Assembly: GCF_004362015.1 (NCBI RefSeq)
Contig: NZ_SNWW01000009.1
Location: 62,001 to 126,000, forward strand
Origin: Flavobacterium chryseum
GTDB lineage: Bacteria > Bacteroidota > Bacteroidia > Flavobacteriales > Flavobacteriaceae
Length of the DNA: 64,000 nucleotides
Direction: 5' to 3'
The first letter of the stretch is position 1. The number at the start of each line of letters is the position of its first letter. Below are positions 1 through 64,000 of this stretch, in pieces. A program made the translations under genes and the position numbers. The notes beneath the pieces are model-generated. The model did no database searches. It had not been told where the DNA came from and saw only the letters and a list, made by a program, of their open reading frames with translations.

Positions 1-98
1 AATTAAAGAAATAAAATTAAGATTTGTTTTTACTGCTGACAAACAGTTGTCATACGGCCAATTTAGCTTTGCAGTATAAACTTTTAAAAATTAATTTT

Positions 99-512
99 AT
101 GATTAATCAATTACCAAATTTAAATTGGATTAGTGTTTTGCTTGCATTCGTAGCCTATTTTTTACTCGGAGCTCTTTGGTTTACTTTATTATTTAGTAAA
201 TCGTATAAAAAATCCTTAGGAGGAGAAAAAGAAATTTTAGAAAATAAGCCTATTTTTATAGTCGGACCCGCCCTATGTTCGCTGATAATTACAATTGCAA
301 GTGCCGTTTTAGTTTACGCTTTAAATGTATCTTCTTTAAAAGATGGTTTTGAGTTTTCACTATTTATTGGTATCGGATTTTTAGTTGCAAATACAGTAAA
401 CATTGCAATTAATCCAAATATTCCAAGACCAATTTTGTACGGAATTATTAGTGGAAGTTATCATTTAGTGGGAATTTTGATTGTAAATTCGATCATAATT
501 GCGATGAAATAA
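99..512 (+). CDS. DUF1761 family membrane protein
   Basis: Small integral membrane protein of about 137 residues with four predicted hydrophobic helices (roughly 10-32, 52-75, 85-105 and 112-135). The N-terminal helix has the alternating aromatic/Gly pattern (FLLGALWF) seen in DUF1761 proteins; the function of that family is unknown. An in-frame ATG exists at 24, but the stretch it adds is not hydrophobic or family-like, so the start at 99 (MINQLPN) is preferred. The YdeI-like gene follows 10 bases after the stop, so the two are probably cotranscribed. The family call rests on overall pattern and length. Confidence 0.75.
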   Translation: MINQLPNLNWISVLLAFVAYFLLGALWFTLLFSKSYKKSLGGEKEILENKPIFIVGPALCSLIITIASAVLVYALNVSSLKDGFEFSLFIGIGFLVANTVNIAINPNIPRPILYGIISGSYHLVGILIVNSIIIAMK

Positions 513-522
513 AACATAAATA

Positions 523-1104
523 ATGGAACAAAATGAAATAGAAACTTTTTGTCCGACTAGCCAAACGGATTGGAGAGAATGGTTGCAAGAAAACCATCAC
601 TCAAAACAATCTGTTTGGCTTCTTTGTTATAAAAAACAAGCTAACATTCCAACAATAACCTGGAGTGACGCTGTTGATGAAGCGCTTTGTTTTGGCTGGA
701 TCGACAGTGTTCGAAAATCGATTGACAATGATAAGTTTATACAATTTTTTGGAAAACGAAAACCAAATAGCGTTTGGTCAAAAATCAACAAAGCAAAAGT
801 AGAACGGTTAATCGCTGACGGATTGATGATGAAAGCAGGTTTTGATAGCATTGAAAAAGCAAAACAAAATGGTTCATGGACAATTTTAGATGATGTTGAA
901 GAATTACTTATTCCTGAAGATCTCGAGAAAGGATTTGAAGCAAAACCGGGCGCTGCAGCTTATTTTTTAAGTTTGAGTAAATCTGCCAGAAAAAGCATTC
1001 TGCAATGGCTCGTTATGGCTAAACGTCCGGAAACAAGACAAAACCGAATTAATGAAATAGCAGAACTTGCTGCACAAAAACTGAAACCAAAACAGTTTAG
1101 ATAA
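523..1104 (+). CDS. YdeI/OmdA family protein
   Basis: A 193-residue soluble protein resembling the YdeI/OmpD-associated family, sometimes called bacteriocin-protection proteins. The N-terminal part carries the family-like stretch around residues 40-85 (WSDAVDEALCFGWIDS, then a KRKPNSVWSKIN segment). The C-terminal part, from about residue 145, looks like the OmdA helical segment (AYFLSLSKSARKSILQW, ending with Arg/Lys-rich helices). No catalytic residues are known for this family and its role in Bacteroidota is unproven. It lies 10 bases downstream of the DUF1761 gene. Confidence 0.8.
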   Translation: MEQNEIETFCPTSQTDWREWLQENHHSKQSVWLLCYKKQANIPTITWSDAVDEALCFGWIDSVRKSIDNDKFIQFFGKRKPNSVWSKINKAKVERLIADGLMMKAGFDSIEKAKQNGSWTILDDVEELLIPEDLEKGFEAKPGAAAYFLSLSKSARKSILQWLVMAKRPETRQNRINEIAELAAQKLKPKQFR

Positions 1105-1193
1105 TTTCATTTGTAAAACAATACATATAGTTTTTGTAACATTTTTTAGAGACTGGTTACTAATAAGTTAGTGTTTAACTTAAAAGTAATCTT

Positions 1194-2348
1194 ATGCAAA
1201 AAATTTCAAGACGTTCGTTTGTAAACAAATTTGGCGTTGGTGTTGGCGCTTCGGTTGTAATGACAACGCTTCCCTCCTTTTTAGTTCCATCAGAGATTGA
1301 GCAACAACCTTATACCGGAAAAAAAATAAACATTGCACTTTGCGGCCTCGGATATTATGCTGAAATGCTAGCGTCCGGAATTGAAAAATCAGATTATTGC
1401 ACACTTGCAGGAATTGTTACAGGAACACTATCAAAAGCTAAAAAATGGAAAACTCAATATAATATTCCGGAGAAAAACATTTACAACTATCAAAATTTTG
1501 ATGAAATTATACACAACAAAAATATAGATCTGGTCTATGTTGTTGTACCAAATGGTTTGCATAAGGAATTTACTATTCGTGCTGCAAAAGCCGGTAAACA
1601 TGTAATCACTGAAAAGCCAATGGCGGTTTCTGTAAAAGATTGCGAAGAAATGATAAAAGCCTGCAACGATGCAAATGTGCAGCTGGCTATTGGTTATCGT
1701 TTGCATTATGAGCCTTATCATTTAGAATTGAAACGATTAGGACAAAATAAAGTTTTCGGGCAAGTTCGTTTTATTGAAGCTTCACTGGGTTATAAAACCT
1801 ACGATACAACTAGTAAGGTTAAAGTGGATAAAAAAGACCGTAACGAATGGCGACTGACTAAAGCTTTATCGGGTGGCGGACCATTAATGGATCTCGGAAT
1901 TTATTGCATTCAAAGTGCTCGTTATGTTCTTGGAGAAGAACCAATTGCGGTTACAGCTCAATTTGGAACTATAAATGACAAAGACAGATTTTCTGAAACA
2001 GAAGAAAGCATTAGCTGGCAAATGGAATTTCCGAGTGGTGCGGTTGCCAATTGCAATACTTCTTGCGGTTTTAATATTGACAGATTTTATGCTGCTGCAG
2101 ATGAAGGCTTCTTTGAATTAAGTCCTGCGCTTAGTTACGGGCCCTTTGTTGGGAAAACATCGGAAAAAGAATTAAATTTTCCTGTAATCAATCAACAGAA
2201 AACACAATTGGATGAAATTTGTAAAGTATTAGCAGAAAATAAAAAATTACCCAACCATATTACCGGCGAAGAAGGAATAAAAGATATCAGGATAATTAAT
2301 GCAATTTACAAATCGGCAGAAACGGGAAAAAAAGTTGAAATAAAATAA
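1194..2348 (+). CDS. Gfo/Idh/MocA family oxidoreductase, Tat-type N-terminus
   Basis: NAD(P)-dependent sugar-type oxidoreductase of 384 residues. The N-terminus SRRSFVNKFG followed by a hydrophobic Gly/Ala/Val stretch (residues 5-30) looks like a twin-arginine export signal, as in periplasmic glucose-fructose oxidoreductases. A Rossmann fold starts near residue 45 (ALCGLGYYAEML), and the conserved E-K-P motif of the family is at 140-142. The C-terminal half (GGGPLMDLGIYCI, about 222-235) matches the substrate domain. It stands alone between two promoter-containing gaps. The substrate cannot be deduced; a glucose-fructose-oxidoreductase-like activity is the nearest family guess. Confidence 0.85.
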   Translation: MQKISRRSFVNKFGVGVGASVVMTTLPSFLVPSEIEQQPYTGKKINIALCGLGYYAEMLASGIEKSDYCTLAGIVTGTLSKAKKWKTQYNIPEKNIYNYQNFDEIIHNKNIDLVYVVVPNGLHKEFTIRAAKAGKHVITEKPMAVSVKDCEEMIKACNDANVQLAIGYRLHYEPYHLELKRLGQNKVFGQVRFIEASLGYKTYDTTSKVKVDKKDRNEWRLTKALSGGGPLMDLGIYCIQSARYVLGEEPIAVTAQFGTINDKDRFSETEESISWQMEFPSGAVANCNTSCGFNIDRFYAAADEGFFELSPALSYGPFVGKTSEKELNFPVINQQKTQLDEICKVLAENKKLPNHITGEEGIKDIRIINAIYKSAETGKKVEIK

Positions 2349-2419
2349 GATTTTAATTGCCAAAAAAAATCAGGCATGTAATCTTTTTTTAAATTTAACT
2401 AAATATTTTCCTATAAAAT

Positions 2420-2450
2420 TTTGCGCAGTCAAATAACTGCATTATATTTG
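2420..2450 (+). promoter_or_regulatory. Bacteroidota-type promoter of the ArsR/SRPBCC operon
   Basis: TTTG at 2420-2423 and TATATTTG at 2443-2450 are separated by 19 bases, which fits the Bacteroidota consensus TTTG-N19-TAnnTTTG. The start codon at 2469 lies only 18 bases beyond the -7 element, so the leader is very short. This is seen directly; promoter activity is inferred. Confidence 0.8.
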
Positions 2451-2465
2451 CAGTCAAATAACTGC
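2425..2465 (+). promoter_or_regulatory. Tandem palindromic operators of the ArsR-type repressor
   Basis: The 16-bp palindrome GCAGTCAAATAACTGC (arms GCAGT/ACTGC) occurs twice, at 2425-2440 and 2450-2465. The first copy lies in the spacer between the -33 and -7 elements. The second starts on the last base of the -7 element and ends three bases before the ATG. This placement suits binding by the ArsR/SdpR-type repressor encoded immediately downstream, giving autorepression. Repeats and positions are seen; the bound protein is inferred. Confidence 0.75.
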
Positions 2466-2468
2466 ACA

Positions 2469-2792
2469 ATGGAAATTCGTAGAGATGTTTTTCAGGCAAT
2501 AGCCGACCCTACCCGCAGGGCAATTTTAAGTTTGGTGGCAATACAAGCGATGACACCTGGTACTATCGCTGAAAATTTTGATTCGTCGAGGCAAACAATT
2601 TCAAAACACATTCAAATACTTAATGAATGTGAACTACTCTATCAAACGCAAACAGGTAGAGAAATTTACTATCAATTAAATCCTCAAAAAATAAAAGAAA
2701 TAGCTGATTTTATTGAGCCATTCCGCAAAATGTGGGATGACCGATTTAATTCGTTAGAAGCAATAATGAAAAACTACCAACCTAAAAAATAA
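2469..2792 (+). CDS. ArsR/SdpR-type winged-helix repressor
   Basis: A 107-residue ArsR-superfamily DNA-binding protein. The start [20 protein letters not shown] is the canonical beginning of the SdpR-like branch, and the recognition helix region [13 protein letters not shown] is at about 40-52. No metal-binding ELCxCD motif is present, so it is unlikely to be a metal sensor. An in-frame ATG at 2421 would put the promoter and operators inside the coding region, so the start at 2469 is chosen. It is the first gene of an operon with an SRPBCC protein and a DoxX protein (6-base gaps), a common Bacteroidota arrangement, and it probably represses this operon. Confidence 0.9.
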
Positions 2793-2798
2793 CGGATT

Positions 2799-3266
2799 AT
2801 GGAATTAAAAACACAAATAAAAGCTGAAGATAACAAGCAGGAAATTGTAATAACAAGAGAATTTGATTTGCCTTTAGACTTGCTTTTTAAAGCTTATACC
2901 GAAGCCGAAATTGTAGCACAATGGATGGGAACAAAAGTTATTAAGCTTGAAAACAAAAAACACGGTGGTTATCAATTTGAAACTTCAGATCCTAACGGAA
3001 ATGTTGTTTTTAAAGCTAACGGAACAATTCATGAATTTAATCTGAATGAAAAGATAACGCGAACATTTGAAATGGAAAATTCTCCTTTTGCCGTTCAGCT
3101 GGAGTTTTTAGAATTTCAAAAAATGAGCGATAACACAAGTAAACTCGTTATGCAAATCGTTTATAAAAGTGTTGAACTCAGAGACCAAATGCTGAAATTA
3201 CCTTTTGCACAAGGTTTAAATATGGCACATAACAGGCTACAAGAAATTTTAAACAAATCAAAATAA
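2799..3266 (+). CDS. SRPBCC/AHSA1-type ligand-binding protein
   Basis: A 155-residue START-like (SRPBCC) domain protein of the AHSA1 (Hsp90 ATPase activator homologue) group. The hallmark opening ITREFDLPLDLLFKAYTEAE...VAQWMG spans about residues 18-45, and the expected C-terminal helix (LRDQMLKLPFAQGLNMAHNRLQEIL) closes the fold. Such proteins bind hydrophobic ligands and are often encoded next to ArsR-type repressors, as here. Gaps of 6 bases on both sides show it belongs to the operon. The ligand is unknown. Confidence 0.88.
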   Translation: MELKTQIKAEDNKQEIVITREFDLPLDLLFKAYTEAEIVAQWMGTKVIKLENKKHGGYQFETSDPNGNVVFKANGTIHEFNLNEKITRTFEMENSPFAVQLEFLEFQKMSDNTSKLVMQIVYKSVELRDQMLKLPFAQGLNMAHNRLQEILNKSK

Positions 3267-3272
3267 TACATC

Positions 3273-3650
3273 ATGACAAAGAGAAATAAAATTATTTATT
3301 GGGTTGCTACTTTATGGCTTGCTTTAGGAATGTTATCGACCGGAATCGTACAAGTAATAAAAATGAAGGAAGAAGTGGATATGATGGCACATTTGGGTTA
3401 TCCTGCCTATTTTTTAACCATAATTGGAGTTTGGAAAATTCTGGGCGTTATGGCAATTCTTATCCCGAAATTTCCGTTATTAAAAGAATGGACTTATGCT
3501 GGTTTCTTTTTTGCAATGTCCGGAGCTATTTTTTCTCATTTGGCTTGTGACGATAGCGCTAAAGAATTTTTCGGACCAACATTGTTACTTGTTTTAGTTG
3601 TAGTATTCTGGTATTTTAGACCTGCAGAAAGAAAAGTTATTTCAGCTTAG
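3273..3650 (+). CDS. DoxX-like membrane protein
   Basis: A four-helix membrane protein of 125 residues: helices at roughly 8-28, 43-63, 70-90 and 98-115. The pattern YWVATLWLALGMLSTGIVQV and the segment KILGVMAILIPKFPLLKEW are characteristic of the DoxX-like family that accompanies ArsR plus SRPBCC genes. Biochemical function is not established. It follows the SRPBCC gene by 6 bases. Confidence 0.85.
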   Translation: MTKRNKIIYWVATLWLALGMLSTGIVQVIKMKEEVDMMAHLGYPAYFLTIIGVWKILGVMAILIPKFPLLKEWTYAGFFFAMSGAIFSHLACDDSAKEFFGPTLLLVLVVVFWYFRPAERKVISA

Positions 3651-3723
3651 TTTTAGAAATATTATTTTCTGAATAACAATTAAACGATTAGTATATTTGA
3701 TGTTACATTAAATCATCTCACGT

Positions 3724-4389
3724 ATGGATTCAAAAGAAATACTTAGCCATCTTGAAAAATTGGGCAACGAAAAAATGCGTGCGCATAATGCTAAATATGG
3801 CGCAGGCGAAAATCAGTTTGGTGTTAAAATGGGAGATATTCGTGCGTTGGCAAAGAAAATAAAAACGAATCATGAATTAGCCTTAGAACTTTGGGAAACA
3901 GAAAATGTTGATGCCCGATTTTTAGCTGTTTTACTTCTTGATCCGAAAAAAATATCTACAGAAGAACTAACGAAATTAGTAATGTCTGAAAAGTTTCCGC
4001 ACGTTGCAGATTGGCTGTATACAAATGTTATAAAAGTGAATGCAAATAAAGAAATTTTAAGAAACGAATGGATGAAATCCTCTAACACAATGGCTATTCG
4101 AGCCGCATGGAGCCTGACAAGCGGATGTGTTGCCAGAAATCCGGAAGTACTTGATATTCCGGCTTTACTTAATACAATTGAAACTGAAATGCCAAAAGCG
4201 GCACCGGAAGTTCAATGGACAATGAATTCAACTTTAGCCAACATCGGAATTCATTTTTCTGAATATCGGGAACGCGCCATTGCAATTGGAGAAAAATTGG
4301 GAATTTATAAAGATTATCCAACTTCAAAAGGCTGTACTTCACCCTTCGCTCCTATTTGGATTAATGAAATAGTTCGAAGACAGGGTTAG
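3724..4389 (+). CDS. DNA alkylation repair enzyme (AlkD-like HEAT-repeat protein)
   Basis: A 221-residue all-helical protein matching the DNA alkylation repair (AlkD/AlkC-type HEAT-repeat) family, which removes alkylated bases from DNA. Supporting stretches are KYGAGENQFGVKMGDIRALAKKI near residues 24-46 and the helical repeats ELALELWETENVDARFLAVLLL around 51-72. The C-terminal part (APEVQWTMNSTLANIGIH) also fits. It lies 73 bases after the DoxX gene and 23 bases before a DUF4256 gene, so it is probably part of the same transcript, although a separate promoter in the 73-base gap is possible. Confidence 0.85.
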   Translation: MDSKEILSHLEKLGNEKMRAHNAKYGAGENQFGVKMGDIRALAKKIKTNHELALELWETENVDARFLAVLLLDPKKISTEELTKLVMSEKFPHVADWLYTNVIKVNANKEILRNEWMKSSNTMAIRAAWSLTSGCVARNPEVLDIPALLNTIETEMPKAAPEVQWTMNSTLANIGIHFSEYRERAIAIGEKLGIYKDYPTSKGCTSPFAPIWINEIVRRQG

Positions 4390-4412
4390 CTTAATAAATA
4401 AAATAAACAAAG

Positions 4413-4979
4413 ATGAAAAGCATTAAAAAAGAATTATCGACAGAACAAGCTGCTGCATTATTTAAAGTATTGCAAGCTCGTTTTGAGAAAAATATGAACC
4501 GCCATAAAGGTCTTGACTGGAACGCAATACAAACAAAACTGGAAGTAAATCCAGAAAAATTATGGTCGCTGGACGAAATGGAAAGAACGGAAGGTGAACC
4601 TGATGTTGTTGGTTTTGATAAAAAAACAAGCGAATATATTTTTTATGATTGTGCAGCAGAAAGCCCAAAAGGCCGAAGAAGTTGTTGTTACGATCATGAA
4701 GCACTAGAAAAAAGAAAAGAAAACAAACCAAACGACAGTGCTGTAAATATGGCCGATGAAATGGGAATTTCAATTTTGAATGAAGAAGAATACCGCGAAT
4801 TGCAAAAACTTGGAAAATTCGACACCAAAACGTCAAGCTGGATTGCAACGCCATCTGAGATTAGGAAACTTGGAGGCGCTATTTTTGCAGATTTCCGTTA
4901 CAACACCATTTTTGTATATCATAACGGAGCTGAATCGTATTATGCTGCGAGAGGATTTCGTGGTTCTTTAAGAGTTTAA
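4413..4979 (+). CDS. DUF4256 family protein
   Basis: A soluble 188-residue protein recognised as DUF4256 from its composition and conserved stretches: LFKVLQARFEKNMNRHKGLDW (about 16-36), the Cys/Arg-rich ESPKGRRSCCYDHEALEKRK region (about 84-103), and the C-terminal YHNGAESYYAARGFRGSLRV. The family has no assigned function. It is the last gene of the operon and is followed by a rho-independent terminator. Confidence 0.85.
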   Translation: MKSIKKELSTEQAAALFKVLQARFEKNMNRHKGLDWNAIQTKLEVNPEKLWSLDEMERTEGEPDVVGFDKKTSEYIFYDCAAESPKGRRSCCYDHEALEKRKENKPNDSAVNMADEMGISILNEEEYRELQKLGKFDTKTSSWIATPSEIRKLGGAIFADFRYNTIFVYHNGAESYYAARGFRGSLRV

Positions 4980-4987
4980 ATAAAATA

Positions 4988-5020
4988 AAAAAGACTTCAT
5001 AGCAATAATGAAGTCTTTTT
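4988..5020 (+). terminator. Bidirectional intrinsic terminator
   Basis: A 13-bp perfect stem (AAAAAGACTTCAT and its complement) with a 7-base loop and T-tract. It lies between the convergent DUF4256 and PepSY-like genes and can serve both strands. Confidence 0.85.
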
Positions 5021-5044
5021 TATTTTTAATTGTTTTTATGTTCT

Positions 5045-5479
5045 TTAATCTTTATCGCCTTTTATAAATTTCCCCTCTTTGGTAAATTCCAGGTCAATTT
5101 TGTTTGTTAAATCAACGTCAAGATCTTTGTGACCATAATCGATGTGAGTAATTTTTTCATTTGGGTAATGCTTTGCAACATAATCTTTAATTTCTTTTGG
5201 AATAAAATCAGTCGGAATTGGTTTGTTGTCTCCATCGACTTCTCGGTATGAACCATCTTTCCAAAATTCTACTTCGGTACCATCTTTTAATATGACTTCG
5301 TAACCTTTTTCACCATGTTCAGCATCTTTTTTGACAATGTCAACGGTGGTGTGATTAAAATGCTTCTGTATAAAATCCTGCGAAGTTTTTGGCAGTTCTG
5401 TAAATTGGATTTTCTTTTGAGCGCTGGCCGATATTACAAAACTCAGTAATGATAAGGCAAAAATTATTTTCGTTTTCAT
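5045..5479 (-). CDS. Secreted PepSY-like domain protein
   Basis: A 144-residue exported protein with a Sec signal peptide (MKTKIIFALSLLSFVISASAQ). The mature part has two repeats of the PepSY-like (beta-lactamase-inhibitor-like, PF11396-type) fold: each begins with a helix (SQDFIQKHFNH; EIKDYVAKHYPN) and continues with strands containing VILKDGTEVEFWKDG or DLTNKIDLEFTKEGKF. These proteins are periplasmic or surface-associated in Bacteroidota with no defined activity. It is a single gene bounded by the shared terminator. Confidence 0.8.
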   Translation of the reverse strand: MKTKIIFALSLLSFVISASAQKKIQFTELPKTSQDFIQKHFNHTTVDIVKKDAEHGEKGYEVILKDGTEVEFWKDGSYREVDGDNKPIPTDFIPKEIKDYVAKHYPNEKITHIDYGHKDLDVDLTNKIDLEFTKEGKFIKGDKD

Positions 5480-5635
5480 GATTTCATATTTAATGATTAT
5501 TGTAGCTAATTTAATACGAAAAATATTGAATCACAATCAATTTAAGAAACCTTTAGTTTTTAGGACTGAATTTTATTTACATAATTCCATTTAAAACGCT
5601 ATTTTCGATTGAAATTAAAATGAATAATTTATCGA

Positions 5636-6091
5636 ATGATTCTCGAAAAAGCAATTCCAAACAATCACGAAATTTTGACAATAATCACCAAAAAGTCAAA
5701 AGCTTATTGGGGATATTCTGAAGAACAAATTGAAGTTTGGTCAGATTCATTAACGGTTACAAAAAAGTATATTGAAACCAAATCAGTATATAAATTAAGC
5801 GTTGATAATCAAATTGTTGCTTATTATTCATTTTTCAATGAAGATGAAGAAACTGTAAAACTTGACAATCTTTTTGTTTTACCCGAATATATAGGAAAAG
5901 GAATTGGACAATTTTTAATGAATGATTTCCTTAATCGTTTAAAGAATACAAACTTCAAAAAAGTGATTCTTCACTCAGAACCCAATGCCGAAATGTTTTA
6001 TTCTAAATTTGGTTTTATAAAAATTGGACAACTGGAATCTTCCATTAAAAACAGATTTTTACCAATTATGGAATTAAAAATTAATATCTAA
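5636..6091 (+). CDS. GNAT family N-acetyltransferase
   Basis: A 151-residue acetyltransferase of the GNAT fold. The acetyl-CoA-binding motif A is visible in LDNLFVLPEYIGKGIGQFL (about residues 76-94, G-K-G-I-G loop), followed by motif B (VILHSEPNAEMFYSKFGF) near 110-127. The acceptor substrate cannot be inferred. It is a lone gene with AT-rich flanks. Confidence 0.85.
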   Translation: MILEKAIPNNHEILTIITKKSKAYWGYSEEQIEVWSDSLTVTKKYIETKSVYKLSVDNQIVAYYSFFNEDEETVKLDNLFVLPEYIGKGIGQFLMNDFLNRLKNTNFKKVILHSEPNAEMFYSKFGFIKIGQLESSIKNRFLPIMELKINI

Positions 6092-6182
6092 TTAAAGTAC
6101 TATAATTTATAAATGAATAATTTAACCATTCAAAATTGTTGAAAGAACCAAATCAATTAATAAAAGAAATAAAGCAATTTTA

Positions 6183-7571
6183 ATGAATACAGCACTTTGG
6201 GAAAAGGTTTTAAATTTTGAATTAGACAATCCGAATGATCAATACGGATTTTCGACAAGATTAGCATTTGAAAATAGTTGGACGTCATTTTTTACTAAAA
6301 TGGCTATTCTCGAATACAAAAAATTCATGTATTTGGCAGCAACTTCAGATGAAATGGTTTCACCGTCAGAATCTGTTGATATTGTTTGGCATCAACATTT
6401 AATTTTTACCAATTCTTACTCTGATTTTTGCACTTTATTAGGTAAAAGAATAGAACATATTCCGTCGACACATAATAGATCTGACTTTGAGAAATTTCAT
6501 AAAGCTAAAGAAAGAACCAAAGAACTTTATGAAATAAATTTTGGAAATCAGCCTGATGAAATTTGGAATTATACGAACGAATTAGACTCTCTTAATCTGA
6601 CTGAAAGCACAACTAAAATTTCAACATTAAAGAAAATATTTTTAGTTTTATTTTTTCTTTCAATTTTTCCAATTTATTTCGTAATCAAACCCATATTAAT
6701 AGAAATTGACAATCCGGACTTTTTAACTGGGTATTTCATTGTATTTGCTATTGTAATTGGTTTGGTAGAATTATATATCCGATTTAGTTTTCAAGCATTT
6801 TATTATAAAATCAAGTCGAATTCAATTTTATCAAATCTAAGTCCGTTTGAGTTGGTTTTCCTTGAGCAAGACAAAATGGAGTTTGTGGTTCATGGCGTTG
6901 TAAACAATCTTATAAGTAATAAAAAAATTAAGGTTGTTGGAAATAATAAATTAGAAATAATTGACGAAAATTACACTGAAAATCAATATGAAAACTGTGT
7001 TCTTGAAATGATGAAGGCCTATCAGCCTATGCCCTATTTTCAATTATACCACACAATAAGAAGAATTCCTGTATATGATCAGATACAAAAATCGGTAAAC
7101 CGAATAAAGGAAACAATAAGCAATTCAAAACAATTTATATCAGTTATAATAGTCGTAATGGTTGTTTTAGGATTATTGTTAAGCGTAGGTTTTAGCAGGC
7201 TTATTTCGGGAATTACCAGAGACAAACCGGTTACTTTTTTAGTATTTGCTATGATATTTTTAATCGTAATCTGTGATTATTATTTCAATCGGGTAATAAA
7301 ACACTTATTTCAAAAAACCATACCTCAATCTTTTAAAGAGCAAAAAAACAACACTGCAGTTGAAAAAGACTGGGAATTAAATTATTTTTTATTTGGAAAT
7401 ATGGTGTTGGTTAATTCTTTTATGCCGTTAATTGCCACAACAAATACAAGTAACTTTGGAAGTTCTAATGGCAGTTCAAACAGCAGCTGTGGCTCTGGTG
7501 GAAGTTCATGCGGAAGCTCTTGTGGCAGTTCTTGCGGGAGTTCCTGCGAGGTTGTGGTGGAGATTAAATAA
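6183..7571 (+). CDS. GRDP-like/TIGR04222-type membrane protein with Cys-Gly-Ser tail
   Basis: A 462-residue membrane protein built from parts not usually discussed together. Residues 1-125 resemble the N-terminal region of glycine-rich domain proteins (GRDP/DUF1399-like), with the signature DIVWHQHLIFTNSYSDFC at 66-83. Hydrophobic helices lie at about 152-173, 181-200, 318-338 and 349-366. Between the helix pairs, residues 219-260 (LSPFELVFLEQDKMEFVVHG...) resemble the TIGR04222 domain. The C-terminus (422-456) is a low-complexity Gly/Ser/Asn tail with regularly spaced Cys (CGSSCGSSCGSSC). Function is unknown. It stands alone, with the Crp/Fnr regulator gene 61 bases downstream. Confidence 0.65.
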   Translation: MNTALWEKVLNFELDNPNDQYGFSTRLAFENSWTSFFTKMAILEYKKFMYLAATSDEMVSPSESVDIVWHQHLIFTNSYSDFCTLLGKRIEHIPSTHNRSDFEKFHKAKERTKELYEINFGNQPDEIWNYTNELDSLNLTESTTKISTLKKIFLVLFFLSIFPIYFVIKPILIEIDNPDFLTGYFIVFAIVIGLVELYIRFSFQAFYYKIKSNSILSNLSPFELVFLEQDKMEFVVHGVVNNLISNKKIKVVGNNKLEIIDENYTENQYENCVLEMMKAYQPMPYFQLYHTIRRIPVYDQIQKSVNRIKETISNSKQFISVIIVVMVVLGLLLSVGFSRLISGITRDKPVTFLVFAMIFLIVICDYYFNRVIKHLFQKTIPQSFKEQKNNTAVEKDWELNYFLFGNMVLVNSFMPLIATTNTSNFGSSNGSSNSSCGSGGSSCGSSCGSSCGSSCEVVVEIK

Positions 7572-7581
7572 AACAAGATCA

Positions 7582-7601
7582 CTTTTTGCCAAATGACAAA
7601 T
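7582..7601 (+). promoter_or_regulatory. Crp/Fnr-like operator upstream of the Crp/Fnr gene
   Basis: CTTTTTGCCAAATGACAAAT contains an imperfect dyad TTGCCA-AA-TGACAA. The same 20 bases occur at 8207-8226. The dyad centre is about 36 bases upstream of the end of a -7-like TATCTTG at 7622-7628, close to the position used by class II Crp/Fnr activators. Autoregulation is inferred. Confidence 0.65.
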
Positions 7602-7632
7602 CATCAAAAAATAACTTTACTTATCTTGCGGT

Positions 7633-8199
7633 ATGAAACAATTTATAGACTATATACTGCAGTTTGGCAATTTAAACCAGCAGCAAATCGATTTGATTTC
7701 TAAGAAAGCAACTGTAATAGAAATTAAAAAAGACGAATATTTTTCTGAAGCCGGAAAAATAGCGCAACAAGTTGGTTTTGTTTTAGATGGCATTGTCCGG
7801 GTTTGTTATTACAGTAACAAAGGCGAAGAAATAACCAAATACTTTATTGACGAAAATAATCTGGTAGTCGATTTAGAAAGTTTTGACAATCAAATTGCTT
7901 CAACGGCTTACGTACAAGCTGTTGTGGATACTAAAATCCTGGTTTTTTCTAAAAAAGACTGGACAGAACTTTTTAATATCATCGTTGGATGGGAAGCTAT
8001 TGTATATAAATTGGTTTCGCATGCATTACGCCAAAAAGTAGAGAGACGAAGCCCGTTGGTTACAGAAGATGCCAAAGATCGTTATTTAAAATTTCTCGAA
8101 ATTTATCCTAATATCGTAAATCGTGTTCCGCTTTCGTTTGTGGCTTCTTATTTGGGTATTACACAATCTTCTTTAAGCAGAATCAGAAAAAACATTTAA
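7633..8199 (+). CDS. Crp/Fnr family transcriptional regulator
   Basis: A 188-residue regulator with an N-terminal cyclic-nucleotide-binding-type beta barrel (about 20-115) and a C-terminal helix-turn-helix (VPLSFVASYLGITQSSLSRIRK, about 166-187). There are no Fe-S cysteines of the FNR type. The start codon lies five bases past a -7-like element, so the mRNA may be nearly leaderless. The same dyad operator precedes this gene and the SDR gene downstream, which suggests that it controls itself and the SDR. The effector is unknown. Confidence 0.9.
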   Translation: MKQFIDYILQFGNLNQQQIDLISKKATVIEIKKDEYFSEAGKIAQQVGFVLDGIVRVCYYSNKGEEITKYFIDENNLVVDLESFDNQIASTAYVQAVVDTKILVFSKKDWTELFNIIVGWEAIVYKLVSHALRQKVERRSPLVTEDAKDRYLKFLEIYPNIVNRVPLSFVASYLGITQSSLSRIRKNI

Positions 8200-8206
8200 T
8201 AATTCG

Positions 8207-8226
8207 CTTTTTGCCAAATGACAAAT
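8207..8226 (+). promoter_or_regulatory. Crp/Fnr-like operator upstream of the SDR gene
   Basis: Exact 20-base copy of the site at 7582-7601. The dyad centre lies about 36-37 bases upstream of the end of a -7-like element (GAACTTTG, 8247-8254), the same geometry as at the regulator's own promoter. Confidence 0.65.
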
Positions 8227-8279
8227 GATTCTATTTTTAAAGTAAGGAACTTTGCTTCAATAATTTAAAACTATAAAAA

Positions 8280-9017
8280 ATGAAATCAGTATTAATTACA
8301 GGAGCAAATAGAAGCATTGGTTTAGAAACAGCCAAACAACTTTCAGAAAAAGGATTATTTGTTTATTTAGGAAGCCGTAATCTCGAAAAAGGAAATGCCG
8401 TTGTAAAAGAGTTAAACGAAAATGGCTTCCAAAACATCAAAGCTATCGAAATTGATGTTACAAATGAAGCTTCAATTCTGGCCGCAAAAAACATTGTAGA
8501 AAGCGAACAGGGAAAATTAGATATTTTGATTAACAACGCCGGAATAAGTAAAGGATTTCCTGAAAGTGCTTTAACGACTTCTATAGAAGATATTCAGGAA
8601 GTATTTGATACCAATTATTTTGGTGTTATAAAAGTTACACAAACATTTTTAGAATTGCTTAAAAAGTCTGAAAGTCCACGAATAAGTAATATCACTTCAG
8701 GCCTGGCTTCTCAAACTTTGCACAGCGATCCTAACTGGAAATATTACAATGTTAAATTAGCGAGTTATTTACCATCAAAAACAGCCTTAAATGCTTTTAC
8801 TATTCTTCTAGCATATGAACTTAAAGATTTGCCTTTCAAAGTAAACGCAATTGATCCGGGTTATACAGCAACAGACTTTAACCATCATAGTGGTCCCGGA
8901 ACAGTAGAAAGTGCAGCATCATTTATCATTAAACATACTTTTACAGATGAAAATGCGCCAACCGGGAAATTCTTTAGTAATGATATTGAGGATGGAACTG
9001 AAGTGAGTCCTTGGTAA
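8280..9017 (+). CDS. SDR family oxidoreductase
   Basis: A classical-type short-chain dehydrogenase/reductase of 245 residues. The cofactor motif TGANRSIG is at 7-14, NNAG at 85-88, and the catalytic Ser, Tyr and Lys appear as S140, Y163 and K167 (YLPSK). The Arg after the glycine motif region (GSRN, 31-34) suggests NADP(H) preference. It is preceded by the Crp/Fnr-like operator and followed by a strong terminator, so it is monocistronic. The substrate is unknown, probably a small carbonyl compound. Confidence 0.9.
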   Translation: MKSVLITGANRSIGLETAKQLSEKGLFVYLGSRNLEKGNAVVKELNENGFQNIKAIEIDVTNEASILAAKNIVESEQGKLDILINNAGISKGFPESALTTSIEDIQEVFDTNYFGVIKVTQTFLELLKKSESPRISNITSGLASQTLHSDPNWKYYNVKLASYLPSKTALNAFTILLAYELKDLPFKVNAIDPGYTATDFNHHSGPGTVESAASFIIKHTFTDENAPTGKFFSNDIEDGTEVSPW

Positions 9018-9040
9018 AATTAGAAAACCTAAAATTTAAA

Positions 9041-9068
9041 AACCTCTGAATCAGCTGATTTCAGAGGT
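9041..9068 (+). terminator. Intrinsic terminator after SDR gene
   Basis: A 10-bp stem (AACCTCTGAA with its complement) around an 8-base loop, followed by TTGTTTTG. It lies 23 bases after the SDR stop codon. Confidence 0.8.
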
Positions 9069-9110
9069 TTTGTTTTGTGCCAATTAAAAGAGTTTATCAA
9101 AATGATCTGA

Positions 9111-9227
9111 AAAAGGTTTATAAAAAAGATTAAATTTGTAAAAGAAGCAATAAACTGGTATACTACAAATTTAGTTCTTCATACCAATGATATTGAGGAA
9201 AATAAAATTAAACTTTGGAAAGCTTAA
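9111..9227 (+). pseudogene. Possible gene remnant (about 38 codons, no start)
   Basis: An open stretch without a plausible start codon translates to a protein-like sequence ending FVKEAINWYTTNLVLHTNDIEENKIKLWKA before a TAA. Its composition looks more like real protein than translated AT-rich spacer, so it may be the 3' end of a decayed gene. The family is not recognised and the call is weak. Confidence 0.25.
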
Positions 9228-9239
9228 AGAGATAAACAC

Positions 9240-9938
9240 ATGAAAAAAACTAAAATTACCTGCTTCTTCTTATTGTTTTCAATTTTTATTTTTGGACAAA
9301 CTAAAAATATTGGGCAATTTGCAATATGGAAACCAAAAGAAGGACAAACCAAAAATTTTGAAAACGGTTACAAACAACATTTGAACTGGCATAAAACAAA
9401 TGGCGATTCCTGGAGTTGGTATGGCTGGTTTATTATTTCCGGCGAGAGATATGGACAATTTGTTGATGCGACTTTTAATTTAAAATGGTCAGATTTTGAC
9501 AAACCTGTTAATCCTTCTGATGATATGGCAGATAATAAAATTAATGTTTTTCCGTATGCAGATGTTCAAACTGTCTTTAAAGTCATGCATCTAAAGGAAT
9601 TAAGTACGCAAGATCTTTATTCGAGTAAATTTAAATTAACTAAAATGCTCACAATTAAGTTCGCAAATAGCAGTAAAACAAAAATTGTATTTGAAGAGCT
9701 TCAAAATTTTTATAAATCTAAAAATATTAAAACCGTAAATACTTTCAAAATAGCAGATGGTGGAAATTTGAATGAATTTATTATCCTGTTAGGTTTTTCT
9801 AATTGGGAAGAATATGCTGCATCCGAAAATATAATGGATGAAATTTCTAAAATTGAATCAAAAATGAATGATAAAGTGATTTCTTCAGTTCAATCTGAAA
9901 CAATGATTTACAGAGATGATTTAAGCTATTTCCCATAA
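9240..9938 (+). CDS. Hypothetical secreted protein
   Basis: A 232-residue protein with a clear Sec signal peptide (MKKTKITCFFLLFSIFIFGQ). The mature part is rich in Trp and aromatics (HLNWHKTNGDSWSWYGWF around 48-65) and appears to consist of two alpha/beta halves of about 100 residues each, the second starting near KLTKMLTIKF (about 137). This arrangement recalls dimeric ferredoxin-like (ABM/EthD/NIPSNAP) folds, but no motif proves it. No lipobox. It is a lone gene facing the convergent HxlR regulator. Confidence 0.7.
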   Translation: MKKTKITCFFLLFSIFIFGQTKNIGQFAIWKPKEGQTKNFENGYKQHLNWHKTNGDSWSWYGWFIISGERYGQFVDATFNLKWSDFDKPVNPSDDMADNKINVFPYADVQTVFKVMHLKELSTQDLYSSKFKLTKMLTIKFANSSKTKIVFEELQNFYKSKNIKTVNTFKIADGGNLNEFIILLGFSNWEEYAASENIMDEISKIESKMNDKVISSVQSETMIYRDDLSYFP

Positions 9939-9965
9939 ATATAAACAGAAAGAAGTATTATAATT

Positions 9966-10319
9966 TTAATCTTCAATAATCTTTTTACGGTGTTCTTTTC
10001 CCCAATCTGTCAGGTTATTAATTATAGTCTGAAGGGTTTTTCCATGATCTGTCAGTGTATATTGCACAGTTATCGGCTGCGTTTCCAAAACCGATCTTTT
10101 AATCAGTTTATTTATTTCCAATTCCTTCAATTCCTTACTCAGCATTTTATTTGAAATGCCTACTACATCATTCAAAATATCAGAAAATCTTCTTTTATTA
10201 TAATAACAAATCGAAGATATAATAGAAATTTTCCATTTGCCACTTAGCACGTCCATTGAGTCCTGGACTGCCATCATTTCCTTTTTATGTAGTTCTTTTT
10301 CAAGTGGTTTACATTCCAT
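9966..10319 (-). CDS. HxlR family transcriptional regulator
   Basis: A 117-residue winged-helix regulator of the HxlR type: CPLEKE-type N-terminus variant, the family signature DVLSGKWKISIISSI (about 23-37), then RRFSDILNDVVGISNKMLSKELKELE (recognition helix) and the wing VQYTLTDHGKTL. It is divergent from an SDR gene, and the shared 108-base gap holds six GTTAC repeats, so it probably represses itself and the SDR pair, in response to reactive electrophiles or redox signals as in related regulators (inference). Confidence 0.9.
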   Translation of the reverse strand: MECKPLEKELHKKEMMAVQDSMDVLSGKWKISIISSICYYNKRRFSDILNDVVGISNKMLSKELKELEINKLIKRSVLETQPITVQYTLTDHGKTLQTIINNLTDWGKEHRKKIIED

Positions 10320-10322
10320 AAT

Positions 10323-10371
10323 GTTACTTTGTTACTTCAAGGTTACTGTTACTTTTGGTTACAAAGTTACT
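10323..10371 (+). promoter_or_regulatory. Six GTTAC repeats, putative HxlR operator array
   Basis: GTTAC occurs six times in 48 bases, starting at 10323, 10331, 10342, 10348, 10358 and 10366. The array begins three bases upstream of the hxlR start codon and ends where the -33 element of the divergent SDR promoter should be (its -7 element TAAATTTG is at 10391-10398). Repeats are seen; HxlR binding is inferred. Confidence 0.6.
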
Positions 10372-10390
10372 AAAATAAATTAATCCGTTC

Positions 10391-10398
10391 TAAATTTG
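10391..10398 (+). promoter_or_regulatory. -7 element of the tandem SDR operon
   Basis: TAAATTTG matches TAnnTTTG exactly and lies 29 bases before the SDR start codon. No good -33 TTTG is present; the GTTAC array occupies that position, which suggests regulator-dependent or repressible transcription. Confidence 0.55.
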
Positions 10399-10427
10399 CA
10401 TCATCAATATTATAAAAGACATATAAA

Positions 10428-11183
10428 ATGAGCAAATTAAAAAACAAAGTAGCAATAGTTACTGGCGCATCAAAAGGAATTGGTGCTTCTATCGCTAAAT
10501 ATTTCGCTGCAGAAGGCGCAAAAGTAGTCGTAAATTATGCATCAAGTAAAGAGGATGCAGAAAATGTAGTAAAGTCCATAACAGCCAATGGCGGAACTGC
10601 AATTGCTGTTCAGGGTGATGTTTCTAAAGAATCGGATGTGACAAGATTGTTTGAAGAAACCAAAAAAGCTTTCGGTACATTGGATATTTTGGTTAACAAT
10701 GCCGGAATTTATCAATATGCACCAATCGAAGAATTCTCTGCGGCTTCTTTTCATTCTCAATTCAACATTAATGTTTTAGGATCTTTATTGGCTATTCAGG
10801 AGTCTTTAAAATTATTTGGAGAGAAGGGTGGAAATATCATCAATATCAGTTCAGAAGCCGGTAAAACACCACTTCCAACCGGAGCTGTATATTCAGCAAC
10901 CAAAGCGGCTCTGGATGCCATTACAATTGCTTTATCGAAAGAATTCAGCGGAAGAAATATTCGTATCAATTCAATTTTACCCGGAGTTGTAGAAACAGAA
11001 GGTTCTCGCAGTGCGGGATTTATTGGCAGCGATGCCGAAGCAAAATTTGTCGCTACTACGCCACTTGGCCGCACCGGACAGCCAGAAGATATTGCAAAAG
11101 TAGCAGTATTTCTAGCTTCTGATGATTCAGGTTGGATTACAGGTGAAAAAATTTCAGTTTCAGGAGGTATTTACGGATTATAA
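10428..11183 (+). CDS. SDR family oxidoreductase (glucose 1-dehydrogenase/FabG-like)
   Basis: A 251-residue classical SDR. TGASKGIG at 12-19, NNAG at 90-93, catalytic S141/S142, Y155 and K159, and the typical C-terminus (LASDDSGWITGEKISVSGGIYGL). It most resembles glucose 1-dehydrogenase or FabG-type enzymes, which cannot be told apart by eye. It is the first gene of a tandem SDR pair; the next gene starts 31 bases downstream with the same first eight codons, so the pair arose by duplication. It is divergent from hxlR. Confidence 0.9.
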   Translation: MSKLKNKVAIVTGASKGIGASIAKYFAAEGAKVVVNYASSKEDAENVVKSITANGGTAIAVQGDVSKESDVTRLFEETKKAFGTLDILVNNAGIYQYAPIEEFSAASFHSQFNINVLGSLLAIQESLKLFGEKGGNIINISSEAGKTPLPTGAVYSATKAALDAITIALSKEFSGRNIRINSILPGVVETEGSRSAGFIGSDAEAKFVATTPLGRTGQPEDIAKVAVFLASDDSGWITGEKISVSGGIYGL

Positions 11184-11214
11184 TTTCCCTATTTAATAAT
11201 TTAAGATTGAAAAA

Positions 11215-11985
11215 ATGAGCAAATTAAAAAACAAAGTAACAGTTGTTACAGGTGGAAATAGCGGTATCGGTTTTGGTATAGCAGAAGCATTTAGAAACGA
11301 AGGCGCTGTTGGAACTGTTACAGGAAGAAATCAAATAAGGTTAAATACAGCTGTTGAAGCCTTGGGTACTGATTTTATTGGTATTACAGGTGATGTTACC
11401 AATGGAGACGATTTGGAAAACATCTTCAAAAAAACATTTGAGAAATTTGGAAAAATTGATGCATTGGTAGTAAATGCCGGCGGTGTTGTAGACGGCGTTG
11501 CAATGGGCAGTATAATCGATACTACAGAAGAAAGTTATGATAAGTATATGGATTTGAATCTTAAAAGTGCTTATTTCACGGTACAAAAATCGCTTCCGTA
11601 TTTAAACGACGGAGCTTCTGTTATTCTTATTGGTTCGAGTGCTGCACATCGCGCTGCACCGGGAATGGCCATTTATTCAGCAGCAAAAGCGGCAATTATA
11701 TCATTAGCAAAAGGTTTATCGCTGGATTTACTGTCCAGAAAAATAAGGGTTAATACACTTTCACCGGGTTCTATTGATACACCGGTTTTTGGAAAACTAG
11801 TGCCGCAGGAACAATTAGAGCAGGTAAAACAACTTTGGATCGATATTACACCGGTTGGCCGACAAGGACTTCCGTCTGATATTGGAAATGCGGCTGTGTT
11901 TTTAGCATCAGATGATTCTGCTTTTATAGTGGGTACAGAAATTTTATCAGATGGCGGTTTAACCAATATCAGCCTGATGAAATAA
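11215..11985 (+). CDS. SDR family oxidoreductase
   Basis: A 256-residue classical SDR, paralogue of the gene before it; the first eight codons are identical at DNA level. TGGNSGIG is at 12-19, VNAG replaces the usual NNAG at 86-89, and the catalytic residues are S141/S142, Y154 and K158. The C-terminal DDSAFIVGTEILSDGG segment is typical. It is cotranscribed with the upstream SDR (31-base gap) and followed by a terminator. The substrate is unknown. Confidence 0.9.
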   Translation: MSKLKNKVTVVTGGNSGIGFGIAEAFRNEGAVGTVTGRNQIRLNTAVEALGTDFIGITGDVTNGDDLENIFKKTFEKFGKIDALVVNAGGVVDGVAMGSIIDTTEESYDKYMDLNLKSAYFTVQKSLPYLNDGASVILIGSSAAHRAAPGMAIYSAAKAAIISLAKGLSLDLLSRKIRVNTLSPGSIDTPVFGKLVPQEQLEQVKQLWIDITPVGRQGLPSDIGNAAVFLASDDSAFIVGTEILSDGGLTNISLMK

Positions 11986-12010
11986 TTTATTATTGTTTCT
12001 TTTAAAAACC

Positions 12011-12046
12011 AAAAACCTCCATCATCATTTGATTTTGGAGGTTTTT
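12011..12046 (+). terminator. Intrinsic terminator after the SDR pair
   Basis: An 11-bp stem (AAAAACCTCCA and its complement) followed by TTTTTCCTTTT, 26 bases after the second SDR stop. Confidence 0.85.
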
Positions 12047-12127
12047 CCTTTTATTATCAAAGCTTAAGGTTTGATATTCAGTATTAAATATTTATAAATA
12101 AATCAATAACCATTATTAGGAGTTCTT

Positions 12128-12135
12128 TACATTTG
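12128..12135 (+). promoter_or_regulatory. -7 element of the VOC gene
   Basis: TACATTTG matches TAnnTTTG and lies 25 bases before the start codon at 12161. A -33 TTTG is not obvious. Confidence 0.5.
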
Positions 12136-12160
12136 TAATAGGACAACTAAAAAATTTATT

Positions 12161-12574
12161 ATGGAAGATCAAAAAAGCTCAACTTCATCATCAGATCCAA
12201 CTCCAAAAGTAACCGGAATTGGCGGTATTTTCTTTTTTTCAGACAATCCGAAAGAAACGAGAGAATGGTATGCTAAAAATTTAGGACTTGATACAAATGA
12301 CTGGGGTTCAACTTTTGAATCCAGAAATGTTGCTAATCCAGAAGAAATAGAGTCGCTTCAATGGAGCCCTTTCAAAAAAGGAGACGAATATTTTTCTCCA
12401 TCCAAAAAAGAATTCATGATTAATTACAGAGTTCAAAATATTGAAGGTCTTATCAAAAAACTAAAAGAAAACGGAGTAACTATACTTGATGATATTGCAA
12501 CTTATGATTACGGTAAATTTGTTCATATTTTAGATGCAGATGGCAATAAGATTGAGCTCTGGGAGCCAGCTTAG
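12161..12574 (+). CDS. VOC superfamily (glyoxalase/bleomycin-resistance-like) protein
   Basis: A 137-residue single-module vicinal oxygen chelate protein. The opening VTGIGGIFFFSDNPKETREWYAKNLGL (about 15-41) and the closing FVHILDADGNKIELWEPA are standard for the fold; the E in IELWE is a usual metal ligand, and the N-terminal metal His of glyoxalases is not evident, so catalysis is uncertain. It is a single gene with its own promoter and a downstream hairpin. Confidence 0.85.
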   Translation: MEDQKSSTSSSDPTPKVTGIGGIFFFSDNPKETREWYAKNLGLDTNDWGSTFESRNVANPEEIESLQWSPFKKGDEYFSPSKKEFMINYRVQNIEGLIKKLKENGVTILDDIATYDYGKFVHILDADGNKIELWEPA

Positions 12575-12646
12575 TAAGTCATCTTGATGAAAGAAAAAAA
12601 ATAGTGTATGTGTTATAAACTTATAATTTAGAAATATATAAGCATA

Positions 12647-12678
12647 AAAAAACTCCATTATTTCTAATGGAGTTTTTT
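12647..12678 (+). terminator. Intrinsic terminator; left copy of a 24-bp direct repeat
   Basis: A 14-bp stem whose core has arms AACTCCATTA/TAATGGAGTT around a TTTC loop, followed by a T-tract. It terminates the VOC gene. The 24-bp core (12651-12674) recurs in the same orientation at 14872-14895, next to tRNA-Val. Confidence 0.85.
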
Positions 12679-12854
12679 TTGTGGAGTGTTAGGGATAGCA
12701 ATCGAACACTTACTGCCAATTTTGACGTTTTTCGAAAATATAAAATAAAATATTTGGCAAAATTGATGTATGATAAAAGCATTTCTAAGCTTTGCCTTCA
12801 GCCAGACTTCCAACGCTGAAATGTTTCAGTTAAAATACAAATTCCAAAAGCCTA

Positions 12855-13727
12855 TTATATGGCGCCCTTTGTCGCAAGTTCTTTTTTTAATGCATTTTTG
12901 GTAACTTTATCTATAAATTTTTGTGGTAAAATTGAAATCAAAAAAGTCTGTATTGCGTGTTGCCAATAAGGCATTATAGTTTGCTTACCACAACCTATTC
13001 TATTTAAAACACATTTTGCATAAGTTTCGGCACTTGGACGCATAAGGGAAACAGGCTTTCTATTACTTCCGGTATTTACGCTTCCTGTCACCAATGAAAT
13101 TACTTCTATATTTTCAAGTTCACAAGCCAAAGAAATAGAGAAAGCATTATTATATGCTTTTGTTCCAGCATATATTGCTAAATAAGGCGGAGGTAAAAGC
13201 CCTGCATAAGAAGACATATTGAGTATTAAAGCGGGCCTTTTGAAAAAGGGTATTAAATCATGTGTTAGTTGCGAAGGAAATGTAGTATTCAGCATAATTG
13301 TTTTGTCAATTTCCTCATTACTCATTTCGGTTAGTTCAGAAATGGGACCAACACCAACATTGTTTACTAAAATGTTTATCGGTAAATTGGCAATAGATGA
13401 TATATCCATTTTACTGCTTTCGCTTCCATCATGTAACAAATGTATAACCTTACAAGTTGTATTTTTTGTCATAATCTCGTTTTCTACCGATTTTAACTTT
13501 TCTACGTTTCTTCCATGAATAATGACATTAAATCCATTATTAGCAAGTTCTAATGCAATTGCTTTGCCAATCCCGTCAGTTGCTCCTGTTATCAAAGCAT
13601 AGGCATCTTCTGTTTTGTATTTAAGTAGTTGTGAGGAACGTAAATATGGTATTATGAATTTAAAAAGTTGAAAAAGCAATACCGTTAATGTGAGAATTCC
13701 AATGCTCCAAATAAGTTGATTTATCAT
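12855..13727 (-). CDS. SDR family oxidoreductase with N-terminal membrane anchor
   Basis: A 290-residue SDR preceded by a hydrophobic anchor (about 5-28). TGATDGIG is at 47-54, NNVG replaces NNAG near 121-124, a catalytic Ser lies in NMSSYAG and the catalytic Tyr/Lys in YAGTK. The layout of membrane helix plus SDR domain resembles 17-beta-hydroxysteroid/very-long-chain 3-ketoacyl-CoA reductase-type enzymes. It lies directly downstream of an AraC-type regulator on the same strand and inside the segment bounded by direct repeats at 12651 and 14872. Confidence 0.85.
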   Translation of the reverse strand: MINQLIWSIGILTLTVLLFQLFKFIIPYLRSSQLLKYKTEDAYALITGATDGIGKAIALELANNGFNVIIHGRNVEKLKSVENEIMTKNTTCKVIHLLHDGSESSKMDISSIANLPINILVNNVGVGPISELTEMSNEEIDKTIMLNTTFPSQLTHDLIPFFKRPALILNMSSYAGLLPPPYLAIYAGTKAYNNAFSISLACELENIEVISLVTGSVNTGSNRKPVSLMRPSAETYAKCVLNRIGCGKQTIMPYWQHAIQTFLISILPQKFIDKVTKNALKKELATKGAI

Positions 13728-13799
13728 AGTTGTAATTTTGTTACAAAGCTATTTCAATACTCTTTTAATAACAATACAAATACAATGGTAATGATTGGA

Positions 13800-14651
13800 C
13801 TATTTGCGGGAACTTACCCTAAATTGCAGTGGAGTCATCTTTTCTAAATTAGAAAAATAACGATTAAAATATGCGTGGTCATCATAACCAAGTTGATAGG
13901 CGATTTCCTTTACTGTAGTATCAGTGGCATAAAGTAATCGTTTAGCTTCAGTTAGTATCATTTGTTGTATCCAATAGCTAACAGTTAAACCGGTAATTAA
14001 TTTAACAGCCTCATTCAGGTAAGCCGAAGAGATGTGTAATTCATTTGCATAGTTTACCGCACTTTTATGAGTTCTGAAATGCTGTAATAACAAACTTTTA
14101 AATTGTTTTGTAATGATATGCTTTCGGGAAATAATAGTTTGACTAACTTTTATTTGCTCATAAGCATTTGCAAATAGACAGACACAAGTATTTGTAAGCG
14201 AATAAATTACTTCTGAACTTGTATTTATTTTTTGAGAAGCTTCTACCAATTCTATGCAAGAATTAAAAAAATGGCTGGTAGTTGGATTTAAGTTTATAGA
14301 CTGGTAATCAAAGTAATTTTCTTCGAAGATACTTCTGTTTTCTTTGCTTATCAGTTCTGAATCAACAGCCAATAAACACGCTTCTGTACCGGAATCTACA
14401 AAAATAACGTAATGTACTTGTCCCGGTAAAATACAGATTATGCAGTTTTCTGTTAAGATAATTTCTTTAAAATCAATCACAAGTTTGCTATATCCATTTT
14501 TTTGAAGAATGAACAAGAAATGGTCATCCCTCCGATGTGGTGTTTTTTGATATAAAGCGTTATTATCCTCCGCAGCGACAAAATGAAAAACACTTATTTC
14601 CTGATTTGTAAACTCATTTAAAGAAATTGTTGGAATATTTTTTTTCATCAT
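13800..14651 (-). CDS. AraC family transcriptional regulator
   Basis: A 283-residue AraC/XylS regulator. The N-terminal cupin-like domain (about 10-110) includes HRRDDHFLFILQKNG and CILPGQVHYV. The C-terminal double helix-turn-helix (about 180-280) shows LHISSAYLNEAVKLITG and the family signature VKEIAYQLGYDDHAYFNRYFSNLEKMTPLQFR. It is 72 bases upstream of the anchored SDR on the same strand and probably controls it. The inducer is unknown. Confidence 0.9.
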   Translation of the reverse strand: MMKKNIPTISLNEFTNQEISVFHFVAAEDNNALYQKTPHRRDDHFLFILQKNGYSKLVIDFKEIILTENCIICILPGQVHYVIFVDSGTEACLLAVDSELISKENRSIFEENYFDYQSINLNPTTSHFFNSCIELVEASQKINTSSEVIYSLTNTCVCLFANAYEQIKVSQTIISRKHIITKQFKSLLLQHFRTHKSAVNYANELHISSAYLNEAVKLITGLTVSYWIQQMILTEAKRLLYATDTTVKEIAYQLGYDDHAYFNRYFSNLEKMTPLQFRVSSRK

Positions 14652-14871
14652 ATGCTTTGTCAGGGTTGCCGCTAACTTATGTATATCCTAAACTTTGCAA
14701 TGCATATATCTATAACAAAGTGTATCTACGCTATCATGTGTCTGTTAAGTTTCACAATATTACTTAAAAAATAGATATAGCGATTATGAAATTTTATAAA
14801 TTACAATTTACTTCTTCGAAAAGGGGAAAACAGAAAAGTGTAGGTTTATGGAAAAAGGTTATAAAAAAAAT
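14652..14871. other. Intergenic region without recognisable genes
   Basis: AT-rich spacer between the AraC gene and the tRNA terminator. It holds the presumed promoter of the AraC gene, but no clear TAnnTTTG pair was found. Confidence 0.6.
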
Positions 14872-14895
14872 AACTCCATTATTTCTAATGGAGTT
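14872..14895 (-). terminator. Terminator of tRNA-Val; right copy of the 24-bp repeat
   Basis: A 10-bp perfect stem with a four-base loop, followed on the minus strand by TATTTTTTTTATAA, six bases beyond the tRNA 3' end. Identical over 24 bp to the hairpin core at 12651-12674. Confidence 0.85.
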
Positions 14896-14901
14896 ATTTT
14901 G

Positions 14902-14976
14902 TGGGCGATGAGGGGTTCGAACCCCCGACCCCCTCGGTGTAAACGAGGTGCTCTGAACCAGCTGAGCTAATCGCCC
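14902..14976 (-). tRNA. tRNA-Val (anticodon TAC)
   Basis: Reading the minus strand from 14976 gives a full cloverleaf: acceptor GGGCGAT pairing with ATCGCCC, D arm GCTC...GAGC, anticodon stem CCTCG/CGAGG enclosing TTTACAC (anticodon TAC), and T arm GGGGGTTCGAACCCC. The discriminator base is A; the 3' CCA is not encoded. It reads valine GUN codons, mainly GUA/GUG. Confidence 0.97.
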
Positions 14977-15165
14977 TTTCTTAAAGGTGTGCAAATATAC
15001 AGCTAGAATTTGTATTTGCAAGTGTTTTTCGTAAAAAAATCAAATATTTTATTGCAATTTTATTTATCAATCTATTTTTCAGCTTTTTAAAATGAAAATA
15101 AAAATTATGTTTTTCTTAGCATTACGTTAAAAAACAAAATCTACAAGTCTAATTAATAATATTCT

Positions 15166-15196
15166 TTTGTATTCACTTGCTATAATCATACATTTG
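15166..15196 (+). promoter_or_regulatory. Consensus promoter of the ABC exporter gene
   Basis: TTTG (15166-15169), exactly 19 bases, then TACATTTG (15189-15196): a full match to the Bacteroidota consensus, 22 bases before the start codon. Confidence 0.85.
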
Positions 15197-15218
15197 CATA
15201 CCTTAATCGTATATTCAA

Positions 15219-17009
15219 ATGGCAAGATACCAAGAAAATGATTTACCGAAAGCTAAATTAGACTCTAATTCACTTCAAAAAGCACTCCGAATTTTTAAAT
15301 ATGGTAAAAATCATAAATGGAAATTTTTTCTGGGCTTAATTTTTTTACTTTTAACCAGTGCCACTGCCCTCGCCTTTCCTAAATTAATGGGAATGCTTGT
15401 AGATTGTGTAACCAATAAAAACTTAAACAGGGCTAACGAAATAGCCGTTGCACTTATAGTAATACTAATGCTGCAGGCTGTTTTCTCTTTTTTCAGAATT
15501 TCTCTTTTTGTAAATTTTACTGAAAACTCGTTATCAAATATTCGTTTTGCATTGTATGAAAATTTGGTAAAACTTCCAATGTCTTTTTACTCTCAAAAAC
15601 GTGTAGGAGAACTTAATAGCCGAATCAGTGCTGATATTTCACAATTGCAAGACACATTTACAACGACAATTGCAGAGTTTTTGCGTCAATTTATTTTAAT
15701 TATTGGTGGTTTTGTTATTTTAGGAAACATTAGCCCAAAATTAACTTTAATGATGCTGGCAATTGTGCCAATCGTGGCCGTTGCAGCCGTAATTTTCGGA
15801 AGATTTATTCGTAAATACGGAAAAAAAACACAAGATAAAGTAGCCGAAAGCCAGGTAATTGTTGAAGAAACTTTACAGGGAATTAGTAATGTAAAAGCAT
15901 TTGCTAACGAATGGTACGAAATTCAGCGTTATAAAAACAAGATTAAAGAAATTGTAAAAATCGCTATAAAAGGCGGTCAGTACAGAGGTTATTTTGCTTC
16001 GTTTATAATTCTATGTCTTTTTGGATGTGTTGTTGCCGTAGTTTGGTACGGAATAACGTTAACCATTAAAGGTGAAGTTCAAGGTGTTGGGGATTTAATT
16101 TCCTTTGTTCTTTATACAACATTTATTGGTGCTTCTTTTGGAGGAATTGCTGAAATGTATGCCCAAATTCAAAAAGCGGTTGGAGCAACAGAACGTGTTT
16201 TTGAATTGTTAGAAGAAGTTCCGGAAGACATCAAAGCAAACCAAAAAACATCAGCTGTAGAAAAAATTAAAGGAATTGTAGCGTTCAATAATGTAGCTTT
16301 TAGTTACCCTTCCCGTAAGGAAGTTCAGGTTCTTAAAGATGTTAATTTCAAAGCCGATTTTGGTCAAAAAATTGCTATTGTTGGCCCGAGTGGCGCAGGA
16401 AAATCTACTATTTCTTCGTTATTATTACGTTTTTACGATATTACTTCGGGAGAAATCCTGGTTGATGGAAAAAACATCTATGATTACGACTTAGAAAATC
16501 TTCGTGGCAATATGAGTATTGTTCCTCAAGATGTTATTTTATTTGGAGGAACTATTAGAGAAAATATCGCATACGGAAAGCCAGACGCAACAAATGAAGA
16601 AATTATGCTGGCTGCTAAACAAGCAAACGCATTGAATTTTGTGGAAGGTTTTCCTGAAAAATTCGAAACTTTAGTGGGAGAACGCGGCGTGAAATTATCA
16701 GGTGGTCAGCGTCAGCGTATTGCTATTGCAAGAGCATTACTTAAAAATCCAAGTATTTTAATTTTGGATGAAGCAACATCATCATTAGATAGTGAAAGCG
16801 AAAAACTAGTTCAGGAAGCTTTAGAGGTATTAATGGAAGGAAGAACAAGCATTATCATTGCGCATCGCCTTTCAACCATTAGAAACGCAGATAAAATCCT
16901 AGTTCTAGATAACGGAAGAATTACTGAAGAAGGAACACATCAGGAATTAATAAACCTTGAAAACGGAATTTATAAAAACCTAAGCAACTTACAATTTAGT
17001 AATTCTTAA
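15219..17009 (+). CDS. ABC transporter, fused permease/ATPase (MsbA-like)
   Basis: A 596-residue half-transporter. The N-terminal six-helix exporter domain (about 30-325) is followed by an ATPase domain: Walker A GPSGAGKS near 389-396, Q loop in MSIVPQDVILFGG, signature LSGGQRQR near 493, Walker B ILILDEATS near 511-519, and the switch His in IIAHRLST. It works as a homodimer in the inner membrane; MsbA-type lipid or multidrug export is the usual annotation, but the substrate cannot be read from sequence. It is monocistronic, with a consensus promoter and a shared downstream terminator. Confidence 0.92.
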   Translation: MARYQENDLPKAKLDSNSLQKALRIFKYGKNHKWKFFLGLIFLLLTSATALAFPKLMGMLVDCVTNKNLNRANEIAVALIVILMLQAVFSFFRISLFVNFTENSLSNIRFALYENLVKLPMSFYSQKRVGELNSRISADISQLQDTFTTTIAEFLRQFILIIGGFVILGNISPKLTLMMLAIVPIVAVAAVIFGRFIRKYGKKTQDKVAESQVIVEETLQGISNVKAFANEWYEIQRYKNKIKEIVKIAIKGGQYRGYFASFIILCLFGCVVAVVWYGITLTIKGEVQGVGDLISFVLYTTFIGASFGGIAEMYAQIQKAVGATERVFELLEEVPEDIKANQKTSAVEKIKGIVAFNNVAFSYPSRKEVQVLKDVNFKADFGQKIAIVGPSGAGKSTISSLLLRFYDITSGEILVDGKNIYDYDLENLRGNMSIVPQDVILFGGTIRENIAYGKPDATNEEIMLAAKQANALNFVEGFPEKFETLVGERGVKLSGGQRQRIAIARALLKNPSILILDEATSSLDSESEKLVQEALEVLMEGRTSIIIAHRLSTIRNADKILVLDNGRITEEGTHQELINLENGIYKNLSNLQFSNS

Positions 17010-17047
17010 GGATCGAAATTTCAATTTTAAAAATACAAATTCCCAAA

Positions 17048-17082
17048 AAAAAAGTCCATTTGCAACGCAAATGGACTTTTTT
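17048..17082 (+). terminator. Bidirectional intrinsic terminator
   Basis: A 16-bp perfect stem with a 3-base loop (AAC) between A- and T-tracts, placed between the convergent ABC exporter and proline dehydrogenase genes. Confidence 0.9.
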
Positions 17083-17107
17083 GTAAAATCTAAAATCTAA
17101 ATCAAGA

Positions 17108-18277
17108 CTATTTTTCTTTTCTTCTTTTACGTTCTGCTTTTATCATAGACAATTCGCGGCTTGTTTGTCCGGCTACAGATGTATTTTCTTCAGCACGACG
17201 AATTAAGTATGGCATAACATCTCTAACAGGACCAAAAGGTAAATATTTAGCAACATTATAACCGTTTTCAGCCAGGTTATAACTAATATTATCACTCATT
17301 CCGTATAATTGTCCGAACCAAATTTTATTATCGTTGGTTGCAATTCCTTTTTCCTGCATCATTTTCATCAATTTGTATGAACTCAATTCGTTATGAGTTC
17401 CTGCAAAAATTGACATAATATCTAAGTGCTCTAACATATAATGTACTGCAGCATCATAATTAACATCAGTTGCTTCTTTAGAAACACAAATTGGCGAAAC
17501 ATAATTTTTCTCTTCCGCTCTTTTGTTTTCTTTTTCCATGTAAGCGCCACGAACCAATTTCATTCCAATAAAGAAACCTTCATTTTTAGCAGTCTCATGC
17601 AATTTTTTCAAATAATCCAAACGATCCCAACGGTACATTTGCAATGTATTAAAAACAATTGCTTTTTCTTTATTGTATTTACGCATCATTTCAGTAACTA
17701 AATCATCAGCAGCATCCTGCATCCAGCTTTCTTCACCATCAATTAATAATGCAACATCTTTTTTGTGAGCTTCGCTGCAAATTTTATCAAAACGGGCTAC
17801 AACTCTATTCCATTCTTCCTGCTCTGCCGGAGATAATGTCTGTTTTTCTCCCAGCTTTTCATATAATTCAAAACGTCCTAAACCAGTTGGTTTAAAAACC
17901 GCAAAAGGAATTGCTAAACGTTCTTTAGCAAATTCTACTGTTTTTAATGTCATTTCTAAAGCTGCATCAAATTGAGCCTCTTCTTCTTTTCCTTCAACTG
18001 AATAATCCAATACAGATGAAACGCCTTTAGTAAACATTTTATCTACAACTGTAATACAATCGTTTTCGTTGACACCACCACAAAAGTGATCAAATACTGT
18101 AGCACGAATAAGCCCTTCTACCGGAAGGTGTGCTTTGATGGCAAAATTAGTAACAGCAGTTCCAATACGAACTAAAGGTTCACTGTCAATCATTTTAAAA
18201 AGAAAATAAGCTCTATCAAGTTCAGTATCGCTTTTTAATGAGAATGCAACTTGAGTGTTATCGAATATTTTTTCCAT
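17108..18277 (-). CDS. Proline dehydrogenase
   Basis: A 389-residue monofunctional proline dehydrogenase (FAD-dependent, proline to pyrroline-5-carboxylate, membrane-associated respiratory entry). Family features: the barrel strands ALLIDGEESWMQ and IGMKLVRGAYMEKE, and the C-terminal substrate-binding motif YLIRRAEENTS (about 360-370) with the two conserved arginines. No P5C dehydrogenase domain follows, unlike fused PutA. A -7 element (TATCTTTG) sits on the minus strand at 18302-18295, just upstream of the start. Confidence 0.92.
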   Translation of the reverse strand: MEKIFDNTQVAFSLKSDTELDRAYFLFKMIDSEPLVRIGTAVTNFAIKAHLPVEGLIRATVFDHFCGGVNENDCITVVDKMFTKGVSSVLDYSVEGKEEEAQFDAALEMTLKTVEFAKERLAIPFAVFKPTGLGRFELYEKLGEKQTLSPAEQEEWNRVVARFDKICSEAHKKDVALLIDGEESWMQDAADDLVTEMMRKYNKEKAIVFNTLQMYRWDRLDYLKKLHETAKNEGFFIGMKLVRGAYMEKENKRAEEKNYVSPICVSKEATDVNYDAAVHYMLEHLDIMSIFAGTHNELSSYKLMKMMQEKGIATNDNKIWFGQLYGMSDNISYNLAENGYNVAKYLPFGPVRDVMPYLIRRAEENTSVAGQTSRELSMIKAERKRRKEK

Positions 18278-18411
18278 TAAGTTTAGTTTTTGTGCAAAGA
18301 TATAGACTGTTTTGAATATTATTTACTTAAACGCATCATAATTTTTTATATCTTTAATCTCTTCAAAAATTTTTTATATTTAAAAAGTAGGATTTTACTT
18401 TAAATTTTGTG

Positions 18412-18419
18412 TATTTTTG
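18412..18419 (+). promoter_or_regulatory. -7 element of the O-antigen ligase gene
   Basis: TATTTTTG fits TAnnTTTG and lies 16 bases before the start codon at 18436. No clear -33 element. Confidence 0.45.
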
Positions 18420-18435
18420 CAAAAAATAAGATCTC

Positions 18436-20757
18436 ATGCATAATACGATTGAAAATATAATTAATGAAACGAAAGGAAAACAATCCATTCCAAACTTTGT
18501 TGTATTATCCTTTATAGTCTCACTTTTAGTAATTGACTTTTTTCCTTATTTTAAAAGTCTTGAAATTATCAATCCACAATTTTTATATTTATCAATAATA
18601 AATTTAATTGTAGGTATTTATTTTTATTTTAATTCAGATCGTATTTCTTTTGATGTTTTTCCTTTGTTTAAACTAAATTATGTCTTTAGAATCTATCTTT
18701 TATTTTTATTCTTCTGTGGAATTTCTTTTTTTTCTGCTAAAAACACATCACTTGTAGTAACTAAACTTACCGAAATAACAATTGTATTTTGCTTATTTAT
18801 AAATCTTTCCATTTTACTTAAAGACAAGATTAACGAGCTTTATAAAATTATTTTTTTAGTTTCTGTTGCTGCTTTTTTACAATCATGGCAACAGCTTTGT
18901 CATTTTGTAATTATACCAAGATTTGCTTCGATTACAGATCTTTTAACCAATATGAAAGGTAATACTGGTAACATAAATATTCTTGCAGCCAGTCTTACAA
19001 TCAAAGTTCCTTTTTTATTAATTGGTATTACTCACTTTACGAGTTATAAAAAATGGTTTTTGGTTGTTGTCTTATTCTCAGTGACTTCAGTAATCTTTTT
19101 AACAGGGGCAAGAACGCCATTAATTAATTTATTTTTAATATTTTCTGTCTACATTATTTATTTAGTACAAGATAATTCATTTAAAAAAGCTACTCTTACT
19201 AAAAGTTTATATCTAATTATTCCTGCTCTAACTGCAATTTTATTTTCAAATTCAATTTTTGAAAAGTCAAAAGACAAAAACAGATACGTTTCACTAGAAA
19301 ATAAAATTGGACGTATTAATGCAGAAGATGGATCATCAAAACTCCGATTAGCTTATTGGGGTAATGCAATAGAATTGAGCAAGAAAAATCCTGTTTTAGG
19401 TATAGGTTTAGGCAATTATCAGGTAGAATCTATTCCTTATGAAAAGGAAGCTGCTGATGATTTCGTTGTTTCACTTCATACACATAATGATTTTTTAGAA
19501 ATTGCTGCAGAAACCGGCATATTAAATGGGTTGATTTATCTTTCTTTATTTGTTTTTGTAGTAATTATTAATGTGAGAAACTTAGTAAAATCTATTGATA
19601 GAAATAAAAGAATACTGTCGTTACTAATATTAATGATGGTTATTGTATACGGGATCGATTCATCTCTTAACTTCCCGATGTATAGACCCACTATGCAGAT
19701 TTTCTTTGCTTTAATCCTTGCTTTTACGGTTGTTAATAATTCAATTTTAAATTCTCAGCCTGCGCAAAATAATGCTCGGAAAATTAAAATCGTCAGTGTC
19801 GTATTAATTGTCATTGCATCATTGACAAGTTATTCTGGTTATATAATTTATAAAGCTTCAAATCTTGAATATTTATTGTCAACTGATAACATTAATATGA
19901 ATTTGAAAGGAACTCTTACCGGCGATGAAGTGGTGGCTCGAATTCCTAAATACCCAAATACCCTTAGTACTTCTGAGTCATTTTATGAGTATGCCGCAAT
20001 TTATTACATACGTGAGAAAAACTATGAAAAAGCTTTTAAGTGTTTCTCGAAAGCTTCAAAAGTAAATCCGTATTCAGGAAGAATCGATTTTTATAAGCAG
20101 CTAATAGCCTCTAAGAGGGGAAATATTGATAGCGCCTATATCTATGCCAAAAGAGCATTTTATCTTCGTCCGAGAAATTACGATTTATATAAATCAGCAT
20201 CTTATTATGCCATGCAAAAAAAGGATACGCTGGAATTACTGAAGCAACATAAGATTTTTTCTCAATTTAGAAATGTTCCTGAGGCTTGGTCTGCTGTGGC
20301 TGCTACACTAGAAAGCAACGGCGCTGATCAAAAAAGAATAATTAATTTTCTAAATGAAGGATTAAAAAAAATGCCAAATGACAGCATTTTAACAAAACGA
20401 AAAAACACAATTTTAATTACAAATTATATTGTTGAAGGTCAAAATTTTGAGTCACAGGCAAAATCTGAAAAGGCGATTGAATCTTATATGAAAGCTTTAA
20501 AATTGGATTCAAAGAATGTGTATGTCCTGCAAAATGTTGGTTTCTATTATTTAAAAAAAGGTCAAAATAAAGAAGCAATAAGTTACCTTTTAGAAGCATT
20601 AAAATATCCGGGTTTATATGACGGAAAAACTGAATTCTTTTTAGGAATTTGCTACTTAAAGGTAAATGACAAAGCAAATGCCTGTAAATATTTTAATATA
20701 GCTAAAACCAAGAATTTTTCAAACGCAAATGGAATGATAATGCAAAGCTGTAAGTAA
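18436..20757 (+). CDS. O-antigen ligase/polymerase-like membrane protein with C-terminal TPRs
   Basis: A 773-residue protein. The N-terminal 480 residues contain roughly 11-12 hydrophobic helices, with a large external loop (about 285-365) holding the Wzy_C-type signature: RLAYWGNAIELSKKNPVLGIGLGNYQ and HTHNDFLEIAAETG. The C-terminal 270 residues form TPR-like helical repeats (EKAFKCFSKASKVNPYSG, EKAIESYMKALKLDSKN, KEAISYLLEALKYPG). This layout matches ligases that transfer glycan to lipid A core or protein (O-antigen ligase or O-oligosaccharyltransferase). Which of the two applies is undecided; no glycan-synthesis genes are adjacent. Confidence 0.82.
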   Translation: MHNTIENIINETKGKQSIPNFVVLSFIVSLLVIDFFPYFKSLEIINPQFLYLSIINLIVGIYFYFNSDRISFDVFPLFKLNYVFRIYLLFLFFCGISFFSAKNTSLVVTKLTEITIVFCLFINLSILLKDKINELYKIIFLVSVAAFLQSWQQLCHFVIIPRFASITDLLTNMKGNTGNINILAASLTIKVPFLLIGITHFTSYKKWFLVVVLFSVTSVIFLTGARTPLINLFLIFSVYIIYLVQDNSFKKATLTKSLYLIIPALTAILFSNSIFEKSKDKNRYVSLENKIGRINAEDGSSKLRLAYWGNAIELSKKNPVLGIGLGNYQVESIPYEKEAADDFVVSLHTHNDFLEIAAETGILNGLIYLSLFVFVVIINVRNLVKSIDRNKRILSLLILMMVIVYGIDSSLNFPMYRPTMQIFFALILAFTVVNNSILNSQPAQNNARKIKIVSVVLIVIASLTSYSGYIIYKASNLEYLLSTDNINMNLKGTLTGDEVVARIPKYPNTLSTSESFYEYAAIYYIREKNYEKAFKCFSKASKVNPYSGRIDFYKQLIASKRGNIDSAYIYAKRAFYLRPRNYDLYKSASYYAMQKKDTLELLKQHKIFSQFRNVPEAWSAVAATLESNGADQKRIINFLNEGLKKMPNDSILTKRKNTILITNYIVEGQNFESQAKSEKAIESYMKALKLDSKNVYVLQNVGFYYLKKGQNKEAISYLLEALKYPGLYDGKTEFFLGICYLKVNDKANACKYFNIAKTKNFSNANGMIMQSCK

Positions 20758-20898
20758 AAGATGGAAAGCCTTACATATTAATTGAAATGACACAAAATTA
20801 TTTTTTTTAGACATTATTTTTCTGCAAATAATAGACAAAATTTGAGCGTTATTTAGCTAAAAATCCCTTATTTTGCGCTTTCAATTAACCGAAGAATT

Positions 20899-21966
20899 AT
20901 GCAATCTATTCAAGCAAACAATTACCTCGTCCATTTTAACCAGAATGCCTACGAAGCTTTAAATAAACATTTAAAAGAAAATAAATACTCTAATTTGTTC
21001 ATTATAGTTGATAATGAAACTAATGAGTATTGTTTGCCGAAGTTTTTACCTTTACTTGAAACTGATTTAACGATAGAAATTATTGAATTTGAGTCAGGTG
21101 AAATAAATAAAAACATTGAGACTTGTATTGAAATCTGGAACGTCTTGACTGAACTTGGTGCCGACAGAAAATCTCTTGTAATTAACCTTGGCGGTGGCGT
21201 AGTAACAGATTTAGGCGGATTTGTAGCTTCAACTTTTAAACGTGGTGTTGATTTTATCAATATTCCTACTACCCTACTGTCTATGGTTGATGCCTCTGTT
21301 GGAGGAAAAACCGGTGTAGATTTAGGAAATCTTAAAAACCAAATTGGTGTAATTAATGTACCGCAAATGGTATTAATTGATACACAATATCTTGAAACTT
21401 TATCACAAAGTGAAATGCGTTCCGGCTTGGCAGAAATGCTAAAACACGGTTTAATATATGATACAGCATACTGGAAACAGTTTTTAGATTTAAAAGCTAT
21501 TGACTATGCTGATTTTGATGAATTGATTTTTCGTTCAGTTGAAATTAAAAATGATATTGTAATTCAGGACCCAACCGAGAAAAACATTCGTAAGGCATTG
21601 AATTTCGGACATACTTTAGGGCATGCGATAGAAAGTTACTTTTTAGAAAGTGATACTAAAACGACATTATTGCATGGAGAAGCAATTGCGATTGGAATGA
21701 TTTTGGAAAGTTATATCTCCTTGCATAAAAACTTAATTACAGCAGAAGAATATGCTGAAATTAAAACCACTATTAAAAGCATTTATGATGATGTTATTAT
21801 TGATGAAAATGACATCGAACCGATCTTGGAATTGCTTATTCATGACAAAAAAAATGAATATGGTTTAATTCAATTTGCATTAATTGAAGGAATCGGAAGA
21901 ATAAAAATTAACCAATCCGTTGAAAATAAATTGATTCTGAACGCGTTTCAAGATTATAAATCTTAA
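20899..21966 (+). CDS. aroB: 3-dehydroquinate synthase
   Basis: Second step of the shikimate pathway (DAHP to 3-dehydroquinate), NAD- and metal-dependent, cytosolic. The 355-residue protein shows the NAD-binding NLGGGVVTDLGGFVAST (about 95-111), the lid LLSMVDASVGGKTGVDLGNLKNQIG (about 129-153), and metal ligands in GLAEMLKHG (Glu), FGHTLGHAIE (His) and LLHGEAIAIGM (His). Length is standard. It stands between the O-antigen-ligase-like gene and the arginine decarboxylase region. Confidence 0.97.
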   Translation: MQSIQANNYLVHFNQNAYEALNKHLKENKYSNLFIIVDNETNEYCLPKFLPLLETDLTIEIIEFESGEINKNIETCIEIWNVLTELGADRKSLVINLGGGVVTDLGGFVASTFKRGVDFINIPTTLLSMVDASVGGKTGVDLGNLKNQIGVINVPQMVLIDTQYLETLSQSEMRSGLAEMLKHGLIYDTAYWKQFLDLKAIDYADFDELIFRSVEIKNDIVIQDPTEKNIRKALNFGHTLGHAIESYFLESDTKTTLLHGEAIAIGMILESYISLHKNLITAEEYAEIKTTIKSIYDDVIIDENDIEPILELLIHDKKNEYGLIQFALIEGIGRIKINQSVENKLILNAFQDYKS

Positions 21967-22011
21967 ACTTTTTTTAATCGAAACCATTTGCTTTAGGTAC
22001 ATATTATTTTT

Positions 22012-22019
22012 TACATTTG
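22012..22019 (+). promoter_or_regulatory. -7 element in front of a short ORF and the arginine decarboxylase gene
   Basis: TACATTTG matches TAnnTTTG; TTTG at 21987-21990 may be the -33 element (21-base spacing). The next ATG is only five bases downstream (22025). The promoter may start a leaderless mRNA for the short ORF, or give the decarboxylase gene a long leader of about 240 bases. Confidence 0.6.
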
Positions 22020-22024
22020 CCACA

Positions 22025-22204
22025 ATGAAAACAAACAACAAACAAAGACGCTTTAGTTCTTATAGAAACCGGCTCAATAGTTCCTTACTAAGAATGTTGA
22101 ATCGATTTTATAATAGTAAAAGTCCGTTTTGTTTTGATGTTTTTCAATGCTCAAAAGCAGAACACGAAAAACTGCAAATTGTATTTGCCAATATTAGAGT
22201 TTGA
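22025..22204 (+). CDS. Small basic protein, 59 residues (tentative)
   Basis: An ORF directly after a consensus -7 element, with an N-terminus rich in Lys/Arg/Asn (MKTNNKQRRFSSYRNR) and a more ordered C-terminus (KLQIVFANIRV). No family recognised. In its favour: promoter position and the otherwise unexplained 300-base gap. Against it: short length, and the sequence may simply be a leader of the decarboxylase mRNA. Confidence 0.35.
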   Translation: MKTNNKQRRFSSYRNRLNSSLLRMLNRFYNSKSPFCFDVFQCSKAEHEKLQIVFANIRV

Positions 22205-22266
22205 ATTTTAGATTTAGCATAAAATCACTAAATTTAATAATTGCAACTTATAATATTGAAAAATAA

Positions 22267-23670
22267 ATGAATACAAAATATTCTGACCTAATAAATCAAA
22301 CTTATTATTTTCCACAAGAGGAATTTAAATTAAATAAAGACAACTTACAATTTCACAATATCGATTTGATGAAATTAGTTGAGCAATATGGTACACCATT
22401 AAAATTTACTTACTTACCTCAAATTTCTGAAAATATCAATAAGGCAAAAGCCTGGTTCAGAAAATCAATGGAAAAAAATAAGTACGAAGCAAAGTATTAC
22501 TATTGTTACTGTACAAAAAGCTCTCATTTTGAATATATTATGAATGAAGCTTTCAAAAATAACATTCATATTGAAACATCATCGGCTTTTGATGTTAATA
22601 TAGTAGAGAATTTGTTAGAAAATGGTAAAATTAACAAAAGTACTTATGTTATTTGTAATGGTTTTAAAAGAGACGAATACATTAGCAATATTGCGAGATT
22701 AATTAATAACGGACATAGAAATGCTATTCCGATTATTGATAATTATGAAGAATTAGATTTGCTTCAGGCTGAAATAAAAGGAAAATTCAAAATTGGAATC
22801 CGTATTGCCGCTGAGGAAGAACCTAAATTTGAGTTTTATACTTCAAGATTAGGTATTGGATACAAAAATATTGTTTCGTTCTATAAAAAACAAATTCAGG
22901 AAAATGATAAGCTAGAGCTGAAAATGCTTCACTTCTTCATTAATACCGGAATAAATGATACAGCATATTACTGGAATGAGTTGGTAAAATGTATCAAAGT
23001 ATACATTGCGCTAAAAAAGGAATGCCCTACTCTTGATGGTTTGAACATTGGAGGCGGTTTTCCAATTAAAAACTCATTGGCTTTTGAATATGATTATCAA
23101 TATATGATTGATGAAATCATCAATCAGATTAAAATTGCATGTGACGAAGCAGAAGTAGATGTTCCAAACATTTTTACTGAATTTGGATCATTTACAGTAG
23201 GAGAAAGCGGTGGCGCTATCTATCAGATTTTGTATCAAAAACAACAAAATGACAGAGAAAAATGGAATATGATTGATTCTTCTTTCATCACCACTTTGCC
23301 GGATACCTGGGCGATAAACAAACGTTTTATCATGTTAGCGGTTAACCGTTGGAATGATACCTACGAGCGGGTTCTGTTAGGAGGTTTGACTTGTGATAGT
23401 GACGATTATTACAATTCCGAACAAAATATGAACGCCATTTATTTGCCTAAATACAGCAAAGAAAAGCCACTTTATATTGGTTTCTTTAATACAGGCGCTT
23501 ATCAGGAAACTATTGGGGGTTACGGAGGTCTGCACCACTGTTTGATTCCACAACCTAAACATATCCTAATAGATCGCGATGAGAATGGAATTTTAGCTAC
23601 TGAAGTTTTCTCAGAACAGCAAACTTCTGACGATGTATTGAAAATTTTAGGGTATACAAAAAAAGTATAA
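22267..23670 (+). CDS. Arginine decarboxylase-like PLP enzyme (fold III)
   Basis: A 467-residue alanine-racemase-fold decarboxylase. The barrel begins near residue 30; the presumed PLP lysine lies in CYCTKSSH (about 80-85). KIGIRIAAEEEP and the Gly-rich LNIGGGFPIKN (about 259-269) are cofactor-phosphate regions, and GGLTCDSDDYY (about 373-383) supplies the conserved Cys-Asp of the partner active site. It is shorter than enterobacterial SpeA but matches enzymes annotated as arginine decarboxylase in Flavobacteriia. Its product would be agmatine, which enters polyamine synthesis. The DHS-like gene follows 105 bases downstream. Confidence 0.82.
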   Translation: MNTKYSDLINQTYYFPQEEFKLNKDNLQFHNIDLMKLVEQYGTPLKFTYLPQISENINKAKAWFRKSMEKNKYEAKYYYCYCTKSSHFEYIMNEAFKNNIHIETSSAFDVNIVENLLENGKINKSTYVICNGFKRDEYISNIARLINNGHRNAIPIIDNYEELDLLQAEIKGKFKIGIRIAAEEEPKFEFYTSRLGIGYKNIVSFYKKQIQENDKLELKMLHFFINTGINDTAYYWNELVKCIKVYIALKKECPTLDGLNIGGGFPIKNSLAFEYDYQYMIDEIINQIKIACDEAEVDVPNIFTEFGSFTVGESGGAIYQILYQKQQNDREKWNMIDSSFITTLPDTWAINKRFIMLAVNRWNDTYERVLLGGLTCDSDDYYNSEQNMNAIYLPKYSKEKPLYIGFFNTGAYQETIGGYGGLHHCLIPQPKHILIDRDENGILATEVFSEQQTSDDVLKILGYTKKV

Positions 23671-23775
23671 AAAAAAACCTGCAAATTAAATGTTAATATC
23701 CATAAAATCATTAATTTGCAGTACCATCTAAAAGGTTAACTTTTAATTCAAAAAAAAACAAAAAAACAAGACAAA

Positions 23776-24744
23776 ATGAAAGGACCAATCAGTCAGTTTA
23801 TTGAAAAACATTATTTACACTTTAATTCTGCTTCTCTGGTTGATGCTGCAAAAGCGTATGAACAACAATTAGCAAATGGTGCCAAAATGATGGTAAGTAT
23901 GGCTGGCGCTATGAGTACAGCAGAAATTGGTAAAATATTTGCCGAAATAATTAGACAAGATAAAGTGCAAATTATTTCATGCACTGGAGCCAATCTAGAA
24001 GAAGACATCATGAACTTAGTTGCACACTCTCATTATGAAAGAGTGCCTAATTACCGTGATTTGACACCAGAAGATGAATGGGCTTTGCTGGAAAGAGGAT
24101 TAAATCGTGTTACTGACACTTGTATTCCTGAGCATGAAGCATTTCGTCGTTTACAAAAACATATTTACAAAATCTGGAAAGATGCTGATGATAAAGGTGA
24201 GCGTTATTTTCCTCATGAATTTATGTATAAAATGCTACTATCCGGCGTTTTAGAAGAATATTATGAAATAGATTTAAAAGATAGCTGGATGTATGCAGCT
24301 GCTGAGAAAAATTTACCTATTATTGTTCCGGGATGGGAAGATAGTACAATGGGAAATATCTTTGCATCATACGTAATCAAAGGAGACTTGAAAGCTTCTA
24401 CCATGAAATCAGGAATTGAGTATATGGTTTTCCTTTCAGATTGGTATCCAAAAAATAGCGCAAACGGAATTGGATTTTTCCAAATTGGTGGTGGTATTGC
24501 AGGAGATTTTCCTATTTGTGTGGTTCCAATGTTATATCAGGATATGGAAATGCATGATATTCCGTTTTGGTCTTATTTTTGCCAGATTTCAGATTCAACA
24601 ACCAGTTATGGTTCTTACTCTGGAGCAGTTCCAAACGAGAAGATCACTTGGGGTAAATTAGATATTAAAACCCCTAAATTTATTATTGAGTCGGATGCAA
24701 CAATTGTAGCGCCGTTAATTTTTGCTTACTTATTAGATTTATAG
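23776..24744 (+). CDS. Deoxyhypusine-synthase-like protein
   Basis: A 322-residue member of the deoxyhypusine synthase family, NAD-dependent aminobutyl transferases. The catalytic lysine that forms the enzyme-imine intermediate is conserved as Lys294 in ITWGKL, and NAD-binding segments such as IISCTGANLEEDIMN (about 57-71) are present. Bacteria lack eIF5A, so protein modification is unlikely. Bacterial relatives act in polyamine synthesis (homospermidine-synthase type), which fits its position after the arginine decarboxylase gene and before an Asp-rich protein gene (7-base gap). The exact reaction is inferred. Confidence 0.85.
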   Translation: MKGPISQFIEKHYLHFNSASLVDAAKAYEQQLANGAKMMVSMAGAMSTAEIGKIFAEIIRQDKVQIISCTGANLEEDIMNLVAHSHYERVPNYRDLTPEDEWALLERGLNRVTDTCIPEHEAFRRLQKHIYKIWKDADDKGERYFPHEFMYKMLLSGVLEEYYEIDLKDSWMYAAAEKNLPIIVPGWEDSTMGNIFASYVIKGDLKASTMKSGIEYMVFLSDWYPKNSANGIGFFQIGGGIAGDFPICVVPMLYQDMEMHDIPFWSYFCQISDSTTSYGSYSGAVPNEKITWGKLDIKTPKFIIESDATIVAPLIFAYLLDL

Positions 24745-24751
24745 GATATTT

Positions 24752-25168
24752 ATGAAAAGAGTTATAGTAGACTACGCTAAACTTACCAACGAAATTTTAA
24801 ACCTTTTGGTGGAAAAATTTCCTGATGGTTATGATGATTCGGATGTTATCCGTTTTAGAAATGCTAAAAACGAACTGATCGAAGCTGTTGAAGTTCGTAC
24901 TGAAGACACTATTTATTTAGTAAAAATTAGTACTAAACTTGCAGACAGAATTGAAAATTACGATGAAGATGATGATATCGACGTTGATGTTGATGATGTA
25001 ATCGAACCAGTAAAAGGTCTTGATCTTGACGATGATATTGATGACGACGATGATGATGATACGCTGGACAAACCAGATGTTGATGCCGGAGATGATGACG
25101 ATGATGACGATGACAAAGATAAAGATGATATTGCTGACGATGAAGATGACGAAGACGACGAAGATTAA
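24752..25168 (+). CDS. Acidic protein with Asp-rich C-terminal tail
   Basis: A 138-residue protein. Residues 1-72 look folded (MKRVIVDYAKLTNEILNLLV..., ending in KLADRIENY). The remaining half is almost entirely Asp/Glu with a few Ile, Val and Lys, encoded by mixed GAT/GAC codons, so it is a real coding tail and not a simple DNA repeat. It is cotranscribed with the DHS-like gene (7-base gap) and ends before a terminator. Function is unknown; the tail could bind polyamines, metal ions or basic proteins. Confidence 0.8.
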   Translation: MKRVIVDYAKLTNEILNLLVEKFPDGYDDSDVIRFRNAKNELIEAVEVRTEDTIYLVKISTKLADRIENYDEDDDIDVDVDDVIEPVKGLDLDDDIDDDDDDDTLDKPDVDAGDDDDDDDDKDKDDIADDEDDEDDED

Positions 25169-25190
25169 TTTTTCTCTTTCAAAATAAACT

Positions 25191-25215
25191 AAAGGAACTC
25201 TATTCGGGTTCCTTT
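25191..25215 (+). terminator. Intrinsic terminator
   Basis: Stem AAAGGAAC/GTTCCTTT with a 9-base loop, followed by a T-tract, 22 bases after the acidic protein gene. Confidence 0.8.
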
Positions 25216-25302
25216 TTTTATTAATAAAACAAATTTTAAATATAAGAAAAATACTATATAAAATACTTTTATTATATTTAACGATTTATAATTAGCATCA
25301 TA

Positions 25303-27411
25303 ATGACATCAGAAATATTACACGCCAAACTAAAGGAAAACTTTGGATTTGAAAAATTCAGGCCCAATCAGGAAACCATTATAAATACCATACTTTCTGG
25401 TCAGGACACATTGGCCATTATGCCTACCGGTGGAGGGAAATCAATTTGTTTTCAGTTGCCAGCATTAGTATTGCCGGGAATTACTATTGTTATTTCTCCG
25501 TTAATTGCATTGATGAAAGATCAGGTAGATAGTTTAAAAACCAATGGAATTAATGCTTGTTATATAAATAGCAGCCAATCGAGTGAAGAACAGCAATTTT
25601 ATATTGATAATTTAAAATCAAATACTTTTAAACTTGTTTATATTGCTCCCGAAAGTTTATCTTATTTAGATGCTATTTTTAATGAACTAACTGTCAGCTT
25701 AATTGCAATTGATGAAGCCCATTGTATTTCATCCTGGGGGCATGACTTTCGCCCGGCTTATACTAATTTAGGATATTTAAAAAGCCGCTTCCCTTCTACT
25801 CCTGTTTTAGCTTTGACAGCTACGGCAGATAAAGCTACACGTACAGATATTATAAAACAGTTAAAACTAATAAACCCTAAAACATTTGTAGCTTCTTTTG
25901 ACCGTAAAAATTTAAGTTTAGAAGTTCGTCCGGCATTAGACAGGGTTAAACAAATCATTGATTTTGTAGAGAATAAGCCCAATGAATCTGGAATTATTTA
26001 TTGCTTAAGCAGAAAAACGACAGAGGAACTCGCAGATAAATTACAAAAAAACGGAATTAAAGCAAAAGCATATCATGCAGGTTTAGAAAATAAGCTTCGT
26101 GCAAAAACTCAAGATGAGTTTATAAATGATGATTGTCAGGTAGTTTGTGCTACGATTGCTTTCGGAATGGGAATTGACAAATCAAATGTTCGATGGGTAA
26201 TTCATTATAATTTACCAAAAAATATTGAAGGTTATTATCAGGAAATTGGACGCGCCGGGCGTGACGGATTGCCTGCGGAAACGGTTTTGTTTGAAAGTTA
26301 TGCTGATGTGATTCAGTTGCAAAAATTTGCTTCAGAAGGATTGAACTCAGATGTTCAGTTGGCAAAATTGGAAAGAATGAAGCAATATGCTGATGCTTTG
26401 AGCTGCAGAAGAAAAATTTTACTCTCTTACTTTGGTGAACTTGTTAAAGAGAATTGCGGAAACTGCGATATTTGTAAAAATCCTCCAACTTTTTTTGATG
26501 GTACGATTCTCGCGCAAAAAGCTTTGTCAGCTATTAGTCGTTTGCAGGAATCTGAGCCTTTGGCTGTAATTGTAGATTTTTTGCGCGGTTCGAGAAACGC
26601 GTATATCTACGAAAAAAATTATCAAAGCTTAAAAACGTACGGAATTGGCGCCGATATTTCCTGGTACGATTGGAATCAATATTTGATTCAGTTAATAAAT
26701 TTGGGATATTGTGAAATTGCTTTTCATCAGCATAATAAAATCTTACTTACCCCTTTTGCAAAGAAAGTTTTATTTGAAGGAGAAAAAGTAAAACTGACAA
26801 CTGTAGTTAAAAAAGTAATTGATAAAACAGAAATTAAGGAAACTAAAACTAAAGCTGCCAAAAGTTCCCTATTTGAAATACTTCGAAAATTACGTTATGA
26901 GATTGCTAAAGATGAAGAAGTTCCGGCTTATGTAATTTTTAGTGATGCCGTTTTAAGAGAAATGGAAACTTTACGTCCAATGAGCGATGAAGAATTTCTC
27001 GCCATTGATGGTGTTGGTAAAGTAAAACTTGAAAAATATGGTCAGGAATTTATAGACGCTATTGTGTATTATGAAAAAGCAAAAAAAACAATTGCAAAGG
27101 CTAAAAAAGAAGGCAACACGTATAAAACAACTTTAGAAATGTTTCAAAACGGTGATTCTGTTCAGGAAATTGCAGAAAAACGAAATCTGGGACAAACTAC
27201 AATTGTTTCGCATTTAGCAAAATTATATGTAGACGGAAATGATATCGATTTAAGTCAGTTTGTTTCTGAAGAAGAAGTTATGTTATTGTATAAAGCGCAA
27301 ATCGAACTTGAATACCCTACAGCCTTAAAACCTTATTATGATCATTTTGAAGAAAAAATGTCGTATGATAAGATTAGATTTGGGCTTGCTTATGTAGAGA
27401 GAAATAAGTGA
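25303..27411 (+). CDS. recQ: ATP-dependent DNA helicase RecQ
   Basis: A 702-residue 3'-5' helicase acting in recombination and repair. Order of domains: motor core with Walker A PTGGGKS (41-47), DEAH box (about 137-140) with aromatic-rich loop HCISSWGHDFRP, motif VI QEIGRAGRDG; zinc-binding cysteines (CRRKILL..., CGNCDIC, about 368-390); RQC winged helix; HRDC (FSDAVLREMETLRPMSDEEFLAIDGVG, about 546-572); and a C-terminal extension with a helix-turn-helix-like segment (SVQEIAEKRNLGQTTIVSHLAKLY). It is a full-length, monocistronic gene. Confidence 0.95.
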   Translation: MTSEILHAKLKENFGFEKFRPNQETIINTILSGQDTLAIMPTGGGKSICFQLPALVLPGITIVISPLIALMKDQVDSLKTNGINACYINSSQSSEEQQFYIDNLKSNTFKLVYIAPESLSYLDAIFNELTVSLIAIDEAHCISSWGHDFRPAYTNLGYLKSRFPSTPVLALTATADKATRTDIIKQLKLINPKTFVASFDRKNLSLEVRPALDRVKQIIDFVENKPNESGIIYCLSRKTTEELADKLQKNGIKAKAYHAGLENKLRAKTQDEFINDDCQVVCATIAFGMGIDKSNVRWVIHYNLPKNIEGYYQEIGRAGRDGLPAETVLFESYADVIQLQKFASEGLNSDVQLAKLERMKQYADALSCRRKILLSYFGELVKENCGNCDICKNPPTFFDGTILAQKALSAISRLQESEPLAVIVDFLRGSRNAYIYEKNYQSLKTYGIGADISWYDWNQYLIQLINLGYCEIAFHQHNKILLTPFAKKVLFEGEKVKLTTVVKKVIDKTEIKETKTKAAKSSLFEILRKLRYEIAKDEEVPAYVIFSDAVLREMETLRPMSDEEFLAIDGVGKVKLEKYGQEFIDAIVYYEKAKKTIAKAKKEGNTYKTTLEMFQNGDSVQEIAEKRNLGQTTIVSHLAKLYVDGNDIDLSQFVSEEEVMLLYKAQIELEYPTALKPYYDHFEEKMSYDKIRFGLAYVERNK

Positions 27412-27449
27412 TTCTTTTTTATTCTTGTTAGTAAGATTGCTAAAAATAA

Positions 27450-27482
27450 AAAATCCTGTGAATTAAAATTTCACAGGATTTT
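27450..27482 (+). terminator. Bidirectional intrinsic terminator
   Basis: A 13-bp stem (AAAATCCTGTGAA and complement) with a 7-base loop, between the convergent recQ and DinB-family genes. Confidence 0.85.
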
Positions 27483-27505
27483 TATTTTTCAAATATTACA
27501 AAAAT

Positions 27506-28021
27506 CTACAAATATCTTTCTGCAAAGACTTTTTGATGATGTTTTTGGTGACCAATAATCACAAATCCCATAGCGCGAACAGAAATCTGATTATTAGATG
27601 CTGTTCCTATTCGTTGAAGTTGTTCTTCAGATAAACTTTTGTAAAACAATAAATTTGAATGTCTTACAGCAGATAACTCTGTTAATAAATCCTGAATACT
27701 TCTTCCGTTTGAGTTTGTATTATTTGCATAATGATCTTCTTCAAAACTTGCCAAAGGTGTTTTGTCATTCCTTGAAAAACGTAATGCACGGTAAGCAAAA
27801 ATACGTTCGCAATCAATGATGTGCTGAATAATATCTTTAATTGTCCATTTGCCTTCAGCGTAACGATAATCAAATTTATCCATCGGAATATCTTGTACAA
27901 ACCTGATAAAAGCATGCAAAGAAATCTCTAACTCTTCAATCAAATTTACATTTCCTGCTTCCTGAATATAGGTTTTAAATCCGCCTGAGTATTCCGTTTC
28001 TAATAATTGGTCTGAATTCAT
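27506..28021 (-). CDS. DinB family protein
   Basis: A 171-residue four-helix-bundle protein of the DinB/YfiT-like group. The three metal-ligand histidines expected for the family are likely in IKDIIQHIIDCERIFAYRAL (first His) and the C-terminal IIGHQKHHQKVFAERYL. Members include bacillithiol S-transferase and thiol-dependent detoxification enzymes, but substrates are rarely known. It sits 36 bases downstream of the PEP carboxylase gene and may be cotranscribed. The bacillithiol link is interesting because a YpdA-like gene is present at 41205. Confidence 0.85.
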   Translation of the reverse strand: MNSDQLLETEYSGGFKTYIQEAGNVNLIEELEISLHAFIRFVQDIPMDKFDYRYAEGKWTIKDIIQHIIDCERIFAYRALRFSRNDKTPLASFEEDHYANNTNSNGRSIQDLLTELSAVRHSNLLFYKSLSEEQLQRIGTASNNQISVRAMGFVIIGHQKHHQKVFAERYL

Positions 28022-28057
28022 TTTGATATTTTTTATAAATTTTATTTAAAATATAAA

Positions 28058-30643
28058 TTAAGCTGAATTTCTACTCGCATTTGTGTTTCCAAACAGAGAT
28101 CTTGTTACGATTTTTTCGTACACTTTAATCAACTCTTCATGATTATCATTTTCCTTGTTCAATTCGTTAATTCTTAATAAAGCATATTGTTGTATTGTCA
28201 ACAAAGGCATTACGATACGCTCTCTTATTTGAATCGATGCTATACCATCAGGATAATTTTCCATCAAACTTTTATGATCTGCAATTTTAAGCAAAAGACG
28301 TTTTGTTTCTAAAAATTCGTCATAAATAATTTGCCAGAATTCCCCAAATTCAGGATCTTTTCTCATGTATGCTGTTAATGGGAAAAATGATTTTGCCAAC
28401 GACATCATACTGTTTTCCAGCAACGTTTTGAAAAATAAAGAATTTTGATATAAATCATGCACTTTATCCCATTGATTCGTTTCTTCAAAATATTTCAATG
28501 CAGTTCCTACTCCAAAAAAACCAGGTACATTCTGTTTCAACTGGCTCCAAGAACCTACGAAAGGAATAGCTCTTAAATCTGCAAAATCTAATTGTTCAGA
28601 TTTGCTTCTTTTAGAAGGACGACTTCCGATATTTGTTTTAGAATAATACTTTAAAGTACTCATCTTCTCTAGATAGGGAATAAATTTTGGGTGATTTTTA
28701 AAACTCAAATATTTATCATAACCTAAACCAGCCAACTGTGTTAAAATTTCAGTTTCTGTCTTACTCAGCTCATTTTTTTCTTTACTAAAAACCTGATTTG
28801 TTACACCGGCACTTAATAAGTTTTCGATGTTGTAACGACAAGAGTCCAGAGTTCCAAAATTTGAACTAATGGTTTGTCCCTGAACGGTAATCTGAATTTC
28901 GTTGTTTTCAATTTTTGGACCTAAAGAAGCATAAAACTTATGGGTTTTTCCGCCACCACGTGCCGGAGGTCCACCACGACCGTCAAAGAAAATCGCTTTT
29001 ATGCCATATTTTCTTGAAATTTCTGTCAATGCAATTTTTGCCTGATAAATACTCCAGTTCGCCATTAAATAACCACCATCTTTAGTTCCGTCAGAGAAAC
29101 CTAACATGATCGTTTGTTTATTTCCTCTTGCTTGTAAATGCTTGGAATATTCAGGATTTGTATACAATTGCTCCATTATTTGATGCGCTTTTTGCAAATC
29201 ATCAACTGATTCGAAAAGCGGAATAATATCAACCGTAGGATTTTCCCAATTGTTCAAACGAATCATGGCAAAAGTCTCCATTACATTCAGTGCACTTTCG
29301 TTATTACTAATAATGTAACGGTTTGCACCAAATTCACCATTGTTTTTTTGAATCGTTTTAATAGCCTGTACAGATTCTAAAGTAGATCTTGTAATTTCAT
29401 CTTCAAAATCAGCAGGATTCAATTCTCCTTTAACTTTAGATAAAACAATTAATTTCTCCGCTTCAGATAAATCAAAATAATTTTTAGGGAAAATTTGCGA
29501 ACCTGAATTTAGATAATGATTTACAACATCTTTAAAAACAACATTATGAATTTTACTGTTTTGACGAATATCTAAAGTAGCAAAATGAAATCCAAATAAA
29601 TTGATCTTAACCAAAAATGCATCTAATTCATCTAAATATAAAGATTGATGTTTCTCGATTATAATGCTTCTAATTTTGTTTAATTGCGAAAGCATTTCTT
29701 CTAAAGTAATGTAAATTTCTCCTTTAGAATAAAAAACAGATCGGTAAAGTTTTTGTTCAAGTTCAGTTACTAAAGTATCTACTCCTGAGAAAGTTAACTT
29801 TCTTTTTAGTTTTCTCATTTCAACATAGTAGCACTTTAAGATTGAAGTTCGTAAACGATCAGCAACTTTCAAAGTAATTTCAGTTGTTACGAAAGGATTT
29901 CCATCTCTGTCTCCTCCTGGCCAGAAACCAAGTTTTATTAATTGATTTTGGATTGCGTTTCCGTGAAGAATATTTTTCTGTAAATAATGAACAATTTCTC
30001 CGGAAGTTGCGTAAAAAACATTTTCTAAATACCAAATCAAACTAACTGCTTCATCATACGGATTTGGCTTTTCGTTTTGAATAAAAGGCGTTTTACCTAA
30101 CTGCGCCAGTAATTGTTTTATTTGAAATAAATCATTACCACGAATTGCTGCCGTTAAATCGTTTATAATACCCAAAACCGGACCTGGGTAAAATTGTGTA
30201 GGATGCGCTGTTAATACTGTTCTAACATTAAAGTTTTCAAGGAATTCAACTAGCTCGTCCTCTTTTTCCTTAGCATCTGTTTTCTCTTTAATATCACGAA
30301 GAGAACCACGTCCTTCCATGTTATTAACTTCCGGGAAAGCAGCATCTTCAATAGCGTCAAATAATACAATTTGACGTTCTATATATTGAATAAATCGAAA
30401 CATTAAATCAATTTTTTCGCTTTCAGATGCATTATTTAAATATTTATCTGAAAAGAAATCAAAAATTTCTTTAGGTGTTTCCTGTTTTTTAAATCCTGTT
30501 TCGCAAGTTTCTGTAAATAAAGGAAGTAAAACTCCTGTATTATCTATTGAATCAAACGGTAATGTTATAAAAACACTATTATAAATATGATATTTTGATA
30601 AAACGTCTTGATTAAAACGTTCAATTTTTGGTAACGTGTACAT
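28058..30643 (-). CDS. ppc: Phosphoenolpyruvate carboxylase
   Basis: Fixes bicarbonate onto PEP to give oxaloacetate (anaplerosis); cytosolic. About 861 residues from the chosen start MYTLPKIERF. The catalytic His lies in VLTAHPTQ (near residue 146), and the glycine loop GRGGPPARGGG (about 556-566) is intact; LGFSDGTKDGGYL and PFVGSWSQ are further family blocks. An ATG at 30691 is open, but the extension would run through a hairpin that terminates the upstream lrp-type gene, so 30643 is preferred. Slightly shorter than the enterobacterial enzyme. Confidence 0.95.
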   Translation of the reverse strand: MYTLPKIERFNQDVLSKYHIYNSVFITLPFDSIDNTGVLLPLFTETCETGFKKQETPKEIFDFFSDKYLNNASESEKIDLMFRFIQYIERQIVLFDAIEDAAFPEVNNMEGRGSLRDIKEKTDAKEKEDELVEFLENFNVRTVLTAHPTQFYPGPVLGIINDLTAAIRGNDLFQIKQLLAQLGKTPFIQNEKPNPYDEAVSLIWYLENVFYATSGEIVHYLQKNILHGNAIQNQLIKLGFWPGGDRDGNPFVTTEITLKVADRLRTSILKCYYVEMRKLKRKLTFSGVDTLVTELEQKLYRSVFYSKGEIYITLEEMLSQLNKIRSIIIEKHQSLYLDELDAFLVKINLFGFHFATLDIRQNSKIHNVVFKDVVNHYLNSGSQIFPKNYFDLSEAEKLIVLSKVKGELNPADFEDEITRSTLESVQAIKTIQKNNGEFGANRYIISNNESALNVMETFAMIRLNNWENPTVDIIPLFESVDDLQKAHQIMEQLYTNPEYSKHLQARGNKQTIMLGFSDGTKDGGYLMANWSIYQAKIALTEISRKYGIKAIFFDGRGGPPARGGGKTHKFYASLGPKIENNEIQITVQGQTISSNFGTLDSCRYNIENLLSAGVTNQVFSKEKNELSKTETEILTQLAGLGYDKYLSFKNHPKFIPYLEKMSTLKYYSKTNIGSRPSKRSKSEQLDFADLRAIPFVGSWSQLKQNVPGFFGVGTALKYFEETNQWDKVHDLYQNSLFFKTLLENSMMSLAKSFFPLTAYMRKDPEFGEFWQIIYDEFLETKRLLLKIADHKSLMENYPDGIASIQIRERIVMPLLTIQQYALLRINELNKENDNHEELIKVYEKIVTRSLFGNTNASRNSA

Positions 30644-30683
30644 AATCGTGTGTTGTAGTTGGTTGGTTAATAGGTCATAAAAA

Positions 30684-30707
30684 AACCCCAAGAATAAACT
30701 TGAGGTT
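30684..30707 (-). terminator. Hairpin between Lrp-type and ppc genes
   Basis: A 9-bp stem with one G-T mismatch (AACCTCAAG type) followed on the minus strand by TTTTTTTATG. It would terminate the Lrp/AsnC gene and argues against the longer ppc start. Confidence 0.65.
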
Positions 30708-30735
30708 ATATTTTAATATAGCATTCAAGAAAATA

Positions 30736-31215
30736 TTACATATTTTTAAAAATAGTATGCATCAAACGCTTCTTATCGTTTATACTTTCTTCTAATGAAA
30801 TCATTGTTTCTGTTCTGTAAACGCCTTCAATATCGTCAATCATGAAAATAACTTCTTTTGCGTGTTTAGTATCTTTTGCTCTGATTTTGCAAAAAATATT
30901 AAACTTTCCTGTTGTTACTGAAGCTACAGTTACGAACGGAATTTGATTGATTCTCTCTAATACAAATTTTGTTTGAGACGTATTATTAAGGAATACACCT
31001 ACATAAGCAATAAATGAATACCCTAATTTATCGTAATCTAAGGCTAGTGATGATCCCATTATGATTCCGGCATCCTCCATTTTTTTTACTCTAACATGTA
31101 CTGTTCCAGCAGATATCAATAATTTTTTTGCTATGTCAGTAAACGGAACTCGCGTATTGTCTATTAACATATCTAAAATCTGGTGATCTACTTCATCTAA
31201 ACGAAATTTACTCAT
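30736..31215 (-). CDS. Lrp/AsnC family transcriptional regulator
   Basis: A 159-residue leucine-responsive-type regulator. N-terminal helix-turn-helix (LDEVDHQILDMLIDNTRVPFTDIAKKLLISAGTVHVRVKKMEDAG, about 6-50) followed by a RAM ligand-binding domain (about 70-150). It lies upstream of ppc on the same strand. The regulated genes and the effector (probably an amino acid) are not shown by the sequence. Confidence 0.92.
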   Translation of the reverse strand: MSKFRLDEVDHQILDMLIDNTRVPFTDIAKKLLISAGTVHVRVKKMEDAGIIMGSSLALDYDKLGYSFIAYVGVFLNNTSQTKFVLERINQIPFVTVASVTTGKFNIFCKIRAKDTKHAKEVIFMIDDIEGVYRTETMISLEESINDKKRLMHTIFKNM

Positions 31216-31292
31216 AATTCTTTAATTAATATTACTAATTGCTATAACAAAGTATAAAAATATGTATAAAAAATAACAAATTCACATAAAAA

Positions 31293-32447
31293 TTAACTTT
31301 TTGTCAATCCGTTAACAAATTTAACATTTTTATTTAAATAAAAATCTGCTTTTTGATTCAATTTCGGAAAATTGGTATCGTCATCTGAGTAACTGGCTCC
31401 TTGCCCGTCATATTCAAAATGTCCAAAATAATTTTCCAATTCGCCTACTTCAACTATATAAGCGTTGAACTGAATCTCATTTTCAATCAATTCTTCTTTG
31501 TATTGTGCGACAAAATTCGTAATAATTTCGATACCATCATAATTTATTTTGATGTTTTTATACATAAAATCATAAAAAACAGCTTTATTTTGTGAAATAT
31601 TCAAATAATCATTAATTCGATTATCAACTAAATCGTTTTCGGAAAGTAGTTTGAAACTTGAAATTAGTGAGAAAAATATGAACTTTCTGGTAATTTCCCT
31701 TTGATAATCGTTAGGAAAGTGACCTGCTTCAAACAAAATTGTCGGAACTCCCAGAAACTGAAATGTATCTCCTATACAATTAATATTAAAAGAATCATCA
31801 AATCGACCTACCTGACCCGGAATATAGTGTTGTAAAACATCGTTGAGTCCTGCAATAAGGTTTATTGCCTTTAATCTATTATCATTAATAGCTCTTTCTT
31901 CATTATAAGATGGTGCTAAAAACGAAACTGTTGCTGGTTTACCTGTCTCTCCTGCACCAAAAATAGTACGCTGATCGTGCAGGTTAAAGCAATAATGAGG
32001 TTTGAAAGTTTCGAATACGTTTCTTAAAACATTACTCTCGGGTTGCGTCAGGTTTTGAGAATCACGGTTTAGGTCTATCTTATTGGCATTTTCACGCGTA
32101 TATAGTGCTGCTCCATCAGGATTTAATATCGGAATTGCATAAAAAGTAAAGGTTTCAAGCATTTTAGCTGCAAAATCAGAACCGCTGTTTAAGACATTAA
32201 TGAAATCAAACAATGCCTTAGTGGTTGTGCTTTCGTTTCCGTGCATTTGAGACCACAAATAGACACGCGTTTCTCCTGTACCAATTTGATAACTATATAT
32301 AGGTTTATCTAAAACAGATTTGCCAATAATATTTATTTGATTATTAGTATTTAATTTATCTAATAATGGCTGAATATGATCTAAAGTCAAATAACGACCT
32401 GTAATAGATTGCTCTTTGTATTGGCTAAATAATTCTTCTAAATTCAT
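31293..32447 (-). CDS. M14 family zinc carboxypeptidase
   Basis: A 384-residue metallocarboxypeptidase-type protein. Zinc ligands H69 and E72 (MHGNES) and H157 (NLHDQR), a substrate-binding Arg in IDLNRDSQ (about 128) and catalytic Glu240 (LFEAGHF) are all in place, so it should be active on a peptide C-terminus or on an amide. No signal peptide, so it is cytosolic unless exported otherwise. It is divergent from an XRE regulator; the intervening 312 bases hold multiple operator-like palindromes, three of them on this gene's side. Confidence 0.88.
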   Translation of the reverse strand: MNLEELFSQYKEQSITGRYLTLDHIQPLLDKLNTNNQINIIGKSVLDKPIYSYQIGTGETRVYLWSQMHGNESTTTKALFDFINVLNSGSDFAAKMLETFTFYAIPILNPDGAALYTRENANKIDLNRDSQNLTQPESNVLRNVFETFKPHYCFNLHDQRTIFGAGETGKPATVSFLAPSYNEERAINDNRLKAINLIAGLNDVLQHYIPGQVGRFDDSFNINCIGDTFQFLGVPTILFEAGHFPNDYQREITRKFIFFSLISSFKLLSENDLVDNRINDYLNISQNKAVFYDFMYKNIKINYDGIEIITNFVAQYKEELIENEIQFNAYIVEVGELENYFGHFEYDGQGASYSDDDTNFPKLNQKADFYLNKNVKFVNGLTKS

Positions 32448-32759
32448 TGTATTTCGATTAGTTTACAAAAGTAAACATCTTTATTTTTACAATTGTAAAC
32501 AATTAAAAAACGCCATAATTTATAAATGTAAACAGGTTTTAAAGCTTAAAATCAATATTTGAATACCTTTGAGTTAACAATTGTTATCATTGTTAACATA
32601 CTTAGTTAAATTATTAAAAATCAACTAATTAAACTGAGTTACTTATAGTGATTTTAGCTAAAATATCACCTTTAAAACGAGATTCACAACTGTAAAATTG
32701 TTTATTCTATTTCTTTTAGTTACATTTGTAAACACATAAATTTAGAAACATAATTTACA
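32448..32759. promoter_or_regulatory. Divergent control region with operator array
   Basis: It holds sites of the form TTTAC-N4-GTAAA at 32461-32476 (GTTTACAAAAGTAAAC, perfect), 32485-32500, 32518-32533 (one mismatch) and 32718-32733 (one mismatch); a fifth at 32753-32768 covers the XRE start codon. A separate 9-bp palindrome lies at 32573-32597. -7 elements overlap the sites: TACTTTTG on the minus strand (32473-32466, for the peptidase) and TACATTTG (32721-32728, for the regulator, with TTG at 32698-32700). Confidence 0.75.
32573..32597. promoter_or_regulatory. Perfect 9-bp inverted repeat of a different type
   Basis: GTTAACAAT and ATTGTTAAC are separated by 7 bases, midway between the two divergent promoters. 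The motif differs from the flanking TTTAC-N4-GTAAA sites, so a second regulator may bind here. Confidence 0.55.
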
Positions 32760-33233
32760 ATGGTAAACATAGATGATTTTGTGAAAAGGCTTGAAATAAT
32801 CCTTGATTATTATGGTTTAAATGCCTCCTCTTTTGCCGATAAAATTGGTGTACAGCGATCGAGTATGTCTCACCTGCTTTCTGGCAGAAACAAACCGAGT
32901 CTTGATTTTGTACTAAAAATTCTGGATGTTTTTCCGGATGTAGATCTCTATTGGATTTTAAATGGCAAGGGAAGTTTTCCTAAAAATGAAGAAACTACTA
33001 TTTCAAAAATTGAAGAAACTGTAGCAATTGAAAAATCTTCTGCTCCTATTTTGTCAAATGAAAATATTATTTCATCTGATTTATTTTCTGAAATTAATCA
33101 GCCCAAAAATGAAAGTTCAGAAACAAGAACATTCTCTGAACCAAAAAATTCAAATTTTAGTTCAGAAGAAAGTGAAATTGAAAAAATTGTGTTTTTTTAT
33201 AAAAACGGAACATTTAAGGTATATAATCCTTGA
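32760..33233 (+). CDS. XRE-type helix-turn-helix regulator
   Basis: A 157-residue regulator. Residues 5-65 form a Cro/CI-like domain (LNASSFADKIGVQRSSMSHLLSGRNKPSLDFVLKILDVF). The remainder is a Ser/Asn/Glu-rich linker ending in a short ordered C-terminus (EIEKIVFFYKNGTFKVYNP). No peptidase (LexA-type) domain. Its start codon lies inside a TTTAC-N4-GTAAA site and another site covers its -7 element, a strong sign of autorepression; the same motif controls the divergent M14 gene. Confidence 0.88.
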   Translation: MVNIDDFVKRLEIILDYYGLNASSFADKIGVQRSSMSHLLSGRNKPSLDFVLKILDVFPDVDLYWILNGKGSFPKNEETTISKIEETVAIEKSSAPILSNENIISSDLFSEINQPKNESSETRTFSEPKNSNFSSEESEIEKIVFFYKNGTFKVYNP

Positions 33234-33314
33234 TTTAAAATTTTCGCGTATTTGAAAATTTTTGCAATTATTTTTTATTTAAGCGATTCTCAGGGAAGCA
33301 AAAAACAACTAAAT

Positions 33315-33866
33315 TTAGAGTTGAAATCCATTTTCGGGAATTCTACCTATAACTCCGTCATAATGCTTTTTTAAAATTTGTAAATCGGCTTCATAATTCC
33401 CAGTCGGGAAAAATGGTTTTCCAAAATTAACCTCTTTCTTGCCCCAGTCAAAAGCAACAGGAATTATTGGCACATTAGCTTTAAGCGCAATATAATAAAA
33501 CCCGCTTTTTATTTCCTTTACTCCTTTTCGGGTTCCTTCAGGTGCAACAGCTAAACGAAAAACTTCTTTTCTGTCAAAAATTGCAGCAATAGAATCTACT
33601 TTATTCAAACCTCCGGTACGATCCAGCGGCTCACCTCCTACACTTTTAAAATAATATCCAAAAGGAAATTTAAATAATTCCTTTTTGCCCACCCAATTCA
33701 TTTTCAATCCGGAAATTCCACGGGTGAATACTCCCAAATAAAAATCATGATTACTTGTATGGGGCATTACCATCATAACAGATTTTTTCACTTCAGCATT
33801 TTCTAATCCTACTATCTTCCAGCCCATTAACTTAAAAAAGATGAACTTGTACAATTGTTTCTTCAT
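33315..33866 (-). CDS. 1-acyl-sn-glycerol-3-phosphate acyltransferase-like protein
   Basis: A 183-residue PlsC-type acyltransferase. The catalytic HX4D motif is H36-TSNH-D41, and the substrate-binding block APEGTRKG is at about 108-115, with IIPVAFDWG further on. It is short and lacks an obvious membrane helix, like the small acyltransferases frequent in Bacteroidota; it may acylate lysophosphatidate or another lipid. Divergent from the methyltransferase-like gene at 33933. Confidence 0.88.
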   Translation of the reverse strand: MKKQLYKFIFFKLMGWKIVGLENAEVKKSVMMVMPHTSNHDFYLGVFTRGISGLKMNWVGKKELFKFPFGYYFKSVGGEPLDRTGGLNKVDSIAAIFDRKEVFRLAVAPEGTRKGVKEIKSGFYYIALKANVPIIPVAFDWGKKEVNFGKPFFPTGNYEADLQILKKHYDGVIGRIPENGFQL

Positions 33867-33907
33867 TAAAATTTATTATTTCATGCAAAATAAAAGATTT
33901 AAAATGG

Positions 33908-33915
33908 TAAATTTG
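33908..33915 (+). promoter_or_regulatory. -7 element upstream of the 33.9-36.3 kb gene run
   Basis: TAAATTTG matches TAnnTTTG, 17 bases before the start codon at 33933. No clear -33. Confidence 0.45.
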
Positions 33916-33932
33916 AGTAAAACCCGTACAAA

Positions 33933-34598
33933 ATGATCCAAAAAATATTTAGTTATATTATTCCAATTAAAATATTTAAAAAGAAATCAGCCCGAAGTAA
34001 AACGATCGAAGTTACCTGGGCAAACGGAGAATTAGTTTTAGATTCTGAAAATACCAATTACTCGTACGGAAGTTTGCAACGTATATTAAGGTATGGTTTA
34101 CGAAATATTGGTTATGAAAAAATTACCAAAATGGATCATATTTTATTGTTGGGAGTAGCCGGCGGAAGTGTAATTAAAACCTTAGTTGACGAAGTTGAGT
34201 ATAAAGGTAAAATTACGGGAGTCGAAATTGATTCTGATATCATTCAGATTGCTAATCAATATTTTAATCTTGATAAAATTAAACAACTTGAAATAATTAT
34301 TGATGATGCTTTTGAATTTGTATTGAAAACCAAAGACAATTATGATTTAATTATTATTGATGTTTTTGAAGATATCAAAATGCCGAATTTTTTATTTGAA
34401 ACATTTTTTACAGAGCGTATTTTATTTCTTTTAAAAAATATGGGATTTGTTATTTTTAATACAATGATTTTAGATGAAGCGCATAATGTGAGGAATAGAA
34501 AGTATATTTCAGAAATAAATCCTAAATTGTTTACCGCAAAAATGTTGCCCCGCATAGAAGATCACAACGAATTAATAATTATCGAAAAAGTCGCTTAA
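33933..34598 (+). CDS. Spermidine-synthase-like methyltransferase-fold protein
   Basis: A 221-residue protein with the Rossmann fold of the spermidine synthase/SAM-methyltransferase group: glycine loop LLLGVAGGSVIKTL (about 70-83), acidic GVEIDSDIIQIA (about 92-103), and DAFEFVLKTKDNYDLIIIDVFED (about 126-148). It lacks the N-terminal domain of true spermidine synthases, so aminopropyl transfer is doubtful. It opens a tightly packed run with an M23 peptidase gene 11 bases downstream. Confidence 0.75.
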   Translation: MIQKIFSYIIPIKIFKKKSARSKTIEVTWANGELVLDSENTNYSYGSLQRILRYGLRNIGYEKITKMDHILLLGVAGGSVIKTLVDEVEYKGKITGVEIDSDIIQIANQYFNLDKIKQLEIIIDDAFEFVLKTKDNYDLIIIDVFEDIKMPNFLFETFFTERILFLLKNMGFVIFNTMILDEAHNVRNRKYISEINPKLFTAKMLPRIEDHNELIIIEKVA

Positions 34599-34609
34599 AT
34601 TACCATTTT

Positions 34610-35287
34610 ATGAAGACCCTTGTTTCTATTTTAAAAACTTTACCACCTACTAAAGTTATCGATTCGAGTATAGAATTATCAAAATATATAGCTTTGGATT
34701 TATCCACTACAAATCAGGAATTGGTTGAAAAAAAACCTGATAATGCTGCTGAATTTGAAGTTTTTATATCTAATTATTTGAAAAAAAATAATGCAGAAGT
34801 TGCATATGGAGGCTATATTGAAGGACGGAATTTATATCAAAGAAGTACCATTTTTAAAAACGAATCAAATCCGGAACGTAATATTCATATCGGTCTTGAT
34901 TTGTGGAGCAAAGAAGGTACTATAATTTTAGCTCCTATTGATGGCAAAGTACACAGTTTTAAAGACAATGTAGGGTTGGGAGATTACGGCCCGACTATTA
35001 TTTTGGAACATGAAATTGAAAATGAAAAATTTTATACTTTATACGGACATTTGTCGTTAGAAAGTATAGAAAACCTTACCGTTGGGACTATTTTCAAAAA
35101 AGGTGAAAGTTTTGCAACCTTTGGAAATTCGGCAGTTAATGGAGATTATGCTCCACACCTGCATTTTCAGATTATAAATAATATTGAAAATTATAATGGC
35201 GATTATCCGGGAGTTTGCAACATAAACGACTTGAACTTTTATATTGAAAACTGTCCCGACCCAAACTTATTATTAAAAATAACTTAA
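34610..35287 (+). CDS. M23 family metallopeptidase (LytM-like)
   Basis: A 225-residue LytM/lysostaphin-type zinc endopeptidase. Zinc ligands H93 and D97 (HIGLD) and H185 (HLH), with H147 (YGHL) and H183, are all present, so the enzyme should be active on peptidoglycan cross-bridges. Oddly, no signal peptide is visible at the N-terminus (MKTLVSILKTLPPTKVID), although a substrate in the periplasm is expected. The lipoprotein gene after it begins immediately after its stop codon, so the two are cotranscribed. Confidence 0.85.
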   Translation: MKTLVSILKTLPPTKVIDSSIELSKYIALDLSTTNQELVEKKPDNAAEFEVFISNYLKKNNAEVAYGGYIEGRNLYQRSTIFKNESNPERNIHIGLDLWSKEGTIILAPIDGKVHSFKDNVGLGDYGPTIILEHEIENEKFYTLYGHLSLESIENLTVGTIFKKGESFATFGNSAVNGDYAPHLHFQIINNIENYNGDYPGVCNINDLNFYIENCPDPNLLLKIT

Positions 35288-35761
35288 ATGATTATGAAGA
35301 AAGCGGGATTGATTATATGTTTGTTGTTGCTAGTTGGCTGCAAATCGAAAAACATTAGCAGAGACACAGAAGATTTAAAAATTAAAAAAATTACTGAAGT
35401 CAATTCAGACCAACAAAGAAAGGCTTATGACTTGGGTAAGCGAGTTCTGGAAACTTGCAATACATCAAAATTTAAACCTTTTGATGAAACAGAAGTTACG
35501 AAGTCTGTAATGGAAAACACAACTGAAGAACGATTGACTAAAACCTGCCAAAGGTTTAGACAATATTATGGAAGTTTTGTTGATTTGAAATTAGATGGTG
35601 TTTATAAAACAAAACAAGAAACGATTTATCGTTATCATGCAGTGTATACAAAAAAAGTAGCGAACAAAGAACTGCGCGTTTTTGTAAATGAAGATAATTT
35701 AGTTTCTGCCATAAAATCAATGGATTGGGACGAAAAATTCGATTCTCAAATAAAAGATTAA
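35288..35761 (+). CDS. Hypothetical lipoprotein
   Basis: A 157-residue protein with a lipobox signal (LLLLVGCKS; Cys18 or Cys16 depending on whether the ATG at 35288 or 35294 is used). The mature part is about 135 residues, polar, with a helix-rich N-terminal half and a strand-rich C-terminus (TIYRYHAVYTKKVANKELRVFVNEDN), similar in feel to NTF2/DUF3887-like small folds but not assignable. It directly follows the M23 gene, which suggests an envelope role. Confidence 0.75.
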   Translation: MIMKKAGLIICLLLLVGCKSKNISRDTEDLKIKKITEVNSDQQRKAYDLGKRVLETCNTSKFKPFDETEVTKSVMENTTEERLTKTCQRFRQYYGSFVDLKLDGVYKTKQETIYRYHAVYTKKVANKELRVFVNEDNLVSAIKSMDWDEKFDSQIKD

Positions 35762-35775
35762 TAAATCTAAAAAAT

Positions 35776-36300
35776 ATGAATATAAAATTCCCCCTTTTTG
35801 TGTTATTGTTTATTTCGGCTTTGACAAATGCCCAGCAAACCATGATTGTAAATGGTTCTAAACCTTTTTCAGCAACACAAAATTATACTTTTATCTGCGA
35901 AAAATATGCTTTTACCGGCGAAGTAAATGTTCAGATTGCGAAAACAGAAAAAGGAGGAATTTTAAAATTAACAATTGCTACTGCAAATGATAAAGCCAGA
36001 ATTGCAGGAGGAGTTTATGTAGATTTGGCAAATGCAGATGTTATCGCCTGCACCGATAAAAATGTTAAAGAATCTGCTGATGGTAAAACAACATCTTACT
36101 ATTATTTTACGCCGGCAGAAATGAACAAACTCAAAAACACTGATATTAAAGCAATTAGATTTATAATTACAGGCAGTTCAAATACTTTTGGCAATCAAAC
36201 AGGATATTTTACGGCACAAAATAAAATATCATACTTTTCTACCGCATACGATCAATCAAAAAAAACATTTAATACGGCTAAAGAAATAAGTGTTTTATAA
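35776..36300 (+). CDS. Hypothetical secreted protein
   Basis: A 174-residue exported protein (signal peptide MNIKFPLFVLLFISALTNAQ). The mature part appears to be mostly beta strands with alternating Thr/Val/Ile. An ATG at 35725 is open, but it overlaps the preceding gene and adds a charged, non-signal segment, so 35776 is chosen. It lies 14 bases after the lipoprotein gene. No family recognised. Confidence 0.75.
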   Translation: MNIKFPLFVLLFISALTNAQQTMIVNGSKPFSATQNYTFICEKYAFTGEVNVQIAKTEKGGILKLTIATANDKARIAGGVYVDLANADVIACTDKNVKESADGKTTSYYYFTPAEMNKLKNTDIKAIRFIITGSSNTFGNQTGYFTAQNKISYFSTAYDQSKKTFNTAKEISVL

Positions 36301-36348
36301 AGATTTTTTTCTTTAATAAATGTTATATTTATGATCTAAACGTATTTT

Positions 36349-36819
36349 ATGAACTCAAACGAAAAACTTATAGAAAAATTCTACTCTGCTTTTGCAAACG
36401 CTGATTACAAAACAATGAGCGAATGCTACCACCCAAAAATTCATTTTATAGATCCGGCTTTTGGCTTGCTTAAAGAAGAACAAGTTTCTGACATGTGGCA
36501 AATGCTGCTATTAAGAAGCAAAGGAACTTTAAAAATTGAGTTCTTTAATATTAAGGCCGATGATTTTACCGGTTCAGCAAATTGGGTTGCTACTTATAAA
36601 TTTAGCAGAACCAATAGAAATGTCATTAATAAAATTGCTGCAGAATTTGTTTTTCAGGATGGCTTGATGATAAAACACACCGATAATTTTGATGTTTGGA
36701 AATGGTCGAAACAAGCTTTTGGAATTACAGGATTATTATTAGGCTGGACAGGATTTTTTCAGGACAAAATACAAGATCAGGCTTTATTATCACTAAGAAA
36801 ATTTCAGGAAGCAAAATAA
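36349..36819 (+). CDS. NTF2/SnoaL-like protein
   Basis: A 156-residue alpha+beta cone-type protein. The opening EKLIEKFYSAFANADYKTMSECYHPKIHFIDPAFG (about 4-38) is typical of the nuclear-transport-factor-2/SnoaL group. Members bind small molecules or act as isomerases or hydrolases; no specific activity can be read here. Probably the last gene of the run from 33.9 kb. Confidence 0.85.
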   Translation: MNSNEKLIEKFYSAFANADYKTMSECYHPKIHFIDPAFGLLKEEQVSDMWQMLLLRSKGTLKIEFFNIKADDFTGSANWVATYKFSRTNRNVINKIAAEFVFQDGLMIKHTDNFDVWKWSKQAFGITGLLLGWTGFFQDKIQDQALLSLRKFQEAK

Positions 36820-36980
36820 TTTAATTATTTAGACCTAGATTTTTAAGGACCAAAACTTTAATGTTGTCGTAACAAAACTAACAAAGTTTTAAAAAAAAAC
36901 CGGATTCAAATTATTACAAGGCTTACTTTTACCGCAAAGTTCACAAAGTATTTTTTTTATAAAGTGGCGTTTTTGGGTTT

Positions 36981-37039
36981 AAAAACACAAAGTTCGCAAA
37001 GCTAAAATCGATATAAAGCTTTGCGAACTTTGCGTTTTT
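36981..37039. repeat. Long intergenic inverted repeat (CGCAAAGTTCGCAAAGCT type)
   Basis: Arms of 23 bp at 36981-37003 and 37017-37039 with one mismatch and a 13-base loop, lying between convergent genes. Related fragments (ACCGCAAAGTTCACAAAG; CCTTTGCGGTTAAT) lie on both sides at about 36930-36950 and 37070-37085, forming a nested outer stem. This is a dispersed-repeat type, probably also acting as a terminator. Confidence 0.7.
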
Positions 37040-37087
37040 ATAAGTCTCAAAATAAAAAAATCTTAGTGCCCTTTGCGGTTAATAACT

Positions 37088-38575
37088 TTAGGATTTAAAC
37101 CAACCAGCCACTAATTCATCTTCAAATGAATTTGCGTTTTTATGAATAAACTCATTTGTGTTTTTATTATAAGAATAATCCAAAGCCCATGTTTTGTGAT
37201 TTTCTGCTAAATCTTTAATGCCATTACAAACAAAAGCAATTTCTTCATCAGTAGTTGTTGGATGAATCGACATTCTGATCCATCCCGGTTTTTTGATCAA
37301 ATCTCCAATCGTAATTTCGTTAACTAATTTATTCGAAGTTTCCTGATCTACGTGAAGTAAAAAATGACCGTAAGTTCCCGCGCAGCTACATCCGCCTCTG
37401 GTTTGAATTCCAAATTTATCATTCAACAATTTTACACCTAAATTAAAATGCAAATCCTCAATAAAAAATGAAATTACACCCAAACGGTTTTTGTGCTGTC
37501 CGGCCAAAATTTTGATATTTGGTACAGCATCTAATTCATTAAAAACATAATCGACAATTTCATGCTCGCGCTGTAAGATGTTTTTAATTCCCATTTCTTC
37601 CTTAAGTTCAATTGCAAGAGCTGTTTTGATAACCTGCAGAAAACCCGGAGTTCCGCCATCTTCGCGATCCTCGATATTGTCAATATATTTATGTTCGCCC
37701 CAAGGATTTGTCCAGCTTACCGTTCCTCCACCCGGACAATCAGGAATCATATTGTTGTATAATTTTTTACTAAAAATCAAAACTCCGGAAGTTCCAGGTC
37801 CGCCTAAAAATTTATGTGGCGAAAAGAAAATAGCATCAAGATACGATTCAGGATCTTCAGGATGCATATCAATTTCTACATACGGTCCTGAACAAGCGAA
37901 ATCTACAAAGCAAACACCATTATTTTGGTGCATTAATTTGGCAGCTTCATGAAAAGGTGTTTTCAATCCCGTAACATTCGAACACGAAGTAATAGAAGCA
38001 ATTTTGATGGTTCTGTCTTCATATTTTTCAAGTAATAGAGCTAAATTATCCAAACAAAAAAGGCCTTTTTCGCAAGAAGGAATAATTTCAACATCAGCAA
38101 TAGTTTCTAACCAGGAAGTTTGATTAGAATGATGCTCCATGTGTGAGATAAAAACAACAGGCTTTTTCTCAGCCGGAACTGTAATAAAATCTTTTAAATT
38201 TTCAGGCACTTTTAAACCCAGAATACGCTGAAATTTATTAATAACTCCCGTCATTCCAGTTCCATCAGTTATTAAAACATCATCATTATTAGCATTTGTA
38301 TGACGCTTGATAATATTTCTGGCATGATGATATGCTTTTGTCATGGCAGTACCTGACACAGTTGTTTCAGTATGCGTGTTAGCTACAAAAGGCCCGAATT
38401 CATTGAGAAGTTTGTCTTCAATTGGTCGATATAATCTTCCGCTGGCAGTCCAATCAGTATAAATAATCTGTTTTTTTCCGTATGGAGATGTAAATTCTTG
38501 ATTTACACCAACAATATGTTGCCTAAAATTCTGAAAATAGGTTTCTAAAGTGATGGTATTATTTTTGCTATTCAT
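37088..38575 (-). CDS. Class V aminotransferase-fold PLP enzyme
   Basis: A 495-residue PLP enzyme of the class V aminotransferase/cysteine desulfurase superfamily. The PLP lysine is in FFSPHKFLGGPGTSGVL (about 247-263 in the short form), and VCFVDFACSGPY precedes it. A Cys in GGCSCAGTYGHFL occupies the region of the active Cys of desulfurases, so cysteine desulfurase-like activity is possible. An ATG at 38635 is open, but a -7 element (TATATTTG, minus strand 38604-38597) lies between it and the ATG at 38575, which supports the shorter form. Confidence 0.85.
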   Translation of the reverse strand: MNSKNNTITLETYFQNFRQHIVGVNQEFTSPYGKKQIIYTDWTASGRLYRPIEDKLLNEFGPFVANTHTETTVSGTAMTKAYHHARNIIKRHTNANNDDVLITDGTGMTGVINKFQRILGLKVPENLKDFITVPAEKKPVVFISHMEHHSNQTSWLETIADVEIIPSCEKGLFCLDNLALLLEKYEDRTIKIASITSCSNVTGLKTPFHEAAKLMHQNNGVCFVDFACSGPYVEIDMHPEDPESYLDAIFFSPHKFLGGPGTSGVLIFSKKLYNNMIPDCPGGGTVSWTNPWGEHKYIDNIEDREDGGTPGFLQVIKTALAIELKEEMGIKNILQREHEIVDYVFNELDAVPNIKILAGQHKNRLGVISFFIEDLHFNLGVKLLNDKFGIQTRGGCSCAGTYGHFLLHVDQETSNKLVNEITIGDLIKKPGWIRMSIHPTTTDEEIAFVCNGIKDLAENHKTWALDYSYNKNTNEFIHKNANSFEDELVAGWFKS

Positions 38576-38596
38576 TGCTGTGCCTAAATTTGATTG

Positions 38597-38604
38597 CAAA
38601 TATA
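38597..38604 (-). promoter_or_regulatory. -7 element of the class V aminotransferase gene
   Basis: On the minus strand TATATTTG matches TAnnTTTG and lies 21 bases before the chosen start at 38575. It decides between two candidate starts. Confidence 0.6.
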
Positions 38605-38754
38605 TTGCTTTTTTATAGAATTGTGAATTTATCAATTATAAACTTCAAACATTAAACAACCTTTTAGTATCTTTAACTAAACGGTCTTTTTTTAAATAAT
38701 TTATCATAATATTCTATCAGATTAATAGGGCATATAAACTTAACTATTACATTT

Positions 38755-39288
38755 ATGGAAAATTTATCCGTAGCCACTTTTGGTGGAGGATGCTTTTGGT
38801 GTGTAGAAGCTGTTATTCAGCGTTTAAAAGGAGTAGAATCCGTAAAATCTGGATTTTCGGGAGGTTTTATTAAAAATCCGCCTTATCGGGAAGTTTGTAC
38901 CGGAAGAACCGGTCATGCCGAAGTCATACAAGTAACCTTTAATCCTGACATAATTTCATATCACGATTTGGTTTTTATATTTATGACGAGCCATGATCCA
39001 ACAACGCTTAATCGCCAGGGTGCAGACAGCGGTACACAATATCGCTCTATTGTTTTATATCATGATGAAGAACAAAAAAGCATTGCATCTCAGGTTTTTG
39101 AAGAAGTTAAAGCTTTTTATGAAGATCCGATTGTAACTGAATTAAAGGATTTTGAAGTTTTTTATAATGCAGAAGAAGACCATCAAAATTATTACAACAA
39201 CAATCAGGAAGCTCGTTATTGCCAAATCGTAATCGATCCGAAAGTACAGAAATTAAAAAAAATGTACGCTGATAAATTAATTGATTAA
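38755..39288 (+). CDS. msrA: Peptide-methionine (S)-S-oxide reductase
   Basis: Repairs methionine S-sulfoxides in proteins. The 177-residue protein has the active-site motif GGCFWCVE with catalytic Cys13, then GVESVKSGFSGG, and HDPTTLNRQGADSGTQYRS (about 80-98), all standard. No signal peptide, so cytosolic. The N-terminus is very short before the active site, normal for the bacterial form. Confidence 0.95.
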   Translation: MENLSVATFGGGCFWCVEAVIQRLKGVESVKSGFSGGFIKNPPYREVCTGRTGHAEVIQVTFNPDIISYHDLVFIFMTSHDPTTLNRQGADSGTQYRSIVLYHDEEQKSIASQVFEEVKAFYEDPIVTELKDFEVFYNAEEDHQNYYNNNQEARYCQIVIDPKVQKLKKMYADKLID

Positions 39289-39338
39289 AAATGTTAGCCA
39301 CAAATTAAAATGATTTACATAGATTATTTAAATATTTA

Positions 39339-39436
39339 TTTCACGCAGATTTAAAAAAGATTTAAGCAGATTTAAGCAGATTTTTTTTATTTCTAAATCT
39401 AAAAAATCTGCTTAAATCTGCAGGATCTGCGTGAAA
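39339..39436. repeat. Long inverted repeat of the CGCAGATTTAAGCAGAT type
   Basis: A 98-base imperfect hairpin: the left part contains TTTCACGCAGAT and tandem TTTAAGCAGA units, the right part their complements ending ATCTGCGTGAAA. It lies between msrA and selO. The tandem 10-bp unit makes the arms prone to slippage. Confidence 0.7.
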
Positions 39437-39484
39437 CAAAATCATTTTAATTTTTTAATCTGTAGCAAAAAAACAAAAACTCAA

Positions 39485-41053
39485 ATGAAAAATTTAAAAA
39501 TAAATAATCGATTTACAGCTGAATTACCTGCTGATCCTAATGAAAATAATGAAATTCGTCAGGTATCAAATGCGGTTTTTTCGTATGTGAATCCAACAGA
39601 ACCGGCAAATCCTAAGTTAATTCATGCTTCAAAAGAAGTCGCAGAATTAATTGGTATTTCTGCAGAAGAAATTCAGTCTGAGTCATTTTTGAATGTTTTT
39701 TCAGGAAAAGAAATTCTTCCTGAAACTCGTCCGTACGCAATGTGTTATGCCGGACATCAATTCGGGAATTGGGCTGGACAATTAGGAGATGGCCGCGCCA
39801 TTAATTTAACTGAAGTTGAACATAATAATCAATTTTTTACGCTGCAACTAAAAGGTGCAGGAAAAACACCTTACTCCAGAACTGCTGATGGTTTGGCCGT
39901 TTTACGTTCGTCAATAAGAGAATATTTATGTGCCGAAGCGATGCATTATTTGGGAGTTCCCACTACCCGATCGCTTTCCTTAATGTTGTCCGGCGATGAA
40001 GTTTTACGCGATATTTTATACAACGGAAATCCTGCTTACGAAAAAGGTGCCATTGTATGTCGTGTTGCTCCATCGTTTATTCGTTTTGGAAGTTTTGAAA
40101 TGCTTACAGCCCGAAACGAACTCAAAAATCTAAAAGAATTTGTAGAATATAACATCAAACATTATTTCCCTGAAATTAAAGGCGAGCCTAAGGAACAATA
40201 TTTACAATTCTTTAAAACGGTGGCCGATAAAACACGCGAAATGATTTTGCATTGGCAAAGAGTTGGTTTTGTACATGGCGTTATGAATACGGATAATATG
40301 TCGATTCACGGAATCACAATTGATTATGGCCCATACGGCTGGCTGGAAAATTATGACCCAAATTGGACTCCAAATACAACAGACAGTCAAAATAGAAGAT
40401 ACCGTTTCGGAAATCAACCACAAGTGGCACAATGGAACTTGTATCAATTGGCAAATGCGCTTTATCCTTTAATTAATGAGGCAGAACCTTTAGAAAAAAT
40501 CTTAGAAACGTTTATTACTGATTTTGATTCTGATTATAAAACAATGTTTTTGAGTAAATTAGGTTTATTTACTTCAACAGAAAGTGACAATAAATTAATT
40601 GAAGGGCTAGAAAAAGTTTTGCAATTATCTGAAACTGATATGACAATTTTTTTTAGAAATTTAAACAAAATAAAAAAGACAGATTCTGCAAAAGTGCCCA
40701 TTGAAAAAATTCATGATGCATTTTATATTCCAGAAGAAATTTCGGGTGATATTCTAGATTCCTGGACAAAATGGTTTTCGGTTTATATCGAAAGATTAAA
40801 TACTGAAGAACTTTCTGATGAAAATCGCGCAGAAAAAATGAATACCATAAATCCTAAATATGTGTTGCGAAATTATATGTCGCAACTAGCAATTGATGCC
40901 GCTGATGAGGGAGATTATTCTCTGGTTGATGAATTATTTGTGCTTTTGCAAAAGCCTTACGAGGAACAACCTGAGTCTGAGAAATGGTTTGCGAAACGAC
41001 CAGATTGGGCACGTTCTAAAGTGGGTTGCTCTATGCTTTCTTGTAGTTCTTAA
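39485..41053 (+). CDS. selO: Protein adenylyltransferase SelO (YdiU/UPF0061)
   Basis: A pseudokinase-fold enzyme that transfers AMP from ATP to protein hydroxyls, linked to redox stress. About 522 residues. Family blocks: GNWAGQLGDGRAINLTEV, LKGAGKTPYSRTADGLAVLRSSIREYLCAEAM, GVPTTRSLSL, and the catalytic HGVMNTDNMSIHG followed by IDYGPYGWLENYDP. The C-terminal CSMLSCSS corresponds to the conserved redox tail (selenocysteine in some eukaryotic SelO). An ATG at 39431 would place the start inside the upstream inverted repeat; 39485 fits the family. Confidence 0.93.
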   Translation: MKNLKINNRFTAELPADPNENNEIRQVSNAVFSYVNPTEPANPKLIHASKEVAELIGISAEEIQSESFLNVFSGKEILPETRPYAMCYAGHQFGNWAGQLGDGRAINLTEVEHNNQFFTLQLKGAGKTPYSRTADGLAVLRSSIREYLCAEAMHYLGVPTTRSLSLMLSGDEVLRDILYNGNPAYEKGAIVCRVAPSFIRFGSFEMLTARNELKNLKEFVEYNIKHYFPEIKGEPKEQYLQFFKTVADKTREMILHWQRVGFVHGVMNTDNMSIHGITIDYGPYGWLENYDPNWTPNTTDSQNRRYRFGNQPQVAQWNLYQLANALYPLINEAEPLEKILETFITDFDSDYKTMFLSKLGLFTSTESDNKLIEGLEKVLQLSETDMTIFFRNLNKIKKTDSAKVPIEKIHDAFYIPEEISGDILDSWTKWFSVYIERLNTEELSDENRAEKMNTINPKYVLRNYMSQLAIDAADEGDYSLVDELFVLLQKPYEEQPESEKWFAKRPDWARSKVGCSMLSCSS

Positions 41054-41059
41054 TATTTT

Positions 41060-41201
41060 TTTGCCACGAATTGCCCGAATTTACACTAATTTTTTGTTCC
41101 AAAGCATGTCACATTGAGCGAAGTCGAAATGCACGCAAAGTGTTCTCAACTTCGCTCGAACTGCCAAAAAATTAGTGTAAATTCGGGCAATTCGTGGCAA
41201 A
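41060..41201. repeat. Perfect 37-bp inverted repeat enclosing a second hairpin
   Basis: Arms at 41060-41096 and 41165-41201 are perfectly complementary over 37 bp (starting TTTGCCACGAATTGCCCGAA). The 68-base interior carries its own inverted repeat, GAGCGAAGT (41116-41124) with ACTTCGCTC (41149-41157). It lies between the convergent selO and ypdA-like genes. Confidence 0.8.
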
Positions 41202-41204
41202 CTT

Positions 41205-42173
41205 TTACTTAGATGTAATATAATCCACAATCATATTTGCATGAATGCGTGAGTTTTCAATGAACCATTTATGTGTTTGCATTCCTCCGCAAACAACGCC
41301 TGCCAAAAACAATCCTTCAATATTTGTTTCCATTGTTTCGGGATTATAAGTTGGCGTTTTTAACTCATCCTCAGAAAGTTGAATACCCATTTTTTCAAGA
41401 AAACTCAAATCTGGTTTATAGCCGGTTAAAGCCAGAACAAAATCATTTTCTATAGTTATTTTGCCTGTTGGAGTTTCAATTTCAACTTCATTTTCTCGAA
41501 TCTCAGAAATATTCGATTCAAAATAAGCTTTGATGCCTCCCTCTTCAATTCGGTTTTCGATATCCGGTTTTACCCAATATTTAACTCTGCTGTTAATTTC
41601 ATTCTTACGAATAACCATTGTCACGTTAGCGCCTTTTCTCCAGCATTCTAAAGCCGCATCAACAGATGAATTATTAGCACCAACAACCAGAATATTTCTA
41701 AATGCATATTCGTGTGCCTCTTTATAATAATGACGAACTTTTGGCAACTCCTCGCCTTTTATATTCATTTCGATCGGAATATCATAAAAACCGATCGCAA
41801 TAATTACGTTTTTTGATTCGTAAACTGCTTTATCAGTTGTAATTTTAAATAAGGAATTTTCCAATTTTTGAACCTGATTTACTTTTTCAAACAGATGAAT
41901 CGAAAAATTAAAATAGCGGTGAATGTTTCGATAATATTCTAATGCTTCCTGACGTCCGGGTTTTGGTGCCAGACAATTAAAAGGAATATCTCCAATTTCC
42001 AGCCTTTCCGCCGTAGAGAAAAAGGTCATGTATAACGGATAATTAAAAATACTGTTTACAATGGCGCCTTTTTCTATAATTAAATAACTTAAATTTTTCT
42101 TTTGAGCTTCAATTGCGCAGGCAAGTCCAATTGGGCCGCCTCCCACAATAATCAAATCATATTGTTCTGTCAT
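41205..42173 (-). CDS. YpdA-family FAD-dependent disulfide reductase
   Basis: A 322-residue flavoprotein of the YpdA type, proposed bacillithiol-disulfide reductase. N-terminal FAD motif IIVGGGPIGLACAIEAQ (about 8-24), NAD(P)H motif VVGANNSSVDAALECW (about 162-177) and a C-terminal FAD block LFLAGVVCGGMQTHKWFIEN (about 288-307). It lacks the CxxC of thioredoxin reductases. It starts 3 bases after a CYTH protein gene, so the two are cotranscribed. Confidence 0.9.
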   Translation of the reverse strand: MTEQYDLIIVGGGPIGLACAIEAQKKNLSYLIIEKGAIVNSIFNYPLYMTFFSTAERLEIGDIPFNCLAPKPGRQEALEYYRNIHRYFNFSIHLFEKVNQVQKLENSLFKITTDKAVYESKNVIIAIGFYDIPIEMNIKGEELPKVRHYYKEAHEYAFRNILVVGANNSSVDAALECWRKGANVTMVIRKNEINSRVKYWVKPDIENRIEEGGIKAYFESNISEIRENEVEIETPTGKITIENDFVLALTGYKPDLSFLEKMGIQLSEDELKTPTYNPETMETNIEGLFLAGVVCGGMQTHKWFIENSRIHANMIVDYITSK

Positions 42174-42176
42174 AAT

Positions 42177-42653
42177 CTATTCTTTTGCCCAATCTTTAAA
42201 AGGTTTTTTACTCAAATAGGCATTATAATAGCGTTTATCATTGGTTACTTCTTCTCCCAGCCAATCCGGTTTTTCAAAAGTATCTGTTTCAGATTTCAAT
42301 TCAATTTCAGCCATAACCAATCCTTCGTTTTCGCCATAAAATTCATCTACTTCAAAAACATGTTCTCCAGATTTTATTTCAAAACGGGTTTTTTCAATTT
42401 TGCCTTTTTCGCAAAGTTTGAGCAATTCCTGAGCTTCATCAATCGGAATTTCATTTTCCCATTCAAAACGCGACATGCCACCGTGATGACCAATTCCTTT
42501 TATCGTCAAAAACCCCCTTTCGCCTTTAATCCTAACACGAACTGTTCTTTCAGGAAGTGAACTTAAGTATCCCTGAGCAATTTTATTTTGAGTAAAAGCC
42601 TGTTCTTTAAAATCATCAGATTTTACAAGAAACTTTCTTTCTATTTCGATCAT
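42177..42653 (-). CDS. CYTH domain protein
   Basis: A 158-residue CYTH (class IV adenylate cyclase/thiamine triphosphatase) fold protein. The signature MIEIERKFLV at the N-terminus and alternating charged strands (VRVRIKGERGFLTIKG, FEVDEFYGENEGLVMAEIELKSE) line a triphosphate tunnel. In bacteria most small CYTH proteins are inorganic triphosphatases. The YpdA-like gene follows 3 bases downstream. Confidence 0.92.
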   Translation of the reverse strand: MIEIERKFLVKSDDFKEQAFTQNKIAQGYLSSLPERTVRVRIKGERGFLTIKGIGHHGGMSRFEWENEIPIDEAQELLKLCEKGKIEKTRFEIKSGEHVFEVDEFYGENEGLVMAEIELKSETDTFEKPDWLGEEVTNDKRYYNAYLSKKPFKDWAKE

Positions 42654-42923
42654 TTTAGTTTGAAAATTAATTTATATGCAAGTTACTCAATTTACTTAAA
42701 AAAAACATGGAAACCAATTAACAAGCTTTTAAACTTATCTTAAAAAGCTACAAATAATTTAATTGTGATTTTAAAATAAAGTATTGAAAAACAGACTTAT
42801 ACATCATTTTTAATTTAAAATTACGTAACTTTAATCTTATAATTTAATACCTGCTTTTAGGTATCTGGATTTGAAACTTTAAACACTGCTTTCGCAAATG
42901 ATTAAATAATAAAATATACTATT

Positions 42924-43130
42924 ATGAATATGCCTTATATCTTAATTCCTGTGCTAACAGGATTAATCTGTGGAATTTTGGGCTACTTATTAGGAAAACT
43001 GAATTCTAAACGCGACAATTCACTTGAAGAAGCACTTCAGGATGATTTAGATGCCTGCAAAGCACATACAAAAAGCTTAAATGCAAAAATTTTATCTTTA
43101 GAAGCTGATTTAGCTCAGAAACAACACTAG
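42924..43130 (+). CDS. Small single-helix membrane protein
   Basis: A 68-residue protein with one N-terminal membrane helix (about 4-25, Gly-rich: LTGLICGILGYLLGKL) followed by a charged, probably coiled-coil tail (SLEEALQDDLDACKAHTKSLNAKILSLEADLAQKQ). Size and pattern look like a genuine small protein, though no family is recognised. It is isolated; the 270 bases upstream hold no recognisable gene. Confidence 0.65.
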   Translation: MNMPYILIPVLTGLICGILGYLLGKLNSKRDNSLEEALQDDLDACKAHTKSLNAKILSLEADLAQKQH

Positions 43131-43178
43131 TACAAGGTTTTTCTACTCTGTCGTTTTTTACTTGTTTCGGCCAGTTTT

Positions 43179-44225
43179 TTATGCTTTATCAAGAAAACTG
43201 GAATCCCACTTTTTTAATGAATTGTACCACAGCTGTCCTTTTTCTACTTCGAGCGGACAATCAAAATTATTAGTATAAAGACCTCCGGTTCCTAAACCTT
43301 GAGGCATTTGAGAATTTTGTAAAAATGTCCATTGTGCAATCGCATTCAGGCCAATATTACTTTCTAATGCAGATGTTATCCACCAGCCAATTTTATATTT
43401 ATTAGCCAATGTTATCCATTCCTGAGTTCCTCTAAAACCTCCTATAAAACTTGGTTTAAGAATAATGTATTGTGGTTTGATTTGCTGAAGTAATTTTTCT
43501 TTTCCTTCTAATGAAAAAATGCCTATTAGTTCTTCATCTAAAGCTATTGGAAACGGAGTGGTTTTGCAAAGATTTTTCATTGCTTCGATATTTCCTTTTT
43601 TAATAGGCTGTTCTATGCTATGTAGCTGAAATTTATTGAGTTGATTTAATCTATCTAAAGCTTCGTTTAAACAAAATGCGCCATTAGCATCTACTCTTAT
43701 TTCTATTTGTTCAGCAGAAAAATGGCTTCGAATAAATTCTAATAATGCTAATTCCTTTTGAAAATCAATTGCTCCAATTTTGAGTTTGATACAGTTAAAT
43801 CCGTCGGCTAATTTCTCTTCTATCTGCTGTTTCATGAAAGAAGCTTCTCCCATCCAAACCAAACCATTTATTACAATTGACTTGGAACTATTTGTAAATT
43901 CAGAAGGAAATAATAAATATGGATTTTGACTTTTTAAGGATAAAAAAGCCATTTCTATGCCGAATTGTATGGATGGAAATTCTAATAGAGATTCCCAAAG
44001 TGCCGTTTCTCCCAAATGAATATTTTCACACGTCCATTTTAGTTTTTCTTCGTAATCATCTCTGTCATCTGCACTTAAACCACGTAAAATACCACACTCG
44101 CCTATTCCTTTTTTACCGTTTTCTTCAAGAACAATAAACCAGGTTTCTTTTTCGGTCATAATGCCGCGAGAAGTTCCGGACGGGCGCTTAAACTCGAGCA
44201 TGTATTTATGGTAAGTTGCTTTCAT
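43179..44225 (-). CDS. menC: o-Succinylbenzoate synthase
   Basis: Menaquinone pathway dehydratase of the enolase superfamily. The 348-residue protein shows the catalytic K-x-K in CIKLKIGA, metal ligands in EIRVDANGAF (Asp), SIEQPI (Glu) and ALDEELIG (Asp/Glu), and the second catalytic Lys in YIILKPSFIGGF. It belongs to the men gene set spread across 43-52 kb, all on the minus strand; menE is not seen in the window. Confidence 0.92.
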   Translation of the reverse strand: MKATYHKYMLEFKRPSGTSRGIMTEKETWFIVLEENGKKGIGECGILRGLSADDRDDYEEKLKWTCENIHLGETALWESLLEFPSIQFGIEMAFLSLKSQNPYLLFPSEFTNSSKSIVINGLVWMGEASFMKQQIEEKLADGFNCIKLKIGAIDFQKELALLEFIRSHFSAEQIEIRVDANGAFCLNEALDRLNQLNKFQLHSIEQPIKKGNIEAMKNLCKTTPFPIALDEELIGIFSLEGKEKLLQQIKPQYIILKPSFIGGFRGTQEWITLANKYKIGWWITSALESNIGLNAIAQWTFLQNSQMPQGLGTGGLYTNNFDCPLEVEKGQLWYNSLKKWDSSFLDKA

Positions 44226-44323
44226 AGAAATATTTTTTCACCATATAAGTTATATAAGTTCATTAAACTTTACGCCAATTTTGAGCTTAAATTTTCTTAT
44301 ATAACTTATATGGTAGAAAAGAT

Positions 44324-45526
44324 TTAATTAAAAAGATTTAAAACACGTTCAAAATCTTTTGATGGTAATCCTGCTTTCTGGAAAATGGTAAAGTCCTGTT
44401 TTGTTTTCTCTGTCCAGCTCAAACTATCAGTTACGTTTTGAGTTTGATATTTTTTGTAGATTGCTTTTGCTTCGCTATAATCGTCACTTACCAAATAAAC
44501 ATGCGCTAAATTTAGTTTTACCAATAATTCTGTATCGTCAAGCTTTTCACCTTCTTTTAAAGATTTAATTGCTTTTGCATATTGCTTTGTTAAAATATAG
44601 CAATAACCAATTGAACTGTAATCAATTGCTGTTGCTTTTCCATCATTAATTATAGTATTTAATTTCGGAATTGCTTCGTTGTATTTCTGTAATTTTATTA
44701 ATGTTGCTGCTTGTGTTCTTAAATCGTTATAAACGTTTTTTGAAATAGCGGCATCGTTATAACATAGATTACCGAAATCTTTATACACTTTGTTTTTTTC
44801 GATTGGTAATAATTTCTGAAACTCCGTATAACGGTATTGTTTCATTATTTTTTCTAAAATGCAAACGCAAAAATCATCAGAATCGGCCATTTTTTGTGCC
44901 ATCGTTGATGTTTTGCACAAACTTATAATTTCATTTTTATTATCCTGATTCCAACCGCGATTTAGTTTTGTATCAACCCAAGGCACGACTTCTAAAACTA
45001 TTTTTTGGCTTAAAACCCAGTTTTTGCTATGAAATCCAAAATAAATGTTACTAATATTCTGTCCCAGACAAGATGATTTATCTAAAGATAATCGTTTGGC
45101 ATCTTTGCTAATAGGTTCTTCTTGTGCATAACACGCTTTATTTGTTTTACCATCATCAACATACTTTTTTACATCATCGTTTGAAGTAAAAAGTGCATAC
45201 GTACACGTGTCATCGCCTGAAATTTTAGACATTATAAAAACCGCTCCGGCAGAACCCTGACTGATTCCGGTTGGGTCCGGAATTGCTTTCAAAACGGAAA
45301 CCAAACTATTTGCCATTTGTTGGTTCTCATCTAAAAGTGTAACTCTGTAAACAATTTCAGTTGTACCTACTGGTAAATCTTCTGTTTTAAGGGTTATTCT
45401 ATCACGGGCGTACGCAATAATTTCTTTTGTAGTTGCACGTTCTTTGTCCCAATAACCGTCTTTTTGGGCGAATGTGTTGTATGAAATTGTAATTAAAAAA
45501 AATAGGGCTAATCTTTTTAAATTCAT
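44324..45526 (-). CDS. Secreted TPR-containing protein
   Basis: A 400-residue exported protein (signal peptide MNLKRLALFFLITISYNTFAQ). The first 190 residues form an unassigned domain, then come Cys-containing helices (DSDDFCVCILEKIMKQYRYTEFQKL, a pattern found in Bacteroidota secreted proteins), and two or three TPR units at about 280-370 (YNEAIPKLNTIINDG, YAKAIKSLKEGEKLDDTE). No known function. It lies 98 bases upstream of menC on the same strand. Confidence 0.8.
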   Translation of the reverse strand: MNLKRLALFFLITISYNTFAQKDGYWDKERATTKEIIAYARDRITLKTEDLPVGTTEIVYRVTLLDENQQMANSLVSVLKAIPDPTGISQGSAGAVFIMSKISGDDTCTYALFTSNDDVKKYVDDGKTNKACYAQEEPISKDAKRLSLDKSSCLGQNISNIYFGFHSKNWVLSQKIVLEVVPWVDTKLNRGWNQDNKNEIISLCKTSTMAQKMADSDDFCVCILEKIMKQYRYTEFQKLLPIEKNKVYKDFGNLCYNDAAISKNVYNDLRTQAATLIKLQKYNEAIPKLNTIINDGKATAIDYSSIGYCYILTKQYAKAIKSLKEGEKLDDTELLVKLNLAHVYLVSDDYSEAKAIYKKYQTQNVTDSLSWTEKTKQDFTIFQKAGLPSKDFERVLNLFN

Positions 45527-45620
45527 ATTGATAGATGATTTGTTATTTCATTTTGGTTTCTCTTTAATCGAAATGACATATATTATGCCAAAAATAATTT
45601 TCTTATGAAACCGATTGTCT

Positions 45621-45700
45621 TAGCCCCGATAGAGGCGGTATACTTTTTTGAGGAGATTTTTCATCGACTTAAAAAAGATATAGCCGAAAGCGGGATTAGC
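45621..45700. repeat. Dispersed repeat hairpin (AGCCCCGATAG...GCGGGATTAGC type)
   Basis: An imperfect 80-base hairpin: the left arm (45621-45649) begins TAGCCCCGATAG and ends in CTTTTTT; the right arm (45671-45700) begins AAAAAAGATATAGCC and ends GCGGGATTAGC. From memory this matches a repeat family common between genes in Flavobacterium. The 60-codon ORF that crosses it is not a gene. Confidence 0.65.
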
Positions 45701-45731
45701 TCCTTCTTCGACTTCGCTCAGGATGAAAATA

Positions 45732-46409
45732 TTACAATTCTATCGATTCTCCTATTTCTAAAAGCATCAAATCTTTTCCTTTATTAAAAAACTTACGGAT
45801 TGCATCTTCGTGATTGATTTCGATATAACCAAAAGTATCAAAATGATAGCCTAGAATTTTATCGCATTCTACAAAATCTGAAGCGATGATTGCATCTTCA
45901 ACATCCATTGTAAAATTATTTCCGATTGGAAAAATGGCTAAATCTAATTTTGTTCGTAACGGAATCAACTTCATATCGTATGTAAGTGCTGTATCTCCGG
46001 CAATGTAAATGTTTTTGTGTTCGCCTTCGATCACGAAACCACCGGGATTTCCGCCGTAACTTCCGTCAGGAAATGAACTTGAATGAATTGCGTTTACATA
46101 TTTTACTTTTCCAAAATCAAAACTCCAGCTTCCGCCATGATTCATAGGATGCGCGTTAAGTCCTTGTTTAGCATAATAACTTGTTATTTCTGCATTTGAA
46201 ACTATAACGGCATTCGTACGGTTTGCAATAGCCTCAACGTCAAGAACGTGGTCGCCATGTGCATGTGTCAGTAAAATATAATCTGCTTTTAATGTGTTTA
46301 TGTCGATTGCTGCCGCTTTCGGATTTCCAGTAATAAATGGGTCAACGATAATGTGTTTTCCTCCAACTTCGATGCCTAAAGATGCGTGTCCGTAAAATGT
46401 AATTTTCAT
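45732..46409 (-). CDS. UPF0173-type metal-dependent hydrolase (MBL fold)
   Basis: A 225-residue metallo-beta-lactamase-fold hydrolase. The metal motif THAHGDHVLD is at about 48-57; further ligands lie in MNHGGSW, IYIAGDTAL and LGYHFDTFG. The lack of export signal and the length match UPF0173. The substrate is unknown. It follows menA by 28 bases, a linkage repeated in many flavobacteria. Confidence 0.9.
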   Translation of the reverse strand: MKITFYGHASLGIEVGGKHIIVDPFITGNPKAAAIDINTLKADYILLTHAHGDHVLDVEAIANRTNAVIVSNAEITSYYAKQGLNAHPMNHGGSWSFDFGKVKYVNAIHSSSFPDGSYGGNPGGFVIEGEHKNIYIAGDTALTYDMKLIPLRTKLDLAIFPIGNNFTMDVEDAIIASDFVECDKILGYHFDTFGYIEINHEDAIRKFFNKGKDLMLLEIGESIEL

Positions 46410-46437
46410 TTTTGTAAATTTTAAAGTTGAACTTGTT

Positions 46438-47400
46438 TTATCTTCCGCCTAAGAAAAGGTTAACAATAATGTCTGAAATTAATGAAATCATACATACTGT
46501 TAATAATATTGAAAGCAAAAATGTACTAAGCGCCAGTTTTTTTAATTCCGGATCTAACAGCTTAGGATCTTGGTTTTTATAAACAGTAATTAAATGTTTG
46601 GTTAAAGGAATATAAGCCAATAAAAACAAATACTGATCGAAATTATAATCGCTTAAAACAGCAAAAATAACAACCAAAAGCATTGCGGTAATGATCAGGG
46701 TAAAATGGTAAATTTTTGCTTTTTTGCCACCAATTTGCACTACGATTGTATTCTTTCCGGATTTTTTATCTGATTCTTCGTCACGCATATTGTTCAGGTT
46801 TAAAACCCCAACGCTTAACAAACCAATTGAAATTGCCGGTAAGATTAAAATCGGATCAACTTCTTTTGAATATAAAAAGTTAACGCCCAATGTGCTTACA
46901 AGTCCGAAGAAAACAAATACAAAAAGGTCTCCAAATCCTTTATAACCATAAGCTGAATTTCCAACGGTATAACGAATTGCAGAAGCAATTGCAGCGATGC
47001 CAAGCAATAAGAAAAAGATGGAGTAAACAAAATTTGTTTGTCCAAACGCAAAATAGATTAAGGTAATTGCGGCTAATAATGTTAATATAGAAGTTATTAT
47101 TATGGCTTTTTTCATAGCCTGAGGCGTGATTACACCACTCTGAATTGCTCTTGCAGGTCCAACTCTATCCGCGTTATCCGTACCTTTTACACCGTCTCCG
47201 TAGTCGTTTGCGAAATTTGATAAAATCTGCAAACCAAGTGTTGTTAAAAGTGCAAAACCAAAAATTTTCCAGCTAAAAACTTCGGTTGGAGTATTAATGG
47301 TTTCGGTTGGGTTAGATAAAGCATAAATACTTCCTACTATAATTCCAGAAACTGATAAAGGTAATGTGCGTAATCTGGCGGCTTCAATCCAATGTTTCAT
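46438..47400 (-). CDS. menA: 1,4-Dihydroxy-2-naphthoate polyprenyltransferase
   Basis: Attaches the polyprenyl chain in menaquinone synthesis; inner membrane. The 320-residue UbiA-type protein has about nine helices and the two Asp-rich motifs: NDYGDGVKGTDNADRVGPARA (about 65-85) and NNMRDEESDKKSGKNT (about 202-217). Both are intact. It is upstream of the UPF0173 gene and downstream of menB on the same strand. Confidence 0.93.
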   Translation of the reverse strand: MKHWIEAARLRTLPLSVSGIIVGSIYALSNPTETINTPTEVFSWKIFGFALLTTLGLQILSNFANDYGDGVKGTDNADRVGPARAIQSGVITPQAMKKAIIITSILTLLAAITLIYFAFGQTNFVYSIFFLLLGIAAIASAIRYTVGNSAYGYKGFGDLFVFVFFGLVSTLGVNFLYSKEVDPILILPAISIGLLSVGVLNLNNMRDEESDKKSGKNTIVVQIGGKKAKIYHFTLIITAMLLVVIFAVLSDYNFDQYLFLLAYIPLTKHLITVYKNQDPKLLDPELKKLALSTFLLSILLTVCMISLISDIIVNLFLGGR

Positions 47401-47527
47401 TTATTTTTGATTTAGATTTTAGTCCCGAACCCTCGGGATAGATTTTAGATAGATACATAGTTACATTCTGAATTTAAATTGCAAATTTTAAAAATCTAAA
47501 AGCTGCAATCGAAAATCTAAAATATTT

Positions 47528-48361
47528 TTATGGAAGCCATTTATTTTCTCCAAAGTTTGGTTTTCTTTTTTCTAAAAAGGCATTTCTACCTTCTTTTGCT
47601 TCTTCGGTCATATAGGCCAAACGGGTTGCTTCGCCGGCAAAAACCTGCTGACCAACCATTCCGTCGTCTGTAAGGTTCATGGCGAATTTTAGCATTTTTA
47701 TAGATGTTGGCGATTTTTGAAGAATTTCCTGCGCCCATTCATAAGCAGTATCTTCTAATTCATCATGCGGAATTACAGCATTTACCATTCCCATATCCAT
47801 TGCTTCCTGAGCCGAATAATTTCTCCCTAAAAAGAAAATTTCACGCGCTTTTTTCTGTCCGACCATTTTAGCTAAATAAGCAGATCCGTATCCACCATCA
47901 AAACTGGTTACATCGGCATCTGTTTGTTTAAAAATAGCATGTTCTTTACTCGCCAAAGTCATGTCGCAAACTACGTGCAAACTGTGTCCGCCACCAACTG
48001 CCCATCCCGGAACAACTGCAATAACTACTTTTGGCATAAAGCGAATTAAACGCTGTACTTCAAGAATATTTAAGCGATGCTGACCGTCTTCTCCAACATA
48101 ACCCTGATGTCCGCGGGCATTTTGATCTCCGCCGCTACAAAAAGAATAAACTCCGTCTTTGGTCGAAGGACCTTCTGCAGAAAGCAAAACTACTCCTATT
48201 GACGTATCTTCTTGTGCATCGTAAAAAGCCTGGTATAATTCTGAAGTTGTTTTTGGGCGGAAAGCATTTCTAACGTTTGGTCTGTTAAAAGCGATTCTTG
48301 CAACTCCGTTACATTTTTTGTAGGTTATATCTTCAAATTCTCTGGCAGTAATCCAATCCAT
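47528..48361 (-). CDS. menB: 1,4-Dihydroxy-2-naphthoyl-CoA synthase
   Basis: Crotonase-fold enzyme that closes the naphthoate ring. The 277-residue protein shows NRPNVRNAFRPKTTSEL, the oxyanion segment YSFCSGGDQNARG, VPGWAVGGGHSLHVVCDMTLAS, and the MenB-specific VTSFDGGYGSAYLAKMVGQKKAREIFFLG block carrying the catalytic Asp/Tyr region. Length is standard. It sits between menA and a gene-free 0.8-kb stretch. Confidence 0.95.
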   Translation of the reverse strand: MDWITAREFEDITYKKCNGVARIAFNRPNVRNAFRPKTTSELYQAFYDAQEDTSIGVVLLSAEGPSTKDGVYSFCSGGDQNARGHQGYVGEDGQHRLNILEVQRLIRFMPKVVIAVVPGWAVGGGHSLHVVCDMTLASKEHAIFKQTDADVTSFDGGYGSAYLAKMVGQKKAREIFFLGRNYSAQEAMDMGMVNAVIPHDELEDTAYEWAQEILQKSPTSIKMLKFAMNLTDDGMVGQQVFAGEATRLAYMTEEAKEGRNAFLEKRKPNFGENKWLP

Positions 48362-49033
48362 TGCTATTTGTTTTGTTTTAAAATTATAGCGTAAAAATAA
48401 AGCATTTTTATATTTTTACCTACTCAATTTGCTTTAAGTCTTTGTGAAAATGTCTCCGAATGTTAACAATTAGTATTTACTTACAAAAAATAACATTATT
48501 TAACATTGGATATAAAAAAAAAGAATTAATTTTATACTCTAGAAATCAATGAGATACATTTTATTTCATTCTTTTCAGATTGATTTTCTTTCACTGATTT
48601 ATTAACCTAAAAAATGATTTTTTTGAGAAAATTTAAAAAATTTGTCGCTCATTTTTTTGGGGTTTTAAATGCTAAAACTTTAATTGATGAGCAAATGGTT
48701 TATTCGTTTGTTGAAACTTCAAAAAAGAGATAGTAACACCTATGGTTAAAAGAATAGAATTGTTTATTCAATTTGTCTAAAAGGATTACGATAATGGGGA
48801 CTTAATTAAAAATTGAAGTGCTTTCTATAAATATATATCCAACTAAATGGTTCTGCCGTGAAATTGATTTTTTGCTTTTAATACGAATGCATTAGACTAT
48901 TTAAAGACATACAAAAAGGATCAAAGAAGTAATTTCTAAAATTTTTAAAGCTTTTATTTTTTTGATTGATTCGAATAATTTTATTTCTGTTTTTTTTTAA
49001 TTACAATTTTTTTTAAAACTAGAATAAAAAAGG
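48362..49033. other. Gene-poor stretch between menB and cvfB-type gene
   Basis: About 670 very AT-rich bases with long T- and A-runs. It should hold the menB promoter on its left side. The only notable ORF is 39 codons at 48614-48733. No RNA family or repeat was recognised. Confidence 0.6.
48614..48733 (+). CDS. Possible small protein, 39 residues
   Basis: A short ORF starting MIFLRKFKKFVAHFFGVLNAK and ending in ETSKKR, amphipathic and basic at the N-terminus. It is the only protein-like ORF in the stretch. No promoter match and no family, so it may be chance. Confidence 0.2.
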   Translation: MIFLRKFKKFVAHFFGVLNAKTLIDEQMVYSFVETSKKR

Positions 49034-49062
49034 GAAAGGCTACTCGTAATGAGTAGCCTTTC
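49034..49062 (-). terminator. Strong hairpin, terminator on the minus strand
   Basis: A 12-bp perfect stem (GAAAGGCTACTC and complement) with a 5-base loop; the T-tract CCCTTTTTTATT follows on the minus strand. With the hairpin at 49090-49139 it forms a tandem terminator after the CvfB-type gene. Confidence 0.75.
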
Positions 49063-49089
49063 TTGTTATAATTGATAAATAAAACCAAT

Positions 49090-49139
49090 AAAAAAATCCA
49101 AATTCCAGCACTATTAGACAAGATGGAATTTGGATTTTT
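49090..49139. terminator. Intrinsic terminator of the CvfB-type gene
   Basis: A 17-bp perfect stem with a 16-base loop between A- and T-tracts, 20 bases after the stop codon. Symmetrical enough to work on both strands. Confidence 0.8.
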
Positions 49140-49159
49140 TTTATTAGAATTTTAAGAAA

Positions 49160-50017
49160 TTATTCTTCTTTTACGAGATAAATTCCATCATCTTTGATTT
49201 CTATCAGTTTTTCTTTGTATAAAGCTCCAATTGCTTTTTTAAAGGTTTTTTTGCTCATTTTCAATACGGTTTTAATATCTTCCGGATGCGAAGCGTCATT
49301 TAAGCGTAAAAACCCTCTGTTGGCTCTTAACTCATCTAAAACCTTTTCTGCATTTGGTTCAATACTCTCATAACCTTGTATTTGCAAAGCAACATCTATT
49401 TTATTATCAGGTCGAATGTTTTTGATATAACCGCGCATTCTGTCGCCGGTTCTAATAGCATCATCATACACTTCATCTTTGTACAATAATCCTTTGTGTT
49501 TTTCATTAATGATAACGTTGATTCCTAATTCGGTAATATGTGAAACTATCAAATCCACTTCTTCACCTTTTTCAACTGTAAGCTCATCGTTCTTTAAAAA
49601 TTGGTTCAATTTACTTGAAGCCACTAAACGATTGGTTTTTTCATCCATATAAAGATAAACCAGGTAGCGTTTTCCTTTTTCCATAGGGCGTGCCTGTTCT
49701 TTAAACGGAACCAGAATATCTTTTTCCATTCCCCAATCCATAAAAGCACCAACCTGATTAATGTAATTTACTCTTAGAAGTGAAAATTCATTTAGTAAAA
49801 TATAAGGTTCAAGCGTTGTTGCGATCGGACGTTGTTCGTGATCCAGGTAAACAAAAACAATAAGCTCTTCGCCTATTTCAAATTCGTTTGGAACATATTT
49901 ATTGGGTAATAATATATCATGAATTCCTTCAGGGTCTTCTTCAGGATTTCCTAAAAATAAACCAACTTTGGTATCACGTAATATGGTAAGTGTATTGTAT
50001 TTTCCTATTTCAATCAT
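49160..50017 (-). CDS. CvfB-type S1-like RNA-binding protein
   Basis: A 285-residue protein of the CvfB family: several OB/S1-like domains (about 1-60, 65-140, 145-215) and a C-terminal winged helix (KTVLKMSKKTFKKAIGALYKEKLIEIKDDGIYLV, about 247-280). The segment YINQVGAFMDWGMEKDILVPF is highly typical. In Gram-positive bacteria CvfB affects virulence gene expression; in Bacteroidota its role is undefined. Located between menB and menD, on the same strand as both. Confidence 0.9.
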   Translation of the reverse strand: MIEIGKYNTLTILRDTKVGLFLGNPEEDPEGIHDILLPNKYVPNEFEIGEELIVFVYLDHEQRPIATTLEPYILLNEFSLLRVNYINQVGAFMDWGMEKDILVPFKEQARPMEKGKRYLVYLYMDEKTNRLVASSKLNQFLKNDELTVEKGEEVDLIVSHITELGINVIINEKHKGLLYKDEVYDDAIRTGDRMRGYIKNIRPDNKIDVALQIQGYESIEPNAEKVLDELRANRGFLRLNDASHPEDIKTVLKMSKKTFKKAIGALYKEKLIEIKDDGIYLVKEE

Positions 50018-50134
50018 TCTAATGAGGTTCTGAGTTGTAAAGCAACTAAGTTTCTAAGGTGCAAATGTACGAAGTTTGAAAATGGTTCAAAGAAATGTTT
50101 TAAATAAATCAACAATTATTGTAATATAAAAAAG

Positions 50135-50160
50135 AAAAGCACCTTATGAAAGGTGCTTTT
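50135..50160 (-). terminator. Intrinsic terminator between DUF2853 and CvfB-type genes
   Basis: An 11-bp stem (AAAAGCACCTT and complement) with a 4-base loop, 25 bases after the DUF2853 stop codon on the minus strand. Confidence 0.75.
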
Positions 50161-50185
50161 TGTAATTCCTGAAGAAATTTAAAAC

Positions 50186-50527
50186 TTATTTATAAACATT
50201 TTCTTTTTTAAAGTGCAAAGTCAGTAAGTAATAAACCACTGCTCTGTGTTTATGTTTGTTTGATTTGCCATATTGTTCTAAAACGGCATGAATTGCAGCA
50301 TCTAATTCAGGTGAATCTTTTAGTCCTAATTTTTTAATTAAAAAATTATTTTTAACCGTTTCTAATTCAGACTTGTCACTTCCTGCAACTGTCGATGCAT
50401 CTGCATTGTAAATTGATGGTCCGCAACCGATTGTTACTTTTGTCAGTAAATCCATATCAGGAGTTACACCACATTTTTCTTTTAAATCTTCTGCATACTT
50501 TTTAATTAATTCTTCTCTTGCACTCAT
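50186..50527 (-). CDS. DUF2853 family protein
   Basis: A 113-residue helical protein matching DUF2853: EELIKKYAEDLKEKCGVTPDMDLLTKVTIGCGPSIYNADA (about 4-43) followed by KNNFLIKKLGLKDSPELDAAI. Function is unknown. It lies 91 bases downstream of menD and is flanked by its own terminator. Confidence 0.92.
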   Translation of the reverse strand: MSAREELIKKYAEDLKEKCGVTPDMDLLTKVTIGCGPSIYNADASTVAGSDKSELETVKNNFLIKKLGLKDSPELDAAIHAVLEQYGKSNKHKHRAVVYYLLTLHFKKENVYK

Positions 50528-50618
50528 AGTAAATTTAATATTGGTTACTTTTTTAATGTCCCAAATATAAAAATTATAAGTATCGAATGATTAATTTTAA
50601 CACTATTTAACTTACAAA

Positions 50619-52280
50619 TTAAATCAGCTCTTTGAAGTACTGTTTTAAGATTGCATCATTTTCAACAGTTGGTGTAAAGACCTCCAATATTCCCGCCACT
50701 TCATCATTTGCATATAAAAGATCAATACCTTCTTTTAAAGTATCTAAATTGGCAGCTGTAAAATAATTCATCTTGTACATCTTGGCTAAATGTTCAGCCG
50801 TCAACTTATGTGATGTTTCAAAATAGGTATTAAAAACAGGTTTTTCTTCATGGCCAGGCAAGATTCTGAAAATTCCTCCTCCTCCATTATTAATCAAAAT
50901 AATTTTAAAGTTTTTAGGAATGTAAGAATTCCATAATGCATTACTATCGTATAAAAAGCTAATATCGCCTGTAATAAAAACGGTTTGCTTCTGGCTTGCA
51001 ACCGAAGCTCCAATTGCTGTAGATGTGCTACCGTCGATTCCGCTGGTTCCTCTGTTGCAGAAAACTTCAATTGAAGGATCAATATCAATTAATTGTGCGT
51101 AGCGAATTGCCGAACTATTGCTTATTTGCAATTGCGAATTGACTGGCAGGGATTCTATTACTTTTTCGAAAACTTTGAAATCTGAAAATGGAATTTTATT
51201 TAAATATTCAATTCGTTTTAACTTTCTCAGATCATAAACTTCTTTTATTTCATCAAAATAATTGCTTTCTGTAAAACTGGCTTTGGTTAGTAATTCATTA
51301 AAGAAATCGTTTGGTTTCATGACAAAATGCTTTGTCAAGGCACCAAATGTATCATAAGCACGTAAGGTATCAACATGCCAATGGTGTTTTGGTTTATACT
51401 TTCGCAAAAAGCCTTTTATTCTTTTTGAAACAATCATTCCACCAAAAGTTACCAGAATTTCAGGATTAAAAGCCTCAAAATCATCATCATCAAAAGGTGT
51501 AATTAAAGTATCGATGCTACTAACAAAATCAGGATGATGTAAGTTTGAAGTAGTTTCTGTTAAAACTACAATTGACGGATCGCTGGCGAAATTTTCAATA
51601 ATTTTTTCGTCGATAGAATTTGCTTCGTTCACACCAACTAAAACTAATTTTCGTTTGGCCGAATTCCAAATAGAAATAAATTCGTCTACATTTTCTATAA
51701 TTTTTGTTCCCATAATTTCTTCAGAATGTGTGATTTTTGGTTCTATAGAAAGTGCTTCAACGGTTTCATACAAAGGCTCTTCGAACGGAGCATTTATGTG
51801 AACCGGTCCTTTTTGAAGAATAGCCGTTTCGATTGCCTGATTAATTTTTAAATCATTTTCTACAGAAGCTTCTTCGGTTAGATTCGCATTAAAAACAGAA
51901 TGATTTTCATAAACATTTTGCTGACGAATAGTTTGGCCGTCTCCAATATCAATTTTACTCTGAGGTCGATCGGCAGAAATCACGATTAACGGAATCTGAC
52001 TGTAAAACGCTTCGGCTACAGCTGGATAATAATTTAACAAAGCTGATCCTGAAGTACATACAATTGCGGTTGGCTGTTTGGTTTGTTGAGCAATTCCTAA
52101 GGCAAAAAATGCAGCACAACGCTCATCTGCAATACTGTAACATTTAAAATTATGATTTTGTGCAAAACCTATAGTTAAAGGAGCATTTCTGGATCCTGGG
52201 GAAATAATAATATTTGTGATTCCTTTTGCTAAACAAATTTCGATAATGCTTTGTGCAAGCGGTATTTTGGGGTAAATCAT
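50619..52280 (-). CDS. menD: 2-Succinyl-5-enolpyruvyl-6-hydroxy-3-cyclohexene-1-carboxylate synthase
   Basis: Thiamine-diphosphate enzyme joining isochorismate and 2-oxoglutarate in menaquinone synthesis. The 553-residue protein shows the N-terminal IISPGSRNAPLTIGF (about 25-39), KQPTAIVCTSGSALLNYYPAVAEA (about 68-91), and the C-terminal ThDP-binding block GASVASQKQTVFITGDISFLYDSNALWN (about 425-452). Start MIYPKIPLAQSIIEIC is standard. First gene of the men region in transcription order. Confidence 0.94.
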   Translation of the reverse strand: MIYPKIPLAQSIIEICLAKGITNIIISPGSRNAPLTIGFAQNHNFKCYSIADERCAAFFALGIAQQTKQPTAIVCTSGSALLNYYPAVAEAFYSQIPLIVISADRPQSKIDIGDGQTIRQQNVYENHSVFNANLTEEASVENDLKINQAIETAILQKGPVHINAPFEEPLYETVEALSIEPKITHSEEIMGTKIIENVDEFISIWNSAKRKLVLVGVNEANSIDEKIIENFASDPSIVVLTETTSNLHHPDFVSSIDTLITPFDDDDFEAFNPEILVTFGGMIVSKRIKGFLRKYKPKHHWHVDTLRAYDTFGALTKHFVMKPNDFFNELLTKASFTESNYFDEIKEVYDLRKLKRIEYLNKIPFSDFKVFEKVIESLPVNSQLQISNSSAIRYAQLIDIDPSIEVFCNRGTSGIDGSTSTAIGASVASQKQTVFITGDISFLYDSNALWNSYIPKNFKIILINNGGGGIFRILPGHEEKPVFNTYFETSHKLTAEHLAKMYKMNYFTAANLDTLKEGIDLLYANDEVAGILEVFTPTVENDAILKQYFKELI

Positions 52281-52416
52281 TCTTATGGCGTATTACTTTT
52301 TTTTAAAGAAAATCGATAATAAAAGATTTCTTTTTAGATAGTACAAAGTTACAAACTTCGCATCGGATTTACTTATAAATTAGGAAGATATTAAGTATGC
52401 TTTTAGAAAAAGGGAA

Positions 52417-52424
52417 TATATTTG
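52417..52424 (+). promoter_or_regulatory. -7 element of the thioredoxin-like gene
   Basis: TATATTTG matches TAnnTTTG, 34 bases before the start codon at 52459. No clear -33 element. Confidence 0.45.
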
Positions 52425-52458
52425 TAAAAGCAAAATCTTTCGATAAAATATACTTGGT

Positions 52459-53634
52459 ATGCGTTTTTTATATATGTTCTTTCTTTGTATTTCGCTGCAA
52501 ACTTTACAATCCCAAAATCAGTTTGTTCCTGATGATGTACCTTATAAAGTTGCTTTAGAAACTGCTAAAAAAGAAGGAAAACCACTTTTTGTAATGCTTT
52601 ATGCCGATTGGTGTCCGCATTGTAATCAGATGAAAAAAGAAGTTTTTAGTGATCCGGTCGTTATGGATTTTCTGAAGAAAAATTACATCTGTATTTGGAA
52701 AAATATTGAAAAGGAAGAAGGAATTGCGCTCAAAAATAAATTCAATACAAAAGCATTGCCTACTTTTTTGTTTTTAGATTCTGATGAAACACTTTTGTAT
52801 GCTTTAAAAGGCGAAATGAAGACTCCGGATTTTATGACTGAAGCCAATAATGCTTTGAACACGAAAATGCAATATCCACATCTGGAGGCCGCGTTTATGG
52901 CAGATTCGAGTAACTCAGACAAATTTTTTGCTTTATTGAATGTTCTAAAAAAAGGAAGAGAGCGATCTGATTTATCAATTCCGACACATGTTTATCTTAA
53001 TACACAAACGGATGCGCAATTGGTGAGTGAAACAAATTGGCGTATCATCTCAAATGGAGTTACCGATATTAATTCGAGAGAATTTCAATATGTTTTAAAG
53101 CATCAGAAGGAATTTGCCGCTGTGGCTTCTCAAAATCGCGTTGACCGCAAAATAGAAAGTATTGTGACAGAATCGCTTCGCCCGTATGTAGATAATTTAG
53201 ATATAATAAACTATTATAAACAAAGAGAAATTGCAAAATCAATCAGATTGCAAAAAGCAGATTCTCTGGTTTTTAAATTTGATCTCACTTTAGCTGAAAG
53301 AACAGAAAAATGGGAGTTTTACAAAAAAGTTACTCTTGAAGAAACAGAAAATCTGGTTTGGAATGACGCAAGTTTTCTAAAAGATATTGGTCAAACTTAT
53401 TTAAAGCATATTTCAGATGTTTCGAGTTTAAAAAAAGCTGTTTTCTGGGTAAAACATTCTCTGGAATTAAGTGATTCTTATGATGGGAATTTGCTCGTAG
53501 CAAGGCTTTACAATAAAATTAAAGATAAAAAAGCAGCTTTAAAATATGCTAAAGATGCCAAAATTATTTCTCAGGAAATGAATTGGAATGCTAAAGAAGT
53601 TGATACTTTATTAGCTGAATTAAATACCAAATAA
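52459..53634 (+). CDS. Secreted thioredoxin-fold protein
   Basis: A 391-residue exported protein. Signal peptide MRFLYMFFLCISLQTLQSQ; thioredoxin-like domain at about 25-135 with active-site C52-P-H-C55 (ADWCPHCNQMKK) and the cis-Pro in KALPTFLFL. The C-terminal 250 residues are helical and TPR-like (LKKAVFWVKHSLELSDSYDGNLLVARLYNKIKDKKAALKYAKDAK). Likely a periplasmic thiol oxidoreductase. Followed by an acetyltransferase gene after 15 bases. Confidence 0.88.
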   Translation: MRFLYMFFLCISLQTLQSQNQFVPDDVPYKVALETAKKEGKPLFVMLYADWCPHCNQMKKEVFSDPVVMDFLKKNYICIWKNIEKEEGIALKNKFNTKALPTFLFLDSDETLLYALKGEMKTPDFMTEANNALNTKMQYPHLEAAFMADSSNSDKFFALLNVLKKGRERSDLSIPTHVYLNTQTDAQLVSETNWRIISNGVTDINSREFQYVLKHQKEFAAVASQNRVDRKIESIVTESLRPYVDNLDIINYYKQREIAKSIRLQKADSLVFKFDLTLAERTEKWEFYKKVTLEETENLVWNDASFLKDIGQTYLKHISDVSSLKKAVFWVKHSLELSDSYDGNLLVARLYNKIKDKKAALKYAKDAKIISQEMNWNAKEVDTLLAELNTK

Positions 53635-53649
53635 TCTAATACAAAAACC

Positions 53650-54147
53650 ATGAACGTTACCCTTAGACCCGCAACAGTAAACGACTTAGAAAAAATCCTT
53701 GATATTGTAAATTATTCTATTCTGCATACAACATCAAATTATAATTATGAAATTCAAACTCTTGAAGTTCAGACAAAATGGTTTGAAGATAAAAAGGCTA
53801 AAAACCTGCCAATCGTTGTAGCTGAGTTAGATGGCGAAGTTGTTGGTTTTGGAAGTTACGGACAATTCCGCGAAAAAATTGGCTATCAATATACGGTTGA
53901 GCATTCTGTTTATGTTGTAGATAGCATTATTGGTAAAGGTATTGGTTCTCAAATACTAACAGAATTAATTCGCTTAGCAAAAGAACAAGGTCTGCACGTT
54001 ATGATTGGTGCTATTGATGCAGATAATGCAGGAAGTATTGCCTTTCATGAAAAATTCGGATTTGTTGTTACGGGTACCGTCCGTGAAGTGGGTTACAAAT
54101 TTGATCATTGGCTTGATTTGGTTTTTATGCAGTTGATATTGAAGTAA
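53650..54147 (+). CDS. GNAT family N-acetyltransferase (phosphinothricin-acetyltransferase-like)
   Basis: A 165-residue GNAT protein. It matches the Pat/YncA-type subgroup: LRPATVNDLEKILDIVNYSI at the N-terminus, YGQFREKIGYQYTVEHSVYV (about 73-92), the acetyl-CoA loop GKGIGSQ (about 98-104), and GAIDADNAGSIAFHEKFGFVVTGTVREVGYKFDHWLD. Such enzymes acetylate amino-acid analogues such as methionine sulfone or sulfoximine. Cotranscribed with the thioredoxin-like gene. Confidence 0.88.
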   Translation: MNVTLRPATVNDLEKILDIVNYSILHTTSNYNYEIQTLEVQTKWFEDKKAKNLPIVVAELDGEVVGFGSYGQFREKIGYQYTVEHSVYVVDSIIGKGIGSQILTELIRLAKEQGLHVMIGAIDADNAGSIAFHEKFGFVVTGTVREVGYKFDHWLDLVFMQLILK

Positions 54148-54261
54148 TTTATTAAAACACGGATGACACGGATTCGCTAAAGCGAAAACGCAGATTTAAC
54201 GCGGATTTTATTATTACTACTAGTGTTTTTAATTCAAAACTCGCAAATATTTTTCGCAATT

Positions 54262-54349
54262 TGTGTCATTTCGACAGAGGAGAAATCACATCCAGAGAGC
54301 AACGAAACGGAATTGCGTTATGTGATTTCTCCTCCGTCGAAATGACACA
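54262..54349. repeat. Long inverted repeat (TGTGTCATTTCGAC type)
   Basis: Arms of 29 bp at 54262-54290 and 54321-54349 with a single mismatch and a 30-base loop, in the gap between the convergent acetyltransferase and glutathione peroxidase genes. A direct CGGATGACACGGATT sequence and an AACGCAGATTTAACGCGGATTT unit precede it (about 54163-54210). Confidence 0.75.
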
Positions 54350-54424
54350 TACATTATAAATAAAAAAAAATCCACAAACCTGAAATAATTCAAATTTGTG
54401 AATTTTTTTTATTTATAAATTCAA

Positions 54425-55012
54425 CTAGCTTTTTATCCAATTGATAACTTCCGGCTCTGTAACTAAAGTTTTTGGTTTGATTACTTTTACCAATTCTCCT
54501 TTTTCGTTGATTAGGTATTTTTGAAAGTTCCATTCTACTTCAGAATCCTGTAAGCCATTTTTAGATTTTTGTGTCAGGAATTTATATACTTCGCACATAT
54601 TGTCTCCTTTTACAGAAACTTTATCCATCATAGGAAAAGTCACTCCGTAATTTTGTTGGCAAAAAGCACCAATTTCTGCATTTGTGCCCGGCTCCTGAGA
54701 AGCAAAATTGTTAGCAGGAAAACCTACAATTACAAAACCTTTATCTTTATATTCTTTATAAACAGCTTCAAGATCTTTGTATTGAGGCGTTAATCCGCAT
54801 TTTGAAGCGGTGTTTACAATTAATATCTTTTTACCTTTTAAAGAAGCAAAATCAAAAGTGTTTCCAGATAAATCTTCTACTTTATATTGATAAATAGTTT
54901 CTTTTGTCATGACTTGATCCGTTTTAGGCGTTTTAGTTTTATTGGTTTGCGCTTGATTTTGGCAGCTAAACAAAAATAGAGCACCATACGCTAGACATAA
55001 TATTTTTTTCAT
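54425..55012 (-). CDS. Glutathione peroxidase family lipoprotein
   Basis: A 195-residue thiol peroxidase of the glutathione peroxidase family. Lipobox FLFSC gives a lipidated Cys17; the linker is Thr/Lys-rich. The peroxidatic residue is Cys72 (NTASKCGLTPQY), not selenocysteine; GFPANNFASQEPG (about 98-110) and the Trp motif WNFQKYLI (about 161-168) complete the active site. Probably reduced by thioredoxin-like partners, not glutathione. It acts in the periplasm or on the outer surface of the inner membrane. Confidence 0.92.
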   Translation of the reverse strand: MKKILCLAYGALFLFSCQNQAQTNKTKTPKTDQVMTKETIYQYKVEDLSGNTFDFASLKGKKILIVNTASKCGLTPQYKDLEAVYKEYKDKGFVIVGFPANNFASQEPGTNAEIGAFCQQNYGVTFPMMDKVSVKGDNMCEVYKFLTQKSKNGLQDSEVEWNFQKYLINEKGELVKVIKPKTLVTEPEVINWIKS

Positions 55013-55105
55013 CTTTGATAATTTTTTATAAAATTAATGAAAATCTGTTTTCGAGTTTACGTTTGCGTCCTTTATTTTTATTAAACATAAGTTAAATAAA
55101 AAAAT

Positions 55106-55136
55106 GAAGCCTAGCGTTAATCAGACGCTAGGCTTC
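55106..55136 (-). terminator. Orphan intrinsic terminator on the minus strand
   Basis: A 12-bp perfect stem (GAAGCCTAGCGT and complement) with a 7-base loop, followed on the minus strand by ATTTTTTTATTTAA. There is no annotated gene immediately upstream on that strand; the nearest is the small ORF ending at 55375. It therefore marks the end of an unrecognised transcript. Confidence 0.75.
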
Positions 55137-55374
55137 TCCCCATACAAACAAATCAAACCATGAATTAATCTTTATATTTTTCTAAAATTTTGTTTTTAAT
55201 TAAAATTATAGCTGACGCCTTGGTTATAATGAAATCATATTATCTATCAATAAATTACACTAATTCTCAAAATATTTTAATTTGGCTTGTAAATGTTATT
55301 TTAATTTGTCGGTATATATTTAGTGTTTATAAATAAATGTTCACTGGAAGTCCAAGGACATCAACTATAAGCTA

Positions 55375-55533
55375 TTATAATTTTTTAAATCTATTTTCAT
55401 TATCATTAGAATCAATCGAAATATTTAAACCTTTTTTGCCTTTTTGAAAACTACTATTGTTAGAATTTGTAAATGCTAAAACAGTGGTTAAGCCTACAAT
55501 TAATATTTTTAAATTATTTGTCATATTATTCAT
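55375..55533 (-). CDS. Small exported peptide candidate, 52 residues
   Basis: ORF starting MNNMTNNLKILIVGLTTVLAF, which resembles a Sec signal or single membrane helix, followed by a polar tail (FQKGKKGLNISIDSNDNENRFKKL). Composition is protein-like in a region otherwise without coding signal, and a strong terminator lies 240 bases further along the same strand. No family recognised; divergent from the ECF sigma gene. Confidence 0.4.
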   Translation of the reverse strand: MNNMTNNLKILIVGLTTVLAFTNSNNSSFQKGKKGLNISIDSNDNENRFKKL

Positions 55534-55882
55534 GATATTAATTCTCTAATTATTCAAATATTTTCCAATTTCAGTCTGAAAAATCATTATTTCTAAAAGT
55601 CATTATTGAATTGATGTATCCGCAAATATTTGAATTCCTACAAATTGGATCTTTTTTGCTATTTATCAAAACATTCATTTCATGTTATAATAGCATTTAC
55701 GTAATAGGATTACTTTTGGTTTTAAAAAATGTGAAAAAAACTTATTTTTTTTCAAAACACCTTATTTTACTAAGGTTTAGACTGTTAAAAAAAATATGTT
55801 TTTCACAAAAAAATAAATTATCTTTATCTCAGGATCTAAAAAAAGATTCTGTAAATTTTGTTTAAGCTTAAAATCCACATCT

Positions 55883-56413
55883 ATGAGTCAGGAAGAATTA
55901 TTAGTTTTAATTTACAAAAAAGACGAAAGAGCTTTTACCCATTTGTACGACATGTATTCTAAAAGTCTGTTTTCAGTCATTAATGTTTTAATAAAAAACC
56001 GTGAAGAAGCTGAAGATGTTTTGCAGGAAGTTTTTGTCAAAATCTGGAAAAACATAGATTCATATAATGAAGGCAAAGGCCGATTTTATACCTGGATCCT
56101 TAATATTGCTCGCAATACGTCGATTGATAAGTTAAGATCCAAAAACTTTAATAACAGTCAAAAAAACCTTTCTTCAGATAATTTCGTAAATCTGTTAGAT
56201 GACAGTAATAAATTGACTAATCGAATTGATACAATTGGAATTCAGGAATTTGTAAAAAAACTAAAGCCAAAATGTATTGAAATTATAGATTTATTATTTT
56301 TTAAAGGATATACCCAACAAGAAGCTTCAGAAGAATTGGCAATGCCGTTGGGAACTATCAAGACTCAAAACAGAAACTGTATTAACGATTTACGTAATTA
56401 TTTAAAAGTATAA
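55883..56413 (+). CDS. ECF-type RNA polymerase sigma factor
   Basis: A 176-residue sigma-70 family protein with region 2 (FTHLYDMYSKSLFSVI ... EEAEDVLQEVFVKIWKNIDSY, about 12-63) and region 4 (FFKGYTQQEASEELAMPLGTIKTQNRNCINDLRNYL, about 139-174). The stop codon overlaps the start of an anti-sigma factor gene by one base (TAATG), the classical coupled arrangement. The signal is unknown; this subgroup with RskA-type anti-sigma factors often answers envelope or oxidative stress. Confidence 0.93.
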   Translation: MSQEELLVLIYKKDERAFTHLYDMYSKSLFSVINVLIKNREEAEDVLQEVFVKIWKNIDSYNEGKGRFYTWILNIARNTSIDKLRSKNFNNSQKNLSSDNFVNLLDDSNKLTNRIDTIGIQEFVKKLKPKCIEIIDLLFFKGYTQQEASEELAMPLGTIKTQNRNCINDLRNYLKV

Positions 56414-57201
56414 TGGAAGCACAAGAATATATAGAATCAGGAATTCTGGAATTGTACGTTTACGGTTTATTAACTGAAACTGAAAATCTGGAAATAGCGG
56501 AACTGGCCAAAAAAAATCCCGACGTTGATAATGAAATTATTGATATAGAAAAAGCTATTGTAGCCCTATCATCAAGCTTTTCACCATTTCACTCGGTAGC
56601 CAATTTCGAGAAGATAAAAGCTCGTTTAGAACTTAAACATGGCAAAGTAGTCGAAATGAAACCGACTTCAAACTGGGCTCAATATGTGGGCTGGGCAGCT
56701 GCTGTTGTGTTGCTTTTAGGACTTGGATACCAAACCTTAGAGTTAACAAAAACAAAAGAAGCAATTGCTACAGTTGGCAATGAAAAAAATAAAATTGAAA
56801 GAGAATTTGCTTACTTAGACCAACAAAACAAAGAAACTGAGAAAAACTTAACCATTGTTAGGGACATCAAAAACACTGGTGTAACCCTTGGCGGTCAGGC
56901 AGTTTCTCCTTCATCATTTGCAAAAGTATACTGGAATAAAGATACCAAAACTACTTATATCGATGCTGCAGGTTTACCAAAACCTCCAAAAGGAATGGTG
57001 TATCAGGTTTGGGCTTTAAAACTTAGTCCGGTTCTTACACCAACAAGTATAGGTTTATTGGATAATTTTGAAGGAAATGATCAGAAGATATTTTCTGTTG
57101 AACAAACAGATTCAGCTGAAGCTTTTGGAATTACACTCGAACCGGCCGGTGGAAGTTTAACTCCTACAATGACGCAGTTGTATACTTTAGGAAAAGTTTA
57201 A
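56413..57201 (+). CDS. RskA-type anti-sigma factor
   Basis: A 262-residue membrane anti-sigma factor. N-terminal cytoplasmic helical domain (YIESGILELYVYGLLTETENLEIAELAKKNPDVDNEI, about 5-42), one membrane helix (about 91-107), a coiled-coil segment (about 110-145), and a periplasmic RskA-like domain (VYWNKDTKTTYIDAAGLPKPPKGMVYQVWAL, about 168-200; AFGITLEPAGGS near 235-247). The zinc HxxxCxxC motif is absent, as in RskA relatives. Translationally coupled to the sigma factor gene by a one-base overlap. Confidence 0.92.
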   Translation: MEAQEYIESGILELYVYGLLTETENLEIAELAKKNPDVDNEIIDIEKAIVALSSSFSPFHSVANFEKIKARLELKHGKVVEMKPTSNWAQYVGWAAAVVLLLGLGYQTLELTKTKEAIATVGNEKNKIEREFAYLDQQNKETEKNLTIVRDIKNTGVTLGGQAVSPSSFAKVYWNKDTKTTYIDAAGLPKPPKGMVYQVWALKLSPVLTPTSIGLLDNFEGNDQKIFSVEQTDSAEAFGITLEPAGGSLTPTMTQLYTLGKV

Positions 57202-57222
57202 AAATCAATTTGTTATAAAATT

Positions 57223-57256
57223 AAAACGCATATTAATTTATTTTAATATGCGTTTT
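57223..57256 (+). terminator. Intrinsic terminator after the sigma/anti-sigma operon
   Basis: A 13-bp perfect stem (AAAACGCATATTA and complement) with an 8-base loop and a T-tract, 21 bases after the anti-sigma stop. Confidence 0.85.
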
Positions 57257-57296
57257 TTTATTATTTTTAAATAAAATCAACCACCAAAATCAATTT

Positions 57297-57680
57297 ATGA
57301 ACGGAAATTTACTTTTAAGAGTTGCAACCGCGATTATCCTCCTCTCCCATTCTGTTGTCGGAATTTTCAATAACGGAATTAATGATTTTGGAAATCTGTA
57401 TCTAAACCAGATTGGGTTTGCTCCTTTTGGCCTTTTTTTGGCCTGGTCTATTAAATTATCGCATATTATTGCTGCTATACTTTTACTCCTTAATAAGTAT
57501 GTAAAACTGGCTGGATTTGTAACCATTTTTGTTTTGATTATGGGAATTATCCTTGTTCATTCTCAGGAAGGCTGGTTTGTAGTTGGTGGCGGAAGAAATG
57601 GTGTTGAATACAACTTTTTATTGATTTGCGTTTTATTAGCCATTATGTATCCAAACGGAGTAAAGAAGGCAGCAGAATAA
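57297..57680 (+). CDS. DoxX family membrane protein
   Basis: A 127-residue protein with four hydrophobic helices (about 5-25, 40-62, 66-88 and 104-120). The pattern LLLRVATAIILLSHSVVGIF and the central FLAWSIKLSHIIAAILLLLNKY support a DoxX-type assignment. Function is unknown. A DUF3667 gene starts 24 bases downstream, so the two probably share a transcript. Confidence 0.75.
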   Translation: MNGNLLLRVATAIILLSHSVVGIFNNGINDFGNLYLNQIGFAPFGLFLAWSIKLSHIIAAILLLLNKYVKLAGFVTIFVLIMGIILVHSQEGWFVVGGGRNGVEYNFLLICVLLAIMYPNGVKKAAE

Positions 57681-57704
57681 TATAATTGAAAAACACATTT
57701 AAAG

Positions 57705-58439
57705 ATGGAAATAATTTGTAAAAACTGTCATCAAACTTACATAGGACATTATTGCAACAATTGTGGGCAGCCTGCTGATACTCATAAAATAAACTGGCAC
57801 TTTTTATGGCACGACATTCAGCACGGACTTTTGCACTTTGATAAAGGAATTCCTTATTCAATAAAACAGTTATTTACCAGACCCGGACATTTTATTCGGG
57901 AATTTATCGAAGGAAAAAGAGTAGATCATTTTAAACCATTATCACTAGTTGTTGTTTTAGGGACCCTTTATGGCGTTTTGTATCATTACTTTAATATCAA
58001 TTTATTTCCGGATCATTCAGAAACAAATTTAAATTATCCTGAATTTAATGAATGGATGGCAATGCATTTTTCGTGGGTTACAATTCTGACTATTCCCCTT
58101 TACACTATCGGAACCTATATTTGCTTTAGAAAACAAGGTTATAATTTTGTTGAATTTTTTGTCTTAAATACTTACAAGGCTTCACAACGACTTTTTGCAC
58201 ATATTTTGTTGTTTCCAATAATATATCATTACAATGGAACACCTTATATTCAAAAAATTATAAACATCATCTATGCGATAGATATTATTTTAATATACTG
58301 GACCAACCTTCAGTTTTTTAATAGAATTTCAAAAATAAAAACATTTTTATTATCTCTCTTAAGTCATATTATATTCGTAATTGTTTTTATGTTGACGGTA
58401 TATATTGTTTTAAAACTCTCCGGCAATTTTCCTGAATAG
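57705..58439 (+). CDS. DUF3667 family membrane protein
   Basis: A 244-residue protein with an N-terminal zinc-ribbon-like motif, Cys5, Cys8, Cys17 and Cys20 (CKNCHQTYIGHYCNNCG), then the family hallmark INWHFLWHDIQHGLLHFDKGIPYSIKQLFTRPGHFIREFIEGKRVDHFKPLS (about 30-80, conserved His), and about five membrane helices. The role of DUF3667 is unknown. The region directly downstream belongs to the arsenic operon, which has its own promoter. Confidence 0.9.
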   Translation: MEIICKNCHQTYIGHYCNNCGQPADTHKINWHFLWHDIQHGLLHFDKGIPYSIKQLFTRPGHFIREFIEGKRVDHFKPLSLVVVLGTLYGVLYHYFNINLFPDHSETNLNYPEFNEWMAMHFSWVTILTIPLYTIGTYICFRKQGYNFVEFFVLNTYKASQRLFAHILLFPIIYHYNGTPYIQKIINIIYAIDIILIYWTNLQFFNRISKIKTFLLSLLSHIIFVIVFMLTVYIVLKLSGNFPE

Positions 58440-58471
58440 AATCTTAAAAAAATAATTTAACCCGTTTTTCT

Positions 58472-58501
58472 TTTGTAATACAAATCTATATCGTAATATT
58501 G
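58472..58501 (+). promoter_or_regulatory. Promoter of the arsenic operon
   Basis: TTTG (58472-58475), 18 bases, then TAATATTG (58494-58501, one mismatch to TAnnTTTG), 17 bases before the arsR start codon. Confidence 0.7.
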
Positions 58502-58507
58502 CAATAT
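58488..58507 (+). promoter_or_regulatory. ArsR operator palindrome
   Basis: ATATCGTAATATTGCAATAT is a 20-bp imperfect palindrome (two mismatched pairs) that covers the -7 element. Position and sequence type fit the binding site of the ArsR-type repressor encoded 11 bases downstream. Confidence 0.65.
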
Positions 58508-58518
58508 AAAAATAAACG

Positions 58519-58851
58519 ATGGGAATAACTAAATCTGATCATTTTACAGGTCATCAAAACGAACTGGCCGTTTTAGCAAAAGCTTTAGGCCACCCGGCAC
58601 GAATTGCTATTATACAATACTTACTTAAAGTAAATGCTTGTATTTGCGGCGATATCGTAAATGAACTTCCTCTATCGCAACCTACTATCTCTCAGCATTT
58701 AAAAGAACTTAAAAATGCCGGATTAATAAAAGGAAATATAGAAGGAAATGCAATTTGTTATTGTATTAATGAATCCGGATTTGAAAAAATAAAAGGCTTC
58801 TTTGATGTTGTTACGCTTCATTTAGAGAAAAGAAAAAACGAATGTTGTTAA
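58519..58851 (+). CDS. arsR: ArsR family metalloregulatory repressor
   Basis: A 110-residue winged-helix repressor. KALGHPARIAIIQYLL (about 21-36) is the usual N-terminal helix; Cys41 and Cys43 (ACICGDIV) occupy the alpha-3 metal site and a further Cys pair ends the protein (ECC), so arsenite or antimonite could be bound by three thiols. The recognition helix is in LSQPTISQHLKELKNAGLI. First gene of an operon with DUF6428, a phosphatase-like protein and ACR3, which makes the arsenic role very likely. Confidence 0.93.
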   Translation: MGITKSDHFTGHQNELAVLAKALGHPARIAIIQYLLKVNACICGDIVNELPLSQPTISQHLKELKNAGLIKGNIEGNAICYCINESGFEKIKGFFDVVTLHLEKRKNECC

Positions 58852-58869
58852 TTATAAAATTGAATTATT

Positions 58870-59343
58870 ATGAAACTTTCAGAAATTAAAAAAATATTGA
58901 ATACTGTTGAAACAGTAAATTTTCAGTTGCCTAACGGAAATTTTGTTCCGGAACATTTTCATGTTACTGAAGTAGGTTTAATTACAAAAAACTTCATCGA
59001 TTGTGGCGGAGTTGTACGTAAAGAAACTGTTGTAAACTTTCAGCTTTGGGATGCAAACGATTTTGAACACCGCTTAAAACCTCAAAAATTAATTCACATA
59101 ATCGAACTTTCAGAAAAAGTTTTAGGAATTGAAGATTTTGAAATTGAAGTTGAATACCAGGATCAAACAATTGGTAAATATGATTTAGGTTTTAATGGAA
59201 AAGATTTCGAATTACTGAATAAAGCTACAGCCTGCCTTGCGCAGCAACAATGCGGGATTCCTGCAGAAAAACCAAAATTGAAACTTACAGAATTAAATGC
59301 TGATCAGGCAAATTCCTGCACTCCTGGTGGAGGTTGTTGTTAA
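58870..59343 (+). CDS. DUF6428 family protein of arsenic operon
   Basis: A 157-residue protein matching DUF6428, which I recall mainly from arsenic operons of Bacteroidota. The conserved core runs from LNTVETVNFQLPNGNFVPEHFHVTEVG (about 11-37) to FQLWDANDFEHRLKP. The C-terminus ends in a Cys cluster (CTPGGGCC) and there are further Cys in the ACLAQQQCG stretch, so thiol binding of arsenite is conceivable. Between arsR and the phosphatase-like gene with gaps of 18 and 22 bases. Confidence 0.85.
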   Translation: MKLSEIKKILNTVETVNFQLPNGNFVPEHFHVTEVGLITKNFIDCGGVVRKETVVNFQLWDANDFEHRLKPQKLIHIIELSEKVLGIEDFEIEVEYQDQTIGKYDLGFNGKDFELLNKATACLAQQQCGIPAEKPKLKLTELNADQANSCTPGGGCC

Positions 59344-59365
59344 TTAATAATTAAAGCCATTCAAT

Positions 59366-59980
59366 ATGTTATTTCCTGAAATAAAAGAAACAATTTCTTC
59401 TCTCAATTTTGAAACAATTAGTGAAGAACGTAAAAGTGTTTTACAACTGTTGATTGATTTTATTCAATTAAAAAGTGATGCACAACAACAAATCAGATTA
59501 AATTTAATTTGTACACACAATTCCAGAAGAAGTCATTTGTCTCAAGTTTGGGCGCAAACGGCGGCGTATCATTATGATATAAAAAATGTATTTTGTTATT
59601 CTGGCGGAACTGAAGCAACCGCTTTATTTCCAAAAGTTGCCGAGACATTAGAAAAATCAGGTTTTAATATCAGAAAATTATCAGAGGAAAATAATCCCGT
59701 TTATGCGATAAAGTTTTCTGAGAATGAAATTCCAATTATAGGATTTTCTAAAACTTATGATGATGCTTTTAATCCTGAAAGTGCTTTTGCAGCTATTATG
59801 ACGTGCTCACAAGCAGATGGCGGTTGTCCTTTTATAGCCGGAGCCGAAAAAAGAATTGCGATTACTTATGAGGATCCAAAAGCTTTTGATAATACTAATG
59901 AACAAACAGAAAAATATCAGGAACGAAGTCTGCAAATTGCTACTGAGATGTTTTATGTGTTTTCACAAATAAAAAAATAA
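59366..59980 (+). CDS. Low-molecular-weight phosphatase/arsenate reductase-like protein
   Basis: A 204-residue protein with the phosphotyrosine phosphatase loop C49-THNSR-R55 (CX5R), which in thioredoxin-coupled ArsC enzymes binds arsenate. Additional Cys are at [20 protein letters not shown], and could serve the disulfide cascade. Given its operon (arsR, DUF6428, acr3), arsenate-to-arsenite reduction is a better guess than phosphatase action. The acr3 gene starts 2 bases after its stop. Confidence 0.88.
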
Positions 59981-59982
59981 TT

Positions 59983-61074
59983 ATGGCAATAGATCACTGT
60001 AGTCCGGCAGCAGAAAGAAAAAAATTAGGATTTCTGGATCGTTTTCTAACGCTCTGGATTTTCATGGCAATGGCAATTGGCGTTTCAATTGGATATTTTA
60101 TTCCGTCAAGCGGAAATACGATCAACTCATTTTCGAACGGAAGTACCAATATTCCACTAGCCATTGGACTTATTTTAATGATGTATCCGCCGTTAGCAAA
60201 AGTAAAATATGAACGAATGCTGAATGTTTTTACAAATGTAAAAGTACTTGGCGCATCATTATTCTTAAATTGGATTATTGGTCCAATTCTTATGTTTGCT
60301 TTAGCTTTATTGTTCTTGCAGGAATATCCAGAATATATGATTGGACTAATTTTGATAGGACTAGCGCGTTGCATTGCAATGGTCGTGGTTTGGAATGATC
60401 TTGCTGATGGTGACAGAGAATATGCTGCAGGATTAATTGCGCTAAACAGTATTTTTCAGGTTCTGCTATATAGTTTTTACGCTTATATTTTCATTACCAT
60501 TTTACCTCCATTTTTTGGATATAAAGGTTTTAATGTCGCTATAAGTATTAGTCAAATTGCTGAAAGTGTGGGTATTTATTTAGGAATTCCTTTTGCACTT
60601 GGTATAATTAGCCGTTATGCTTTAATAAAGCTAAAAAGTGAAGAATGGTTTCAGAATAAATATGTTCCCTTTATTTCTCCCATTACTTTAATTGCACTAT
60701 TATTTACGATTATAATAATGTTTAGCTTAAAAGGAAAATTAATTGTTGAGATTCCATTAGACGTTATTAGAATTGCAATACCGCTTGCAATATATTTTGT
60801 GGTCATGTTTATTCTTAGCTTTTTTACCGGAAAATATTTTGGAGCCGATTATTCTAAAAGTACAGCAATTGCGTTTACAGCCACCGGAAATAATTTTGAA
60901 CTTGCAATTGCAGTTGCGATTGGTGTTTTCGGAATTAATAGTGGCCAGGCTTTTGCCGGAGTAATTGGTCCTTTGGTTGAAGTTCCTGCTTTGATTGCTT
61001 TAGTAAATGTAGCTTTCTGGTTTAGAAAGAAATATTTTTCAGTTGAAGTAAATAAATCTGCCATAAAGGAATAA
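59983..61074 (+). CDS. acr3: ACR3 family arsenite efflux transporter
   Basis: A 363-residue inner-membrane arsenite/proton antiporter with about ten helices. The family's essential Cys is present as Cys130 ([13 protein letters not shown]), and the second characteristic block [21 protein letters not shown] (about 292-312) contains the conserved Gly-Asn-Asn-Phe. It completes the arsenic operon and is followed by a terminator. Confidence 0.95.
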
Positions 61075-61101
61075 AGAATTCAGATCAAATATCTAATAAC
61101 A

Positions 61102-61131
61102 AAAAAGGTTCAACTTACGTTGAACCTTTTT
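61102..61131 (+). terminator. Bidirectional intrinsic terminator
   Basis: A 13-bp perfect stem (AAAAAGGTTCAAC and complement) with a 4-base loop, between the convergent acr3 and ccsBA genes. Confidence 0.88.
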
Positions 61132-61143
61132 TTATGAAATTAA

Positions 61144-64000
61144 TTATTTTTTACTTTTATAATACTTGTGGTATTTAGGATAGGTTATCGCTCCAATTGC
61201 TGTAATTGTAGCCAACGAATACCAAATCCAGTTTAATGAATGTGCTTCTCCACTTGCGTACGAGTGTAAACCAACTAAATGAAAGTTTACTCCATAATAA
61301 GTAAACAAAATAGAAACAAACGCGTACATACTAATTAAGTTAAAAAACCATTTTCCGCGTAACGAAGGCACAAAACGTGCGTGAATTACAAACGCATAAA
61401 CCATTATCGAGATTAATGCCCAGGTTTCTTTAGGATCCCATCCCCAGTAGCGTCCCCAACTTTCGTTGGCCCATTGTCCTCCCAAAAAGTTTCCTATTGT
61501 TAACATAATCAAACCAATAGTTAATGCCATTTCGTTGATGTACGTAATCTCTTTTATGTTTAAGCTCATTTTTTCTTTGTTTTTCTCTGTTGTAAAGAAA
61601 ATCAATAATAAGGCTACAAAACCTAAAATCATTCCAAGAGCAAAAGGCCCGTAACTGGCTACAATTACTGCTACGTGAATCATTAACCAATAAGAATTCA
61701 ATACAGGTTGTAAATTAGCAATTTCAGGATCGATCCAGTTCATGTAAGCTGCCATTAAAATCATGGCTGTTACAAACGCAGATGAAGCTACTGTTAATTT
61801 AGATTTTCTATCAAAAGCCAATCCGAAGAACATTGTTGCCCACCCCACATAAATAATCGATTCATAAGCATTACTCCAAGGTGCGTGACCAGAAATATAC
61901 CAACGTGCAATTAATCCCATAGTATGCAATAGAAATAAAAATCCAACAATAATATGGAATCCATTTACGGTTATACGAAGCCATTTTTTCTCAAAAAAGA
62001 TATTTATTATCGTAAAAATCAACATCAAGATAGAAGCTGTTATATACCAATAAGGCAGTTTTTTGAAAACATCATATTTATTATAAGCGATTTCAGCATC
62101 AATTTTTTGTTCGCTTGGGCGTACTTTGCTTCCAAATTTCTTTTGAAATCCATTAATGCTTTCAACCAATTGGTCTGCTGTGCCAAAGTTTTTAGAAATA
62201 GAACCAGTATTTAAAGCACTAAAATACATTGGTAAAATTTGTGCCACATAAGTAGAATCCATTCCTTTAAAACCACCATTTTGACGTTCTAAATAGGAAA
62301 CCCATTTGTTGTTTGGATCATTCGGAATCGGGAATATCTTTAAAATACTTCCGCTTAATGCAGATTCCATTAAGTTTACTTTTTTATCAGTTTCAATAAA
62401 ATCTTTCTCAAACTGATTCGGATTTGCGGCCTTGTAAGCTGCATCTAAATAAGGTGAAAGTTTATAGTTTCCATTCGCATCAAAAAACTGAACAAAAGGC
62501 GCTTTCTCAGCATCTTTGTCAACTCCAATAATTTTACGAATACTATCATTTCCTGATCTTAAATGAATAATCGGAATCTGAATCCAAACCTGTGCATATT
62601 GTGTCATAGACAAAAATACCTGATCAGAATTCATTCCGTTATACTTATCATCATGACTTACTTTTCTCAACAATTCAGATGAAAAAGTATTGATTGGTTT
62701 CATTCTTCCTCCGGCATCCTGAATAATCAAACGGCCAAATTTAGCGGCGTGTGCTTCCGGAGCTTTATAAATAGACAATAATGAATCTAATTGTTTTTGG
62801 CTCGGCGGCGCTGTAACGTGATTGGCGTGATCGTTTGGATCTGTTGTATGATTATGCTCATGGCTTGGCGTGTGAACGTGAGGCGCTTGTGCAAAACCAT
62901 TCAAACCAATAATTAAAACCAAAATGGTAATTAATTTTTCTTTTTTCTTTTTAACCACTTCTAATTTGCGTTTTAAATCTGCAAAACGAGAATGTTTGGT
63001 AAACATGATCGCCATCAATCCAAAAAACAACATAAAATATCCTAAATAAGTAATTGAAGTTCCCCAGAAATCATGGTTTACAGATAATACAGTTCCTTTT
63101 TCGTCCGGATCAAATGATGATTGAAAAAAACGATATCCTTTGTGATCTAAAACGTGGTTCATATAAATGTCAGCATCAAATGTTTCAGATGAATCCTGAA
63201 CAGTTACTTTACTTTCAAAAGCAGAGTAACTTTTTTCTGTTCCCGGATATTTTGTAGCAATAAAATCGTTCAACTTAATTTTAAAAGGCAAAACATAAGC
63301 TTTACTTCCGTAGAATAAACTGTATTCAATTTTACCAATTTTAACCGTTTGTGGTTCTCCTATACTTCCTTTAGAACCTAAAAGTCGTACTTCTTTTTCC
63401 TGACCTTCGGCTTTCACTTTTACAATTAAAGCATCAGTATGAGATTTCGCTTTAAAGTCTTTATTCGATTCATAATCAACAATTCCTTTTACAGCAGGAT
63501 CCGGAAAAACGATTCTGATATCGCCAATACTATATAACGAACGCATCATTAATGGCTGAACATTATCTTTGGTTACATCACCTTGTAATTTGTCTGCCAT
63601 TCGCATAAACTTCCCTTCAAAAGGAGTTTGAATGGTATATTTTTCACCTTTTGTATTAATGTTGATCGCACCTTCTGTTGGTTTATTCAAAGCAAATAAA
63701 ACGTTATGAATGTTTTGAACTTCACCTTCTTTCAGGAAATGTTCTTCACGTCCGCCTGCTCCCGCTTCGACTAATTTCAGGTATAAAGTTCCGTTAGCGC
63801 TTGGTTTTATGGTTTCTTTCGCTCCCATAATGTAGTTTACGTAACTCACTTCAAAAGGAGTTTCGTCAAACTTTCCTGAAAGAGAAAAATCATTATTGGT
63901 AACCGGAGAAAGTAAAAGGCTTTTATCAAAAACCCTGCGTTTCATTTCACCTTTATATTCTCCATCTGCAAAAACAGTGATAAATGTTTTGTCTGAATAA
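61144..64000 (-). CDS. Cytochrome c biogenesis protein, ResB/CcsA fusion (5' end outside window)
   Basis: System II haem-attachment protein: delivers haem across the inner membrane and joins it to apocytochrome c. The reading frame stays open to the window edge (residues before the first ATG at 63945 read ...TVFADGEYKGE), so the true start lies beyond 64000 and at least 950 codons are visible. The visible part begins in the ResB-type periplasmic domain, has a helix with ISYLGYFMLFFGLMAIMF, a His-rich linker (HVHTPSHEHNHTTDPNDHANHV), a second periplasmic region, and a C-terminal CcsA part with about eight helices and the WWD haem motif WGRYWGWDPKETWALI. Confidence 0.93.
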   Translation of the reverse strand, partial: YSDKTFITVFADGEYKGEMKRRVFDKSLLLSPVTNNDFSLSGKFDETPFEVSYVNYIMGAKETIKPSANGTLYLKLVEAGAGGREEHFLKEGEVQNIHNVLFALNKPTEGAININTKGEKYTIQTPFEGKFMRMADKLQGDVTKDNVQPLMMRSLYSIGDIRIVFPDPAVKGIVDYESNKDFKAKSHTDALIVKVKAEGQEKEVRLLGSKGSIGEPQTVKIGKIEYSLFYGSKAYVLPFKIKLNDFIATKYPGTEKSYSAFESKVTVQDSSETFDADIYMNHVLDHKGYRFFQSSFDPDEKGTVLSVNHDFWGTSITYLGYFMLFFGLMAIMFTKHSRFADLKRKLEVVKKKKEKLITILVLIIGLNGFAQAPHVHTPSHEHNHTTDPNDHANHVTAPPSQKQLDSLLSIYKAPEAHAAKFGRLIIQDAGGRMKPINTFSSELLRKVSHDDKYNGMNSDQVFLSMTQYAQVWIQIPIIHLRSGNDSIRKIIGVDKDAEKAPFVQFFDANGNYKLSPYLDAAYKAANPNQFEKDFIETDKKVNLMESALSGSILKIFPIPNDPNNKWVSYLERQNGGFKGMDSTYVAQILPMYFSALNTGSISKNFGTADQLVESINGFQKKFGSKVRPSEQKIDAEIAYNKYDVFKKLPYWYITASILMLIFTIINIFFEKKWLRITVNGFHIIVGFLFLLHTMGLIARWYISGHAPWSNAYESIIYVGWATMFFGLAFDRKSKLTVASSAFVTAMILMAAYMNWIDPEIANLQPVLNSYWLMIHVAVIVASYGPFALGMILGFVALLLIFFTTEKNKEKMSLNIKEITYINEMALTIGLIMLTIGNFLGGQWANESWGRYWGWDPKETWALISIMVYAFVIHARFVPSLRGKWFFNLISMYAFVSILFTYYGVNFHLVGLHSYASGEAHSLNWIWYSLATITAIGAITYPKYHKYYKSKK

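Follow-up and report, generated by a model that had tools for sequence, protein, structure and literature searches.

The 312-bp intergenic region that separates the divergent XRE and M14 genes of Flavobacterium chryseum carries a cluster of predicted operators, and the XRE protein is likely to repress, locally, its own gene and the M14 gene through those that overlap the two -7 elements and the XRE start codon. This reading comes from the comparison of sequences. The window is the whole 64,000-nucleotide stretch of DNA that was analyzed, and positions are counted from its first letter. An earlier note on this DNA had described five sites of the form TTTAC-N4-GTAAA, three on the peptidase side and two at the regulator. 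All five were confirmed in their places, three as exact copies (S1, S2, S5) and two with 1 mismatch each (S3, S4); the count of five missed a weaker sixth site (S6). In the list below, mismatches are scored against GTTTAC-N4-GTAAAC and the conservation of the arm columns is taken from 86 aligned distinct sequences.

31293..32447, minus strand: M14 zinc carboxypeptidase gene, 384 aa (Pfam Peptidase_M14, E 2.2e-11)
32461-32476, no strand: S1, predicted operator, GTTTACAAAAGTAAAC; 0 mismatches; arms 99.8%
32485-32500, no strand: S2, predicted operator, TTTTACAATTGTAAAC; 1 mismatch; arms 99.1%
32518-32533, no strand: S3, predicted operator, ATTTATAAATGTAAAC; 2 mismatches; arms 92.3%
32613..32655, no strand: central AT-rich element between both operator clusters; consensus TTTTTCAGTTATTTAA-N5-TTTATTTAAAGT (from the window aligned with 28 other-genus loci)
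32682-32697, no strand: S6, weaker sixth predicted operator, ATTCACAACTGTAAAA; 3 mismatches; arms 86.2%
32718-32733, no strand: S4, predicted operator, AGTTACATTTGTAAAC; 2 mismatches; arms 93.3%
32753-32768, no strand: S5, predicted operator, ATTTACAATGGTAAAC; 1 mismatch; arms 99.7%; spans the XRE ATG at 32760
32760..33233, plus strand: XRE/HTH_3 regulator gene, 157 aa (Pfam HTH_3, E 1.4e-06)

The Bacteroidetes-type -7 element is TAnnTTTG, refined to TAHHTTTG in F. johnsoniae (PMC6847099, PMC9723704). Since TACATTTGTA coincides in part with this sigma-A element, some of the sites are at the same time parts of a promoter. Inside S1 lies the -7 element of the peptidase, TACTTTTG (32473-32466, minus strand), and inside S4 that of the regulator, TACATTTG (32721-32728); these placements, as well as that of the start codon in S5, had been given correctly before. 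S2 overlaps a TTG (32492-32490, minus strand) at about the expected place of the peptidase -33 element, and this TTG may well be that promoter element. The positions of the -7 elements would place the transcription start of the peptidase gene near 32461 and that of the regulator gene near 32733. The right arm of S5 forms codons 2-3 of XRE (Val-Asn; Ile-Asn in many relatives). The central AT-rich element is weakly conserved in the genus and better in the family alignment; in the genus alignment, columns 32607-32655 are 67% conserved, as compared to 61% for the other non-site columns. A related palindrome, GTTAACAATTGTTATC, is found in the middle of the region at 32573-32588 and occurs in L037 as well. 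No Rfam match to an RNA element was obtained within 32300-32900 up to E 1. An Lrp/AsnC regulator gene (30736-31215) adjoins the M14 gene; its identity in the neighborhood loci where it was seen is 94-100%, higher than that of the neighboring genes.

The intergenic region holds 1, 3 and 5 sites at up to 0, 1 and 2 mismatches, respectively, against means of 0, 0.003 and 0.062 and maxima of 0, 1 and 2 in 1000 dinucleotide-preserving shuffles. Of the 10 places that match with 2 mismatches or fewer in the 64-kb window, 5 fall inside the 308-bp stretch of sites. A scan of the 5.01-Mb genome for GTTTAC-N4-GTAAAC, as the earlier note had proposed, gave a single exact match, S1. Fourteen other places in the genome differ by 1 mismatch, 13 of which are inside open reading frames (at least 60 aa) and one is non-coding, with no open reading frame start within 400 bp. 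The paired-site pattern (TTTAC-N4-GTAAA, 2-32 bases, NTTAH-N4-GTAAA) is present in this genome only at the XRE-M14 locus (control 0). Looser searches were less specific: allowing 3 mismatches gives only a mild excess over the window (62 vs 42.2 expected), the 14-mer with 2 mismatches shows no clear enrichment there (118 vs 101; 9 of 100 shuffles reach 118), and in the genome search the reversed-pattern control outscored the pattern (33 vs 17). Global enrichment of the loose motif was rejected as evidence because it is weak and because the genome search fell below this control; the signal lies in clustering and conservation, not in the bare count. In its clustered form the motif is not equally frequent in unrelated regions, and the single exact 16-mer, together with the confinement of the paired-site pattern to this place in its own genome, supports, at the level of sequence, a dedicated and essentially one-locus circuit for XRE and M14, as had been proposed.

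The layout had been called unusual, which did not hold: at least three sites (up to 2 mismatches) occur in 131 of 131 distinct XRE-M14 regions, 103 of them from Flavobacterium and close records and 28 from 25 other genera, the latter being the best-scoring profile matches and not a random draw. The loci were drawn from 80 kept of 541 confirmed and from searches of further genomes; 150 were entered, and 18 duplicates and 1 locus lacking M14 were dropped. The intergenic length is 298-314 bp in the genus (median 312, n=103) and 289-414 bp in the other genera (median 311.5, n=28). Site offsets from the XRE ATG are nearly fixed in the genus, at -299/-298, -275/-274, -242/-241, -78/-77, -42/-41 and -7. 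At offset -7, S5 is found with up to 2 mismatches in all 103 genus loci and in 20 of 28 loci of other genera; the position of S4 (-42/-41) holds a site in 86/103 and 16/28, and that of S6 (-78/-77, up to 2 mismatches) in only 44/103 and 7/28, respectively. A pair of sites 24 bp apart is present in 102/103 and 24/28. Site columns are 91.4% conserved, compared to 62.5% elsewhere, in the alignment of 86 distinct sequences (from 95 kept of 116 loci, the 116 including 6 of another kind), a level that six randomly placed 16-bp windows reached in 5 of 20,000 draws. A de novo dyad search that covered 15 of the 28 loci of other genera returned TTACA-N2-TGTAA 40 times and TTTAC-N4-GTAAA 22 times, the best dyad in 20 shuffles reaching 6. 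A neighbor-gene comparison of the genus loci revealed the XRE locus as a syntenic chromosomal neighborhood throughout the genus. F. johnsoniae also possesses the locus (L066).

In all 29 family loci (one of them Flavobacterium) M14 is divergent and at least three sites are present. Among 20 regions of more divergent XREs, 18 have M14 divergent, with XREs that are 30-51% identical; all 18 keep at least two sites, in shifted positions. Of the remaining two regions, one belongs to a paralogue and lacks sites, and the other, at the end of a contig, has a single site. The XRE profile A2 (25 rows) matches 240 of 249 sampled Flavobacteriaceae genomes in 196 of 202 genera (E up to 0.001; some possibly paralogues), 143 of 196 genomes of the order sample (genus and family members included), and 31 of 119 class-sample genomes (E up to 1e-12), this last count indicating that the XRE family is patchy outside the order. 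Orthology by neighborhood was checked for the named loci only, the profile counts resting on sequence match.

Some XRE match is present in 112 of 150 genomes of the genus, and the XRE-less set comprises 44 genomes without an orthologue-level match (38 with no match, 6 with weak matches), 28 of which have a completeness of 90% or more and a contamination of no more than 5%. M14 is present in all 44 and, as it stays where XRE was lost, it is likely to have an XRE-independent role. No site (up to 2 mismatches) occurs in the 450 bp before M14 in 26 of 30 XRE-less loci. Residual sites are found in L117 (one, decayed), L118 (two) and L143 (one, chance-like), and L119 has one site in a 62%-complete genome whose contig ends 38 bp upstream, so that the absence of XRE there is uncertain. 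An acyltransferase gene on the same strand precedes M14 within 300 bp in 20 of the 30 loci and at 344-1347 bp in 8, and was not seen before M14 in 2; TAHHTTTG occurs in the last 60 bp before M14 in 16 of the 30. The paired-site pattern is found at the XRE locus in 34 of 36 XRE-bearing genomes (two lack it), with only four places elsewhere (G036, G075, G077, G114), and in 4 of the 44 genomes without an XRE orthologue, in none of them at M14. As 11 of the 80 genomes also had a match to the reversed pattern, used as the control, the few off-locus matches are regarded as background. Two genomes without an XRE orthologue have other repeats, G002 (C1, C14, C57) arrays of TTTACCGCGGTAAA and G026 (C4) a pair of TTTACCGTGGTAAA and CTTACCGTGGTAAA, which might serve some other regulator as operators. 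On a tree of 79 M14 proteins, made by a quick method, the presence of XRE has to change 6 times, with at least 4 of the changes on well-supported branches. In the independent loss pairs the sites follow XRE in three and show no difference in one (p 0.25, few pairs), a result that is only suggestive of the sites following XRE.

Loci outside the family point in the same direction. In the 365 bp before XRE, TTAC-N4-GTAA occurs 35 times in 20 order-level loci, where shuffles give 0.35 on average (maximum 3) and the remainder of the loci would predict 1.1; 18 of the 20 have at least one copy. The 14 class-level loci together have 23 copies, where shuffles give 0.2 on average (maximum 2) and the remainder of the loci would predict 0.55; 8 of the 14 have at least one copy and it is absent before XRE in 6. 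M14 is divergent in 16 of the 20 order-level loci, with gaps of 231-840 bp in 7 and 1148-1623 bp in 9, and another open reading frame lies between XRE and M14 in the four of these that were inspected (L211, L213, L216, L217); in L211, L213 and L216 (family f4) a gene located between the two encodes what looks by eye like a TerC-like membrane protein. M14 was not detected around any of the 14 class-level XRE relatives, in stretches of about 1-2 kb per side. Since TTAC-N4-GTAA is enriched before distant XREs with no M14 detected, the motif travels with XRE and not with the peptidase. Clustering, conservation and co-occurrence with XRE support an array of putative operators common to the divergent XRE and M14 genes, and the earlier observation is right and stronger than stated.

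The HTH_3 domain of XRE scores 28.7 bits (curated cut-off 23), and 25 of 25 members match it at E up to 0.1. The protein consists of the HTH part (about residues 1-70), a variable linker (about 77-138) that is predicted to be disordered, and a conserved C-terminal beta-hairpin (143-155). The AlphaFold2 model has a mean pLDDT of 67, with about 82 for the hairpin. Residues I143, F146, Y147, K148, G150, T151, F152 and K153 are invariant in the 17 rows of alignment A1. No S24 or other convincing Pfam effector domain was found in the 25 members at E up to 0.1, and Phage_CI_repr scores 20 bits on XRE, narrowly below its cut-off of 22. The HTH part is matched by regulators in PHROGs (best E 5.5e-12), and the fold matches of the HTH include SinR, C.BclI, 434 and DdrO, none with E under 0.001. 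Elsewhere in the same genome (L006 1033-1725, on C3), a 230-aa protein has an HTH weakly matching XRE and, by eye, an S24-like C-terminal part. The M14 domain scores 44.4 bits (cut-off 21.6), and the model of the protein has a carboxypeptidase fold (Foldseek, best E about 1e-10), poorly predicted from about residue 278 on. Residues H69, E72, H157 and E240, which we take to be the zinc and catalytic residues, are invariant in 18 rows.

In the proposed mechanism, XRE would bind the GTTTAC-N4-GTAAAC-like palindromes, presumably as a dimer. On the peptidase side S1 would cover the -7 element and S2 lie approximately at the -33 element, with S3 upstream; on the regulator side S4 would cover the -7 element and S5 the start codon, with S6 upstream. 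Occupied sites would exclude RNA polymerase from both promoters, by which XRE would limit its own synthesis and silence M14; such exclusion fits the overlap of S1 and S4 with the -7 elements and of S5 with the start codon. A signal, perhaps acting via the conserved C-terminal hairpin, would release the repression of M14. Binding, repression rather than activation, the signal, the function of the hairpin and the substrate of the peptidase are what we infer here. Activation is nevertheless conceivable at the same sites: XRE might bind them and activate the peptidase, or activate one of the two genes and repress the other, via S3 and S6, which lie upstream of the core promoters in a possible activator position, and the central AT-rich element may serve a partner. 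We consider this unlikely, as S1 and S4 lie on the -7 elements and S5 on the start codon, and their arms (99.8, 93.3 and 99.7%) are better conserved than those of S3 (92.3%) and S6 (86.2%), which fits the exclusion of RNA polymerase. In addition, M14 persists in XRE-less genomes, where TAHHTTTG (16/30) and the same-strand acyltransferase gene within 300 bp (20/30) precede it, so that XRE is probably not needed for expression of M14.

That a different protein binds the palindromes is very improbable. The candidates would be the neighboring Lrp/AsnC regulator, whose gene is close by and very conserved, or an S24 LexA-like repressor, since in PMC8565304 a Bacteroidetes LexA-like repressor is described to bind TTAC-N5-GTAA in its own promoter. 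The spacing in the present sites is N4 and not N5. The Lrp gene is present in 30 of 30 XRE-less loci, 26 of which have no site, and TTAC-N4-GTAA precedes the XRE relatives in class-level loci with no M14 detected, all of which speaks against a different binding protein. Hardly any weight is given to the reading in which AT-rich sequence has by chance produced several variants of the sigma-A -7 element (TAnnTTTG) and the palindromes are nothing more than these: TACATTTG, inside S4, is indeed the -7 consensus, and XRE-less loci often keep a -7-like element in the absence of the palindrome, but the two arms are both conserved, with offsets that hardly vary, no shuffle has more than 2 sites where 5 are seen, and the exact form occurs once in the genome. 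Repression by XRE at its own operators is the reading retained.

Cro/CI- and SinR-type HTH_3 repressors have clustered palindromic operators and are autoregulated. XRE shares the HTH fold of this class (434 repressor, SinR, DdrO, controller proteins of restriction-modification systems), and by analogy clustered operator use and autoregulation would hold for XRE as well. Unlike these, it shows no known C-terminal effector or oligomerization domain, having a variable linker and a conserved beta-hairpin instead, and its gene is chromosomal and syntenic, not a gene of a phage or mobile element. The description of the layout as a phage-like switch found no support, either for phage origin or for bistability: beyond the HTH matches nothing points to a phage, the gene lies in a syntenic chromosomal neighborhood, and the 25 members show no S24 or other convincing effector domain. 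Bacteroidetes LexA-like S24 repressors likewise have a phage-repressor-like HTH and short palindromes in their own promoter (PMC8565304); the member described there binds TTAC-N5-GTAA, whereas the XRE sites are spaced N4. XRE differs further by a linker predicted to be disordered and a hairpin tail, with no S24 peptidase domain in the 25 members, and, in contrast to the SOS regulon of LexA-like regulators, by a single target locus as judged by the paired-site pattern, with 13 of the 14 other near matches lying in open reading frames.

ImmR-ImmA and DdrO-IrrE are pairs of a repressor and a metallopeptidase, and the XRE regulator gene likewise lies beside a zinc metallopeptidase gene. The peptidase here, however, is of the M14 type and persists without XRE (44 of 44 genomes), and no M14 was detected around XRE relatives in 14 of 14 class-level loci. 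Because each partner occurs without the other, the reading of XRE and M14 as an ImmR-ImmA-type pair was lowered. The M14 protein has a weak similarity to the murein peptide amidase MpaA (M14; NCBIfam PRK10602; E 3.2e-06), but scores 26 bits against a cut-off of 157.

A full-text literature search found no published description of the XRE-M14 pair, of the regulator, or of the 16-mer GTTTACATTTGTAAAC; among the published systems encountered, the Bacteroidetes LexA-like family comes closest. The kind of circuit, an autoregulated divergent repressor, is ordinary; the family is strikingly conserved and, as far as literature searches reach, undescribed. We tentatively suggest, with some doubt, that XRE is an ancient class-wide autoregulator that has kept its TTAC-N4-GTAA array since before the Flavobacteriales and to which M14 was recruited later, forming a near one-locus sensor whose signal would be read by the IVxFYxDGTF hairpin. 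We know of no other regulator in which a short hairpin of this type is the sensor segment. At the start of the gene, the predicted operator also encodes the first amino acids of the regulator itself (Met-Val/Ile-Asn). The array offers a ready-made operator for testing, and the conserved C-terminal segment one whose signal can be sought. The Flavobacteriaceae are a major environmental and fish-associated family, and the XRE regulators, matched in most of its sampled genomes and accompanied by the same target and operators in all 28 other-genus loci, are strong candidates for one of its basic points of control.
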